Below, one piece after another: positions 1 through 53,631 of a stretch of 53,631 nucleotides of DNA. Every line of letters starts with the position of its first letter. Position 1 is the first letter of the stretch. The notes below the pieces were generated by a model. It was not told where the DNA came from. It ran no database searches and worked only from the letters and a program-made list of their open reading frames with translations. The position numbers were made by a program, and so were the translations under genes. The stretch comes from Sulfurirhabdus autotrophica. Lineage in GTDB: Bacteria > Pseudomonadota > Gammaproteobacteria > Burkholderiales > SMCO01. The stretch lies in NCBI RefSeq assembly GCF_004346685.1, contig NZ_SMCO01000022.1, positions 1-53,631 on the forward strand, read 5' to 3'.

Positions 1-93
1 AAACTGAATATCGCTTTAATCATCGTCGTGATAATCTTTACCTTGGACTACTCAAATTGTTGAGACTAAACCCGCTTTAACTTCCTAAGACCC
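1..93 (+). mobile_element. IS1595-type element, 3' end fragment at left contig edge
   Basis: An open frame at 3-80 encodes the last 25 residues of a transposase; it begins TEYRFNHRRDNLY and ends LLRLNPL-stop. This resembles the C-terminus of IS1595/ISXO2-family DDE transposases, which end in an EFRFNHR-like segment. The element appears to end at 93 with CCC, the complement of a GGGTCTTAGGAAG terminal repeat, and the next gene follows 45 bp later. The same 93 bp recurs inverted at 53539-53631. The family call rests on a short C-terminal match from memory and is an inference; the repeat itself is seen directly. Confidence 0.6.
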
Positions 94-138
94 TTTGTAC
101 ATATAGCAGGCTATCTATCTGGTAAAAAGCACTCCTGT

Positions 139-1152
139 TCATAACATCTCTGGTAGCGGTCGGGCCATCCTCATATTTCCTTTTTCCCGAATTTGCATTT
201 CCTTGAGTTGCTTCCGAATGGCATCCTTCCAATGCACTTTTGCTTGATAGCCTAGTCGCATTTGGGCTGATTTGTTTGAAACTCCAGTTTCTTCCAGTAA
301 ATGAATAATGGATCGGGTAACCAGAGGCTCCCAGGGTACGACAGGGTCTAGTTTTTCCATCAGCCATGCAAAGGCGTAGGCGATGGGAAAAGGTACGCTG
401 AAGTGGGGTTCTGGATAACCGTATTCGGTATGCAAGAAGTGTATGACTTGTTTTGTGGTTGGGATTTCTGGCCCCACAATATTAAAGCTTTCATAACCTT
501 TGAGGGCTGGATTGATGGCGGCTAAGGCAAACGCCTGGCCGATGTCTTCTCCATCTATGATGGGCATGCTGGTACTGCCACCTGCTACCCACGGTACCAG
601 ATGGGTTTTGAGTCTGGGCAGCAAAATGGGGAATAATCCCAGTCCATAGTGTTCTCCGGCAAATAACCCGCAGCGCAGGTTGACCATGGTGGTTGGTCCG
701 TTCGCGTTCTGACGCATGGCATTTTCAATGGCGATGACCGAGTTGAGGTGCGGCCAGAATGCGCGAGGTTTTCCAGGTGAATTGGCATCGTGGGAGTCGT
801 CAGGCGCAGCTGCACTGGTGGTGCTGATGAATATAAACCGAGATATACCCTGTTTGATACAGGCATTCATAAGGGCAAGAGACGGTTTGAGATATAAATC
901 TTTTGAATGTTCTGCGTGCCCCCATAATGAGGTCCATGCGGCAGCATGGCAGACTGTATCCACATCTTGTAACAACGATTGGATATAAGCGGGATTACGT
1001 AAATCTCCCGTGCGCACTTCGCCGGTAAACCATGATGGTATTTTGTTTTTGTCACGACAGGCCGCAACCACTTCTACATTGTGTTGCTGCAGTGCAGCGA
1101 GAATATGACTGCCTACAAAACCGTTAGCGCCGGTTACCAGTATTTTGTTCAT
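139..1152 (-). CDS. NAD(P)-dependent epimerase/dehydratase-like protein (extended SDR, catalytic pair missing)
   Basis: This 337-residue protein has a Rossmann start with the nucleotide-binding motif TGANGFVGS at residues 7-15 and the DTVCHAAA strand typical of extended short-chain dehydrogenases. Relatives include 3-beta-hydroxysteroid dehydrogenase/isomerase-like and sugar-epimerase-like proteins. The usual catalytic YxxxK is not visible: the aligned stretch reads NSVIAIENA, so both Tyr and Lys seem replaced. It may therefore bind a cofactor without normal redox chemistry. The start has a good ribosome site (AGGA, 7 bp spacing). It lies downstream of dsrE2 but beyond a terminator-like hairpin, so read-through may be partial. 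The substrate is unknown. Confidence 0.8.
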   Translation of the reverse strand: MNKILVTGANGFVGSHILAALQQHNVEVVAACRDKNKIPSWFTGEVRTGDLRNPAYIQSLLQDVDTVCHAAAWTSLWGHAEHSKDLYLKPSLALMNACIKQGISRFIFISTTSAAAPDDSHDANSPGKPRAFWPHLNSVIAIENAMRQNANGPTTMVNLRCGLFAGEHYGLGLFPILLPRLKTHLVPWVAGGSTSMPIIDGEDIGQAFALAAINPALKGYESFNIVGPEIPTTKQVIHFLHTEYGYPEPHFSVPFPIAYAFAWLMEKLDPVVPWEPLVTRSIIHLLEETGVSNKSAQMRLGYQAKVHWKDAIRKQLKEMQIREKGNMRMARPLPEML

Positions 1153-1176
1153 ACTTCATTCCTGTTGTGATAAAAA

Positions 1177-1200
1177 ACTCCCGGAAATGTGTGCGGGAGT
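1177..1200 (-). terminator. Rho-independent terminator after the dsrE2-like gene
   Basis: The arms ACTCCCG (1177-1183) and CGGGAGT (1194-1200) pair. On the minus strand the hairpin is followed by a run of six T. It lies between the dsrE2-like gene and the SDR gene. Confidence 0.65.
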
Positions 1201-1208
1201 GGGGGGGT

Positions 1209-1841
1209 TTAGATAAACAGACTGACGTCAGACGTCTGGGCAATGGGGAGGAATGAGGCGGCACCGATGTAATCTTTTACTTCGGGGATAAATACCTCTT
1301 GATCATAACCAAAAAGATCGACTGTCATCTGGCATGCCACCATTATGACATCGGCCTCCAGGCAAAACTGCCGCAACTCTTCGACATCTGCGACGCCTAC
1401 GTTTTTGATGGTTTTTTTCATTAGGCTGGTAGCCAGATTTTCATATCCGGGTATGGCTGCCTGAACCAGATTGGGTATATTCCATTCGATGCCTCTGAAC
1501 CATTGTGGCCCAACCGGCATTTTCATGGGCATGGCGGGGTTGCCCAAGGGGCTAATTTTCAGTGAGGAAAGGTCGCGTTTGAGTAACTCCAGCCCATAAA
1601 ATGTAAAAAACAGTGAAACTTCCCAACCCAGTGCTGCGGCTGTGGACGCCAGAATAAATGGCGGGTAGGCCCAATCCAGCGTTCCTTTTGTCACGATAAT
1701 GGCCATGCTGGGCGTTTTGTTAGCAGCAATTTCCGCTAATTTCTGAGGCAGTAACTCGTCTAGTCGGGCGTTGATGATGGAATCCAGCTGATGTTGGGCG
1801 ATTTCATTCTGGATAGGCATTTGCAGGACAGGTGCATTCAT
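1209..1841 (-). CDS. DsrE2-type sulfur relay protein (DsrE/DsrF/DrsH-like family)
   Basis: The 210-residue protein has an N-terminal extension of about 45 residues and then the DsrE fold: a strand MAIIVTKGTLDWAYPP, a helix, and the signature ACQMTVDLFG near residue 171 with the conserved cysteine. DsrE2 proteins are cytoplasmic or membrane-linked sulfur carriers found with TusA and rhodanese in sulfur oxidisers, where the Cys carries persulfide sulfur. No tusA or rhodanese gene is seen next to it. Here it follows a peroxiredoxin-like gene and an unknown gene on the same strand. The start is supported by AAGGAG 7 bp upstream. The family is clear; a role in sulfane-sulfur handling is inferred from the family and from the sqr gene 8 kb away. 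Confidence 0.85.
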   Translation of the reverse strand: MNAPVLQMPIQNEIAQHQLDSIINARLDELLPQKLAEIAANKTPSMAIIVTKGTLDWAYPPFILASTAAALGWEVSLFFTFYGLELLKRDLSSLKISPLGNPAMPMKMPVGPQWFRGIEWNIPNLVQAAIPGYENLATSLMKKTIKNVGVADVEELRQFCLEADVIMVACQMTVDLFGYDQEVFIPEVKDYIGAASFLPIAQTSDVSLFI

Positions 1842-1880
1842 GATGTTTCTCCTTGTTGGTGGGTTGGGAAAAGCTGATTT

Positions 1881-2348
1881 TCAGGTTGGTGAATGAGTAG
1901 TGCTGCCAGGATGGGGAAGCAAGTTCTTCCACCAGCGTTTCCTGCCTTGCGGGATGATTTGTGGTGCGATAACTACTTCCGGGGGCATTTTGCTGATTAT
2001 CCACCCAGGCGGAATGACCTTGCCGCTTGAACCGCAGTATGCACCCAGATTGTTTGGGTCGTAGATTTCTATCAGGGTTGGTGCGTCGAAGTGATCTGTA
2101 TAAATAATGCCCAGATAGCTTTCGTCATGGTCTCGTCTCAACAATTGGTTGATCTCACCAAGTATGTGCGCAAAGCCTTCATTGGATTGTTTGTGAACGG
2201 GGATTTTCTCTCCCACGTAATATACATACCAGCCATCTTTGCGGTTTTTGAGCATGGTGGCCTGCAATGTCTCCCATTGCACCCAGCTCATGACGCCATA
2301 AAGTGTTCCATTCAAGGTTTCAGTAAAGGTATTCATATTCATCACCAC
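1881..2348 (-). CDS. Hypothetical protein between peroxiredoxin-like and DsrE2 genes
   Basis: This 155-residue soluble protein has no signal peptide or membrane segment. Visible features are an aromatic-rich N-terminal part (GWYVYYVGEK near residue 40), an acidic middle with a DHFDAPTLIEIYDPNN stretch near residues 83-98, a single Cys in AYCGSSG, and a basic, Pro/Trp-rich tail. I do not recognise the family. Its start overlaps the end of the peroxiredoxin-like gene by 7 bp, so the two are almost certainly co-translated, and dsrE2 follows 39 bp later. This suggests a role in the same redox or sulfur process (inference). An alternative start a few codons later is possible (MNMNTF). Confidence 0.7.
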   Translation of the reverse strand: MVMNMNTFTETLNGTLYGVMSWVQWETLQATMLKNRKDGWYVYYVGEKIPVHKQSNEGFAHILGEINQLLRRDHDESYLGIIYTDHFDAPTLIEIYDPNNLGAYCGSSGKVIPPGWIISKMPPEVVIAPQIIPQGRKRWWKNLLPHPGSTTHSPT

Positions 2349-2920
2349 GCACCCATATTTTCTGATTGTAAAAATGAAGGTTCAATTTCAAGAAACGAAT
2401 ATATTTCCTCGATAGGGAGGTGGTCGCCGATATCTGAACCATAAAATGCGCGATATATGGTTTGTTCGGGGGTGATGAGAAAGTCTGCCGGGAGCGTTGC
2501 CTTGTCGCCATCCATTTTACCAGGCCAAAAACCTTCTCCAATCACAGCGTGAAATACCATGGGGAGTTTCAATGCAAAAGCCTTTCCAAACCCCAGCCAG
2601 GAAGAGGTGACGCCGTATCGCTGATAAACCGCATGGGAAGGATCTGCAATGATGGGAAAAGGGGCGTCTTGCTTACCGACATATTCTCGAATGCGCTCAG
2701 CTGGCGATTGAAAAAAGGCCAGCATGGATAATCCCTTGGCTTCAAAAGCTGGGAAACGCTGGATTAATTCATGCACTCTGAGGTTGCACAAAGGGCAAGA
2801 TGCGTAGCGATAAAAGGAAATCATCAACTTCCTGCCAGCGTAATCAGCAAGGCTGATAGGGGTGCCGTAGATATCCTTAACCTGAAAATCAATGGCTTGC
2901 TGTCCTTCCTGGTGTTTCAT
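2342..2920 (-). CDS. Peroxiredoxin-like thioredoxin-fold protein (AhpC/TSA superfamily)
   Basis: The 192-residue protein has the AhpC/TSA layout: QAIDFQVKDIYGTPISLADY near the N-terminus, the strand KLMISFYRYASCPLC, then LRVHELIQRFPAF. The active-site region is SCPLC (residues 42-46), a CxxC of thioredoxin type rather than the PxxxTxxC of a classical peroxiredoxin. It may therefore be a thiol-disulfide or peroxide reductase; the exact reaction cannot be told. It is the first gene of the operon with the unknown gene and dsrE2, divergent from acnB. No signal peptide is visible, so it is probably cytoplasmic. Confidence 0.8.
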   Translation of the reverse strand: MKHQEGQQAIDFQVKDIYGTPISLADYAGRKLMISFYRYASCPLCNLRVHELIQRFPAFEAKGLSMLAFFQSPAERIREYVGKQDAPFPIIADPSHAVYQRYGVTSSWLGFGKAFALKLPMVFHAVIGEGFWPGKMDGDKATLPADFLITPEQTIYRAFYGSDIGDHLPIEEIYSFLEIEPSFLQSENMGAW

Positions 2921-3104
2921 GGTGGTGGCTCCAGCGAGGTGATAATTCAGAATAATACATACGTATGACTTTTACAAGAAATAATATTTATTTATGAATA
3001 AAAAGCGTTTAAGCAGATATAAAAATTCTTAAAGGCGTTGTATAAGCAAATCCTGTTTGTCATGATGCTATAATTGACGTTTTCGAATAATTTGAGATTT
3101 CGAC
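2921..3104. promoter_or_regulatory. Divergent promoter region between the peroxiredoxin-like gene and acnB
   Basis: This AT-rich spacer holds a perfect 10-bp palindrome CATACGTATG at 2958-2967, close to the start of the minus-strand operon, which could be an operator. On the plus strand TATAAT at 3069-3074 is a perfect -10 hexamer about 30 bp before the acnB start. No convincing -35 hexamer is found at 16-18 bp spacing. The regulator is unknown. Confidence 0.4.
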
Positions 3105-5666
3105 ATGCTAGAAGCTTACCGTGCCCATGTTGCTGAACGCGCTGCTCTAGGGCTGCCACCCTTGCCACTGAACGCAGAACAAACCGCTGCGCTCGTAGAA
3201 CTCGTAAAGAATCCTCCTGCTGGCGAGGGGGATTTCCTGCTTGATTTACTGGAAAACAGAGTGCCGCCAGGTGTTGATCAGGCCGCCTATGTAAAAGCAG
3301 CGTTTCTGGTGGATATCGCTAAAGGCAATGCCGAATCTCCCTTAGTGTGCAAGCAACATGCAGTTGAAGTGCTGGGTACAATGCTCGGTGGCTACAATGT
3401 GGCCACACTGGTTGAATTGCTGGATGATGCGACTTTGGCCCCGGATGCTGTTCAGGCACTGTCCCACACCGCTCTGGTATTTGACGCATTTCATGATGTA
3501 GATGAAAAAATGAAGGCGGGAAATGTACACGCCAAAGAGCTCATGCAATCCTGGGCGAATGCGGAATGGTTTACCCGTAAACCGGCTCTGGCAGAATCCA
3601 TTCAAACCGTGGTTTTCAAAGTCCCTGGTGAAACCAATACAGATGACCTTTCCCCTGCACAGGAAGCCTGGTCCAGGCCAGACATTCCCCTGCACGCTAA
3701 AGCCATGCTGGTCAGCAAAATACCGGATGGCTTGCAGACCATTGAAAAGCTCAAGGAAAAAGGATTGCCTTTAGCTTATGTAGGTGATGTGGTGGGTACT
3801 GGCTCTTCACGCAAATCAGCCATTAACTCGGTGCAGTGGTATATGGGGCAGGATATTCCTCATGTACCTGGCAAGCGTACCGGCGGAATTGTGCTGGGTA
3901 CCAAAATTGCACCTATATTTTTTAACACGGCTGAAGATTCCGGCGCTTTGCCTATTCAGTGTGATGTATCTGCTATGAATACAGGGGATGAGGTAACCAT
4001 TTATCCATTCAAGGGTGAAGTCCATGATGCGACTGGTAAGGTAATCAGTACATTCAAGATGGAACCTGAGACACTGCCGGACGAAATCCGTGCAGGTGGG
4101 CGTATTCCTCTTATAATCGGCCGAGGCCTGACAGCAAGAGCGCGCGAAGCGTTGGATATGCCGGTTTCTGATTTGTTTATTCAGCCGGCTATGCCAAAAG
4201 ATACGGGTAAAGGTTTTACGCTGGCGCAAAAAATGGTCGGACGTGCTTGCGGAGTTCAAGGAGTGCGCCCAGGCACTTACTGTGAGCCAAAAATGGCAAC
4301 AGTGGGATCGCAAGACACAACCGGCGCTATGACCCGTGATGAATTGAAAGAACTGGCTTGTCTGGGTTTTTCAGCTGACCTGGTGATGCAGAGTTTCTGT
4401 CACACAGCCGCTTATCCCAAGCCAGTGGACATTACCTTGCAACACGAATTGCCTGACTTCATTTCCTCACGGGGTGGCGTATCGTTAAAACCGGGTGATG
4501 GCGTGATACATTCCTGGCTGAATCGTATGCTGCTGCCTGACACCGTTGGAACCGGTGGCGACTCTCATACCCGTTTCCCTATTGGTATTTCTTTTCCGGC
4601 AGGATCCGGCCTGGTGGCATTTGCCGCAGCAATGGGTGTGATGCCGCTGGATATGGCTGAATCTGTACTGGTGCGCTTCAAAGGTGAGATGCAACCAGGG
4701 ATTACACTGCGTGATCTGGTTAACGCCATTCCCTATGCGGCAATACAGAAAGGCGAACTGACAACCGGAAAACAGGGTAAAAAGAATGTATTCAATGGCC
4801 GCATTCTCGAAATCGAAGGATTGCCGAACCTGAAGGTAGAGCAGGCATTTGAGTTTTCTGATGCCTCAGCTGAGCGTTCTGCAAACGGTTGTACGGTACG
4901 GTTAAACAAAGAGCCGATTATCGAGTATTTGAATTCTAACATCGTGCTTCTGGAACATCTGATCGACAAAGGCTACGCTGATCCACGCACATTGCAGAGA
5001 CGTATTGATGCCATGAAAGCCTGGCTGGATAAACCGGACTTGCTGGAACCGGATGCCGATGCGGAATACGCTTACGTGCTGGAAATTGATTTGAACGAAA
5101 TCAAAGAGCCACTGGTTGCCTGCCCTAATGATCCAGATGATATCAAGCCGCTTTCAGCCGTGGTGGGTGACAAGATTGATGAAGTGTTCATTGGCAGCTG
5201 TATGACCAATATAGGTCATTACCGTGCAGCCGGTAAAGTGCTGGAAGATGCTGGTTTGATCCCCACGCGGTTATGGATTGCGCCGCCTACCCGTATGGAT
5301 GAAGCAGAACTGCGCGAAGAAGGTATCTACGCCATATTTGGCCGAGCAGGCGCGCGAACTGAAGTGCCCGGATGCTCCCTGTGTATGGGCAATCAGGCTC
5401 GGGTTGAAGATGGCGCGACGGTGTTTTCTACCAGTACGCGTAATTTTGATAATCGTATGGGCAAGAACGCAAATGTTTATCTGGGTTCCGCAGAATTGGC
5501 GGCCGTATGCGCCAAATTGGGTCGTATCCCAAGCGTGGAAGAGTATTTGGCGATTGTGCAGGACAAGATTGCGCCTTTGGCGGATAATATCTATCGTTAT
5601 CTGAATTTTGATCGAATGGGGCAGTATATCCGCACGGGGAAAGTAATTTCTGTCGTGCAGGCTTGA
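3105..5666 (+). CDS. acnB: Aconitate hydratase B (bifunctional aconitase/2-methylisocitrate dehydratase)
   Basis: The 853-residue protein matches AcnB over its whole length (E. coli AcnB is 865). It starts [21 protein letters not shown], the HEAT-like N-terminal domain of AcnB, followed by the swivel domain and then domains 1-3, the reverse of AcnA order. The [4Fe-4S] ligands are visible as Cys699 ([15 protein letters not shown]) and Cys757/Cys760 (GCSLCMGNQ). It interconverts citrate and isocitrate in the TCA cycle and often 2-methylisocitrate as well. icd lies about 11 kb away. A perfect TATAAT sits just upstream. Confidence 0.97.
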
Positions 5667-5760
5667 TTTTACTGCAAAAAAATTCATGCGGGTTTGCAGT
5701 GTATATGATATTGTCTTGCCCTCGCGAGTAAATTTTATTTAATTGAGTTAGAGAAACACT

Positions 5761-6369
5761 ATGAAATTAATCGGCTCCCTTTCCAGCCCATTTGTACGCA
5801 AAGTCCGTATTGTATTGGCTGAAAAACGTATTGAATGTGAGTTGATGGTCGACATTCCATGGACACCAGATACCCAGGTGCCTGAATTTAACCCCTTGGG
5901 GAAAGTGCCGGTTCTGGTAATGGATGATGGGTCTACGTTATTTGATTCGCGCGTCATCGTAGAGTATCTGGACACACTGACTCCTGTAAGTCGCCTGATA
6001 CCGGAAGATGCCCGTCCACGCACCAGCGTGAAACGCTGGGAAGCCCTTGCAGATGGTATTTGCGACGCAGCTGCGACTATTTTTCTGGAAAAAAAGCGGC
6101 CTGAAGTGCAGCAAAATGCTGACTGGTTAGTACGCCAAGAGCAGAAGATTTTTCGCGGCCTGGAAGCGATGTCAGAAGAACTGGGTGAAAAGAATTGGTG
6201 CTTCGGGGAGTTTTACTCTCTAGCTGATGTGGTTGTCGGGTGCGCGTTAGGTTATCTGGATTTCAGATTCCCGGAAATTAAATGGCGAGAAGCCCACCCT
6301 AATCTGGAAAAGCTGGCAGAAAAACTGGCAGGAAAACCGGCTTTTAAAGATACCTTGCCGGTAGCTTAA
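5761..6369 (+). CDS. yibF: Glutathione S-transferase family protein, YibF type
   Basis: At 202 residues it has the same length as E. coli YibF and the same architecture. The N-terminal thioredoxin-like domain starts KLIGSLSSPFVRKVRI and contains the conserved NPLGKVPVL loop with the cis-Pro, then DSRVIVEYL, the glutathione-binding Ser/Glu region. The all-helical C-terminal domain carries KRWEALADGICDA and FSLADVVVGCALGYLDFR-like features. The physiological substrate of YibF-type GSTs is not established. It lies 94 bp after acnB on the same strand and may be co-transcribed; a 5'-ACTGCAAA/TTTGCAGT hairpin at 5672-5701 sits between them without a T-run. Confidence 0.85.
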   Translation: MKLIGSLSSPFVRKVRIVLAEKRIECELMVDIPWTPDTQVPEFNPLGKVPVLVMDDGSTLFDSRVIVEYLDTLTPVSRLIPEDARPRTSVKRWEALADGICDAAATIFLEKKRPEVQQNADWLVRQEQKIFRGLEAMSEELGEKNWCFGEFYSLADVVVGCALGYLDFRFPEIKWREAHPNLEKLAEKLAGKPAFKDTLPVA

Positions 6370-6383
6370 TGCAGTTAAAGCAC

Positions 6384-6426
6384 AGGATTAAACTTGAGTA
6401 ATTTGCTGTAAATGAAGTTTAGTCCT
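6384..6426. terminator. Hairpin between convergent yibF and mnmA genes
   Basis: AGGATTAAACTT (6384-6395) pairs with AAGTTTAGTCCT (6415-6426), a 12-bp stem with one G-T pair and a 19-nt loop. There is no T-run on either side, so termination is only suggested by its place between convergent genes. Confidence 0.35.
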
Positions 6427-6432
6427 GGCTTA

Positions 6433-7497
6433 CTACAGAATTATCCCGCCTCCCAAACATACTTCACTTTCGTAGATCACCACTGATTGCCCCGGCGTTA
6501 CTGCCCATTGCGGTTGTGCAAATGCCATGTCACAGATTGCACTATCTACCTGGGAAATGCAGCAAGGTGCATCTGCCTGACGATAACGGGTTTTAGCACC
6601 ATATACCCATTTGGGGTGCGGCAGCTTTCCGCTAATCCAGTTTAAATCCTGCGCTTTAAGCGAACTTTTATAGAGCATTGGATGGTCATGCCCTTGAACC
6701 ACAATCAGTATGTTGCGGTCCATATCTTTACCACCCACGAACCAGGGTTCTCCTTGACCGCCAATGCCTAAACCCTGCCTTTGGCCTATGGTGTAATACA
6801 TCAAACCCTCATGCTTGCCCACGACCTTGCCTTCCGGCGTCTGCATTTCTCCCGGTTCTTTCGGCAAATACTGGCTCAGAAACTCCCGAAATGGACGTTC
6901 GCCAATGAAGCAGATACCCGTGCTGTCTTTCTTTGCGAAATTGGGGAGTCCAGCCTGTTCTGCAATCACGCGCACGTCACGCTTGTAGATATTGCCAAGC
7001 GGGAATAATGATTTGGAGAGTTGGGCCTGATTGAGGCGATACAGAAAATAGCTCTGATCTTTGGTACCATCCTCCGCTTTGAGAAGCTGAAATAAACCCT
7101 CTTTTTCTTGTACGCGCGCGTAATGACCAGTGGCTATACAGTCGGCACCCAGACTGAGGGCATGTTCCAGAAAAGCCTTGAATTTGATCTCGGAGTTGCA
7201 CAGAACGTCGGGATTGGGTGTGCGACCCGCCTGATATTCACTTAAAAAATAACTGAAAACACGGTCTTTGTATTCTTTGGCAAAATTAACGGCTTCAACA
7301 TCAATACCGATTTTTTCCGAGACGGCCAGCACATCCATGAAATCCTGCTTTACCGGGCAGTACTCATCAGTATCGTCATCTTCCCAGTTTTTCATGAACA
7401 GCCCGACAACATCATGCCCTTGCTGCTTCAGCAACAAGGCTGCAACAGCCGAATCTACGCCACCAGACATGCCGACAACGATGCGTTTTTTAGACAT
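6433..7497 (-). CDS. mnmA: tRNA-specific 2-thiouridylase MnmA
   Basis: The 354-residue enzyme makes the s2 group of 2-thiouridine at tRNA wobble position 34, using ATP and sulfur from the Tus relay or IscS. The PP-loop SGGVDS is at residues 11-16. The catalytic cysteines are Cys100 ([12 protein letters not shown]) and Cys196 ([11 protein letters not shown]). The protein ends CLGGGIIL as is typical. The open frame extends 21 codons further upstream, but GGGAG lies 8 bp before the ATG at 7497, which gives the conserved [13 protein letters not shown] start, so that start was chosen. It overlaps the end of the preceding gene by 8 bp and closes the marC-nudJ-unknown-mnmA operon. Confidence 0.96.
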
Positions 7498-8035
7498 TGG
7501 GTGATGCTCCCTGCATCCAGTCGTTAAGGTCGAAAATTGCCGCAGGCTGGCCATTATCAAAAAACCAGGAATCGACTACAAATTTATGTTGATCTTTTTT
7601 TTCTTCAATCTGTGCGGCCCAATGTTCATTTACGAGCCATGGCGCGCGCTTGACAGGGGAGAGTACTTGATGGAATTTCAATAATCCGATTTTTTGCATT
7701 AATAGCAGATAGCTGGTTGTATTGGTTGAATGATCAATGCAATCCATCCTGCCGTCAACGCCATCATCATTTATATTGCCGCCTTTATCCTGAAATGTCG
7801 GGGTTTGCTCCCCTGCAAAACTTTCCAGCAGGCCTATGGCTTTGCTAATGGCGTTCCTTTCTGATGGTGCGTCAGGTAGCTTAGCGAAAAGTGCTTTAAT
7901 GTGATTTAGTTGTGATTTTGAGAACGAAACTTTCTCCTGAACGGCACAACTGTAGTTATAACAAATATAAATGTCTTCGGCTACAACTGGCGTGCTAAAG
8001 AGTAAAACAAAAAGAAAAATGAAAGGCAACCGCAT
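7490..8035 (-). CDS. Exported protein, possible transglutaminase-like cysteine peptidase fold
   Basis: The 181-residue protein has a clear signal peptide ([17 protein letters not shown], cleavage near residue 19), so it should act in the periplasm. Two cysteines, Cys25 and Cys30, follow the cleavage site. I do not recognise a named family. A plausible papain-like/transglutaminase triad can be read: Cys99 at the head of a helix ([16 protein letters not shown]), His138 in EHWAAQIEE and Asp155 in [11 protein letters not shown]. The order and spacing fit, but this is inference. It starts 4 bp after nudJ and overlaps mnmA by 8 bp, so it is part of that operon. Confidence 0.75.
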
Positions 8036-8039
8036 GAAA

Positions 8040-8486
8040 TTATTCGTAATGAGTCAAAATGTCCAGGGAGTAACGTTTTCCAGCTAGGTAATCTTCTATG
8101 CAATTAAGCACCAGCGGGCTGCGAAACTGCGCTGTCATGCCCCGGATTTCATCCAGAGGCAGCCAGGCGGCCCGGATTATTCCCTTGTCCAGTACTCTGT
8201 CAGCTTCATGTTGGGTAACGCTGCCGATAAATGCAAAGCGAAGGTAAGTGACCCCTTTGCGTGGGTGCGTCCAACGGTAAATACCTAACAAAGATTCCGG
8301 TTTGAAATGGTAGGCAGTTTCTTCAAGTGTTTCCCGGATCGCAGCATTTAACAGGGATTCGTTTGGTTCCAAATGACCAGCTGGCTGGTTGAACTGAATA
8401 CCTTCCGAAGTGTTTTCTTCAACCATCAGAAACTGGCCATCATTCTCGATGACAGCAGCAACCGTGACATTTGGCTTCCAGATCAT
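8040..8486 (-). CDS. nudJ: NUDIX hydrolase, NudJ-like phosphatase
   Basis: This 148-residue protein has a Nudix box from Gly37 (GHLEPNE, then RETLEETAY to residue 59), with Ala in place of the last conserved Gly. The metal-binding REXXEE glutamates are present. The start MIWKPNVTVAAVIENDGQFL and the RWTHPRKGVTYLRFAF segment match E. coli NudJ (YmfB), which hydrolyses nucleoside tri- and diphosphates and HMP-PP. In E. coli nudJ is also next to mnmA and close to rluE and icd; here mnmA is in the same operon and rluE/icd are 10 kb away. The function is well supported by family and context. Confidence 0.88.
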   Translation of the reverse strand: MIWKPNVTVAAVIENDGQFLMVEENTSEGIQFNQPAGHLEPNESLLNAAIRETLEETAYHFKPESLLGIYRWTHPRKGVTYLRFAFIGSVTQHEADRVLDKGIIRAAWLPLDEIRGMTAQFRSPLVLNCIEDYLAGKRYSLDILTHYE

Positions 8487-8520
8487 AATGCTTTTCTAGT
8501 GAAAAAGCGCATTGTACAGG

Positions 8521-9156
8521 CTAGATCAATTTTGGGAAAAGTTCTCCCAGCCCTTTTGCAATAAATTCTACTGCCATTGCGGCCAGAATCAGTCCCATCA
8601 AGCGAGTGACAATATTGATGCCTGTTGTACCAAATTTATTGGTAATCCGCACGGAAAGCAGAAAAATTCCCCATACCAGCAGTGAGATCAGCAAGATGGG
8701 GAGAATTAATTTAGTGTGGCCAATAAAACCACTTTTAACGTGATGTGCCGCAATAATGACACTACTGATGGCGCCTGGCCCTGCCAGCAGTGGAATGCCG
8801 AGCGGAACTACCCCCACAGCCTGCTTTTCAGCAGCCTCTTCTGCTTCTTCAGGTGTTTGCCGGATTAAGCTATCCTTCGCTTGCAACATGGAAATTGCCA
8901 GCAATAAAATGAGAATACCCCCTCCAACCAGAAACGAAGATATGCTGATGCTGAAAAAATCCAGTATGCGTTCACCCAGGAATAGTGAAACAAATAGAAC
9001 GCTGAAAACCGTGATAGCCACCGTTCTGGCGGTTCTTGCGCGCTCCTGATTTGTCCAGCCACGGGTGGCGCTAATGAAAATGGGAATGCCGCCAATCGGG
9101 TTGACGATGGCAAGTAAGCCAATGGTCGTTTTAAAGAGGTCGCTCCATTCGTGCAT
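8521..9156 (-). CDS. MarC family integral membrane protein
   Basis: The 211-residue protein has about six hydrophobic segments and the MarC hallmarks: NPIGGIPIFIS at residues 19-29, RTAVTVFSVLFVSLFLGE-like second segment, a central LAGPGAISSVI segment, and the C-terminal TRLMGLILAAMAVEF helix followed by GL. MarC (UPF0056) proteins are inner-membrane proteins of uncertain function; an earlier proposed role in antibiotic resistance was not confirmed. It is 34 bp upstream of nudJ and probably the first gene of that operon. Confidence 0.92.
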   Translation of the reverse strand: MHEWSDLFKTTIGLLAIVNPIGGIPIFISATRGWTNQERARTARTVAITVFSVLFVSLFLGERILDFFSISISSFLVGGGILILLLAISMLQAKDSLIRQTPEEAEEAAEKQAVGVVPLGIPLLAGPGAISSVIIAAHHVKSGFIGHTKLILPILLISLLVWGIFLLSVRITNKFGTTGINIVTRLMGLILAAMAVEFIAKGLGELFPKLI

Positions 9157-9246
9157 AGTTCGTGATTATTCTAGATGAGAGTCGTAAAGAGGGTATTGTA
9201 CTGCTGACCGGGATATGCAGGTAAATAATGCTGGAACAACGGGAAT

Positions 9247-9277
9247 AAAAAAAGCAGGACTAAGTCCTGCTTTTTTA
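9247..9277 (-). terminator. Bidirectional-looking terminator after the Ala-rich protein gene
   Basis: AGCAGGAC and GTCCTGCT pair around a TAA loop, flanked by A-runs on one side and T-runs on the other. It lies just downstream of the minus-strand gene at 9295-9543 and can act in that direction. Confidence 0.8.
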
Positions 9278-9294
9278 TGCAACTAAGGCAAGTA

Positions 9295-9543
9295 TTACTT
9301 GGCAGCAGGAGCAGCTTCAGCAGCAGGAGCTGCATCAGCAGCAGGAGCAGCTGCTTTCTTAGCGTGTTTTTTAGCTTTCTTGTGCTTTTTAGCAGCTTTC
9401 TTAGCTGGCTTAGCAGCAGGAGCAGCAGCGTCAGCAGAAGCAGCAGCTGGTTCTGCAGCAGGAGCCATAGCATCAGCAGCAACAGCGGAGAAAGTAACAG
9501 CAGCAAAAGCTGCAGCGATCAAAGCGGATAGTAATTTGCTCAT
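9295..9543 (-). CDS. Small exported Ala/Lys/Pro-rich low-complexity protein
   Basis: The 82-residue protein has a signal peptide (SKLLSALIAAAFAAVTFSAVAA, cleavage near residue 23) followed by an Ala/Pro/Glu stretch, a strongly basic middle (KPAKKAAKKHKKAKKHAKKA) and a second Ala/Pro stretch. It resembles small acid-shock or histone-H1-like periplasmic proteins found in many betaproteobacteria, but no defined family can be claimed. It has its own terminator and appears to be monocistronic. The repetitive GCAGCA coding sequence creates long false frames on other strands. It is real because of the signal peptide, the ribosome site (AGGAAC) and the terminator. Confidence 0.75.
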   Translation of the reverse strand: MSKLLSALIAAAFAAVTFSAVAADAMAPAAEPAAASADAAAPAAKPAKKAAKKHKKAKKHAKKAAAPAADAAPAAEAAPAAK

Positions 9544-9718
9544 TTTAGTTCCTTAAATAAAAATTGATTTGTCTCAAACATCCAGACACAATTTTGTCGT
9601 GTCGGTTCGAATAACGCGCGATTGTTATGTGTGGTTGACAACAATTTGAAAATTATTTCTAGGTGAATTAAAAATTCAGGTTGTTTTTTATTAACCCCAT
9701 GAAAAAAATAAAAAAAAT

Positions 9719-9740
9719 GCCAGGCTGAAGATTGCCTGGC
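9719..9740 (-). terminator. Rho-independent terminator after sqr
   Basis: GCCAGGC (9719-9725) pairs with GCCTGGC (9734-9740). On the minus strand the stem is followed by a T-rich run (complement of the A-run at 9702-9717). It lies 15 bp downstream of the sqr stop codon. Confidence 0.8.
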
Positions 9741-9754
9741 CAAGGGGGAGGTGT

Positions 9755-11026
9755 CTAATCTTTCAATTTTTTAATACCCAGTGCGCTTAATACGTATTTT
9801 TCATACAAGGGTTCTGTTGTGCCTTTTTTCATTTTTCGAATGAAATATTTTTCAAATGCAATCTTGGCCAGATGTACCCATTTCCCTTCTTTGAACCAGT
9901 TCACGTTACGCGGTGGTATTTGCGGTAATGCCACGAAAGCAGCCCCTGTGTCACCAAAATCAGCAAGGCAGATCGCATTCCATGTGGCTTTTTGGTCTGG
10001 TTCTCTGCCATCTAGCACTGCCCTGATATTCAGTGCCGTGGCATGCACCATGGTTTCAATCATGTACCCGGTTTTAGGGGCGCCGGTCGGTACGGTAGTC
10101 ACTTCTACTGGCGGAATAGCGACGCATACGCCTACTGCGTAGATGTTTTGATATTTTGGATTGCGTTGAAAGGGATCGATCAGAATAAAGCCCCGCGGGT
10201 TGGTGAGGCCTTCAATACCGAATACCGCATCGATGCCCTTGAAAGCAGGAAGCATCATGCCATAGTTGAAGGGGAGTTCATGTTGCTTCTTTTCATTGCC
10301 GCTGTCATCGAATTCCGTCACAAACATTTTTCCGGCTTCGATTTTGGTTGTCTTGGCATTGGTAATCCATTTAATGTGGCGGTCGCGCATGGCGGCCTCC
10401 AGCAAGCCTTTTGAATCGCCTACGCCACCCAGTCCCAAGTGGCCAATATAGGGTTCAGCTGTAATGAAGGTCATTGGGACTTTGTCGCGTATTTTGCGTC
10501 TGCGCAAATCGGTGTCCATGATGAAAGCAAATTCATAGGCCGGCCCGTAACAAGAGGCGCCTTGCACTGCACCCACCACGATTGGGCCTGGGGTTTTAAC
10601 AAACTCATTCCATGCTTCCCCTGCCTTTACAGCATGATTGACATGGCAAATGGATTGGGTGTTGCCGTCTGGGCCGAGACCTTCAACTTCATCAAATGCC
10701 AATTTTGGGCCGGTAGCTATAATAAGGAAGTCGTAACTGATTTTTTCTCCGTTAGCCAGTTCGACCTGATTGTTTTCAGGGTGTACGCGTTTTGCTGCTG
10801 AGGGTACAAATTTAATATTCTTTCTGTCATAGTAGGGGGCGATTGGAAACTCAATATCTTCTCTTGTACGCCAGTTTACGGCCACCCATGGATTGGAAGG
10901 GACAAAATGAAAATTGGGATTGTCTGAAATGACGGTGACAGAGTCTGCGGCGCGAAGCTGCTCTTGCATTTCATAAGCCATAGGCATGCCACCGATGCCT
11001 GCACCCATAATGACGATATGTGCCAT
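9755..11026 (-). CDS. sqr: Sulfide:quinone oxidoreductase
   Basis: The 423-residue flavoprotein closely resembles the A. ferrooxidans SQR in sequence and length. The FAD dinucleotide motif is GAGIGGMP (residues 8-15). All three redox cysteines are present: Cys127 (QSICHVNHA), Cys159 (GASCYGPAYEF) and Cys353 (NAICLADFGD), matching Cys128/160/356 of that enzyme. The C-terminal amphipathic part (WVHLAKIAFEKYFIRKMKKG) fits membrane attachment. It oxidises sulfide to sulfane sulfur or polysulfide and passes electrons to quinone. It lies 65 bp behind the CZB gene, under the sigma-54-type promoter at 11506-11521, with a terminator directly after. Confidence 0.95.
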   Translation of the reverse strand: MAHIVIMGAGIGGMPMAYEMQEQLRAADSVTVISDNPNFHFVPSNPWVAVNWRTREDIEFPIAPYYDRKNIKFVPSAAKRVHPENNQVELANGEKISYDFLIIATGPKLAFDEVEGLGPDGNTQSICHVNHAVKAGEAWNEFVKTPGPIVVGAVQGASCYGPAYEFAFIMDTDLRRRKIRDKVPMTFITAEPYIGHLGLGGVGDSKGLLEAAMRDRHIKWITNAKTTKIEAGKMFVTEFDDSGNEKKQHELPFNYGMMLPAFKGIDAVFGIEGLTNPRGFILIDPFQRNPKYQNIYAVGVCVAIPPVEVTTVPTGAPKTGYMIETMVHATALNIRAVLDGREPDQKATWNAICLADFGDTGAAFVALPQIPPRNVNWFKEGKWVHLAKIAFEKYFIRKMKKGTTEPLYEKYVLSALGIKKLKD

Positions 11027-11091
11027 TTTATAATTCCTCTTTTAGTTGATAGTGTTGAACTGGTTAAAATAAATATAGCTCTAATAAATTG

Positions 11092-11448
11092 CTATTTTTC
11101 TTGAATTAAGTGAATGCCCAGCTTAGCTAATGAGTTTTTTACGCGTTGTGAGATGCGGTTATAGTCTTTCTGAAGCAGGGCTTCAGCCTCAGGAATATTT
11201 CCATCGTCACATTTTTGTACAATATCGGCAGCACATTGGTGAAATGCTGCGTGGTCATTCTTCATTTCTGAAAAATTGGGCAAGGCTTCGTACGTTTTCC
11301 CTTCGCCATATATCCATTTGCCCAGCATGCACTGATCGTCCTGGCAGATAATGGTTGGGTCAAGGTTTTCTGATCGGTCACCGCTCACATACCTTTCCAG
11401 CCGGACCTTCCAAGCCACATGTGCCTTGATTGCTTCCATTAAATCCAT
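11092..11448 (-). CDS. Stand-alone CZB (chemoreceptor zinc-binding) domain protein
   Basis: The 118-residue soluble protein is a single CZB four-helix domain. The putative zinc ligands are His10 (KAHVAWKVRLE), Cys40 (QCMLGKWIYGEG), His66 and His70 (NDHAAFHQCA). In chemoreceptors and diguanylate cyclases the CZB zinc site senses zinc or oxidants through the Zn-bound Cys. Here there is no attached output domain, so it would act through a partner. It is the first gene of the sqr operon and is divergent from the sigma-54 activator. Other Cys residues (Cys35, Cys72, Cys80) could add thiol chemistry. A sulfide or persulfide sensing role is inference. Confidence 0.88.
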   Translation of the reverse strand: MDLMEAIKAHVAWKVRLERYVSGDRSENLDPTIICQDDQCMLGKWIYGEGKTYEALPNFSEMKNDHAAFHQCAADIVQKCDDGNIPEAEALLQKDYNRISQRVKNSLAKLGIHLIQEK

Positions 11449-11505
11449 GGTGCCCCCTTTTTTGGTTCGGTCGATGGGTAAATAAAATGCCTTTAAAAAT
11501 ATACA

Positions 11506-11521
11506 AGCAATAAGCTTGCCA
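11506..11521 (-). promoter_or_regulatory. Sigma-54 (-24/-12) promoter for the CZB-sqr operon
   Basis: The minus strand reads TGGCAAGCTTATTGCT, against the consensus TGGCACGN4TTGCW; only one conserved position differs. The GG and GC doublets have exactly the required spacing. Transcription would start near 11495, about 47 bp before the CZB start codon. A sigma-54 activator gene is divergent and adjacent. Confidence 0.8.
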
Positions 11522-11607
11522 TAATGTCTAATAGATTGATTATATGTATTTTATTAAAATTTCTGCTCGATTTAACTGGAGTTATATATCTTTTTATGCC
11601 ATGATGA

Positions 11608-11622
11608 CATGACGAATTGGCA
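11608..11622 (+). promoter_or_regulatory. Candidate activator site 1 (UAS-like repeat)
   Basis: CATGACGAATTGGCA matches the copy at 11751-11765 at 13 of 15 positions. It lies about 90-100 bp upstream of the sigma-54 promoter, the usual position of an enhancer site for NtrC-type activators. It is also enclosed by ATGCCA (11596-11601) and TGGCAT (11618-11623) arms. Confidence 0.45.
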
Positions 11623-11750
11623 TTTTTATGTCAGATTGAATGTGATATTTTGTTACATTGATTGGATTTTTTAACTAATTGAATATATATGATAAAATTT
11701 AATACGTATATATATTCTGAGTGAGTGTTATCGTTTGTTATGACTTGTGG

Positions 11751-11765
11751 CATGACAAATTGACA
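11751..11765 (+). promoter_or_regulatory. Candidate activator site 2 (UAS-like repeat at the regulator's own start)
   Basis: CATGACAAATTGACA is a direct repeat of the site at 11608-11622 and ends 9 bp before the regulator ATG. Binding here could also control the regulator's own expression. The partly symmetric TTGTGGCATGACAA overlaps it. Confidence 0.4.
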
Positions 11766-11774
11766 GGTTTTTGA

Positions 11775-13121
11775 ATGGCTGACGATAAAAATATTACTAT
11801 TGAGTTGCAGTCGCTGATTGACGTTCAAGAGAACCCTTTTGTGCTGATTGATGCGAACTATCAAATTGTTGCGGCGAACCAGGCTTACAGCATGGCTTAT
11901 GGTTTGACGCCTGAGCAGTCCGTAGGCCGATTGTGCCATGAAGTCTCCCATCATTCGGATGTCCCTTGCCATAAAAATGGTGAGCATTGCCCCCACCAGC
12001 AGGTATTTGCAACTGGTCAACCCTGTCAGGCCGTTCATGTACACTTTGACCAGATGAATCGGCCTGAACGCGTGAGGCTTAAGGGGTATCCGATCAGGAG
12101 TGCTGACGGCACTTTATATCTCGGCGAGACTGTTTTTCCACTAGATTGTTCAGAAGGGGTGGATTGCGAAGAAATGCGAATGATCGGTCGCTCTCCCGCT
12201 TTTCTGAATTGCGTTGATAACCTGACAAGCGCAGCCGAGTCTGAAGCTTCTGTATTGCTGTACGGGGAGAGCGGGGTAGGCAAAGAACTTGCTGCGCAGT
12301 ATGTGCACAAGCGCTCTTCTCGAAACGGCAAGGCTTTTCTGGCTGTTGATTGTGCCGCTATTACGGAATCTCTCTTCGAGAGTGAGTTGTTTGGTCATGA
12401 ACGTGGTGCATTTACCGGTTGCATAGGGCGCAAACAAGGGTTGTTTGAATTGGCAGACAGGGGAACGCTGTTTCTTGATGAAATCGGGGAAGTCCCTCTG
12501 GCAATGCAGGCTAAGCTGCTGAGAGTGCTGGAAACAGGGGAGTTCAGGCGCGTAGGTGGGAGAGAGTTGCTCAAAGCAGATGTGAGAATTGTTTCAGCCA
12601 CGAATCGTAATTTACTTGAAATGGTGGATATGGGGCGCTTCAGGCTGGATCTTTATTACCGGATTTCAGGGATTGATATTAATTTACCACCATTACGCGA
12701 GCGTCAGTCTGATATTCCAGCCTTGGCTGAAACAATACTTTCTCGAAATGTGGGGGCGGGTATGCGTTACAGACTGACTGCTGAAGCGATAACACTGCTT
12801 CAGGCATATAGTTATCCAGGGAATATACGCGAGCTGAGAAACATCTTATTGAAGGCAGCAGCGCTAAGTGCAAACGGTATTATTGGCCCAGAACATATTT
12901 TACTTAAAGAGTTTAATGTAGTACCTAAGGATAAACTGCTGACAGACGCGGTTTCTTACACCAGAGAAGGCGAAGCCTCGCCTTCAATGACGCAAGTTGA
13001 GGCGCAGTATATTGCAGATTTGCTGGTGCAGCATAATGGCCACAGGCGAACAGTCGCAGATATTTTAGGAATCAGTGAGCGAACGCTTTATAGAAAATTG
13101 AATTTATACCAGCTAAGCTGA
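11775..13121 (+). CDS. Sigma-54-dependent transcriptional activator with Cys-rich PAS domain
   Basis: The 448-residue protein has three parts. Residues 1-125 form a PAS domain (PFVLIDANYQIVAANQAY) containing a Cys/His-rich segment: Cys54-His-Glu-x3-His-His, Cys65, Cys72-Pro and Cys84. Residues 138-375 are the AAA+ domain with Walker A GESGVGKE (164-171), the sigma-54 contact loop GAFTG (211-215) and Walker B LFLDEIGE. The C-terminus has a Fis-type helix-turn-helix (TVADILGISERTLYRKL, about 427-443). Like other NtrC-family activators without a receiver domain, it should respond to a signal bound by the PAS domain. It is divergent from CZB-sqr, which has a sigma-54 promoter, so that operon is its likely target (inference). 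Confidence 0.93.
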   Translation: MADDKNITIELQSLIDVQENPFVLIDANYQIVAANQAYSMAYGLTPEQSVGRLCHEVSHHSDVPCHKNGEHCPHQQVFATGQPCQAVHVHFDQMNRPERVRLKGYPIRSADGTLYLGETVFPLDCSEGVDCEEMRMIGRSPAFLNCVDNLTSAAESEASVLLYGESGVGKELAAQYVHKRSSRNGKAFLAVDCAAITESLFESELFGHERGAFTGCIGRKQGLFELADRGTLFLDEIGEVPLAMQAKLLRVLETGEFRRVGGRELLKADVRIVSATNRNLLEMVDMGRFRLDLYYRISGIDINLPPLRERQSDIPALAETILSRNVGAGMRYRLTAEAITLLQAYSYPGNIRELRNILLKAAALSANGIIGPEHILLKEFNVVPKDKLLTDAVSYTREGEASPSMTQVEAQYIADLLVQHNGHRRTVADILGISERTLYRKLNLYQLS

Positions 13122-13168
13122 TTATAAAAGTGTGTACCTAGTTAATTAACTCAATATGGAGAGGTTAT

Positions 13169-13369
13169 ATGAAAGTGAATGTCGGAAGTATAGATAAAGT
13201 GCTCAGAATTATTGTTGGGCTTGGATTGCTGAGTCTAATTTTTATTCTGGAAGGAAGTCAACGCTGGTTTGGTTTGATTGGCATTGTCCCACTTGTAACC
13301 GCCTTGATGGGGTGGTGTCCTCTTTACATGATTTTGGGTATTAATTCCTGCCCTGCTCGTAAAGATTAA
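13169..13369 (+). CDS. DUF2892 (YgaP-like transmembrane domain) protein
   Basis: The 66-residue protein has the DUF2892 pattern: MKVNVGSIDKVLRIIVGLGLL, a first membrane helix, a short loop (RWFGLIGIVPLVTALMGWCPLY) and a second helix ending ILGINSC. In YgaP this domain anchors a rhodanese in the membrane; single-domain forms are common in sulfur-oxidising bacteria and often lie next to sulfur genes. It follows the activator by 47 bp on the same strand, with a good ribosome site (GGAGAGG). The two cysteines (in GWCPLY and NSCPAR) are conserved in the family. A role in sulfur metabolism is inferred from context. Confidence 0.88.
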   Translation: MKVNVGSIDKVLRIIVGLGLLSLIFILEGSQRWFGLIGIVPLVTALMGWCPLYMILGINSCPARKD

Positions 13370-13372
13370 AAA

Positions 13373-13412
13373 AATATCTGGCAGTCGTTGTTTTGACGAA
13401 CTGCCAGATATT
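13373..13412 (-). terminator. Terminator between DUF2892 gene and clpA
   Basis: AATATCTGGCAG (13373-13384) pairs with CTGCCAGATATT (13401-13412), a 12-bp perfect stem. On the minus strand it is followed by a T-run, so it ends clpA; it may also stop the plus-strand transcript. Confidence 0.85.
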
Positions 13413-13418
13413 ACCTGA

Positions 13419-15677
13419 TCAGGCTACCTCTTCGGTTTCCTCGTCGAAGATGAGTTTTACTTTTTCATCTTCACCCATATCGACTGTAACGTGCCCACCG
13501 CTGGATAAACGACCAAACAGCAGTTCATCGGCCAGAGCGCGTCTAATGGTGTCTTGAATCAAGCGTGCCATTGGGCGTGCACCCATCAATGGATCGAAAC
13601 CGTGTTTGCCCAAATAGGTTTTGAGCTTATCGGTAAATGTGACTTCAACTTTTTTCTCATGCAATTGTTCTTCAAGTTGCATCAGGAATTTCTCTACTAC
13701 ACGCAGAATCACTTCATTATCCAGCGAAGCGAAAGAGATAATCGCGTCGAGTCGGTTACGGAACTCAGGGGTGAACATACGCTTGATATCGGCGAGTTCA
13801 TCACCGGCTTTTTTCACCTCAGTGAAGCCTATACCGGACTTGTGCAGGGACTCAGCGCCAGCATTGGTGGTCATGATAATAATCACATTACGAAAATCTG
13901 CTTTTCGGCCATTATTATCAGTCAACGTACCGTGATCCATCACCTGTAAAAGCACATTGTAAATATCCGGATGCGCTTTTTCAATTTCATCCAGTAACAG
14001 CACGGCGTAGGGATGCTTGGTGATGGCTTCGGTGAGTAGTCCGCCCTGATCAAATCCGACATAACCGGGAGGGGCACCAATCATGCGGGAAACAGCATGG
14101 CGTTCCATGTATTCCGACATGTCAAAACGAATTAGCTCGATTCCGAGTGCATAGGCAAGTTGTCTGGCAACTTCGGTTTTACCTACACCAGTTGGGCCGG
14201 AGAAGAGAAAAGATCCAATCGGTTTTTGTGGATTACCCAACCCGCTGCGAGACATCTTAATGGCTGATGAAAGCGCATCAATGGACTTATCCTGACCATA
14301 AACCACAGCTTTGAGATCGCGATCCAGATTTTTTAGTGCATCACGGTCATCGCTGGAAACGTTTTGGGGCGGAATACGTGCGATTTTTGCGACGATTTCC
14401 TCTATTTCATGTTTTGTGATGGTTTTGCGCTGCTTCGATTTTGGCAGAATGCGCTGTGCCGCACCTGCTTCGTCGATGACATCTATGGCTTTATCCGGAA
14501 GATGGCGATCATTGATGTAGCGTGCTGAAAGTTCTGCTGCAGTAGTGAGGGCAGACGCTGTGTATTTTACATTGTGATGGGCTTCAAAACGGGATTTCAG
14601 TCCGCGTAGAATCGCAATGGTTTCCTGAATGCTAGGTTCTGGCACATCAATTTTCTGGAAGCGACGTGACAAAGCGTGATCTTTCTCGAAAATCCCTCTG
14701 TATTCCTGATAGGTGGTTGCGCCAATGCATTTGAGCAGACCGGATGAAAGCGCCGGCTTAAGCAAATTGGACGCGTCCAGCGTTCCGCCAGAGGCAGCGC
14801 CAGCACCAATCAATGTGTGAATTTCATCAATAAACAAAATTGCATTGGGATTGTCGTATAGCTGTTTCAAAACCGCTTTCAGGCGTTGTTCAAAATCGCC
14901 ACGGTACTTTGTGCCGGCAAGCAGGGCACCCATATCCAATGCGTATACAACACTACCCTTCAAAATTTCAGGTATATCATCATCGACAATGCGTCTTGCC
15001 AATCCTTCGGCAATGGCAGTTTTACCGACACCTGCCTCGCCGACCAGCAGAGGATTGTTTTTACGGCGGCGGCACAGCGTCTGTACGACGCGCTCCAGTT
15101 CGTGAGCGCGACCAATCAGCGGGTCAATTTTCCCCGCCAGCGCCTGGGTATTGAGGTTCATGGTGTAGTTTTCAAGAGCGGTAGCTGGTGCTGCTTCCTG
15201 CTCCACTTCCTGTTCAGAATCAGGGCGTGCTATCGGGCCTTGGGGGACTTTGCTGACACCATGAGAAATAAAGTTCACGACATCCAGTCGCGCAATGCCT
15301 TGCTGTTGCAGGAAGTAAACTGCGTGGGAGTCTTTTTCACCAAAAATGGCTACCAGCACATTCGCGCCAGTCACTTCTTTTTTGCCGGAAGACTGTACGT
15401 GCAATATGGCGCGCTGGATCACGCGCTGAAAACCCAGGGTCGGCTGAGTGTCTACTTCATCTGTACCGGCAACGGTGGGCGTATGCTCAGTGACAAAATC
15501 AGTCAGAGACTTGCGCATATCATCCAGGTTTGCTGCGCATGCGCGTAACACTTCGGCAGCCGAAGGGTTGTCCAGCATGGCTAATAGCAGATGCTCAACA
15601 GTAATAAATTCGTGTCGGCGCTGACGTGCTTCCATAAACGCCATGTGTAAACTTACTTCAAGTTCTTGTGCAATCAT
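13419..15677 (-). CDS. clpA: ATP-dependent Clp protease ATP-binding subunit ClpA
   Basis: The 752-residue AAA+ unfoldase has the ClpA layout. The N-terminal Clp repeat domain (MIAQELEVSLHMAFMEARQR) binds ClpS. The first ATPase domain has GEAGVGKT near residue 214 and the second GPTGVGKT near residue 495. It works with ClpP (not in this window) to unfold and degrade substrates, including N-end-rule proteins delivered by ClpS. E. coli ClpA has 758 residues. It starts 1 bp after clpS ends and has a strong terminator behind it. Confidence 0.97.
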   Translation of the reverse strand: MIAQELEVSLHMAFMEARQRRHEFITVEHLLLAMLDNPSAAEVLRACAANLDDMRKSLTDFVTEHTPTVAGTDEVDTQPTLGFQRVIQRAILHVQSSGKKEVTGANVLVAIFGEKDSHAVYFLQQQGIARLDVVNFISHGVSKVPQGPIARPDSEQEVEQEAAPATALENYTMNLNTQALAGKIDPLIGRAHELERVVQTLCRRRKNNPLLVGEAGVGKTAIAEGLARRIVDDDIPEILKGSVVYALDMGALLAGTKYRGDFEQRLKAVLKQLYDNPNAILFIDEIHTLIGAGAASGGTLDASNLLKPALSSGLLKCIGATTYQEYRGIFEKDHALSRRFQKIDVPEPSIQETIAILRGLKSRFEAHHNVKYTASALTTAAELSARYINDRHLPDKAIDVIDEAGAAQRILPKSKQRKTITKHEIEEIVAKIARIPPQNVSSDDRDALKNLDRDLKAVVYGQDKSIDALSSAIKMSRSGLGNPQKPIGSFLFSGPTGVGKTEVARQLAYALGIELIRFDMSEYMERHAVSRMIGAPPGYVGFDQGGLLTEAITKHPYAVLLLDEIEKAHPDIYNVLLQVMDHGTLTDNNGRKADFRNVIIIMTTNAGAESLHKSGIGFTEVKKAGDELADIKRMFTPEFRNRLDAIISFASLDNEVILRVVEKFLMQLEEQLHEKKVEVTFTDKLKTYLGKHGFDPLMGARPMARLIQDTIRRALADELLFGRLSSGGHVTVDMGEDEKVKLIFDEETEEVA

Positions 15678-15678
15678 C

Positions 15679-15987
15679 TTACGTTTCCTCCATCACGCAT
15701 TGCAGCGGATGTTGATTCTGTCGGGCAAATCCCAGTACTTGTTCTACTTTACTCGCAGCAATGTCTTTTGGAAAGACTCCGCATACACCTGCACCGTCCC
15801 TATGTACTTTGAGCATTATTTGCGTTGCTTGTTCACGGGCCAGTGAAAAAAAAGTTTGTAACACCAGCACCACGAAATCCATTGGCGTGTAATCGTCATT
15901 CAACAATAGCACCTTGAACATAGGTGGCGGTTTAATTTTACTCTCGCGAGATTCTAGAATTGTGTTTTCATGATGTTTAGTTGCCAT
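15679..15987 (-). CDS. clpS: ClpS adaptor protein
   Basis: The 102-residue protein has the ClpS core: [18 protein letters not shown] with the Asn-Asp pair that binds N-terminal amino groups of N-degron substrates, then a helix with VLQTFF and the [11 protein letters not shown] segment. A flexible N-terminus precedes the core. It delivers N-end-rule substrates to ClpA, whose gene follows directly. Confidence 0.97.
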
Positions 15988-16204
15988 ACTACTGATTGTC
16001 TCGATAAAAAAGGATACTTGTTGTTATTTTGAGCGATATGGCGAATTTTTCAAGGGTTCTTGCCAAATAAATAAAAAATATTAGAAAAATGCTTGACTGG
16101 TTTGATAAATAAGTAGTAAAAAGCTAATGGGTGTTTGATACAAGTTTTTCCGCTGTTCTGGTTTTGCCATTATTTTTGCGGTCTTGGAACTCAAACAGTT
16201 TTTA

Positions 16205-16225
16205 CGGGCGCGCGCCCGAGTTTTT
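16205..16225 (+). promoter_or_regulatory. Terminator-like hairpin in the cold-shock gene leader
   Basis: CGGGCGCGCGCCCG (16205-16218) is a perfect palindrome that can fold into a short G-C stem, followed by AG and TTTTT (16221-16225). The AGGAG ribosome site starts at the next base. The layout looks like an intrinsic terminator or a temperature-sensitive leader directly before the start of a cold-shock gene. Confidence 0.5.
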
Positions 16226-16240
16226 AGGAGTGGCAACACA

Positions 16241-16444
16241 ATGGCAACAGGTACAGTTAAGTGGTTCAATGATTCTAAAGGTTTTGGTTTTATTACACCT
16301 GATGATGGCAGTGAAGATCTTTTTGCACATTTCTCAGCAATTAATATGGGTGGTTTCAAGACCCTTAAGGAAGGCCAGAAAGTGAGCTTTGATGTGACTC
16401 AAGGTCCAAAAGGCAAACAAGCTTCCAATATTCAGGCTGTGTAA
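16241..16444 (+). CDS. Cold-shock domain protein (CspA family)
   Basis: The 67-residue protein is a single cold-shock OB-fold: [15 protein letters not shown] holds RNP1 (KGFGFI), and DLFAHFSAI is the RNP2 region with Leu-Phe-Ala-His-Phe. These proteins bind single-stranded RNA or DNA and melt secondary structure. An earlier in-frame ATG at 16184 would add 19 poorly conserved residues; the ATG at 16241 with AGGAG 10 bp upstream fits the family start MATGTVKW. It is divergent from clpS, as cspD is next to clpS-clpA in many proteobacteria. A strong hairpin follows it. Confidence 0.96.
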
Positions 16445-16453
16445 ACATCCTGA

Positions 16454-16476
16454 GCCGGGCGGTTTACCCGCCCGGC
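16454..16476 (+). terminator. GC-rich hairpin after the cold-shock gene
   Basis: GCCGGGCGG (16454-16462) pairs with CCGCCCGGC (16468-16476) around a 5-nt loop. It is followed only by TT, so it is a strong hairpin with a weak T-tract. Confidence 0.65.
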
Positions 16477-16652
16477 TTCAGATTATCCCTCCAGTTTTAC
16501 CCCTCAGATTCACCCTTCAGTTTATTTATTCAAAAACATTGATTTTCATCTGGTAATTTTCATACCTGATGCTAAAGTACATTTATGGCTAATACATTTT
16601 TGTGTGTTGGTGGCTGATGCTCTGTATTACTAATCCTAACAAGGTATGTGCT

Positions 16653-16868
16653 ATGAAAATTCATCAGGAAGAGAATGGGAGTCTTGTTATCGAGTTGACC
16701 CAGTCAGAAGGAAAAACACTGGCAAGACAGATTATCCAGCATGCAGAAGATGCGCAAACTGCGGTACTTAATTTTGGCTATCTGATCAATGAGGCAAGGT
16801 TTGATGCAGTGAATATTTTTCGTCAACCGCCACATCCTTGGGAGCCGCTTGAACGCCATTCCAGTTAG
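16653..16868 (+). CDS. Small hypothetical protein
   Basis: The 71-residue protein starts MKIHQEENGSLVIELTQSEG and contains a predicted helix (KTLARQIIQHAED) and a C-terminal RFDAVNIFRQPPHPWEP segment. No signal peptide or membrane segment is visible and I do not recognise the family. The ATG at 16653 with AAGG 8 bp upstream is preferred over an in-frame ATG at 16602. A second small gene follows 33 bp downstream, so the two are probably co-transcribed. The 176 bp before it hold no other gene. Confidence 0.6.
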   Translation: MKIHQEENGSLVIELTQSEGKTLARQIIQHAEDAQTAVLNFGYLINEARFDAVNIFRQPPHPWEPLERHSS

Positions 16869-16901
16869 GAATAGGTCGTTCTTTTAGGAAGAGGACGATA
16901 A

Positions 16902-17108
16902 ATGGATATCAAAGAATTAGATAAAGCACATGTGAGCGTGAGTGTGCCCACGAGCGAGGCAGCTCTTCTGCTTCAAGGATTGGAAAAGCAGCGGGCAGAT
17001 CTGGGGCCTCTGGCTGATGAGCTAATTGCGTTGCTACGTGATAAGGGTGTTAAAATTCCTCAGGCACATCCTTTCCGTATGGAGTATATGGGGCCGGAAG
17101 AGCATTGA
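16902..17108 (+). CDS. Small hypothetical protein, partner of the preceding gene
   Basis: The 68-residue soluble protein MDIKELDKAHVSVSVPTSEA has a central helix (ALLLQGLEKQRADLGPLADE) and ends FRMEYMGPEEH. No family is recognised. The ribosome site is strong (AGGAAGAGGACG before the ATG). It is convergent with icd, 49 bp from the icd stop. Confidence 0.65.
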   Translation: MDIKELDKAHVSVSVPTSEAALLLQGLEKQRADLGPLADELIALLRDKGVKIPQAHPFRMEYMGPEEH

Positions 17109-17157
17109 ATGTGTTGGCAATAGCGACACAATATGCCGTTAGTGCCTGTGTTTGCTC

Positions 17158-18399
17158 TTACATGTTGTCTATCATGGCTTGTCCAAATGCTGAACAAGAT
17201 ATTTCAGTAGCGCCTTCCATTAGACGTGCAAAATCATAGGTAACGGTCTTTGCGGCTATGGCACCATCCATGCCTTTAACGATTAAATCCGCTGCTTCCA
17301 GCCAACCCAGGTGTCGCAGCATCATTTCAGCAGACAGAATAATCGAACCCGGATTTACATAGTCCTTTCCCGCATATTTGGGTGCTGTACCGTGGGTCGC
17401 TTCAAACATGGCAACATCGTTTGACAAGTTGGCACCAGGCGCAATGCCGATTCCCCCTACTTCTGCTGCAAGTGCATCAGATACATAATCACCATTCAGA
17501 TTTAGCGTTGCGATCACATCATACTCGGCTGGGCGCAATAAAATTTGCTGCAGAAAGGCATCAGCAATCACATCTTTAATCACAATTCCATTGGGTAACT
17601 TTACCCATGGGCCACCGTCAATTTCTACTCCGCCAAATTCTCGTTTAGCAAGTTCGTAACCCCATTTCTTGAACCCCCCTTCGGTGAATTTCATGATGTT
17701 ACCTTTGTGAACCAAAGTAACGGAGCGTCGATTGTTGTCAATGGCATACTGGATGGCTCTGCGGATCAGACGTTCGCTGCCCTCAACGGAAACAGGCTTA
17801 ATGCCGATAGCGGAAGTTTCCGGGAAGCGGATTTTGGTCACACCCATTTCTTTCTGCAGGAATTCAATCAGTTTCTTTACTTCTGGGGAGCCTGCTTCCC
17901 ACTCCACACCCGCATAAATATCTTCTGTGTTTTCACGGAAGATCACCATATCTACTTTTTCTGGTTCTTTAACCGGGCTGGGAACACCTTTAAAATAACG
18001 CACCGGGCGTAGACAGACGTATAAATCCAGCATCTGGCGCAGTGCTACGTTCAATGAGCGCATGCCACCGGATGTGGGTGTAGTAAGCGGACCTTTAATT
18101 GAAACGCCATATTCACGAACAGCTTCAACTGTTTCTTCAGGTAGCCATGTATCGTCGCCATAGACTTTGACGGACTTTTCGCCGGCATATACTTCCATCC
18201 AGGCAATACTTTTCTTGCTGTCATAGGCTTTTGCGACTGCGGCATCCACCACTTTACGCATAACGGGAGTGACATCTACGCCGATTCCATCGCCTTCAAT
18301 GAATGGGATGACAGGGCAATTGGGAACTGATAGTGTGAAATCACTGTTCACAGTAATTTTCTCACCATTTGCCGGCACTTTGATATGTTTGTAAGCCAT
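17158..18399 (-). CDS. icd: NADP-dependent isocitrate dehydrogenase
   Basis: The 413-residue enzyme converts isocitrate to 2-oxoglutarate and CO2 in the TCA cycle. The substrate site reads RSLNVALR (Ser115, Asn117, Arg121), matching Ser113/Asn115/Arg119 of E. coli, where the Ser is the phosphorylation site of Ace[10 protein letters not shown] places Lys and Tyr (about 341-342) at the positions that select NADP. The open frame runs 12 codons upstream, but TAGGAG lies 6 bp before the ATG at 18399, giving the expected MAYKHIKVP start. It is divergent from rluE, an arrangement also seen in E. coli. Confidence 0.97.
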
Positions 18400-18495
18400 T
18401 GTTGCTCCTAGATTAAAAACGGACGGGATTAACATGGTTCTACTTGTTTTGGAATCCTGTTAACCTAGTTAATCCTGTCTATTCTCGAGTTGGTT

Positions 18496-19107
18496 ATGTC
18501 ACGCTTAATTTTATTTAATAAGCCCTATGGTGTCATTTGCCAGTTTACACCTGACAACAAACATCCTACCTTAAAAGATTACCTGAAAATGCCAGGTGTC
18601 TATGCAGCAGGCAGGTTGGATACTGACAGCGAAGGCCTGCTTATTTTAACCGATGACGGTGCTTTACAACACCGTATTTCTCATCCGCGCCATAAACAGC
18701 CGAAGACTTATCTGGTGCAAGTTGAAGGGGCGCCGAATGATGCAGCGTTAAGACCCTTGCGGGAACGGATGGATTTAGGGGATTTCGTAACGCAGCCTGC
18801 TATCGCAAATATTATTGATGAACCGCAAGGCTTATGGCCGCGGAATCCACCTATTAGAGAGCGCAAAAATATACCAGATACATGGCTGGAAATAGTGATT
18901 ATTGAAGGTAAAAATCGACAAATCAGGCGGATGACAGCAAAAGCTGGATTGCCAACATTACGCTTGATTCGGTATTCAGTGGGGGAGTGGACGATTCAGG
19001 GTTTGAAACCAGGTGAATGGCGTGAAATAGAAGTAGATAATACGCCGGAGATAGATGAACCACTTCAACGGCGAGGAGAAGGGCGAGGAAAGAAAAAATT
19101 TAGCTGA
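18496..19107 (+). CDS. rluE: 23S rRNA pseudouridine(2457) synthase RluE
   Basis: The protein of about 203 residues belongs to the RsuA/RluB/E/F family: RLILFNKPYGVICQF at the start, the catalytic motif GRLDTDSEGLLILTDDG with the essential Asp (near residue 41), HPRHKQPKTYLVQV, and the C-terminal EGKNRQIRRM motif. The short form without an S4 domain and the position next to icd point to RluE, which modifies U2457 of 23S rRNA. A TTG at 18490 could add two codons; ATG at 18496 is preferred. The Arg/Lys-rich tail is a little longer than usual. Confidence 0.92.
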   Translation: MSRLILFNKPYGVICQFTPDNKHPTLKDYLKMPGVYAAGRLDTDSEGLLILTDDGALQHRISHPRHKQPKTYLVQVEGAPNDAALRPLRERMDLGDFVTQPAIANIIDEPQGLWPRNPPIRERKNIPDTWLEIVIIEGKNRQIRRMTAKAGLPTLRLIRYSVGEWTIQGLKPGEWREIEVDNTPEIDEPLQRRGEGRGKKKFS

Positions 19108-19149
19108 TGCAGGCCAAGCTATGGTTGAATTAAAGGATTTATTTGGCGA

Positions 19150-19995
19150 TTACGCTTCTTGTGACTCAAGTTTAAAAGTCGCAGTCATATCCTGCCCCAG
19201 TACATCAACAAGATAGGGCATTACCGTTTTCAGTGTGCTTTTCAACGTCCATGGTGGATTAATGACGAACATGCCGCTACCATGCATGCCGAAACCATCA
19301 GTAGATGGGGAATTAACGGTCAGGCTGACGTGTAACCAGCTTTTAGGAGATAGTCGTTTGAGATTTTCAGCAAAGTGCTGCGATTCATGGCGTTGCAATA
19401 AAGGATACCAGACCGCATAAATACCAGTTTCGAAGCGTATGAGCGCGTCTTTTAATGCAGCAGGGACGCGCTGGTAATCCTGTTTTTCTTCATAAGGTGG
19501 GTCAATCAAGATAAAAGCCCGGCGTGGCGCGGGTGGTAACAATGCTTTGAGACCGGCAAAGCCATCTGTGGCTTCAATTTTGACTTTACGGCCTGCATTA
19601 CTGAAATTGTCACATAGTAATTTGTTATCCGTCGGATGTAGCTCAAACAAGCGCAACTGATCTTGCGTACGTAGAGCTTGCATGGCTATCCAGGGAGAAC
19701 CGGGATATAGCTTGAGTCCTCCATGTGGGTTTAACCCCTGTACCAATGACACATATTCAGCTAAGGGCGGTGGCAAGTCATCTCGGGCCATCAATCGTGC
19801 AATGCCACTCATAAATTCGGCATTTTTAACGGCATAGCCTTCGTCCAATGCGTACATGCCTGCTCCGGCATGGGTATCTATCATCCAGTAAGGTTTGTCC
19901 TTCTGATTCAGATAGTTCAGCAGTTGTAGTTCAACAAAATGTTTTAATACGTCAGCATGGTTGCCAGCGTGAAAAGCGTGACGGTAGCTCAGCAT
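19150..19995 (-). CDS. rlmJ: 23S rRNA (adenine(2030)-N6)-methyltransferase RlmJ
   Basis: At 281 residues it matches RlmJ of E. coli (280). It begins LSYRHAFHAGNHADVLKH, followed by IDTHAGAGMY (SAM-binding motif I) and the catalytic IDPPYEEKQDY motif (DPPY) near residues 168-178. It methylates A2030 of 23S rRNA at N6. It is convergent with rluE, another 23S rRNA modification gene, with 42 bp between them. Confidence 0.96.
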   Translation of the reverse strand: MLSYRHAFHAGNHADVLKHFVELQLLNYLNQKDKPYWMIDTHAGAGMYALDEGYAVKNAEFMSGIARLMARDDLPPPLAEYVSLVQGLNPHGGLKLYPGSPWIAMQALRTQDQLRLFELHPTDNKLLCDNFSNAGRKVKIEATDGFAGLKALLPPAPRRAFILIDPPYEEKQDYQRVPAALKDALIRFETGIYAVWYPLLQRHESQHFAENLKRLSPKSWLHVSLTVNSPSTDGFGMHGSGMFVINPPWTLKSTLKTVMPYLVDVLGQDMTATFKLESQEA

Positions 19996-20334
19996 AATAG
20001 GTTTGAGTGAATGTTAAGGGTTGTATTGTACTGTTTATGCAGCGCTTAGGAAAAATGTGTGCTGAAAATTTTATCATTTACTCATTAATGCAATGGTAGT
20101 GTCGTCTATATATGGAAATTTATGTCGGTATTCTTTACATGTTTTAAAAAAACACATAAAGGGATTTAATTTATTGATAATTAGCGAGCATTGCAATTTG
20201 AATAATATAGATGAAGTGATTTTATGTAGCATTAACTTGGATTTTGTCGAAATATTTTACAAAAATCAGTTAAAAAAACTGCAAAAATAATGCATGAATT
20301 TGTAACACATTGATTATTATTACTTTGTTATTTG
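19996..20334. other. Intergenic AT-rich region, no gene seen
   Basis: These 339 bp are very AT-rich and hold no convincing gene; a 65-codon open frame at 20093-20290 lacks a ribosome site and any family resemblance. The region likely carries the upstream control sites for the sigma-54 promoter that follows. No clear inverted repeats were found by eye. Confidence 0.5.
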
Positions 20335-20350
20335 TGGCATGAAATGTGCT
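20335..20350 (+). promoter_or_regulatory. Sigma-54 (-24/-12) promoter for the PEP-CTERM gene
   Basis: TGGCATGAAATGTGCT matches TGGCACGN4TTGCW except at two positions, with exact GG-GC spacing. Transcription would begin near 20361, about 50 bp before the ATG. Sigma-54 promoters ahead of PEP-CTERM genes, driven by PrsK/PrsR, are known in bacteria with the EpsH/XrtA system. Confidence 0.65.
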
Positions 20351-20411
20351 TAGCTTTAACGTAAAGAGCTATATTTATATTTGTCATTACATTATTCAAC
20401 TGGAGTACATC

Positions 20412-21104
20412 ATGAAACTCAATAAAATTTCTAAATTGGCCTTAAGTCTTTTTTCAGTTTACGCACTTACTGCAACTCCTGCGCACGCATTAGTGACCTA
20501 TGCTGCTGATGCTACAACAACTAGCACTATTCCTAGTCTTACAGGGTTTTCTACTGATGGCGCAATGATGGATGGCATGCAGGTTACTGCAACCTTTTCT
20601 GGTGGACTTACTCAGACCGTATCATGGGCTGACACTGGCCCTACTTCAGGTGGTGTAACAGGTTCCGGCTGGGGACTTTCTTTAACGGGTGACTCCTTTG
20701 CTGGATTATGGAATTTTGTGTTTAGCCCTACTGCGCAATTGGGTGCGATTACGCAACTGATTCTGAATGGCAATACTGGTTTTACTGTATTTGACCGTTC
20801 ACTACCAGCTCCTGGGACAAATGGTTCGGCAAATGGCCATGATTTATCATTTACGGATAGCACAATCAATGCATTAGTCACTTTTTCCGATCAGGTGGCG
20901 CTGACTGGTGCCGCACCTGTTGGTGATTTGTGGCATGTTGTCACCGTTGATTTTACAGATGGGTTGCGTGGGGATTTTGCTTTTGTGCAGGACACGGACA
21001 ATGATAGCCGGATTACAAACCGGGTTCCTGAGCCTACCGTACTAGGTTTGTTTGGTATTGGTTTGCTGGCTGCAGGCTTGGCCCGTAAGAATCGCAAAGC
21101 TTAA
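20412..21104 (+). CDS. PEP-CTERM sorting domain protein
   Basis: The 230-residue exported protein has a signal peptide (KLNKISKLALSLFSVYALTATPAHA) and a C-terminal sorting signal: VPEPTVLGLFGIGLLAAGLARKNRKA is made of the VPEP motif, a hydrophobic helix and a basic tail. Such proteins are cut and sorted by exosortase (not in this window) to the outer surface or exopolysaccharide matrix. The middle is Thr/Ser/Gly-rich beta structure (GVTGSGWGLSLTGDSFAGLW) with no known enzyme domain and no cysteines. The ATG at 20412 with GGAG 6 bp upstream is preferred over an earlier frame start at 20346. It has its own sigma-54 promoter and terminator. Confidence 0.93.
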   Translation: MKLNKISKLALSLFSVYALTATPAHALVTYAADATTTSTIPSLTGFSTDGAMMDGMQVTATFSGGLTQTVSWADTGPTSGGVTGSGWGLSLTGDSFAGLWNFVFSPTAQLGAITQLILNGNTGFTVFDRSLPAPGTNGSANGHDLSFTDSTINALVTFSDQVALTGAAPVGDLWHVVTVDFTDGLRGDFAFVQDTDNDSRITNRVPEPTVLGLFGIGLLAAGLARKNRKA

Positions 21105-21125
21105 CTTCTTTGTGAATAGAAAAAG

Positions 21126-21148
21126 CCCCGGATACCGGGGTTTTTTTT
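21126..21148 (+). terminator. Rho-independent terminator after the PEP-CTERM gene
   Basis: CCCCGG (21126-21131) pairs with CCGGGG (21135-21140), followed by eight T. Confidence 0.92.
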
Positions 21149-21199
21149 GGTCTGGATTTCCTCCATTCACTTCTGAAAACTAAGTTTCGCATTAATTGT

Positions 21200-21769
21200 T
21201 CAGTATTCCCTTAGTACCTCAAAAGCTTGGCGAATATGAATAAATGTTTCTTGTGTTCCTCCCTTATCGGGATGATGTATCGCAGCCAGTTCGCGGTAAC
21301 GTCGGGTAATTTCATCGGCAGAAGCCCCAAATTTTAAATTGAGTGCCTGCATGGCAGCAGCTCGATCGTCAGTATTAATGAAACGCCGCCAAAAGTTATG
21401 TAGTAATGCCGATACCTCCTCTTCAGAAGTGTTCTTAAAATTGTGCCAATCCAGATAGTAGCTTCTTAAAGCCGTACTTTCAGCCAATGCCAAACTTCCA
21501 AGGTTTCCCTGTCTATCACAAGGGTGTAGCTGTATTTGCAGTGGCGAAATTTTTAATGTCAATTGTTCTTCATTCCAAAGGCTGTTCTGAAGTTGGTAGA
21601 GCGCATTCATCACCATAAAGTGTTTCTGAAACAAGGCCAAGTGACCTTGGTCGGCGATCTCTGTAAAGCCAGTATGATCCTTTAGTGCCTTCAGAATTAA
21701 ATGTTCACTGATGCCATTGGGGTTGCGGTGGAGTAAAGTCAGAATTTCTGGAATCAGCGGGTTTTGCAT
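21200..21769 (-). CDS. DnaJ-related protein with C-terminal J domain
   Basis: The 189-residue protein has an N-terminal DnaJ-related domain (about 1-130: PLIPEILTLLHRNPNGISEH, then LQNSLWNEEQLTLKI) and a C-terminal J domain with the DnaK-activating HPD motif (AAIHHPDKGGT, near residues 167-177). J-domain proteins stimulate the ATPase of Hsp70; the client of this family is not known. It is transcribed away from pgm, with 186 bp between them, and its end faces the PEP-CTERM terminator. Confidence 0.9.
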   Translation of the reverse strand: MQNPLIPEILTLLHRNPNGISEHLILKALKDHTGFTEIADQGHLALFQKHFMVMNALYQLQNSLWNEEQLTLKISPLQIQLHPCDRQGNLGSLALAESTALRSYYLDWHNFKNTSEEEVSALLHNFWRRFINTDDRAAAMQALNLKFGASADEITRRYRELAAIHHPDKGGTQETFIHIRQAFEVLREY

Positions 21770-21925
21770 AAACCAAAGACCTGATTTGTGGGCGTAAGGC
21801 TAAAATTAAGTGGGAAAGCATAAATTTATATTATTTAGATAATAGCACGCTTATAGGCATACGATGGTTGTCACGAGGCTCTTTGCGGGTATCTGGTGGT
21901 ATGATATTGAAAAATGTTCACGTAA

Positions 21926-23587
<1,662 letters not shown>

Positions 23588-23680
23588 AGAATGGTGGCTT
23601 TGCCGTGAAATTATTCCGGTAAAAGTATTTTTGAACGTTAGAATCGTACAATTCTGTTTGCATTTTTATATGGGGAAAAC

Positions 23681-24376
23681 ATGGGGTGGCCCACTGTAAT
23701 AATTGCATCCTTATCCTTGCTTGGAATGTCATTTATTGCGCTTAAGCGTATTCGTGCCAAGCGGCTTGTATACATCAAGAAATTTCATTTTCACAGTTCA
23801 ATCAAAAATAAAATCTTAAAAAAATATCCGTTCTTATCAGACGAACAGATTAGCTTGGTATTTCAGGCTTTGCGTGATTATTTCTATATTTGTAATCAAG
23901 CAAAGCGCAGTATGGTAGCGATGCCATCTCAGGTGGTGGATGATGCCTGGCATGAGTTTATTTTACACACGCGAGTGTATAAGGACTTCAGTCAGAAAGC
24001 GCTGGGACGATTTTTGCATCATACGCCGACAGAGGCAATGCGCTCTCCAACTCTTGCGCAGGAGGGGATAAAGCGTACATGGCGGTTGGCTTGTGCCAAG
24101 GAAAAAATTAATCCGGTTTCTCCGAATAAATTGCCATTGATTTTTGGTATTGATGCCATGCTGAATATTCCGAATGGATTTGTGTATACCTTAAATTGTA
24201 GGGCCCCTAATTCGCCTGCTTATGGTTCTGGTTATTGTGCCGGTGATATTGGTTGTACTTCCGGGTGTTCAGGTAGCTCTGGTTCAGGTTCGGAATCAGG
24301 GGGCTTTTTTGATGGTATGTCTGATTCAAGTGATGGCGGATCAAGTTGCGGGAGTGGATGTGGTGGTGGAGACTGA
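23681..24376 (+). CDS. Glycine-rich-domain (GRDP)-like protein with membrane anchor and Gly/Ser/Cys tail
   Basis: The 231-residue protein starts with a hydrophobic helix (WPTVIIASLSLLGMSFIAL) that could be an anchor. The middle has VVDDAWHEFILHTRVYKDF and GRFLHHTP, a pattern resembling the Trp-His motif and His-His segment of glycine-rich-domain-containing proteins (PF07173-like). The C-terminal 45 residues are Gly/Ser-rich with seven or so Cys (GCTSGCSGSSG, SSCGSGCGGGD), like Cys-rich tails that bind metal. The function is unknown. The next gene starts 2 bp after its stop, so they act together. The ribosome site GGGGA is 5 bp before the ATG. Confidence 0.75.
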   Translation: MGWPTVIIASLSLLGMSFIALKRIRAKRLVYIKKFHFHSSIKNKILKKYPFLSDEQISLVFQALRDYFYICNQAKRSMVAMPSQVVDDAWHEFILHTRVYKDFSQKALGRFLHHTPTEAMRSPTLAQEGIKRTWRLACAKEKINPVSPNKLPLIFGIDAMLNIPNGFVYTLNCRAPNSPAYGSGYCAGDIGCTSGCSGSSGSGSESGGFFDGMSDSSDGGSSCGSGCGGGD

Positions 24377-24377
24377 C

Positions 24378-24818
24378 ATGCTAAATTCAGAAAGTGGGTT
24401 GTTGGTGCAGGAGTGGGTAGCGTTACAGAACAATTACGAGCAATATGAAAAGATTGCGGTTTACATCAAACTGACGAGTGTTGTTTTATTCTTCATTGGG
24501 TTGGTTATGTCCCTTAATGGGATTTTATCCGGTTTGATGGTTTTGGTTTTGTGGTTGCAGGAAGCTATCTGGAAAACCTATCAATCTCGACTTGGTGAAC
24601 GGATATTGATGGTTGAAAGCATGATTAAACAAGGCGGAAATGCTGAAGCTGAAGCTGAAGCTGAAGCAGCAGCTTTTCAGTTGCATTCAATCTGGCAGGT
24701 TTCACGGCCTGGCGCACTGGGGTTGGTCAGAGAGTATTTTGCCAATTCTGTTCGGCCTACGGTCGCGTACCCGTATGTAATGCTTTTGTTGATCAATTTA
24801 GTGTGGTTGTATAAGTAG
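24378..24818 (+). CDS. Small membrane protein paired with the GRDP-like gene
   Basis: The 146-residue protein has two adjoining membrane helices at about residues 28-62 (LTSVVLFFIGLVMSLNGIL, then GLMVLVLWLQEAIW) and one at the C-terminus (VMLLLINLVWLYK). An Ala-Glu repeat (4 units) lies in the cytosolic or periplasmic middle. I do not recognise the family. The frame is open 52 codons further upstream inside the previous gene, but the ATG at 24378, one base after the preceding TGA, is the natural coupled start. Confidence 0.7.
   Translation: MLNSESGLLVQEWVALQNNYEQYEKIAVYIKLTSVVLFFIGLVMSLNGILSGLMVLVLWLQEAIWKTYQSRLGERILMVESMIKQGGNAEAEAEAEAAAFQLHSIWQVSRPGALGLVREYFANSVRPTVAYPYVMLLLINLVWLYK
24642..24665 (+). 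repeat. Hexanucleotide repeat (GCTGAA)4 in a coding region
   Basis: Four tandem GCTGAA units encode Ala-Glu x4 and run into GCAGCAGC (Ala). Changes in unit number would stay in frame, so this is a length-variable spot, not a phase switch. Confidence 0.8.
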
Positions 24819-24874
24819 AATGATTCAGAAAATGTCACGTATTTCTGCTAAAAAGTTCAGAAAAATATGATTGA

Positions 24875-25456
24875 TTAGCTCTTCATCTTTCTGACTAACC
24901 CTACCATCACCCCAAATATTTCCAACTGTCCTTTAGGTCTGATTACCGGATAAGCCGGATTGGCAGGATGGAGCACAAAGCTGCCTTTTTCTCGCTGCAA
25001 ATATTTGAGTGTGAATTCATTGTCCACAATAGCGACGACAATGTCGCCAATATTTGCGGCAGGCTTTCGTTCTACGACGGCGATATCCCCTTCATGAATG
25101 CCTGCATCGATCATGGAATCCCCTTTAACGCGCACCAGTACGGTTTGAGAAGGACGTTCCACCAGGTAGTCATCAATGGTCAGCGCTTCGCTGGAAATAT
25201 CATCAATTGAATTGGGCAGGCCTGCGCGCACAGAACTACTGGCCAAAGCGCGTTCAAAGAATTTTTCGACAGGTTTTAAGCGCTTATCAGGGGCATTGCC
25301 TAAGTATCCGGCTAGTTTCAGTCTGGCCACTAGCGCTGCTACGGATGATTTGGATTTGAGGCCGAGCAGTTGGCCCATTGCTGCATAGGTTGGAAGTACG
25401 CGGTGTTCTGCGTAAAAGTCCTGCAATTGGCCGAGATAATGTTGATCGTTCGTCAT
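24875..25456 (-). CDS. lexA: LexA-like self-cleaving repressor
   Basis: The 193-residue protein has an N-terminal winged-helix DNA-binding domain (TYAAMGQLLGLKSKSSVAALVARL, helix-turn-helix at about 23-47). The C-terminal S24 peptidase domain has the cleavage site Ala78-Gly79 (SSVRAGLP), catalytic Ser114 (GDSMIDAGIHEGD) and Lys151 (EFTLKYL). It should be cut upon RecA activation and so belong to the SOS response, as LexA itself or a divergent paralog. No good ribosome site is seen; if the promoter described next is used, the mRNA is nearly leaderless. It follows the TRAP operon by 37 bp. Confidence 0.9.
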   Translation of the reverse strand: MTNDQHYLGQLQDFYAEHRVLPTYAAMGQLLGLKSKSSVAALVARLKLAGYLGNAPDKRLKPVEKFFERALASSSVRAGLPNSIDDISSEALTIDDYLVERPSQTVLVRVKGDSMIDAGIHEGDIAVVERKPAANIGDIVVAIVDNEFTLKYLQREKGSFVLHPANPAYPVIRPKGQLEIFGVMVGLVRKMKS

Positions 25457-25470
25457 GGGAATAGCTTATC

Positions 25471-25482
25471 GAACGATCGTTC
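25471..25482 (-). promoter_or_regulatory. Palindromic operator inside the lexA-like promoter
   Basis: GAACGATCGTTC is a perfect 12-bp palindrome, 15 bp before the start codon. On the minus strand TTGACA (25486-25491) is a perfect -35 hexamer and TAAGCT, 17 bp later, a weak -10; the palindrome lies between them, ideal for repression. A half-copy, CGAACGATC, recurs at 25444-25452 just inside the gene. GAAC-N4-GTTC is the Gram-positive-type LexA box, not the E. coli CTG-N10-CAG type. Confidence 0.65.
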
Positions 25483-25493
25483 TTATGTCAATA

Positions 25494-26783
25494 TTATTGC
25501 CACCATAATGAGAGCGTCGGCACATAGGTCACCATGATAAGCCACAGCAGCATGATAAATAAAAATGGCAAAGAAGCCCGGAACAGGCTCAGCATAGGCT
25601 CTTTGAAACGCTGGCTGGCAAGGAACAGGTTGATGCCAACCGGGGGCGTCATGTAGCCAATTTCCAGATTAGCGAGAAATATAATACCAAGGTGGATGGG
25701 GTCTACGCCAAATCGGTGTGCCAGGGGCAGAATAAGCGGTACGATAACAATGGTTGCGGAAAAAATATCCATTACCGCGCCTACCAGCAGCAGAAATAAA
25801 TTGAGCAACATCAGGAATTGCATTTTGCTGGTGACATCCTGTTCCAGCAGTGCCATGACTTTCATGGGGATTTGCGCATCGATCATGGAGTTGGTTAACC
25901 CCATTGCTACACTCAGGATAATCATCAAGCTGCCACTCAACACACTGGCTTCCCTGAAAATACCTTCCAGCAAACTTCTGTCTTTTCCAAAGCCGGGCAT
26001 TTGCGTAATGGGATTCAGGTCACGATGTATCACCATTTCCAGAAAAATGGCATAGGCTGCAGTACAGGTTGCAGCTTCAGTAACCGTGACATAACCACCT
26101 AGTAAGCCAACAATGATACCAACGGGTAACAATAAATCCCACACACCATGGCGAATAGCACGCTTCAGTACCTTCCAGGAAAAGGGGTGTTTTTTTATTT
26201 CAAGCTTGTGCCCGGCAAAAATGCTGTATAGCGCGAGCATGGTTAATAAAATAACGCCGGGAATAAAGCCTGCTTTGAACATTTGCTCAATATTGACGCC
26301 AGCAACAATGCCATATAGCAGCACAACCATGCTGGGTGGGAATAGCAGGCCAAGAGAGCCGGAACTGGTGAGCAGTCCCAGTGAAAACCGTTTGGTATAG
26401 CCCTCTCTCAACAGCATGGGGTAGAGCAACCCCCCTAATGCCAGAATAGTGACGCCAGATGCACCAGAAAGCGCAGTAAAAAATGCGCAGGTGATCAGGA
26501 CGACGACAGCCAGACCACCTGGCATCCAGCCAAATCCAGCAGTGAATAATTTGATTAAGCGTTCTGGCGCCCCCCCTTTGGATAGTACGACGCCAGCCAG
26601 TGTGAAAAGGGGGATAGCCATGAGATTGGGCGAAGTTGCCAGCCGCATCATTTCTATCATGAGCACGGCTGGGTCGAGGCCGGCAGACCATACCGCCACC
26701 AGTCCACCAGCGCCAATGATGATGAAAAGTGGCACGCCAAGCGCTGCCAGGGCAAGTAACATAATGACGATTGTGGCTGTCAT
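25494..26783 (-). CDS. TRAP transporter large membrane subunit (DctM family)
   Basis: The 429-residue protein has about 12 hydrophobic segments and the DctM signatures: TSPNLMAIPLFTLAGVVLS, FFTALSGASGVTILALGGLLYPML, SGSLGLLFPPSMVVLLYGI and NLEIGYMTPPVGINLFLASQ. It forms the Na+-coupled substrate channel with DctQ. Its start overlaps the DctQ stop by 4 bp. The gene order tatT-dctP-dctQ-dctM shows a complete TRAP system of the TatT-associated type. Confidence 0.95.
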   Translation of the reverse strand: MTATIVIMLLALAALGVPLFIIIGAGGLVAVWSAGLDPAVLMIEMMRLATSPNLMAIPLFTLAGVVLSKGGAPERLIKLFTAGFGWMPGGLAVVVLITCAFFTALSGASGVTILALGGLLYPMLLREGYTKRFSLGLLTSSGSLGLLFPPSMVVLLYGIVAGVNIEQMFKAGFIPGVILLTMLALYSIFAGHKLEIKKHPFSWKVLKRAIRHGVWDLLLPVGIIVGLLGGYVTVTEAATCTAAYAIFLEMVIHRDLNPITQMPGFGKDRSLLEGIFREASVLSGSLMIILSVAMGLTNSMIDAQIPMKVMALLEQDVTSKMQFLMLLNLFLLLVGAVMDIFSATIVIVPLILPLAHRFGVDPIHLGIIFLANLEIGYMTPPVGINLFLASQRFKEPMLSLFRASLPFLFIMLLWLIMVTYVPTLSLWWQ

Positions 26784-27283
26784 TTTACAACGCGCTTAGG
26801 TGATCGTGGGCCAATGATGGCGCGCAGAGCAAAGTGGAGCATTAGCAGACAGAAGGTCACGGGAAAGATAATGCCTAAAGCAGCAACCCATCGCTCATCA
26901 GGGTTGCTGGATGCCCATTCGTCCCACCAGAATCGTGACGCATGCCAGAACAGGATTCCGCACACCAGTGTGGAAAACAGGAAAATAGGGCGCTCTAATC
27001 TTCTGCGCCAGATATCATTTACAAAGGCAATGGCGACGTCGATTTTAATGTGGCGCTCGCGAACAGCTAATATGGCCCCAAAGAAGCTGACCCATAACAC
27101 CAGATACTGGATAAGAATTGAAGCCCCAGGTATCCCTGTATGAAAAAAATTGCGCAAAATAATTTCCAGCAAGGACAAAACCAGCATGATTACCATGCTA
27201 ATGCTGGCAATCAGGCTTTCAATCCGAGTCAGTTTGCTCTCGATTTTCGCGAACAGAGAGCGGTTCCGAGTATAGGCTTCCAT
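26780..27283 (-). CDS. TRAP transporter small membrane subunit (DctQ family)
   Basis: The 167-residue protein has four membrane helices and the DctQ pattern: RIESLIASISMVIMLVLSLLEI, NFFHTGIPGASILIQYLVLWVSFFGAILAVRE with HIKID, a third helix (RPIFLFSTLVCGILFW) and a fourth (ALGIIFPVTFCLLMLHF). It helps DctM form the transporter. It overlaps dctM by 4 bp and follows dctP by 7 bp. Confidence 0.93.
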   Translation of the reverse strand: MEAYTRNRSLFAKIESKLTRIESLIASISMVIMLVLSLLEIILRNFFHTGIPGASILIQYLVLWVSFFGAILAVRERHIKIDVAIAFVNDIWRRRLERPIFLFSTLVCGILFWHASRFWWDEWASSNPDERWVAALGIIFPVTFCLLMLHFALRAIIGPRSPKRVVK

Positions 27284-27290
27284 TTACCTG

Positions 27291-28292
27291 TTACTTTTTC
27301 TGATGAAATTCTACGAGTGCTTTTCGGGCACGGTCATAGACTTCTGCAGGAATGTAATTGGATTTTGCCAGATCTGCTGCTGCACGGTCACGGATGCTGT
27401 TGATTTCAGTTTCAGATTCTTTCCACGCGGGGGTAACGGTAATGCCATTTTTTTGTAAAACGGCAACGCTCTTTTCGTTGTCTTTACGCGTTTCGGTTAG
27501 CAATTGCTGACTTACCTCGTTACCGGTGCGTTGCAATAGTCCCTGCAAGTCTTTAGGAAGTTTGTTAAAGAATTTGCTGGATACAACCAGTCCGCCAATG
27601 CCATCTGCCATAGCATCCTCAGTCATATAAGGTGTTTTGGTGAACCATTGCAGGGCGATAGCGCCAAGTGGTGGAGCAAGAGTGGTATCGATCAACCCAG
27701 TAGACAAGCTGGTAAATACTTCAGTAATAGGGAGTGGAATGGGGGATATACCACTGGCGGCAAAAAAAGCCGTAGCAAGTGGATCTCCTTCCCATAGCCA
27801 GATTCGGTGTTTTTTCAGTTCTGCCATAGAGTTAATAGGGGTTTTGGAAAAAATTCGTACAAATCCTACTTCCATCCATCCCAATAATTCGTAGTCATTT
27901 TTGCGGAAACCAGCCTGAATTTCTGGCATGAGCTTGGCGCGTACATAATCCACTTCAGCGTAGGTACGAAATAAAAACGGCATTTCAAGTACCCGTGCAG
28001 GTGAGTATATATTGCCAATGCCATGGCCGGTTATTGCTGCGCCATTGAGTTGGCCGTATTTAATTTTGCGCAGCATGTCAGGTTCGTCACCAGAAACACC
28101 ACCCGGATAAAATTTAAATTGAAGGCGCCCCTGACTCTCTTTGGAAACTTTTTCAGACCAGGCTTTAATGACATTCATCCACGTTGAACCCGCTGGGGCA
28201 AGCGTTGCAAATTTGAGTATATAAGTATCATCAGCCCTTACTGTAAATGCACATAGCAGCAGTAGCAACAAACCCAGTTGTTTTACCTTCAA
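27291..28292 (-). CDS. TRAP transporter substrate-binding protein (DctP family)
   Basis: The 333-residue periplasmic protein has a signal peptide (VKQLGLLLLLLCAFTVRA, cleavage near residue 20) and the DctP fold: LKFATLAPAGSTWMNVIKAW, QFKFYPGGVSGDEPDMLRKI, MPFLFRTYAEVDYVRAKL and a WEGDPLATAFF segment. The last of these takes the place of the usual RVPxxP/Arg selectivity region, where many acid-binding DctP proteins have R; this suggests a non-typical ligand. Known TatT-linked homologs (Treponema Tp0957) are thought to bind hydrophobic molecules, but the ligand here cannot be told. The start overlaps the tatT stop by 4 bp. Confidence 0.93.
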   Translation of the reverse strand: MKVKQLGLLLLLLCAFTVRADDTYILKFATLAPAGSTWMNVIKAWSEKVSKESQGRLQFKFYPGGVSGDEPDMLRKIKYGQLNGAAITGHGIGNIYSPARVLEMPFLFRTYAEVDYVRAKLMPEIQAGFRKNDYELLGWMEVGFVRIFSKTPINSMAELKKHRIWLWEGDPLATAFFAASGISPIPLPITEVFTSLSTGLIDTTLAPPLGAIALQWFTKTPYMTEDAMADGIGGLVVSSKFFNKLPKDLQGLLQRTGNEVSQQLLTETRKDNEKSVAVLQKNGITVTPAWKESETEINSIRDRAAADLAKSNYIPAEVYDRARKALVEFHQKK

Positions 28293-29161
28293 AATAATTC
28301 CCCCTCTTTAGTGAGTAGCAAGCGTGCTTTACGTTGGGAAATGGCGTTGACCAAAGCCATTTCAGGAAAAATGTCCGGTGGTGCGTTCACTATGGCAGTT
28401 AATTTGTCATGAAACGTTTTGCGGTCTGCTTGCTGAACGGATAAATATTGTGCATAGAGTAAATCAACGATAAGCAATTTACCTTGGGTCAGATCTCGCG
28501 CTTTTTTGAAATGCTTTTCGGATAAGGCGAAATCCCCTCCCAGCATGGGGGGTCTGCTACCATGCCATACCCCAAAAAATAATTGGGGGCCGCCGTAGTA
28601 ATAATTTTCATCCAGTTCAATGACCCGTTGCATGAGTGATGAAACTTTGCTTAATTCGGCAATGCGGCTTGGATCGTCACGGTTCAAGTCAATTAATTTG
28701 GCCCAATTGGAAGCTGCCCAGAATAGCGCCGGCACAGCATTGCTATCGAGATGCGATATGTTTTGCTGGAGGGTGTCGTTACGCATGGACTGAATATCCC
28801 CTTTCAATCCAAACGTTGCCAGAGCTGCAAACGCGTGTTTAAGTCCTCTTTGGTAAAGGCTGGAGGCACGTTCATGATTTTCGTCTTCAACAAATCCAAA
28901 GGCGTAACCATAAAAACCTTGGGCGGCATAGATACGTAATTCACGATTGGTTGGCACTTCCTGAATCATGCCTTCAACCAACTTGATATTGGCTGGAATA
29001 GCTGCCTTGGCTAACTCCAGATCCGTTTCGTGATTCATGGCAATTACGCCGCTGTCCATGATGCTGACAGTAGAGCGAGCAACGATTTGCCCCATCGAGC
29101 AGGCATTCAACAGTAAAGCGCACAGGCTGACTGTCAGTAGACGCGAAAAATGCATATTCAT
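28289..29161 (-). CDS. TatT family lipoprotein (TRAP-associated TPR protein)
   Basis: The protein of about 290 residues is a lipoprotein: a short signal sequence (FSRLLTVSLCALLLNAC) ends in the lipobox LNAC, with Cys at about residue 21. The rest is helical with TPR-like repeats (SSLYQRGLKHAFAAL, LMQRVIELDENYYYGGPQLFFGVWHGSRPP), as in TatT proteins (Treponema Tp0956), which form trimers and bind the TRAP receptor. The frame is open 47 codons further upstream, but GGGG lies 4 bp before the ATG at 29161; an ATG at 29155 is also possible. It is the first gene of the TRAP operon. Confidence 0.88.
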   Translation of the reverse strand: MNMHFSRLLTVSLCALLLNACSMGQIVARSTVSIMDSGVIAMNHETDLELAKAAIPANIKLVEGMIQEVPTNRELRIYAAQGFYGYAFGFVEDENHERASSLYQRGLKHAFAALATFGLKGDIQSMRNDTLQQNISHLDSNAVPALFWAASNWAKLIDLNRDDPSRIAELSKVSSLMQRVIELDENYYYGGPQLFFGVWHGSRPPMLGGDFALSEKHFKKARDLTQGKLLIVDLLYAQYLSVQQADRKTFHDKLTAIVNAPPDIFPEMALVNAISQRKARLLLTKEGELF

Positions 29162-29288
29162 GCAACCCCGGTTAAGAAAAATGCAAACGCTTTTAAGTTG
29201 GAATGTGGTGATGATTGCTGTTGAGTTTTTATATTTTTGGCTTGCCAATTTATTATGCCATTTAATTTTGCTGGCAGGGGAAAAAGTT

Positions 29289-29306
29289 GGGCATGCTTTC
29301 ATGCCC
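29289..29306 (-). terminator. Terminator after the DUF2784 gene, before the TRAP operon
   Basis: GGGCATG (29289-29295) pairs with CATGCCC (29300-29306). On the minus strand it is followed by AACTTTTT, a fair T-tract. Confidence 0.7.
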
Positions 29307-29324
29307 AGGTTATATATGATTTGC

Positions 29325-29738
29325 TTATGTATCGGAAAAAGGTTCCGGTGGTTTGCTTGAGTATTTTTGCGGTAATGTTGGTTTGATAACGATCATGCTT
29401 AAAATGACTGCCATAGCAAAAATCAGGTAAATGACTGTGAATACAGTTTCAGGAAAGTCATAGAACAGCAGTCGCGATACCCAACGCTGAATAAAGCCTG
29501 GTTGAGTAGTTCGGGTGCCGCGAAGCAAGTCTTCCCATGTGGTCAACGGGCATACTTTACCGAACAATGTTTCGATAGCAACGAAAAGAATAGCAAGCAG
29601 ATGGAGTATACGAAACCAGAAGTTGCGTATCCACTGCCAATTGCGAAATGCGCCTATCCAGATCAGGCACAATCCTACGACCACGAACAATACAAAAAAA
29701 AAGTGGATAACCAGAACAGTATCAGCGAGCAGGCGCAT
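29325..29738 (-). CDS. DUF2784 membrane protein
   Basis: The 137-residue protein fits DUF2784: VIHFFFVLFVVVGLCLIWIGAF, RILHLLAILFVAIETLFGKVCPLTTWEDLLR with the conserved CPLTxWE, and a C-terminal helix (VFTVIYLIFAMAVILSMIVI). Three to four membrane helices are visible. The function of DUF2784 is unknown. It follows the SpoIIAA-like gene by 25 bp and is ended by a terminator. Confidence 0.9.
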   Translation of the reverse strand: MRLLADTVLVIHFFFVLFVVVGLCLIWIGAFRNWQWIRNFWFRILHLLAILFVAIETLFGKVCPLTTWEDLLRGTRTTQPGFIQRWVSRLLFYDFPETVFTVIYLIFAMAVILSMIVIKPTLPQKYSSKPPEPFSDT

Positions 29739-29763
29739 ACCGTTCTTTTATGCCTGAGCGAGC

Positions 29764-30111
29764 TTAGCCGGGTATGATCCAGTTATGTGCAACATCATAA
29801 TCTTCAAATATCTGGATTTTGGCGTCGAGGAAAAGGCGTTGAATCCACGCACTCCAGCTGATCCATTTTTCCTTAGTAACGACTGCAATCTTGTTGAAAT
29901 CAAATTGATGTTCACGGCTGAATTTTATTTCTTCCCATGCTACATCCACGGTAAAGCCAGACATGTCGCGCAAATCAATTAAGAGATTGAGTGTGCCTTT
30001 AAATTTCAGGCCATATAGAACTGCTGCTTCAAATTCTTTGTAGTCTGATAAGGTGAATTCACCTAAAACAGCCAGGTTGACGGTATCTTTTTCCAGTTTT
30101 ATTGCAATCAT
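29764..30111 (-). CDS. SpoIIAA-like (STAS-type) protein
   Basis: The 115-residue soluble protein matches the SpoIIAA-like family (PF11964): VNLAVLGEFTLSDYKEFEA, NLLIDLRDMSGFTVDVAWEEIKF, KIAVVTKEKWISWSAWIQRLF, then IQIFEDYDVAHNWI. The fold is STAS/CRAL-TRIO-like with no sign of the phosphorylatable Ser of true SpoIIAA. The role is unknown. It is upstream of DUF2784 on the same strand. Confidence 0.9.
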   Translation of the reverse strand: MIAIKLEKDTVNLAVLGEFTLSDYKEFEAAVLYGLKFKGTLNLLIDLRDMSGFTVDVAWEEIKFSREHQFDFNKIAVVTKEKWISWSAWIQRLFLDAKIQIFEDYDVAHNWIIPG

Positions 30112-30178
30112 GTAGTGACCCTTTTTATTGGTGTGGTTTCTGAAATCAATATAAGCGAGATTTGAGTGCCCGGCAAAT

Positions 30179-31207
30179 TCATTTCAGCTGATGGGGTGTC
30201 GTGCCTGGGTCAATTCTCTCCATTAAATAACACAGGCAGTCTTGCCGGATAACTCGCTCGTCTCTCGTCAACATTGCAGGCATGGATTGTCGTCGCAAAA
30301 CTATTTGATTGCCTTTCACCATAAAATAACTTTCACTGACATCATTGCCACCTTCGTCGATTGCCAGAATGGGTAAGTGGTTGCCTTGGCAATGACCAAA
30401 GGGAGTGCCGGGGCTGAGTTCTTTGAAATTAAAATGATCAATATTCTCGTTAAAGTTAAGCGTGAGATGATTTGTTCCAAAGCCGAATTCGATATTTTCC
30501 GGCACTTTTACCGTGACCACAGTATGAAATAAATCCATATCGTGCTTGGCAATGGGATGGACCGGAAAGTCAGAGAGGTGCAGACACGCATTGATAAATT
30601 CAGCGGCATGTTCTTCACTGCCAGGGGTGTCAGTCTTGCCGCATTCAATGGTTACTGATGGGCAGAGCGTGGCAAAGGCGGCGGATTGAACTCCGGTTGG
30701 CCGGATGAAATACACCACAATACGGCTAAATAGCGTGGCAAGATGAAAGAAATGTTGATCCAGTCGGTTGATGCAGGCGTAATGGGGATTAAGTCCGGTA
30801 TTATTATGAATGTCGATACTGGCAAAAGGACTGCGGCTGCGTAGGGATTCGACAACCTGATGCATGATGCTTTGTTCAACCGAAGAATTGTCTTCACCAC
30901 CTGGCCACACGCGGTTGTAATCAGGCTGCCCATCCAGTCTCCGCAACCCCAGGCGGGCTGCAGAAACATTGCCGACAAAAAGGGAGAGCGCACGCGGTAG
31001 CTCCCGGTTTTGATAACCGCGCAATACAGACTGAATCGCTTTCAAACCTGTGTCTTCGTTGCCGTGCAAGAGTATAGATACAAATAATGGTTCCTGACGT
31101 CTGCCCGGTAAATGAATCAGTGTCGGGCCTGGTAAAATTTTATGTAAATTGGCCGCATCCATATCCAGGAAACGGTCAGGTAGTGCATTTAGCTCAGTGA
31201 GATTCAT
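30179..31207 (-). CDS. M14-type metallopeptidase (succinylglutamate desuccinylase/aspartoacylase-like)
   Basis: The 342-residue protein has the AstE/AspA zinc site: His48 and Glu51 (LLHGNED), then His134 (SIDIHNNTG), with the catalytic Glu188 in TIECGK. Enzymes of this family cut amide bonds of N-acyl amino acids or gamma-glutamyl groups. Its ATG overlaps the stop of the preceding glutamate-cysteine-ligase-like gene by 1 bp (TAATG), so the two proteins are made together and may make and break the same bond type (inference). The natural substrate is unknown. Confidence 0.85.
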   Translation of the reverse strand: MNLTELNALPDRFLDMDAANLHKILPGPTLIHLPGRRQEPLFVSILLHGNEDTGLKAIQSVLRGYQNRELPRALSLFVGNVSAARLGLRRLDGQPDYNRVWPGGEDNSSVEQSIMHQVVESLRSRSPFASIDIHNNTGLNPHYACINRLDQHFFHLATLFSRIVVYFIRPTGVQSAAFATLCPSVTIECGKTDTPGSEEHAAEFINACLHLSDFPVHPIAKHDMDLFHTVVTVKVPENIEFGFGTNHLTLNFNENIDHFNFKELSPGTPFGHCQGNHLPILAIDEGGNDVSESYFMVKGNQIVLRRQSMPAMLTRDERVIRQDCLCYLMERIDPGTTPHQLK

Positions 31208-32622
31208 TAATCAAGATTCCATTCGTGAACCGGCAGCCCGCTTCGTTGATGCGCCAGATAGGCCGCTGTTAATTTGAAAAAATCGCGTCCGTGCTTATCG
31301 ATGAAAGCACGTTGCCAGGCAGCGCCGTTTTGCCCGGTTTTTACCCGCGTGGAAATGATATCAAGGTAACGTTTTCGGTCATCTTCATCAACGTCCAATA
31401 ATTTTAATCCATGGCGGGCCATGGGGATCAGTTCCTCCAACAATAAAGTACGGGTATCAGTGACCGTATTGTCTAACCAAGTGATTTTCGCAGACAGACC
31501 ATGGCGTGCGGCGCTGTAAAAGTTTTCTCGTGCGGTAACAAAGGGTAGTGTGTTCTCTGGCGGAATGTTTAATTTTGCCAAAAAATGGGCTAAACCAAAA
31601 TAGAATGCGGCATTCGCCATCTGATCAACAATGCTGGGGCCAGCGGGAACCACCCTGTGTTCTATGCGAATATGGGGCGTACCGTTTGCATCAAAGCCGA
31701 TAAGTGGGCGATTCCAGCGCCAGATTGTGCCGTTATGTAGTCTCAAGTGACTAAACTCAGTAATATCAGTATCAAAATGCATGGGAAGGAGTATCGGATA
31801 GTTGTCCAGATTTTCTGCAAAACACTCCATTATGGATTCCTGCAGGTAGCCCGAACCGAAAGTCACCCGTTTCTTAGTTGTGCCGCTATCCACGGCTTGT
31901 TCAAATAACGGGATACGTGTCTCGTCCCACAGGGATTTTTCAAACAGAAAGGGGGAGTTTGCGCATGCCGCTAACATTGGCGCCGATAAGAGCACGGATG
32001 CGTTGTAATAACGCACAGCTTCCGTTTCCGGTACTTGCAAGTGCAATTGAAAGGAAGTGGTGGCGGCTTCCAGCATCACGTCCTGATGCAGCGTTTGGAG
32101 ATGTTCGGCGCCTTCAATATCAATTTTAATCGGTTGGTCGTTTCGGCTTTGCAGCACTTGCGTATTCAGCGCGAAATAGCGGTTAAGTGGTGACATGTTG
32201 GCTAGTGTCAGTTCACTTTCCTGTATGGTAGGCAAAATGCCAATCATGATTAGCGCGCTTTCAATTTCGTGTGCAGCTTCAAGGCAATGCTGCCAAGTGG
32301 CGGTGAGCTCAGCTTCCATACGAGTCAATCCGTCGCCACGCAATTGCTGGGGTGTGCTATTTAACTCCACATTGAATTTGGAGAGCTCCGGCACTACCAA
32401 TGGATTGTTCAGGCGCGCGAGATAAGCTTCATTATTGGGATTTGGAAAATAATTGTGGTCCAGCAACCAGGATTCCAGTTCCAGGCCGCCCATACAGCAA
32501 GATTCTCCAAAGTGGCCAGAATGCAAGGTTTGTGCAAGGAGTGCTGTTTCTTCACGCAATCGTTTCTCGAATGTGGAAAAGTCATGGGCACTAAAATGAG
32601 TGTGAGGTATTTCTTGTCCCAT
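31207..32622 (-). CDS. Glutamate-cysteine ligase family protein (GCS2)
   Basis: The 471-residue protein has GCS2 features: GGLELESWLLDHNYFPNP near residue 45, VPELSKFNVELNSTPQQL near 77-94, IRIEHRVVPAGPSIVDQMANAAF (the E-x-R metal/substrate region), and a C-terminal helical part. GCS2 enzymes ligate Glu through its gamma-carboxyl to an amine such as Cys, but several have other acceptors. A classical gshA cannot be excluded; the coupling to an M14-type hydrolase suggests a different acceptor. The start is 9 bp or so from a modest ribosome site. Confidence 0.85.
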   Translation of the reverse strand: MGQEIPHTHFSAHDFSTFEKRLREETALLAQTLHSGHFGESCCMGGLELESWLLDHNYFPNPNNEAYLARLNNPLVVPELSKFNVELNSTPQQLRGDGLTRMEAELTATWQHCLEAAHEIESALIMIGILPTIQESELTLANMSPLNRYFALNTQVLQSRNDQPIKIDIEGAEHLQTLHQDVMLEAATTSFQLHLQVPETEAVRYYNASVLLSAPMLAACANSPFLFEKSLWDETRIPLFEQAVDSGTTKKRVTFGSGYLQESIMECFAENLDNYPILLPMHFDTDITEFSHLRLHNGTIWRWNRPLIGFDANGTPHIRIEHRVVPAGPSIVDQMANAAFYFGLAHFLAKLNIPPENTLPFVTARENFYSAARHGLSAKITWLDNTVTDTRTLLLEELIPMARHGLKLLDVDEDDRKRYLDIISTRVKTGQNGAAWQRAFIDKHGRDFFKLTAAYLAHQRSGLPVHEWNLD

Positions 32623-32721
32623 GCCTAAAAAGTCCTGCTTGCGAGTGTGATGGATTTACTGGGATTGTATTGCAAAACCAATAAAAGCTGTACTTGATCA
32701 GTGCTTGCTTTGATATTTAAT

Positions 32722-32751
32722 GAAAAAGTCCCGCTAAAGCGGGACTTTTTT
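32722..32751 (-). terminator. Terminator after the second PEP-CTERM-type gene
   Basis: AGTCCCGC (32727-32734) and GCGGGACT (32739-32746) pair around TAAA, flanked by five A and seven T. It is bidirectional in form. Confidence 0.9.
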
Positions 32752-32770
32752 TGGCTAACCAATTGCTAAG

Positions 32771-33529
32771 TTAGGATGCTTTACGCATACGCACCAGGCT
32801 TGTTAATCCTAGTAAGCCAGAACCGAAAAGCCATGCAGCAGCAGGAACCGGAACACTGGTGACTGAAACTACATGCATGCTGTTGCCGCTACCTATATCA
32901 AAGTATCCTCGTATGCCAGTTAATCCTGAACTTGCCAGACCCAGGCTTCCGGCTGTCGCTGCCATTGGCGCAGATCCCTGGAGTGTGCTTGTTCCATATC
33001 CTTGTTGAAGCTGCAGCGTGTCGGAATAGGGGGTAGCGCTGGATACATTTGTCAGATATTCCCCTTGGTCGAATAAACCATTGCCGTTAGTATCATGATA
33101 AAGAGTACTGCCACTAATGACATCGCCGGCTTGCAAGCCGTAATTAATTGCGTTAAAAAGGCCTGTTGCATCCCATTCGATATGCAATGGCATATTCAAG
33201 CTACCGCTCCAGTCCACCAGTATTTGTCCCGTAATCAGATTGCTGCCGGATTGGCGGGTCATGCTGATATCATGAAATGTGGGGGCGCTCCCTAAGAATG
33301 TACTCATTGTAATTGATAGACCGCTATTCCCAATGCCAGTATCCGTGTTGTAAGTTAAACTTGCTGCTATGGGTGTAATCGGTGAATTGTTGTTTTTAAT
33401 AATGGTGCCAGTGGAATCCGCAACTACAAGCCCACCAGTGAAATCGAAGGTAATCAAAGCCGCATGCGATGCAGTAGGCAACGCCAGACAGATTACAGTT
33501 GCACAAGTTAATTTCTTAAAATTGTTCAA
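32771..33529 (-). CDS. PEP-CTERM/VPLPA-type sorting domain protein
   Basis: The protein of about 252 residues has a signal peptide (NNFKKLTCATVICLALPTASHA) and a C-terminal sorting signal: VPVPAAAWLFGSGLLGL, then a basic tail RMRKAS. An EF-hand-like calcium loop, DTNGNGLFDQGE, lies near residue 145. It should be exported and anchored or released by exosortase. An ATG at 33541 lies inside the likely ribosome site: GGAGG is 5 bp before TTG at 33529, which gives the typical MNNFKKL start, so TTG was chosen. The terminator follows at 32722-32751. Confidence 0.88.
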   Translation of the reverse strand: MNNFKKLTCATVICLALPTASHAALITFDFTGGLVVADSTGTIIKNNNSPITPIAASLTYNTDTGIGNSGLSITMSTFLGSAPTFHDISMTRQSGSNLITGQILVDWSGSLNMPLHIEWDATGLFNAINYGLQAGDVISGSTLYHDTNGNGLFDQGEYLTNVSSATPYSDTLQLQQGYGTSTLQGSAPMAATAGSLGLASSGLTGIRGYFDIGSGNSMHVVSVTSVPVPAAAWLFGSGLLGLTSLVRMRKAS

Positions 33530-33887
33530 GGTGCCCTCCAATTGATATAGTTGAAAAAGCTTGATTTAGCTTCCTCTCTGGATACTTTCGGTTTGTGGCA
33601 AGTGGCTTCCAATGTTGCGGGTAGTACTTTCTTACCAATTCAATTGTAGTTCATAATCAGAAAGTTATTCATTAGATGTAAATTCGTTAGGTGTTGTACG
33701 GTGGTTTTGAATGAATGAATTTTTCATTGCAACGGCGCTTGATGAGGTTTTCAGGTACTGTACTGCAGGGTAAAATGTTTTCGATTATTTGGTTTGAGGT
33801 CAGGATTCAAATGATTTCGTTGTAAGAGATTAAGCATGTCTGGTGTTAATGTGGAAAGTGTTGCTAGATAAGGTGGAAATTGAGGAT
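33530..33887. other. Intergenic region upstream of the second PEP-CTERM-type gene
   Basis: These about 350 bp hold no convincing gene. On the plus strand TGGCAAGTGGCTTCCA (33597-33612) resembles part of a -24 element but lacks the GC doublet at correct spacing, and no minus-strand sigma-54 promoter is found. The region must hold the PEP-CTERM-type gene promoter, which I could not locate. Confidence 0.4.
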
Positions 33888-34754
33888 TCAGGTGGGTGTT
33901 TCATTTTTCGGATGAGAAATTTTTGGCGTGGTGCGTACACTGATAACGCCGCTGATGACAATGATGAAAATGGCAATCCAGGATGTGAGTGACAGAATTT
34001 CTCCCCAAAATAATATTCCCAACAGGCTGGCGAAAATAACCGTAGTGTAAGCCAGGCTGGCCACAATCAGGGTGGATCCGAGCCGGTAAGCGCGGGTCAT
34101 GGCCAGTTGCGCCAGGGTGGCGGTAGTGCCTAACCCCAGTAACAATAAAAAACCTTTCGTGGTGACTGGATGAAAGCTGTGGAAAATCATCCATATACCC
34201 GCGCCTATGGTGGAGATAAGCGTGAAATAATACACAACACGCCATTCCGGTTCGCCTATTTGTCCCAGCTGTTTTACGTTAAGGTAAGCGATGCCGGCAA
34301 GAAAACCGGAGGCTAATCCCAATAATCCTGCGGATAGCTGGCCGTGGTTCATGGTTGGGCGCAGCAACAGGATCACCCCTGTGAATCCGAGCAAGATCGA
34401 AAAAATTAAAGGCCAGTGCGGGCGTTCTTTCAGATAGAAAGTAATCAGTAATGCCAGAAACAGCGGGGAGGTGTAATTGAGGGTGATTGCGGTGGCCAGT
34501 GGTAATTGACCAATAGCAGTAAAGAAAAACATGAGCGCGACAAAGCCCGAAAGGCCTCGCCAAAGATGCATTCTCCAGTGAGGCGTAGCGAGGGGCAGTT
34601 TTTGTGTTTTGACGATCAGATAAATCACCAGCAGGCCGATGAGTGAGCGATAAAATACCAGTTCAGCACTGGAAAAATATTCTGATCCGAACTTTACGAA
34701 TGCGCCCATCAAGGCAAAAAGTACGCCTGCTACCACCATCCAGCCAGATTTCAT
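33888..34754 (-). CDS. EamA/DMT family transporter
   Basis: The 288-residue protein has about ten membrane helices in two EamA repeats: the first starts GWMVVAGVLFALMGAFVKF and contains LVFYRSLIGLLVIYLI, the second follows GQLSAGLLGLASGFLAGIAYLNVKQLG and ends ISLTSWIAIFIIVISGVI-like. EamA proteins export amino acids, metabolites or drugs; the substrate is not predictable. It lies downstream of the Rieske gene on the same strand, with a strong hairpin between. Confidence 0.92.
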   Translation of the reverse strand: MKSGWMVVAGVLFALMGAFVKFGSEYFSSAELVFYRSLIGLLVIYLIVKTQKLPLATPHWRMHLWRGLSGFVALMFFFTAIGQLPLATAITLNYTSPLFLALLITFYLKERPHWPLIFSILLGFTGVILLLRPTMNHGQLSAGLLGLASGFLAGIAYLNVKQLGQIGEPEWRVVYYFTLISTIGAGIWMIFHSFHPVTTKGFLLLLGLGTTATLAQLAMTRAYRLGSTLIVASLAYTTVIFASLLGILFWGEILSLTSWIAIFIIVISGVISVRTTPKISHPKNETPT

Positions 34755-34815
34755 GTTTGCTCGCTATTGTTGCGTGAAGGTGCAGGGTTAACTGTACTTT
34801 TGTTGGATAGATGCC

Positions 34816-34840
34816 GCTTGCCATCAATGATGGCAAGCGA
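34816..34840. other. Strong intergenic hairpin
   Basis: CGCTTGCCAT (34816-34825) pairs perfectly with ATGGCAAGCG (34831-34840) around a 5-nt loop. No T-run follows on either strand, so it may be an mRNA stabiliser, a Rho-related stop or a mobile repeat. Confidence 0.6.
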
Positions 34841-34883
34841 CTGAGGCAGATATTTACGAAGAGAGTGCGGGTATTGAGATTGA

Positions 34884-35993
34884 TCAGCCTTCAATATGAG
34901 GTCCGATTTCACGGCGAATAAATTCGTGAAAATGCACCATACCATCTTCCATTGGTGACTGGTAAGGTCCGGCATCATTTTCGCCGGCAAGATAAAGCGC
35001 TTTGCGACCTGCATCCATACGCCGACAAATTTCGTCATCTTCAATGGCGGTTTCTTTATATGCCGCTTGTTCTGCCTCGACGAATTCCCGCTCAAATAAG
35101 GCGATGTCTTCCAGGTAGTAAAATTCTACAATGTTGGTGCAGGTTTCTGCCGAAGTGGGCTGGACTGTGCTGATGACCAGCACATGGGGATACCACTCAA
35201 TCATAATGTTGGGGTAGTAGACCATCCAGATGGCACCGTGGGGGGGAACTTTACCTTCATTGTATTTAAGTAATTGCTCGTGCCATTTCTGGTAAACGGG
35301 CGATCCTGGTTTGGCTAACCGGTTGTTAATACCTACTGTCTGAACGCTGTACCATTCGCCGAATTCCCATTTGAGATCGTCGCACGTCACAAATTTGCCC
35401 AGCCCGGGATGGAAGGGTTCTACGTGATAATCTTCCAGATACACTTCTATGAAGGTTTTCCAGTTGAAGTTGTAGTGGTCGATCATGACACGGTCCAGCA
35501 TAAAGCCGGAAAAATCCAGGTTGTTTATCACACCCAGATTGGCAAGATCTTTGGCTACGTCGCGCTTGCCGTTGAACAGCAAACCGTTCCAGTTTTGCAA
35601 TGGTGTTTTGCCCAGATTCAAGCATGGGTTGCCCGGAAAATGGGGCGCACCCAGCAGGGTGCCTTGCTTGTCATAAGTCCAGCGGTGTACAGGGCATACA
35701 ATATTGGGTGTGTTGCCACGACCTTCCAGCATAATGGCTTGGCGGTGACGGCAAATATTGGAAAGCAGTTCAACGCCGTTTGCATTTTTTACCAGCATTT
35801 TTGCGCTATTCATCCAATCCAGCACATGGTAGTCACCCATGTTGGGAACCATTAGCTCATGGCCAATGTAACCCGGGCTATTAGCCAGCAAGATTTTTTT
35901 CTCAATCTCGAAGATAGCAGGGTCGTTATACCATTGAACTGGTAATTGCGGTGATGTATGCAGCAGAGCAGAAGTGTTGGCCAAATCAGACAT
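34884..35993 (-). CDS. Rieske non-heme iron oxygenase, alpha-subunit type
   Basis: The 369-residue protein has the Rieske [2Fe-2S] site Cys81-x-His83 (ICRHR) and Cys100-x2-His103 (CPVHRW), then the mononuclear iron site with His190 and His195 (EDYHVEPFHPGL); a C-terminal Asp should complete it. This is the layout of aromatic-ring hydroxylases and related oxygenases; the substrate is unknown. Homologs commonly lie divergent from xseB-ispA-dxs in this group of bacteria, which may point to a link with isoprenoid or hopanoid metabolism (inference). No reductase gene is next to it. Confidence 0.92.
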   Translation of the reverse strand: MSDLANTSALLHTSPQLPVQWYNDPAIFEIEKKILLANSPGYIGHELMVPNMGDYHVLDWMNSAKMLVKNANGVELLSNICRHRQAIMLEGRGNTPNIVCPVHRWTYDKQGTLLGAPHFPGNPCLNLGKTPLQNWNGLLFNGKRDVAKDLANLGVINNLDFSGFMLDRVMIDHYNFNWKTFIEVYLEDYHVEPFHPGLGKFVTCDDLKWEFGEWYSVQTVGINNRLAKPGSPVYQKWHEQLLKYNEGKVPPHGAIWMVYYPNIMIEWYPHVLVISTVQPTSAETCTNIVEFYYLEDIALFEREFVEAEQAAYKETAIEDDEICRRMDAGRKALYLAGENDAGPYQSPMEDGMVHFHEFIRREIGPHIEG

Positions 35994-36235
35994 AAAATCC
36001 CCTCGATAAACGAAGGCTTAGCCCGAAATGTAACATTCGAGCGGAGTTGAATCATTGCCAAGCCCTCAAAAACAAGTGGCTTGACCCCAAATCGACAAAA
36101 AAAGCCGATTATTTTCTCGCAAATTAGTGCAAGGTGCAATATTTCTGTAAAATAGTTACTATTATAGGTTCCCCATGAATATTGGTTGACCCGGATTACT
36201 AAATTGCGGTATTTTTGAGAATTTAAAGTGCGGAC

Positions 36236-36478
36236 ATGACTAAAACCGCTAAGACACAAACAACCCAGACATTTGAAAGTGCACTTGCCGAACTGGAAAG
36301 CATTGTCGCTACCATGGAAGCGGGGCAATTGCCGCTTGAGCAATCTCTTTCATCCTATAAACGCGGAACAGAGTTGTTGCAGTTTTGCCAGCAGGCATTG
36401 CAGGACGCGCAGCAGCAAGTAAAAATCCTCGAAGCCAATACCTTACAAAATTTCCCCAGTGCAGACGATAACAACTGA
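36236..36478 (+). CDS. xseB: Exodeoxyribonuclease VII small subunit
   Basis: The 80-residue protein has the XseB core: TFESALAELESIVATMEAGQLPLEQSLSSYKRG is visible across residues 11-43, followed by a C-terminal helix. It binds XseA (not in this window) to form the nuclease that degrades single-stranded DNA. It is the first gene of the xseB-ispA-dxs-folE2 operon. The 242 bp between it and the Rieske gene hold the divergent promoters. Confidence 0.96.
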   Translation: MTKTAKTQTTQTFESALAELESIVATMEAGQLPLEQSLSSYKRGTELLQFCQQALQDAQQQVKILEANTLQNFPSADDNN

Positions 36479-37361
36479 TTTTCAAGAATGGGCGCGGCTC
36501 TACCAGGAGCGAATGGAAACTGTCCTGGGCGGTTGCCTGCCGTCAGCAGAGATTGCCCCTCAGCGCCTGCATGATGCTATGCGCTATGCTGTATTGGGCG
36601 GTGGAAAACGTGTTCGCCCATTACTGGCTTTTGCAGCGGGTGAAGTTGCTGGCGCGGATATAAACCGTGTCCAGACTGTCGCAGCTAGTGTAGAACTGAT
36701 TCACGTTTATTCTCTGGTGCATGATGATATGCCCTGCATGGATGATGACAAATTGCGGCGCGGCAAACCGACATGCCATGTTGAATATAACGAACCCACC
36801 GCACTGCTGGTTGGGGACAGTCTGCAGAGTCTGGCGTTCCAGTTAATCGCCGAATCCGGTCTGGCAGATGACCCGCTGGTGCAATTGAAAATGATCAAGC
36901 TGCTGGCGATGGCGTCCGGTTCTCGCGGCATGGCAGGCGGGCAAGCCTTTGATCTGGATTCCGTCGGTAAAATGCTGACATTGTCAGAGCTGGAATTCAT
37001 GCATATTCACAAAACGGGAGCGTTGATCCGTGCCGCAGTGATGCTTGGCGCCAATTGTGGAAATGGGATGGATGAGGCTGCGCTGGAAAAAATAGAGCAT
37101 TTTGCCAAGTGTATTGGCCTTGCATTCCAGGTGGTTGACGATATTCTTGATGCGGAATCCAGTACCGCTACTTTGGGTAAAACTGCCGGCAAAGATGCGA
37201 AGCAGAATAAACCCACCTATGTTTCATTGATGGGCGTAGAAAAAGCGCGCGCATTTGCCGATGAATTGCACCGCGATGCCATGGCTTCCCTCAATATCTT
37301 TGGTGATAAAGCCAAACGATTGCGCGAGTTGGGTGATTTTATCGTGTTAAGGAAGTTCTGA
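36459..37361 (+). CDS. ispA: Farnesyl diphosphate synthase (geranyltranstransferase)
   Basis: The 300-residue polyprenyl synthetase has [16 protein letters not shown] at the start, the first Asp-rich motif [23 protein letters not shown], and the second motif DDILDAES. It condenses IPP and DMAPP to farnesyl diphosphate for quinones, hopanoids and cell-wall lipid carriers. The GTG start at 36459 overlaps xseB by 20 bp; an ATG at 36513 would cut conserved residues. dxs starts 5 bp after its stop. Confidence 0.95.
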
Positions 37362-37366
37362 CGCGC

Positions 37367-39256
37367 ATGTATGAACTATTGAATACCATTGATTCGCCGG
37401 AACAGCTGCGTCTGCTAGAGCGTCGTCAGTTACCTCAGCTGGCAGAAGAGTTGCGCGAATTCATTATTGAAAGTGTCGGTAAAACCGGTGGGCATCTTGC
37501 TTCCAACCTCGGGACGATCGAACTGACTATTGCTTTGCACTATGTCTTTAATACGCCTTCTGACCGGGTTGTCTGGGATGTGGGACACCAGACTTACGCG
37601 CATAAAATACTCACAGGCCGTCGCAAAGCCATGGACCGTATGCGCATGTTGGGGGGGCTTGCCGGCTTTCCAAAGCGTGATGAGAGTGAATTCGACACCT
37701 TTGGCACAGGTCATTCCAGTACCTCTATCAGTGCGGCACTGGGAATGGCTGCCGCAGCAAAAGCGCAAGGGCTGGAGCGGCGTGCTGTTGCCGTCATTGG
37801 CGATGGTGCAATGACAGGTGGCATGGCTTTTGAAGCGTTGAATAATGCCGGAACGATGGATGCCAATCTGCTGGTTATTCTGAACGATAATGATATGTCC
37901 ATTTCGCCGAATGTAGGCGCGCTCAGTAACTATTTGGCCAAGCTCATGTCGGGTCGTTTTTATACAGCAGTGCGTAAAGGCGGCGAAAAAGTCCTGGGCG
38001 CAGTGCCGCCTATTCGTGAACTGGCCAAGCGCGCTGAGGAACACGTCAAGGGCATGGTTACCCCAGGCACATTGTTCGAAGAATTTGGGTTTAATTATAT
38101 TGGCCCGATTGACGGGCATGATATGGATGTACTCGTTGCAACATTGAAAAATATCCGGCAACTATCCGGCCCGCAATTCCTGCACATCGTCACCCGCAAA
38201 GGCAAGGGATACAAACTAGCTGAAGATGATCCCTGTTTGTACCATGGCGTTTCCAAATTCAAACCGGAAGACGGCTTGGTCAGTGTGAAGCCAGGAAGTG
38301 TCAAACCCACCTACACGCAAGTATTTGGGGATTGGCTGTGCGATATGGCTGCCCTGGATGAACGAATGGTGGGGATTACCCCGGCCATGCGCGAAGGCTC
38401 CGGCATGGTGCGGTTTTCAGAAGAATATCCCTCACGCTATTTCGATGTAGGCATTGCCGAGCAACACGCGCTGACTTTTGCAGCCGGGTTGGCTTGTGAT
38501 GGTATGAAGCCGGTGGTGGCGATTTACTCAACATTTCTGCAACGCGCATATGATCAGTTGATTCACGATATAGCTATACAAAATTTGCCGGTGGTGTTCG
38601 CCATTGACCGGGCTGGACTGGTTGGGGCAGATGGTCCAACCCATGCTGGCAGTTTTGATCTGAGCTTTCTGCGTTGCATACCGAACATGACTGTGATGGC
38701 GCCGTCCGACGAGAATGAATGTCGTCAGATGCTATTTACTGCATTCAAGCTGGATACACCAACTGCGGTTCGTTACCCACGAGGGGCAGGGATAGGTGCA
38801 GTTGTACAGCAAAAAATGGAAGTGTTACCTGTCGGTAAAGGTGAAATTCGCCGACAAGGCAGAAATATAGCGATACTGGCATTTGGCAGCATGCTGAATC
38901 CTGCACTGCAAGCAGCGGAAGCATTGGATGCCACGGTTGCCAATATGCGATTTGTGAAACCTCTGGATGAAGAGTTGGTCAAACAGTTGGCGGAAACCCA
39001 TGAATGGATCGTGACGATTGAAGAAAACGTGGTAATGGGCGGTGCAGGCAGTGCCGTGATGGAGTCTCTTGCTCGGCAGGGTATGACCAAAATGGTATTG
39101 CAACTTGGGCTACCTGATCGTTTTGTTGAACATGGTGATCATGCTGCATTACTGGCAAGTTGCGGTCTGGATAAAGCTGGCATCATCCAGTCTATTCAAG
39201 CTATTACCCGAGTAGTTTACTCAACTATTGATTTGGCTTATACTAGCGCAAAGTGA
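37367..39256 (+). CDS. dxs: 1-deoxy-D-xylulose-5-phosphate synthase
   Basis: The 629-residue thiamine-diphosphate enzyme makes DXP from pyruvate and glyceraldehyde 3-phosphate, the first step of the MEP pathway. Visible motifs are [18 protein letters not shown], the ThDP/Mg motif [18 protein letters not shown], the [18 protein letters not shown] transketolase region with the catalytic Glu, and [17 protein letters not shown]. It is in operon with ispA and is about 10 residues longer than E. coli Dxs at the C-terminus. Confidence 0.97.
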
Positions 39257-39280
39257 TAAGCCTTGTGAAGGAACAAACGA

Positions 39281-40087
39281 ATGAACCAATGTTGTGATAC
39301 AGATGCTATTCCAGACGTACAAAACACACCTGATACGCGCCAACTAGCGATTGATAAGGTCGGGATTAAGTCTATTCGCCATCCTGTCAAGGTGGCTGAT
39401 AAAACCGGGGGTGTGCAGCATACCATCGCCATGTTCAACATGTACGTGTATCTGCCACACAATTTCAAAGGCACGCACATGTCGCGCTTTGTGGAAATTT
39501 TGAATGGTTATGAGCGCGAAATTACCGTTGAGTCTTTTGAGCAGATGCTGCGTCAGATGGTAGTGTTGCTGGAAGCGGAATCTGGCCATGTTGAAATGAC
39601 CTTTCCGTACTTCATTAACAAAGCGGCACCCATTTCTGGAGTGCAAAGCCTGCTGGATTACGATGTAACTTTTATTGGTGAAATTCTTAAAGGCGAGTAC
39701 CGTCAAACCATGAAAGTGGTGGTGCCTGTAACCAGTCTGTGCCCCTGTTCCAAGAAAATATCCGATTACGGTGCGCACAATCAGCGCTCCCATGTGACAG
39801 TAACCGCCCGTACCAATGATTTCATGTGGATTGAAGATGTGGTGCGTATAGTGGAAGAACAGGCTTCCTGCGAATTGTTTGGATTGTTGAAGCGTCCAGA
39901 TGAAAAATACGTGACAGAACGCGCATATGACAATCCGAAATTTGTAGAAGATATGGTGCGCGACATTGCCGCTAAACTGAATGATGATGCACGAATTGAC
40001 AGTTATGTGGTGGAATCAGAAAACTTTGAATCCATTCATAACCACTCTGCTTATGCATTGATTGAGCGGGATAAAACAAAGCAGTAA
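39281..40087 (+). CDS. folE2: GTP cyclohydrolase FolE2
   Basis: The 268-residue protein is a type IB GTP cyclohydrolase: [25 protein letters not shown] at the start, the catalytic [19 protein letters not shown] with the conserved Cys, and the C-terminal [17 protein letters not shown]. It makes dihydroneopterin triphosphate for folate or queuosine. FolE2 is often used when zinc is limiting, as it can work with other metals. It is the last gene of the operon and is followed by a strong terminator. Confidence 0.97.
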
Positions 40088-40105
40088 CAGGTTGTACAAG
40101 AAAAA

Positions 40106-40148
40106 GGGCTGTTGCGGAGCTGGTTAGTTCTCCACAACAGCCTTTTTT
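40106..40148 (+). terminator. Rho-independent terminator after folE2
   Basis: GGCTGTTG (40106-40113) pairs with CAACAGCC (40134-40141), with an inner GGAG/CTCC pair, followed by seven T. Confidence 0.92.
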
Positions 40149-40191
40149 TCGATGAATAATTCATCGAAAACCGGGATTGAGAGTATCCAGG

Positions 40192-40848
40192 CTAGTATTG
40201 CTTGGTTAGTGTCATGGTTGTACCCGCGCGTTTCATATCCAGTCGTTTCAGGAAACTCATTCCAAGCAAAGTGATCGGCAGTCCCTGACCCTCAATAATG
40301 GTGCCTTCCACTTGATTGAGGGATATATTCCCGATTTTGACCGTATTCAACATGACTTTATACACCGGTGCAATGCCATTGGCAGTAGAAGTAAATGCGC
40401 GTTCTCCCTTAAGGTAATTGATTCCCAAACGCCGAGCTTCATCCGTTCCCATTGAAACGGTACTGGCTCCGGTATCTACCAAAAATCTCGTTGAAGCACC
40501 GTTGACACTACCTGATGTCATAAAGTGCCCTTGAATATCCGCAACGATGGTAACGCTCGGTTTTTCAGACTCTGATGCATGACTGGAAATGCCCTGACCC
40601 ATTAATAAAGTCTGACGTTTTCCATCGATTTCAAGATTGGCAGAATTGGAGTCAGCGCTGATTAATTTAACGCCATCCTGGATTTTCCCGCCCGCTGTGA
40701 GCATTCGCGGAGAACCTCCGTTGATAGAAACCAGTGCTTTCCCGCTAAACAAGCCGGTAACGCTCACATCGGTTGCGTGTGCAACGGGCATGACGCTTAA
40801 TAAAATCAACAAAGATAGGATAGAATGGTGGTGTATATTTTTGAGCAT
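40192..40848 (-). CDS. Retropepsin-like aspartic protease, exported (clan AA)
   Basis: The 218-residue protein has a signal peptide (SILSLLILLSVMPVAHA, cleavage near residue 25) and an N-terminal region with a glycine loop (GGSPRMLTAGGKIQDG) followed by the retropepsin-like domain: GHFMTSGSVNGASTRFLVDTGAST places the catalytic Asp at residue 125 (DTGAS). The C-terminal flap and LLGMSFLKRLD are typical of TIGR02281-type proteases. It should act as a dimer in the periplasm; targets are unknown. Its start is 15 bp from the divergent amidotransferase start. Confidence 0.92.
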   Translation of the reverse strand: MLKNIHHHSILSLLILLSVMPVAHATDVSVTGLFSGKALVSINGGSPRMLTAGGKIQDGVKLISADSNSANLEIDGKRQTLLMGQGISSHASESEKPSVTIVADIQGHFMTSGSVNGASTRFLVDTGASTVSMGTDEARRLGINYLKGERAFTSTANGIAPVYKVMLNTVKIGNISLNQVEGTIIEGQGLPITLLGMSFLKRLDMKRAGTTMTLTKQY

Positions 40849-40863
40849 AGGATAATTTTATCA

Positions 40864-41574
40864 ATGAAACCTGTTGCAATTTTTCGGCATACAGCCACAG
40901 AAGGACCTGGATATATTGCCACATTTCTGGCTGAACGAAACATTCCAGTGGAATTAATTAAAATCGACGAAGGGGCATTGGCACCTCGTGACCCTAGACA
41001 ATTCAGTGGGCTTGTCTTCATGGGCGGCCCGATGAGTGTGAATGATGACTTGAAATGGATACCGTCTTCACTGGCACTTATCTGGAAAGCAGTGGCAAGT
41101 GACATACCAGTATTGGGGCATTGCCTGGGAGGTCAGCTAATGGCCAAAGCACTGGGTGGTACAGTCACTAAAAATCCTGTCAAGGAGATTGGCTGGGGTG
41201 AGGCAAGCGTGCTGGATAACGATAATGCACGCGAATGGTTCGGTGATGAGCAGAAAACGTTTACAGCGTTTCATTGGCATGGTGAGACCTTTACCATACC
41301 TGAAGGCACAACACGTATATTGGAAAGCGCTTATTGCCCAAATCAGGCATTTGCAATGGGTAAGCATCTGGGAATGCAGTGTCATGTTGAAATGACGGAA
41401 GAAATGGTCAGAACCTGGTGTGATATCGGGAGTGATGAGATTGCAGAAAATCCTGGTGCTGCAGTGCAGACGCCTGAAATCATGCAGCAGGAACTAACGC
41501 AGCGGGTTAAGGCCTTGAACGCTGTAGCGGATAAGCTCTACAGCCGTTGGCTGCAGGGCGTTGTAATCAAATAA
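40864..41574 (+). CDS. Class I glutamine amidotransferase (GMP synthase-like)
   Basis: The 236-residue protein has the class I fold: GLVFMGGPMSVND, the nucleophile elbow LGHCLGGQLMA with Cys87, and the QCHVEM segment with the catalytic His and Glu. Such stand-alone proteins resemble the amidotransferase part of GMP synthase (YPL-type, GATase1); the acceptor of ammonia is unknown and some are gamma-glutamyl hydrolases. The frame is open 13 codons upstream to 40825, but MKPVAIFRH at 40864 is the usual start. It is convergent with darP. Confidence 0.9.
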   Translation: MKPVAIFRHTATEGPGYIATFLAERNIPVELIKIDEGALAPRDPRQFSGLVFMGGPMSVNDDLKWIPSSLALIWKAVASDIPVLGHCLGGQLMAKALGGTVTKNPVKEIGWGEASVLDNDNAREWFGDEQKTFTAFHWHGETFTIPEGTTRILESAYCPNQAFAMGKHLGMQCHVEMTEEMVRTWCDIGSDEIAENPGAAVQTPEIMQQELTQRVKALNAVADKLYSRWLQGVVIK

Positions 41575-41578
41575 AATG

Positions 41579-42151
41579 TTACTCTGTTTCATCCTCAGTG
41601 GGCGCATCAGTTTCGTCTTCTGGTTCTGTGGTTCCCAGAATGACTTCACGCAAGCTTTTAAACAGCGCGCGGCTACTTTTGGGTGGTTTGTTGTTTAAAT
41701 GTTCTTTATGCGCATTCCTGATGAGTGTGCGCAGATATTGGGCATCTGCGCCCGGGTAGGTATTCATTAGTTCGCCCAGTGCAGAATCATCAGAAAGCAA
41801 ACGTACACGCCAGCGCTCCAGCAGATGGAGCTTGTTGGTTTCTTCTTTCGATACACCGCTCCAGGCATCCAGCTTGGCCTGGATAGGTGCTGGATCCACT
41901 TCACGCATCAGCTTGCCGATGTATTGCAGTTGCCGACGTTGTGCTCCCCTGGCGTTTAGCAGTTTTTTAGCCTGCATGACGGCGGTGAGCAAGTTTTCTG
42001 GCAAGTCCAATTGTTTGAGCTTGTCTTTGCTGAGATCGATCAGCGCCCCCCCCAAGTCCTGCAAGGCTTGCATTTCTTTCTTGCGTTTGGTTTTGCTTGG
42101 GCCTAAGTCTTCTTCAGAAAACTCATCTTCTTCTGTATATTCGTTGGTCAT
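41579..42151 (-). CDS. darP: Dual-action ribosomal maturation protein DarP (YjgA)
   Basis: The 190-residue acidic/basic protein matches DarP (DUF615): KREMQALQDLGGALIDLSKDKL-like N-terminal segment, LDLPENLLTAVMQAK, ARGAQRRQLQYIGKLMR, and the C-terminal LIRNAHKEHLNNKPPKSSRALFKSLRE. DarP helps late assembly of the 50S subunit. It is divergent from pmbA, a gene pairing seen widely in proteobacteria. Confidence 0.95.
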   Translation of the reverse strand: MTNEYTEEDEFSEEDLGPSKTKRKKEMQALQDLGGALIDLSKDKLKQLDLPENLLTAVMQAKKLLNARGAQRRQLQYIGKLMREVDPAPIQAKLDAWSGVSKEETNKLHLLERWRVRLLSDDSALGELMNTYPGADAQYLRTLIRNAHKEHLNNKPPKSSRALFKSLREVILGTTEPEDETDAPTEDETE

Positions 42152-42276
42152 TGTTTCGCAATGGTTAGCAAAGTTGTTATGATAACGACTTTATTATAAT
42201 GAGCAATCGCAATATGCGACCGGAAGTCAGAAATAAACCGGTGCATACGCTGAATGCTGACTGTTTAGAGGTGTTT

Positions 42277-43617
42277 GTGTCTGATTCCAGTTTTTCCTAT
42301 TCTAAAGAAACGTTACAGCAAATCACGCAGGATATCCTTGATCAGGCTTTAAAACAGGGAGCATCTGCCTGCGAAGCAGAAGTGTCTGAAGGTTTTGGCC
42401 AAAGCGTGACTGTGCGCCAGGACGAGGTGGAAACCATAGAGTATAACCGTGACAAGGGAATAGGCGTAACGGTTTATATTGGTAAGCAACGCGGTCATGC
42501 CAGCACGTCTGACCTGAATCCTCAGGCCATTCACGATACGGTGAAAGCCGCGCTCAGTATTGCCAAATTCACGGCCAGCGATGAGTTTTCCGGATTAGCC
42601 GATGAAAAATTTATGGCTAAGAACATCCCCGATCTGGATTTGTACCATCCCTGGGGGCAGTCGGTTGAAGCTTCCATCGAACAGGCAAAAGTGTGTGAAG
42701 CTGCCGCTTTAAGTGTTGATAAGCGCATTAATAATTCCGAAGGTGCAACAGTTGGCACACAGGAATCCCATTTTATTTATGGGAATAGTATGGGCTTCAT
42801 GGGAGGGTATGCGGCTTCGCGTCACAGCATTAGTTGCGCCGTTATTGCAGAATCCGAGCAAGGCATGCAGCGCGACTACTGGTACACCACGTCACGCAAT
42901 GCGGCTGAATTGGATAATGCTCGTAGCGTTGGGCTGCGCGCTGGTGAGAAAACGGTACGTCGTCTGGATGCGCGCAAACTTCAGACCATGCAGGTGCCTG
43001 TATTGTTTGATCCGTCACTGGCTTCCGGATTGTTATCGCATTTTGTTTCTGCAGTCAGCGGCGGCAGCCTTTATCGCAAATCGTCATTTTTGCTGGATAG
43101 CTTAGGTCAGGAAATATTCTCGCCATTCATTGAATTAAAGGAACTGCCGCATATTAAAGGCGCTTTGGCGAGTGCGCCGTTTGATAACGAAGGCGTGGCA
43201 ACCCATGCGCGCGATGTGGTCAGCAATGGAGTGTTACAAGGTTATTTCCTGGGTAGTTATTCCGCACGCAAACTCGGTATGGCTACGACGGGTAATGCGG
43301 GTGGTAACCATAACCTGATTTTGTCCAGTACAGGTCAGGATTTTGCCGGCTTACTGAAAATGATGGGTAAAGGCTTGCTGGTGACTGAATTGCTCGGTCA
43401 TGGTGTGAATCCGGTAACAGGTGATTATTCTCGCGGAGCGGCAGGTTTCTGGGTGGAAAATGGTGAGATTCAGTACCCTGTGGAAGAAATTACCATTGCG
43501 GGAAATTTGAAAGATATGTTCAAGGGTATCCTTGCCGTAGGTAACGATGTGCTTATCCGTGGTTCCAAGCAATGCGGCTCGATTCTTGTAGACCGGATGA
43601 CGGTTGCCGGGGAATAA
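42277..43617 (+). CDS. pmbA: Metalloprotease PmbA (TldE)
   Basis: The protein of about 446 residues is the PmbA/TldE subunit: [22 protein letters not shown], then [19 protein letters not shown] and the C-terminal [24 protein letters not shown]-like region, visible here as [15 protein letters not shown]. TldD/TldE process peptides such as microcins and CcdA. TldD, which carries the zinc site, is not in the window. The frame is open from ATG 42199, but GAGG sits 5 bp before GTG 42277, giving [13 protein letters not shown]; the longer start is possible. Confidence 0.93.
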   Translation: [446 protein letters not shown]

Positions 43618-43680
43618 AACCAAACAGTTTTTTCTATTAAGGCTGAGAAATATCAAATCTTAACTTTGGGGAGAGTTTGC

Positions 43681-44775
43681 ATGCAAAGACGTTCGTTTTT
43701 GAAAAAAGCGGGTATTAGCCTGGCAACCGGGGCAAGTGTGGTGGCTGTACCTGCTTTAGCCAAGGAAGAAGCATTGCCTGAAATACAATGGCGCATGGCA
43801 TCCAGCTTTCCTAAAAGCCTGGATACGATTTATGGCGCGGCTGAAACGCTGTCTAACCGTGTTTCCAAACTGACCCAGGGTAAATTTCAAATTCGCGTTT
43901 TTGCCGGGGGCGAGTTGGTGCCCGGTCTGCAGGTTCTGGATGCAGTCAGCCAAAATACTGTTCAGTGCGGCCATACTGCCAGCTATTACTATGTGGGTAA
44001 AAACAAAGCTTTTGCCTTTGATACGGCGCTTCCCTTCGGATTAACCGCCCGTCAGCAAAACGCCTGGTTTTATTTTGGTGGTGGTTTGCAACTGATGCGC
44101 GAGCTGTTTAAAGGTTATGGTCTGATCAATTTTCCGGGAGGCAATACCGGCACTCAGATGGGCGGATGGTTTCGCAAAGAGATCAAAAATCTGGCTGATC
44201 TGAAAGGACTTAAAATGCGCATTCCGGGAATCGGTGGCGAGATCATGTCCAAATTGGGTGTGGTTCCGCAATCCCTGCCCGGTGCAGATGTCTACCCGTC
44301 ATTGGAAAAAGGCACGATCGATGCAGCTGAGTGGGTGGGTCCTTACGATGATGAAAAACTGGGACTCTATAAGGTGGCCAAACATTATTATTATCCCGGT
44401 TTCTGGGAAGGATCAGCGAATCTGTCTTTCATCGTCAACCAGAAAGAATGGGACAAGCTTCCACCACTCTATCAGGAAGCCTTTGAAGTGGCAGCCGCAG
44501 AAGCCAACCTGATCATGCTTGCTGAATACGATGCCAAGAATCCGGCTGCATTGGGTCGGTTGTTAAAAGGCGGAGCCAAGCTGCACCCATTTCCCAAAGA
44601 TGTCATGGAAGCTGCACTCAAAGAAGCCAATAAGTTATATAACGAAGAAGCGGCTAAAAACCCTGCTTTTAATAAGATATACGCTTCCTGGAAGCGTTTC
44701 CGTAATGACGAATTTCAGTGGTTCCGTGTGGCTGAAGCGACATACGCAAACTTCACCTTTAACAACGTCAAGTAA
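43681..44775 (+). CDS. TRAP transporter substrate-binding protein (DctP, Tat-exported, TakP-like)
   Basis: The 364-residue protein begins with a twin-arginine signal (QRRSFLKKAGISLATGASV), so it is exported folded. The mature part IQWRMASSFPKSLDTIYGAAETLSNRV, FPGGNTGTQMGGWFRKEI and LKMRIPGIGGEIMSKLG, with EWVGPYDDEKLGLYKVAKHYYYPGFWEG, resembles TakP of Rhodobacter, which binds 2-oxo acids as a dimer. The ATG at 43681 follows GGGGAG and is preferred over an in-frame start at 43666. It faces the matching DctM gene end, 188 bp away, which is unusual. Confidence 0.93.
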   Translation: MQRRSFLKKAGISLATGASVVAVPALAKEEALPEIQWRMASSFPKSLDTIYGAAETLSNRVSKLTQGKFQIRVFAGGELVPGLQVLDAVSQNTVQCGHTASYYYVGKNKAFAFDTALPFGLTARQQNAWFYFGGGLQLMRELFKGYGLINFPGGNTGTQMGGWFRKEIKNLADLKGLKMRIPGIGGEIMSKLGVVPQSLPGADVYPSLEKGTIDAAEWVGPYDDEKLGLYKVAKHYYYPGFWEGSANLSFIVNQKEWDKLPPLYQEAFEVAAAEANLIMLAEYDAKNPAALGRLLKGGAKLHPFPKDVMEAALKEANKLYNEEAAKNPAFNKIYASWKRFRNDEFQWFRVAEATYANFTFNNVK

Positions 44776-44777
44776 CT

Positions 44778-44797
44778 CGGGTGAATATCCCGTTTTT
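44778..44797 (+). terminator. Weak terminator after the TakP-like gene
   Basis: CGGG (44778-44781) pairs with CCCG (44789-44792), followed by five T. The stem is short. Confidence 0.35.
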
Positions 44798-44880
44798 CAG
44801 CAAACCTGGAAAAGGGAATGATGTCAGGCAGGCACATGCTTGATATCGGCTGTGGTTAAGGTTTGCTTCCATCTAAAACA

Positions 44881-44913
44881 GTTAACCGCAGAGGCGCGGA
44901 GGCGCAGAGCAAG
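44881..44913. repeat. Purine-rich dispersed-type repeat
   Basis: The segment CCGCAGAGGCGCGGAGGCGC, continuing CAGAG, is a run of near-repeated GCAGAGGC/GCGGAGGC units in the gap between the convergent TRAP genes. Similar units, often written ACCGCGGAGGACGCAGAG, occur between genes of many proteobacteria. Origin and role are unknown. Confidence 0.45.
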
Positions 44914-44963
44914 AAAAGCATAGTTTCTATGCTATCAGGCTATTTACCTTCGTCTTTTTCCTG

Positions 44964-46433
44964 TCATTTAGTGCCTTCTCCATCGTTACTGAATGTAAAT
45001 TCAGGTGCCTCTGTTGGCGCGTCATAACGCTGTACCGGTAACTCAATTTTTAGCGGTGTATTTGCCGATACTTTCTTTTGTTCTACCGTGACCAGATTAG
45101 GGAAAGCGATAATGAGTCCCACCATGATGATCTGAATAAAGATAAATGGTATTGCTCCCCAATAAATCTGGGGAGTGGTGACTTTAGCAATGGACTTGCC
45201 TGTCATTTTGTCCAGATAGTCGTCCTTAGGTGCAACGCTGCGCAGAAAGAAGAGTGCAAAGCCAAATGGCGGGTGCATGAAAGAGGTTTGCATGTTGACT
45301 GCGAGCAATATGCCAAACCAGATCAGGTCTATCCCCAGTAAGCTCGCGACTGGAGCCAGCAAAGGCACAAGAATGAAAGCAAGTTCAAAAAAATCCAGAA
45401 AAAATGCCAAAACAAAAATCAGGATATTCACTACCACCAGAAATCCAAGTTGACCGCCAGGCAAACCGGTTAGCAGGTGCTCTACCCACTGGTCACCATT
45501 CACACCACGGAAAACCAGGCTGAACACGGTGGAGCCAATCAGAATAAACATCACGAATGATGACAGTTTCGCAGTCGTGTTCATGGCTTGTTTAAGCATA
45601 CTGAGATTGAGTCGTTTGTTGATGAGTGCCAGTATCAGTGCGCCTGACGCACCCATTGCACCGCCTTCGGTGGGGGTGGCAATGCCGAGGAAGATCGTGC
45701 CGAGTACTAGAAAAACGAGAAATAACGGAGGGACTAACGTGAATAAAACTTTACGCAGTAGCGCAAATCCTTTCAATGTCCTGGCCTCTGGTGGCAGTGC
45801 AGGTGCCATAGCCGGTTTAAGCAAGGATATGCCCAGTACGTAGGCGGCATAAAAGCCGGTAAGTGCCAAGCCGGGAAGCAGGGCAGCGCTGTACATATCG
45901 CCAACCGATCTTCCCAGTTGGTCAGCCAATACAATGAGCACCAAGCTGGGCGGCAGGATTTGTGCGAGTGTGCCGCTGGCGGCAATGACACCCGAAGCGA
46001 GGCGGCGATCATAGCCGTAGCGCAGCATGATTGGCAGGGATATCAATCCCATGGAAATCACCGAAGCGGCTACCACGCCGGTGGTGGCCCCCAATAGTGC
46101 GCCTACCAGCACCACGGCAAAGGCAAGTCCGCCACGTAATGGCCCGAATAACTGTCCTACGGTCTCCAGCAGGTCCTCTGCCATGCCGCTGCGTTCCAGA
46201 ATCAGGCCCATGAAGGTGAAAAATGGAATAGCCAGGAGGGTTTCGTTTTGCATGATGCCGTAAATGCGTTGTGGCAGGGCACCCAGCAATTCCGGTGTGA
46301 ATAATCCAAGCTGGATGGCAATCCAGCCGAATAACAGGCCATTGGCCGCAAGGGAAAATGCCACCGGGTAACCAATCAACAGAAAGATTACCAGTGAGGC
46401 AAACATTAGCGGTGCCATCATGCTCGCAGACAT
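44964..46433 (-). CDS. TRAP transporter large membrane subunit (DctM family)
   Basis: The 489-residue protein is longer than usual DctM (about 430). It has the signatures LLAIPFFTFMGLILERSGMAEDLLE, VVAASVISMGLISLPIMLRYGYD, SGTLAQILPPSLVLIVLADQLG and NMQTSFMHPPFGFALFFLRSVAP. The long C-terminal tail (KVSANTPLKIELPVQRYDAPTEAPEF) is polar. It forms the transporter with the next upstream DctQ, whose stop it overlaps by 1 bp. The long form is typical for TakPQM-like systems for 2-oxo acids. Confidence 0.95.
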   Translation of the reverse strand: MSASMMAPLMFASLVIFLLIGYPVAFSLAANGLLFGWIAIQLGLFTPELLGALPQRIYGIMQNETLLAIPFFTFMGLILERSGMAEDLLETVGQLFGPLRGGLAFAVVLVGALLGATTGVVAASVISMGLISLPIMLRYGYDRRLASGVIAASGTLAQILPPSLVLIVLADQLGRSVGDMYSAALLPGLALTGFYAAYVLGISLLKPAMAPALPPEARTLKGFALLRKVLFTLVPPLFLVFLVLGTIFLGIATPTEGGAMGASGALILALINKRLNLSMLKQAMNTTAKLSSFVMFILIGSTVFSLVFRGVNGDQWVEHLLTGLPGGQLGFLVVVNILIFVLAFFLDFFELAFILVPLLAPVASLLGIDLIWFGILLAVNMQTSFMHPPFGFALFFLRSVAPKDDYLDKMTGKSIAKVTTPQIYWGAIPFIFIQIIMVGLIIAFPNLVTVEQKKVSANTPLKIELPVQRYDAPTEAPEFTFSNDGEGTK

Positions 46434-47008
46434 TACGCTTCCCCTTCTTTTTGAGAGGCATCCATGAATTCGCTGAGTGGCGGGTGAGATGGGGGTTCTG
46501 GTGGTTCGATTCCCAGCAAAAAGCCAATGCGTTTGATGATCTCGGCAATGCCTTGTAACAGCAGTAAAAGAAAACCCGCCGGGATAAGTGCTTTTGCTGG
46601 CCAGAGAATCAGCCCGCCTGGGTTACCAGACCACTCTTGGGATAACAGAGAGTGGGTGAAAAAAGGCCAGCTGTAATAAAGAATAATCAGTGACATGGGT
46701 AGCAGAAAAAATAGGCCCCCAAAGATATCCAGCCAAGCCTGCGTGCGTTTGCTGAATCGTCCGCTAATCACATCCACCCGCACATGTTCGTTTTGTTTCA
46801 GGGTGTATCCGGCAGCAAGCAGAAAGACAGCTGAAAAAAGATACCACTGTATTTCCAGAAAGGCGTTGGAGCTGACGTTGAACAGTTTTCGACTAATGGC
46901 ATTGCCCGTACTAATGAGTACAGTAACCAGAATCAGCCAGTAAACTGAATGTCCGACACGCTCGTTCAAGTAGTCTATCAAATGGGCAATACGCAGTAAT
47001 GCTTTCAT
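46433..47008 (-). CDS. TRAP transporter small membrane subunit (DctQ family)
   Basis: The 191-residue protein has four membrane helices and the DctQ pattern: NERVGHSVYWLILVTVLISTGNAISRKLF, LEIQWYLFSAVFLLAAGYTLKQNEHVRVDVIS, LDIFGGLFFLLPMSLIILYYSW and LIPAGFLLLLLQGIAEIIKRI. The fused-like C-terminal tail is Pro/Glu-rich. Its start codon is 2 bp from the left edge of the 621-bp tandem duplication, and the promoter must lie in that repeat. Confidence 0.93.
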   Translation of the reverse strand: MKALLRIAHLIDYLNERVGHSVYWLILVTVLISTGNAISRKLFNVSSNAFLEIQWYLFSAVFLLAAGYTLKQNEHVRVDVISGRFSKRTQAWLDIFGGLFFLLPMSLIILYYSWPFFTHSLLSQEWSGNPGGLILWPAKALIPAGFLLLLLQGIAEIIKRIGFLLGIEPPEPPSHPPLSEFMDASQKEGEA

Positions 47009-47009
47009 T

Positions 47010-47630
47010 TTGTGGTCTTTGTCAAAATCTGTTTAATTAGTGGAGGCATTATACCTTGGCGCCGGATTGGTAAAATGTGTCTGTAGTTTGGTATGGTCAA
47101 TAAACGTTGACGTGAAAATGAGCGCAACTTAAAATCAAAGTCAGCAAGCAGTCAGTTCATGCATAATACCCAGCTTATGGCGGGTGGTAAAAAATGAAGA
47201 CTCAATAATGACAACAGAAAACGGTCACTTAATCTCCCCCTTGTTGTCCCCGCAGCGACTGGCTATGATTTTCGGGCTAGCATTGATGTATTTTCTGGCA
47301 GGCCGGTTGGGTCTGCTGCTAGCTATTCCCCCTGGTTACGCAACCGCTATTTTCCCTCCAGCCGGTTTTGCCCTGGCCGCCTTACTCCTTTACGGAAATA
47401 GAATCTGGCCGGGCGTATTGCTTGGTTCGTTTGCGCTCAATCTGTCCATGGCACCGCATTTTCAAAATGTGTTCAGTCACACTGGATTAGTCGCGCTCTC
47501 TATCGCTATCGGCGCAACGATGCAAGGGCTGTTCGGCGCTGCACTGATTCGACGCTTTGTTGGTTTTCCCACTCCCCTCGCAGAAGAGTGGGAAATTTTT
47601 AAATTTTTTATGCTGGGCGGTCCGGTCAGC
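47010..47630 (+). repeat. Tandem duplication, copy 1 (621 bp)
   Basis: This segment is identical by eye to 47631-48251. It holds the kinase promoter, ribosome site and first 141 codons of the kinase. The junction at 47630/47631 joins the kinase coding sequence (ending GGTCAGC) back to the upstream TTGTGGTC. The only shared base at the junction is one T, so no long homology explains it. Confidence 0.95.
47107..47135 (+). promoter_or_regulatory. Sigma-70 promoter in duplication copy 1
   Basis: TTGACG (47107-47112), 17-bp spacer, TAAAAT (47130-47135): 10 of 12 consensus bases. It would transcribe the truncated kinase copy and run into the second copy. Confidence 0.6.
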
Positions 47631-47657
47631 TTGTGGTCTTTGTCAAAATCTGTTTAA
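47208..47657 (+). pseudogene. Truncated 5' copy of the MASE1-CHASE-PAS histidine kinase gene
   Basis: The frame is the same as the intact kinase for its first 141 codons (from ATG 47208; a GTG start at 47184 is possible) and then reads GPVSLWSLSKSV-stop because of the duplication junction. It keeps only the first four to five helices of the MASE1 domain and has lost the CHASE, PAS, kinase and ATPase parts. Promoter and start signals are intact, so a short membrane protein may be made. It is a by-product of the tandem duplication. Confidence 0.9.
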
Positions 47658-48251
47658 TTAGTGGAGGCATTATACCTTGGCGCCGGATTGGTAAAATGTG
47701 TCTGTAGTTTGGTATGGTCAATAAACGTTGACGTGAAAATGAGCGCAACTTAAAATCAAAGTCAGCAAGCAGTCAGTTCATGCATAATACCCAGCTTATG
47801 GCGGGTGGTAAAAAATGAAGACTCAATAATGACAACAGAAAACGGTCACTTAATCTCCCCCTTGTTGTCCCCGCAGCGACTGGCTATGATTTTCGGGCTA
47901 GCATTGATGTATTTTCTGGCAGGCCGGTTGGGTCTGCTGCTAGCTATTCCCCCTGGTTACGCAACCGCTATTTTCCCTCCAGCCGGTTTTGCCCTGGCCG
48001 CCTTACTCCTTTACGGAAATAGAATCTGGCCGGGCGTATTGCTTGGTTCGTTTGCGCTCAATCTGTCCATGGCACCGCATTTTCAAAATGTGTTCAGTCA
48101 CACTGGATTAGTCGCGCTCTCTATCGCTATCGGCGCAACGATGCAAGGGCTGTTCGGCGCTGCACTGATTCGACGCTTTGTTGGTTTTCCCACTCCCCTC
48201 GCAGAAGAGTGGGAAATTTTTAAATTTTTTATGCTGGGCGGTCCGGTCAGC
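47631..48251 (+). repeat. Tandem duplication, copy 2 (621 bp)
   Basis: Identical by eye to 47010-47630 and continuous with the intact kinase gene. The absence of visible differences suggests a recent event, or an assembly artefact. Confidence 0.95.
47728..47756 (+). promoter_or_regulatory. Sigma-70 promoter of the intact kinase (copy 2)
   Basis: TTGACG-17 bp-TAAAAT, the duplicate of the promoter at 47107-47135. It ends about 73 bp before the kinase start. Confidence 0.6.
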
Positions 48252-50516
48252 TGTTTGGTAAATTCCGTTATTGGTACCAGCACTTTGATGGCAGCAGGGG
48301 CGATTACAGCAGATGCTTTTGCTTTTAATTGGTGGACCTGGTGGGTAGGTGACGTCATTGGCGTATTTATCGCCACACCCCTGGTATTTATTGCGTTAGC
48401 AAAACCAAGACTGTTGTGGAAGCAGCGTGTGCTCTCAGTGGCTCTTCCTCTTCTACTCACCCTGGCAGTCGTGATTACCTTGTTTGTGCACGCAAGTTCA
48501 TGGGAATCTCAACAGCAGCATGCTGATTTCAGAGATGAAACCAAGAATGTTGCGACTGCTTTGCATAGTGATTTGCAAGTATATCTGGCAATTCTTGCGT
48601 CTATTGAGCGCCACTTTGTTGCTTCAGGTGGGGAGGTGAGTCGCCAGCAATTTAGTATTTTCGTGGATGAGGCGCTTGGGAGACATCCTGGACTCCAGGC
48701 TTTGGAGTGGCTCCCTGTTATAAAGGAAGTTGATCGAGCCGGCTTTGAGCTTGCGCTCCAAAATGAAGGTTTTTCTGGTTTTCAGTTACTGGATCGCAAT
48801 ATGAGCAGCAAGGTGATACCTGCAATAAAGGCTGCTGAGTACGTTCCAGTGGCTTATGTTGAACCTTTTAAAGGAAATGAAAGTGCCCTTGGCTACAACG
48901 TTGCTTCCAATCCAGTCAGGCTGGATGCTTTGGTTCGAGCGCGTGATACGGGGCATGCTGTAGCAACGGGTCGAATTAAACTGGTGCAGGATACAAGTGA
49001 TCAATTCGGTTTTTTAATATTTTTACCTGTGTATGACCGAATCGGCAAACTGACAAATGCCGCCGAGCGGGCTCAGCATATTCAAGGTTATGCCGCCGCC
49101 GTGCTGAGAGTTGGCGACATGCTGGGCGTACATGCAAAAGGCTTGGCAAGCAGGGATATTGCATTACGGGTGATTGACGAAGCAGCTCCCGATGCTTCAT
49201 TGCAGGTGCTCTATCAATCGCCAAACTGGGGCGAAGCCACCGCTCAAAGTGCGCTAGGCCATTCATCCAATCTGGAAATTGGCGGAAGAACATGGCGAAT
49301 CGAATTTATGCCATTACCCCACTATCTGGTCATGCATCGTGCCTGGCAAGCGTGGGCAACATTGGCCGGCGGATTGTTGTTCACAGGTATGCTGGGTGCC
49401 CTGTTGCTTCTGATAACCGGCCATACCGGAAAAGTTCAGAAAATTGTGGATGAACGCACTAACGAGTTGCGCATTATTCTCGATAATGTTGTGGATGGCA
49501 TCGTCACGATTGATCAAAGTGGGAGGGTTCAGTCATTTAATCGTGCAGCCGAAACCATTTTTGGCTATCAGGCTAATGAAATTATCGGAAAGATCTTTAA
49601 AGTGCTCATGCCGGAACAATTCCATGAAGAATACGATGACTATCTGGACAACTTCCGTAAAACCGGTACCACACGTATATCTGGAAAGGTCAGGGAAATG
49701 GTTGGTCAGCGCAAGGATGGCAGTGCTTTTCCGATAGACCTTGCAGTTTCCCATAGCTTCCACCACGAGCAACCACTATTTATCTGTGTGGTGCGTGATA
49801 TTACCGAACGTAAACGTATCGATCGAATGAAGAGTGAATTCGTTTCCACCGTGAGCCATGAGTTGCGTACACCGCTTACCTCCATAAGTGGTGCGCTGGG
49901 TTTGCTTGCTGGTGGTGCGCTGAATGGAAATCCCGAACAGGTCAAACAGATGGTTGATTTGGCGCATAAGAATAGTCTTCGCCTTGCATCATTGATTAAT
50001 GATCTGCTGGATATGGACAAGCTGGTAGCAGGCAAAATGAAGCTTGAATTGACAGAGCAGCCCCTGATGCCACTGGTGGAGCAAACCATAGAAGCTATTC
50101 ACGCCTATGGAGAGAAATATCAAGTCAATTTTAAGCTTGTATCGCGGGAAGAAGTGGAAGTGCGAGTTGAAGGCAGCAGATTGATACAGGTGTTGAATAA
50201 TTTTCTCTCCAATGCAGCGAAATTTTCACCACGGGGCGGAGAGGTTGAAATTGCAGTACGCAAAGCAGGAGATGCGGTAAGAGTTGAAGTGACAGACCAT
50301 GGGGAAGGCGTCCCCGCGGCATTCCGGGAGCGCATTTTCCAGAAATTTTCTCAGGCGGATTCATCTGATACGCGACAAAAAGGAGGGACCGGTCTTGGCC
50401 TGGCCATAAGCAAAGAGTTGATGGAGGGCATGCACGGTGTCGTCGGGTTTGAATCGGAAGAGGGGCAGGGGGCGTGTTTTTATTTTGAATTGCCGATAAG
50501 TACTGGCAAGGGTTAA
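47829..50516 (+). CDS. MASE1-CHASE-PAS hybrid-less sensor histidine kinase
   Basis: The protein of 895 residues has in order: a MASE1 membrane sensor (about 10-215, LAMIFGLALMYFLAGRLGLLLAIPP), a periplasmic CHASE domain (about 235-430, with YVPVAYVEPFKGNESALGYNV), a membrane helix near 510-530, a PAS domain (about 550-660), HisKA with His677 (VSHELRTPLTSISG), and HATPase_c with N box NNFLSNAAKF, DHGEGVP and GGTGLGLAISK. It has no receiver domain and no response regulator gene is next to it. ATG 47829 is chosen: a 4-codon leader ORF (47815-47829) ends in TAATG with it; GTG 47805 is an alternative. It lies divergent from the TakQM-like genes. Confidence 0.92.
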   Translation: MTTENGHLISPLLSPQRLAMIFGLALMYFLAGRLGLLLAIPPGYATAIFPPAGFALAALLLYGNRIWPGVLLGSFALNLSMAPHFQNVFSHTGLVALSIAIGATMQGLFGAALIRRFVGFPTPLAEEWEIFKFFMLGGPVSCLVNSVIGTSTLMAAGAITADAFAFNWWTWWVGDVIGVFIATPLVFIALAKPRLLWKQRVLSVALPLLLTLAVVITLFVHASSWESQQQHADFRDETKNVATALHSDLQVYLAILASIERHFVASGGEVSRQQFSIFVDEALGRHPGLQALEWLPVIKEVDRAGFELALQNEGFSGFQLLDRNMSSKVIPAIKAAEYVPVAYVEPFKGNESALGYNVASNPVRLDALVRARDTGHAVATGRIKLVQDTSDQFGFLIFLPVYDRIGKLTNAAERAQHIQGYAAAVLRVGDMLGVHAKGLASRDIALRVIDEAAPDASLQVLYQSPNWGEATAQSALGHSSNLEIGGRTWRIEFMPLPHYLVMHRAWQAWATLAGGLLFTGMLGALLLLITGHTGKVQKIVDERTNELRIILDNVVDGIVTIDQSGRVQSFNRAAETIFGYQANEIIGKIFKVLMPEQFHEEYDDYLDNFRKTGTTRISGKVREMVGQRKDGSAFPIDLAVSHSFHHEQPLFICVVRDITERKRIDRMKSEFVSTVSHELRTPLTSISGALGLLAGGALNGNPEQVKQMVDLAHKNSLRLASLINDLLDMDKLVAGKMKLELTEQPLMPLVEQTIEAIHAYGEKYQVNFKLVSREEVEVRVEGSRLIQVLNNFLSNAAKFSPRGGEVEIAVRKAGDAVRVEVTDHGEGVPAAFRERIFQKFSQADSSDTRQKGGTGLGLAISKELMEGMHGVVGFESEEGQGACFYFELPISTGKG

Positions 50517-50574
50517 AAATACGATAATAGGAAGTTTAAAATGTGGGTAATCATGAACGAGATGAAAGAGAAAT

Positions 50575-51393
50575 ATGGGCCGTAATTATCGAATTTTTAT
50601 AGGGATGGGGGGCGTGCCACCTCGTGAAAACCCAGAAGCCCATATTTGGGAGCGCAAGCTGCATTGGGTAATGGTGGGTGTGGCCTTGCTGGCCCTTCCG
50701 GCATTTTATCTGGAGGTGAGTCACCAATCCGGATTGCTCAGTGTAATCGGGCAAGTGCTGGATAGCATTATATTGACAGCATTTGTAGCGGAACTCGGCT
50801 GGATGCTTTATTTAACCCGCCAGAAGTTAACCTATGTAATGTACAACTGGCTGGATTTGCTGATTATATTTGGTGCGGCAATGAGTTTCGTCGGGGTAGA
50901 GGCGGAATGGATTCCCTTGGTTCGGTTGCTGCGGCTGGCCTACGTTTCCTTGTTGCTGGCTCGTGTGCTCGGGTCATTGCGCAAATTATACGCACCAACG
51001 GCTATACCTTATTTACTTGGGTGGGGGGCGGTAACCCTCGCGCTGGCAGGGGCGGGGTTTTTTTGGCTGGAACCGACAGTGCATTCCTATTCACAAGGGT
51101 TATGGCTGGCTTTTACTTCAGGTGCAACGGTCGGCTATGGTGATATTGTCCCCACCACCAATGCTTCGCGTGTGTTTGCAGTAATGATGGTAGTGCTGGG
51201 GTTCACCATGCTATCTGTGGTCACTGCCAGCTTGTCAGCATTTTTTGTCGGGGAAGAAGAAAAGGTATTGCGGCGTGAGATGCATCGGGATATCAAGGCG
51301 CTAAGGGAAGATGTAAAAGCCTTGCGTGGGGAGTTGAAAGTTTTCTATGAAAACAAGGCTTCCAGCAAGTCAGGGAGGAAAGAAACTATCTGA
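50575..51393 (+). CDS. Voltage-gated-type potassium channel (Kv-like ion channel)
   Basis: The 272-residue protein has six membrane helices: S1-S3 in the first half, an S4-like segment with spaced Arg (PLVRLLRLAYVSLLLARVLGSLRKL), a pore helix and the K+ filter TVGYGD (185-190), then S6 (FAVMMVVLGFTMLSVVTASL). The C-terminus is a coiled coil (LRREMHRDIKALREDVKALRGELK), which may hold the tetramer together. It should conduct K+ across the inner membrane. A 14-codon ORF at 50541-50585, with a better ribosome site (AGGAAG), overlaps its start by 11 bp and could couple translation. Confidence 0.93.
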   Translation: MGRNYRIFIGMGGVPPRENPEAHIWERKLHWVMVGVALLALPAFYLEVSHQSGLLSVIGQVLDSIILTAFVAELGWMLYLTRQKLTYVMYNWLDLLIIFGAAMSFVGVEAEWIPLVRLLRLAYVSLLLARVLGSLRKLYAPTAIPYLLGWGAVTLALAGAGFFWLEPTVHSYSQGLWLAFTSGATVGYGDIVPTTNASRVFAVMMVVLGFTMLSVVTASLSAFFVGEEEKVLRREMHRDIKALREDVKALRGELKVFYENKASSKSGRKETI

Positions 51394-51440
51394 CAATATT
51401 TTGATCTAATTTTGTATGGGGGTGACTTGGATAACAGTAT

Positions 51441-51602
51441 CTACGCGGGCTGGCTCAAAAATTCATCGGCCTGTTTATCAGTAAAATCTCCCCTGTTTAC
51501 CTCCGTCAGTTCATCTTTTCTTGATCCTTTTGAAAAAAACCTCGCATAAGAAGCTTGCGCAAGCTGTGCATATTCAAAATACTTAGAAATCGAGTTAATC
51601 AT
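51441..51602 (-). CDS. Small ORF, possible N-terminal fragment of a lipase-like protein
   Basis: The frame of 53 codons begins MINSISKYFEYAQLAQASYA and ends QADEFLSQPA-stop. The YAQLAQASYA segment resembles the start of some secreted lipase/RTX-type proteins, which would make this a truncated remnant, but this is from memory and weak. It starts 16 bp after the end of the 220-residue gene, which is on the same strand, so both are in one unit. No membrane segment is visible. Confidence 0.4.
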   Translation of the reverse strand: MINSISKYFEYAQLAQASYARFFSKGSRKDELTEVNRGDFTDKQADEFLSQPA

Positions 51603-51618
51603 GGTATTGCTTCCTTAT

Positions 51619-52281
51619 TTACTGAATAGGGGGAATAACGGCTTCGATAAAACCTCTGGTATCACCGCAATAGTTGGCTGATCCTTCTTTGTTAGCTCCA
51701 GTGATTACTCGAAGAAATCTAATTATTGTGCTGCCCTGATATCCAAAGCTGCGGGCAATACCCATACGCTCTTGGTTAGTCATGTTGTAAATTGATCTCT
51801 CAACCGACCATATATAGTTCGGTCTGCTAACGATTGATTGTTCAGACATCGCATATAGGACTGATGGCTTATCAATCACCTCATCTTGAATATCAAATTC
51901 CCCCTTAGAACCGGCACTATATCTATGAAGGTGGCCGTCATTTCGACCTTCTACAAACTTATAAAGACCACTTCGTTCACCATAAATTGGCTTCAAATAT
52001 TCCCTAGCAGTTCCAACGCCTACACTATTGTCATTGATGAAAAACCCCTCCACCGGAACACTCTTATACACATGCAGTCCACCCTCGCTTCTGCACAAGT
52101 ATTGCCAGTGCCAGTAGCCGTAAATTTCATCACCGAAAAACACCGTAAATAGCACGACGAACACTACCCAAGGTACAAGTCTGGATTGAAACCGCCTACC
52201 AGCCCACCGAGTACCTGCACGACTGACAGCAAGTCCTAGCAACAAATATCCCAGCAATAAAAATGGAAATAATAGAAACAT
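51619..52281 (-). CDS. Hypothetical membrane-anchored protein
   Basis: The 220-residue protein has two N-terminal membrane helices (LLFPFLLLGYLLLGLAV and LVPWVVFVVLFTVFFG), then a soluble domain with YWHWQYLCRSEGGLHVYKSV near residue 70, and a second Cys in ANYCGDTRGF near the end that could pair with the first. The soluble part is probably outside the cytoplasm. I do not recognise the family. AAGGAG lies 9 bp before the start. It is between two small ORFs on the same strand. Confidence 0.75.
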   Translation of the reverse strand: MFLLFPFLLLGYLLLGLAVSRAGTRWAGRRFQSRLVPWVVFVVLFTVFFGDEIYGYWHWQYLCRSEGGLHVYKSVPVEGFFINDNSVGVGTAREYLKPIYGERSGLYKFVEGRNDGHLHRYSAGSKGEFDIQDEVIDKPSVLYAMSEQSIVSRPNYIWSVERSIYNMTNQERMGIARSFGYQGSTIIRFLRVITGANKEGSANYCGDTRGFIEAVIPPIQ

Positions 52282-52386
52282 TTATGCCAACTCCTTCCAC
52301 ATACCATTCATGCCATTGGTTCCATTAAGAACGCGCAGGTTGTATTGCCAAACCCAACCTGCAGATCTATTTCCCATCTTTTTCAT
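52282..52386 (-). CDS. Small ORF directly upstream of the hypothetical membrane protein
   Basis: A 34-codon frame MKKMGNRSAGWVWQYNLRVL ends KELA-stop, with the TAA directly before the ATG of the 220-residue gene. Close linkage suggests translation coupling. It could also be the remaining C-terminal end of a lost gene. No family is recognised and the ribosome site is poor. Confidence 0.35.
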   Translation of the reverse strand: MKKMGNRSAGWVWQYNLRVLNGTNGMNGMWKELA

Positions 52387-52483
52387 TTTTTACATATTTC
52401 CTTCTCAAAAATTTCACTACTCTGCCCTACTCAATATCTTCGTGTGTATAGGCTCATGCCAACCCAACGTCCACATCACATCC

Positions 52484-53538
52484 CTACCGGCTGTTCACAC
52501 CCTGCACCACCGGCCTTAACAAACAACTAATCACTGCCTGATATTGCCTGAGGGATTGCTGCACTTCGTACTGCTCCACAATGGTTTGCCGTGCTGCCTG
52601 CCTGATGGAATGCATGCGGTCCGGGTGCCCCAGCACTTCATCTACCGCATCCGCTATCTGTTGCGGGGAGAAGAAATCCACCAATAGCCCGTTTTTGCCG
52701 TGTTGCAGTACTTCACGCACCGGGGCGGTATCGGATCCAATCACCAGGCACCCTGCTGCCATGGCTTCGAGCATGGACCAGGAGAGGACGAAGGGGACGG
52801 TGAGATAGATGTGGGCGGTGGAGACTTGCAGCAGTGCCAGATAGTGGGCATAGGGGATTTTACCCAGGAAGTGCACGCGGTGCGGGTCGATGCTGATTTC
52901 TTGTAACAGTTTTTCCCGCCAGGTTTGGTTGTTGGGTAGTTTCTGGCCGTAGCTGACTTCATCTCCCCCCACGATGACGATCTGGCTGTTGGGGTGGCGC
53001 CGGCAGATTTCGGGCACGGCACGCATGAACTGATGGAACCCGCGGTAGGGTTCCAAATTGCGCGAGACGTAGGTGATGACTTGGTCTTGCTGGGTTAGCA
53101 CTTTGCCGTTGGGCAGGGTGAAGGTTTGGCCGGGCGCTGGTTTCACCAGGCTGGTATCGATGCCTTCATGTATCCGGGTGATTTTGTGGTGGTAGCCCTG
53201 TGGATGCAACTGCTTTTGCCATTGGGTGGGGCTGACACCGGCATCGCAGGTTTCCAGGTTGAGCAGATGCAGCGCGTTGCGGGTGCGTATACGGGTGCGG
53301 CCATCCAGGCTTAAGGGGTATTCCGGGTCGAAGTTGGCATCGGCACCTTCTGCATGGTAGTAGAATTCAAAGTGGCTGAGCAGCGGGGTATCCGGGTAGA
53401 TGTCTTTGACGTACAGCGCTTCTCCCCAGCCGGGATGGGCGATGATGATGTCTGGTACAAAGCCGTCTGTTTTGAATAGGAACTTCGCCACAATGTTTTG
53501 CAGATTGAATCGTGATGCCATTTTGAATGATATTTTTA
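52484..53538 (-). CDS. GT4-type glycosyltransferase, 5' end cut off by IS element
   Basis: The frame is open from the IS border at 53538; the first ATG is at 53521, giving 345 residues. Family members are usually about 410 residues and start with MKILFVHQNFPGQF-like strands, which are missing here. The rest is well conserved: GFVPDIIIAHPGWGEALYVKDIYP, FYYHAEGADANFDPEYP, the second Rossmann domain TYVSRNLEPYRGFHQFMRAVP, IVIVGGDE, and the donor-site E-x7-E region LSWSMLEAMAAGCLVIGSDTAPVREVL. Without the N-terminal acceptor domain start it is probably inactive. It would otherwise add sugars to a surface polysaccharide. Confidence 0.85.
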
Positions 53539-53631
53539 GGGTCTTAGGAAGTTAAAGCGGGTTTAGTCTCAACAATTTGAGTAGTCCAAGGTAAAGATTA
53601 TCACGACGATGATTAAAGCGATATTCAGTTT
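53539..53631 (-). mobile_element. IS1595-type element, 3' end fragment at right contig edge
   Basis: This is the exact inverted copy of 1-93: read on the minus strand it gives the same transposase C-terminus ending LLRLNPL-stop and the terminal repeat starting GGGTCTTAGG at 53539. It sits in the glycosyltransferase gene, 18 bp before its first remaining ATG. Confidence 0.6.

Follow-up and report, generated by a model that had tools for sequence, protein, structure and literature searches.

We found two 621-bp blocks lying head to tail in the window (the whole stretch of DNA that was analysed, 53,631 nt), at positions 47010-47630 and 47631-48251, and direct sequence comparison shows 0 mismatches between them (621/621 identity), as an earlier sequence-only reading had judged by eye. 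An identity of 621 bases is beyond chance. The explanation that we favour, with reasonable rather than strong confidence, is a simple tandem duplication by illegitimate recombination, likely near-neutral and of an ordinary kind. The features of the locus are listed here by position.

44964..46433, minus strand: dctM, TRAP transporter large membrane subunit, intact (Pfam DctM)
46433..47008, minus strand: dctQ, TRAP transporter small membrane subunit, intact (Pfam DctQ)
47010..47630, no strand: copy 1 of the 621-bp unit, comprising the dctQ/kinase leader and kinase codons 1-141 (47208-47630); 621/621 identity to copy 2
47107..47135 in copy 1, repeated at 47728-47756, plus strand: predicted promoter-like site towards the kinase, TTGACG-17-TAAAAT (consensus scan only)
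47163..47191 in copy 1, repeated at 47784-47812, minus strand: predicted promoter-like site towards dctQ, TTTACC-17-TATTAT (consensus scan only)
47208..47657, plus strand: 149-aa frame of the truncated kinase, in which LWSLSKSV follows 141 kinase residues, with a partial MASE1 domain
47630..47631, no strand: novel junction where kinase codon 141 abuts the dctQ-proximal leader, with 1 nt of microhomology (T)
47631..48251, no strand: copy 2 of the 621-bp unit, continuous with the remainder of the kinase
47829..50516, plus strand: intact sensor kinase, 895 aa, MASE1-CHASE-PAS-HisKA-HATPase_c (Pfam)

Anatomy of the repeat and its neighbouring genes

The unit starts 2 nt ahead of the dctQ start codon (position 47008, minus strand), runs through the divergent leader and stops at the end of kinase codon 141. 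Two head-to-tail copies meet at one novel junction, which is the arrangement of a simple tandem duplication. The period-621 match covers 622 positions, leaving the single T as junction microhomology, and the 24-nt junction sequence occurs once in the window. No other direct exact repeat of at least 40 nt is present within the window, and the next-longest exact repeat in 437,995 bases of the genome (the window together with sampled stretches) is 150 nt. When the unit was used as a query against the whole assembly, it matched one place only, where the overlapping copies are reported as a single place.

The intact 895-aa kinase includes copy 2, while the frame that starts in copy 1 crosses the junction and ends at a stop codon at 47655-47657, with a further in-frame stop at 47751. 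The fragment covers positions 5-116 of the 299-position MASE1 profile, compared to 5-200 for the full kinase (Pfam), and simple hydropathy (19-residue window, cut 1.6) finds two strong membrane segments in the fragment and six in the full protein. We consider the fragment probably nonfunctional, being either inert or degraded. Both the sequence and the Pfam matches bear out the anatomy proposed from the letters alone, with a shared leader, 141 codons, a short junction tail and a truncated MASE1.

Within the kinase coding sequence, a 10-bp perfect stem precedes a T-rich tract at 47565-47610, repeated at 48186-48231. We considered this element as a recombination hotspot or a terminator and rejected both roles, as its fold is not unusual (z -0.75). 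Terminator-like sites were also at the level of shuffled sequence (2 found, shuffle mean 2.7). The unit ends 35 bp beyond the 10-bp stem, which we treat as a coincidence.

No gene is broken by the duplication. The start of the unit lies outside dctQ and its end within the kinase, which leaves both dctQM and the kinase whole: dctQ retains its leader, and the kinase is complete via copy 2. The earlier expectation that both divergent units keep full leaders therefore agrees with the sequence anatomy. No complete gene gains in dosage. The TRAP genes occupy 43666-47008, where dctP (plus strand) converges on dctMQ (minus strand), so that the binding protein gene lies outside the operon of the membrane subunits.

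We compared the locus with other genomes, where the same-family set consists of this genome alone. A match to the first 141 kinase residues is present in 69 of 300 genomes of the order, this one included, at 94 places in all. An adjacent matching pair occurs in this genome only; the other 68 of the 69 are without an adjacent second copy, and the nearest same-contig pair among them is about 36 kb apart. The lack of adjacent pairs elsewhere is weak support for single-copy ancestry, because a short-read draft may merge exact copies in tandem into one.

Among 23 loci compared, all 10 with a match to the MASE1 region (L016 and L095-L103) align through residue 141; this count leaves out two of the three loci from a contig scan, which match other parts of the kinase. 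The contig-scan loci share 28-41% identity, and the widest match is a Thauera kinase with 35% identity over residues 16-567. Therefore, these alignments point to a contiguous kinase gene as the ancestral state, with copy 2 as the intact version. A conserved pairing of dctQ and kinase was rejected: the kinase lies beside dctQ in none of the 8 dctQ-matching loci (from 11 loci, L003-L013, with about 1.4 kb upstream of each). No DNA match covering the leader was found in 40 other genomes, and a single-copy version of the same dctQ-kinase locus was found nowhere among the loci compared.

Real duplication or assembly artefact

Contig-end overlaps reveal how the sequence was probably assembled. When 47 of the 118 contig ends were compared, 46 pairs shared at least 40 nt, of which 20 shared exactly 95 nt and none shared more. 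The assembly is thus probably a short-read de Bruijn assembly with k of about 95-96; ALLPATHS-LG uses k = 96. Such short reads are unable to span 621 nt or to count copies. The 16S gene occurs once, on a contig of 5,364 bases; with a query made up mostly of 16S, betaproteobacterial plasmid records ranked highest (the first at 88.9% over 74% of the query), and 22 of 339 records had their best place at 95-99% but ranked lower.

Other repeats were observed in the contig and the genome. Both contig ends (1-96 and 53537-53631) carry the same sequence of about 95 nt in inverted orientation, which is common to other contig ends, and a 97% copy of it lies within an IS1595/ISXO2-type transposase gene (L026, contig C1). 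Contig C4 carries two copies of a 435-bp piece, 2,025 bp apart and 96.3% identical (L044, 15204-15638 and 17229-17663); the piece comes from a long frame, named by eye as glycosyltransferase/sulfatase-like, and its duplicate lies outside the listed frames of at least 150 aa. This pair, also a partial-gene duplicate and close in size to the present unit but older, counts in favour of a real duplication.

An assembly artefact, which the sequence-only reading had raised as an alternative, would explain the repeat if the locus were single-copy and either two contig ends were joined without merging a 621-bp overlap or a chimeric molecule gave the junction. The short-read signature of 95-nt contig-end overlaps is consistent with such an error, as is a junction microhomology at the level of chance, which an arbitrary join would also produce. 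The 621-bp pair is moreover the only exact repeat longer than 150 nt in 438 kb, in an assembly with contigs that end in shared repeats. At least one published draft pipeline of this type simulates long pairs from an earlier assembly (PMC4062641) and, if used here, would repeat the errors of that assembly.

The k-mer content of the locus argues in the other direction. The duplicated locus contains 94 junction 96-mers that are absent from a single-copy locus, and the converse set is empty; at all sizes tested, up to k = 622, every k-mer of the single-copy locus is also found in the duplicated one. A graph walk of the k = 96 type needs these 94 junction-spanning 96-mers and can obtain none of them from a single-copy locus. 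Therefore, a contig built as a walk through the k-mers of the reads would imply that reads across the junction existed. The sampled 438 kb are also free of N bases and thus give no indication of scaffold joining. We rejected a systematic tendency of the assembler to duplicate, as no second exact tandem was found in 438 kb; the isolation of the event (1 case) likewise counts against an artefact. Short-read assembly is said to miss such duplications, according to part of a study of engineered duplications (PMC12607827), which makes an assembled one a little odd. Our search of the literature on false or small tandem duplications and on assembler k found little of use.

We conclude that the duplication is quite likely real, whether fixed, mixed or amplified, and that an artefact is unlikely, while still deserving serious weight. 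A further version of the real event, which we consider improbable, is that the duplication exists in only part of the culture, or in more than two copies, and that the assembler unrolled the loop once. By reasoning, the distinct short k-mers would be the same for two copies, more copies or a mixed culture, and the excerpted text of the same study reports that duplications of all sizes were amplified in its engineered system (PMC12607827). However, neither a mixture nor a higher copy number has direct support.

Mechanism of origin

In the mechanism that we propose, illegitimate recombination independent of homology would have joined a point at kinase codon 141/142 to one just upstream of dctQ and so generated the head-to-tail 621-bp duplication. 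Its products would be a doubled divergent leader and a doubled kinase 5′ end, with the 149-aa MASE1 fragment as the sole new product. The duplication would be close to neutral, and RecA-type recombination between the copies could slowly revert or amplify it. We infer this origin, as well as the neutrality and instability of the duplication and its presence in cells rather than in the assembly only.

The junction itself carries no information on mechanism. We calculated the microhomology expected for 621-bp units at nearly every position in the window and obtained 0 nt in 55% of cases, 1 nt in 28% and 2 nt in 11%, while a microhomology of at least 10 nt arose in 1.3%, including units that overlap the real repeat. 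The observed 1 nt is at chance level and fits illegitimate recombination and an arbitrary join equally.

An insertion sequence-mediated or repeat-mediated (homologous) origin was rejected. There is no flanking repeat at the unit ends beyond the 1 nt, the window contains neither a tRNA nor an Rfam RNA, and no transposase family was found in the eight frames scanned (43666-53521, one of the eight being without a family).

Tandem duplication without homology is known from published work, as far as the available text of one source goes (PMC11111574). In the portion available of a Salmonella read survey, 5 of the 8 duplication junctions put to the test were confirmed, and the authors deduced 11 bp as the microhomology cut-off (PMC3411829). 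Longer microhomology was itself among the criteria for selecting candidates, and the tested duplication junctions that the text lists have at least 7 bp; consequently, the cut-off is weak evidence on a 1-nt junction. As far as these partial texts describe them, the spontaneous duplications of Salmonella and E. coli (PMC3411829, PMC11111574) resemble the present one in being head to tail, in having a novel junction and in needing no mobile element. The present one differs in its 1 nt of microhomology and in its short, 621-bp unit without a complete gene.

Age, loss and selection

With 0 differences in 621 positions, the divergence between the copies is below 0.48% (95% bound). At mutation rates of 1e-10 to 1e-9, this bound corresponds to 2.4 to 24 million generations. 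The earlier description of the event as very recent is thus loosely supported: the absence of any difference agrees with it, but a bound near 10^7 generations means that sequence identity alone is no proof that the duplication has just happened. Another process that could keep the copies alike is gene conversion between them.

Rates of loss provide another limit. A 2.6-kb duplication is lost at about 1e-4 per generation and short tandem duplications survive thousands of generations without selection, as reported in the available part of one study (PMC12607827), and 1-kb tandem repeats are lost in about 1e-4 of cells in an excerpt of another (PMC2884548). Loss at 1e-4 gives a calculated half-life of about 7,000 generations, which is an extrapolation for a 621-bp unit. 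By this analysis, age appears to be limited more by slow recombinational loss than by sequence identity, and the duplication is likely fairly young and near-neutral. Our duplication shares with those engineered in Pseudomonas aeruginosa a short, tandem form and an expected slow loss, but those described in the text available are at least 2.6 kb long, engineered, and marked at the junction (PMC12607827).

The sequence-only reading had also suggested selection for a dosage or promoter effect. Under such selection, dctQM or the kinase would gain promoters or regulator sites from the second leader, or the kinase would be modulated by the MASE1 fragment. Promoter-like sites are found on both strands within the unit (6, compared to a shuffle mean of 2.2, where each site is counted per copy and the minus-strand sites overlap), and an extra, distal promoter is possible for each operon. 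Promoter capture by tandem duplication is a known route, according to the part seen of one source (PMC11111574). However, these sites are mere consensus matches, the junction places no new promoter directly upstream of a complete or silent gene, dctQ and the kinase each retain their own adjacent leader, and there is no dosage gain for complete genes.

A promoter-capture duplication of the citrate transporter gene in the E. coli long-term experiment is cited in one of these sources (PMC11111574). Its tandem copy reportedly likewise spans part of a gene together with a promoter region. Here, in contrast, the junction gives no complete gene a different promoter. There is no need for selection to explain the repeat, because short tandem duplications are lost slowly without it, as the P. 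aeruginosa text reports in part (PMC12607827). We therefore find no support for the suggested dosage or promoter effect and consider a selected duplication very improbable. A speculative extension, to which we give just as little credence, is that the duplicated leader might act as a reversible regulatory array, where promoter copy number tunes the TRAP transporter and kinase and the MASE1 fragment, in the membrane, interferes with the full-length kinase.

For annotation, the truncated kinase frame should not be entered as a separate sensor gene. A check of the raw reads at this locus is due before anything is built on the duplication. If it is real, this tandem duplication would be a further example of short tandem duplications surviving in drafted genomes.
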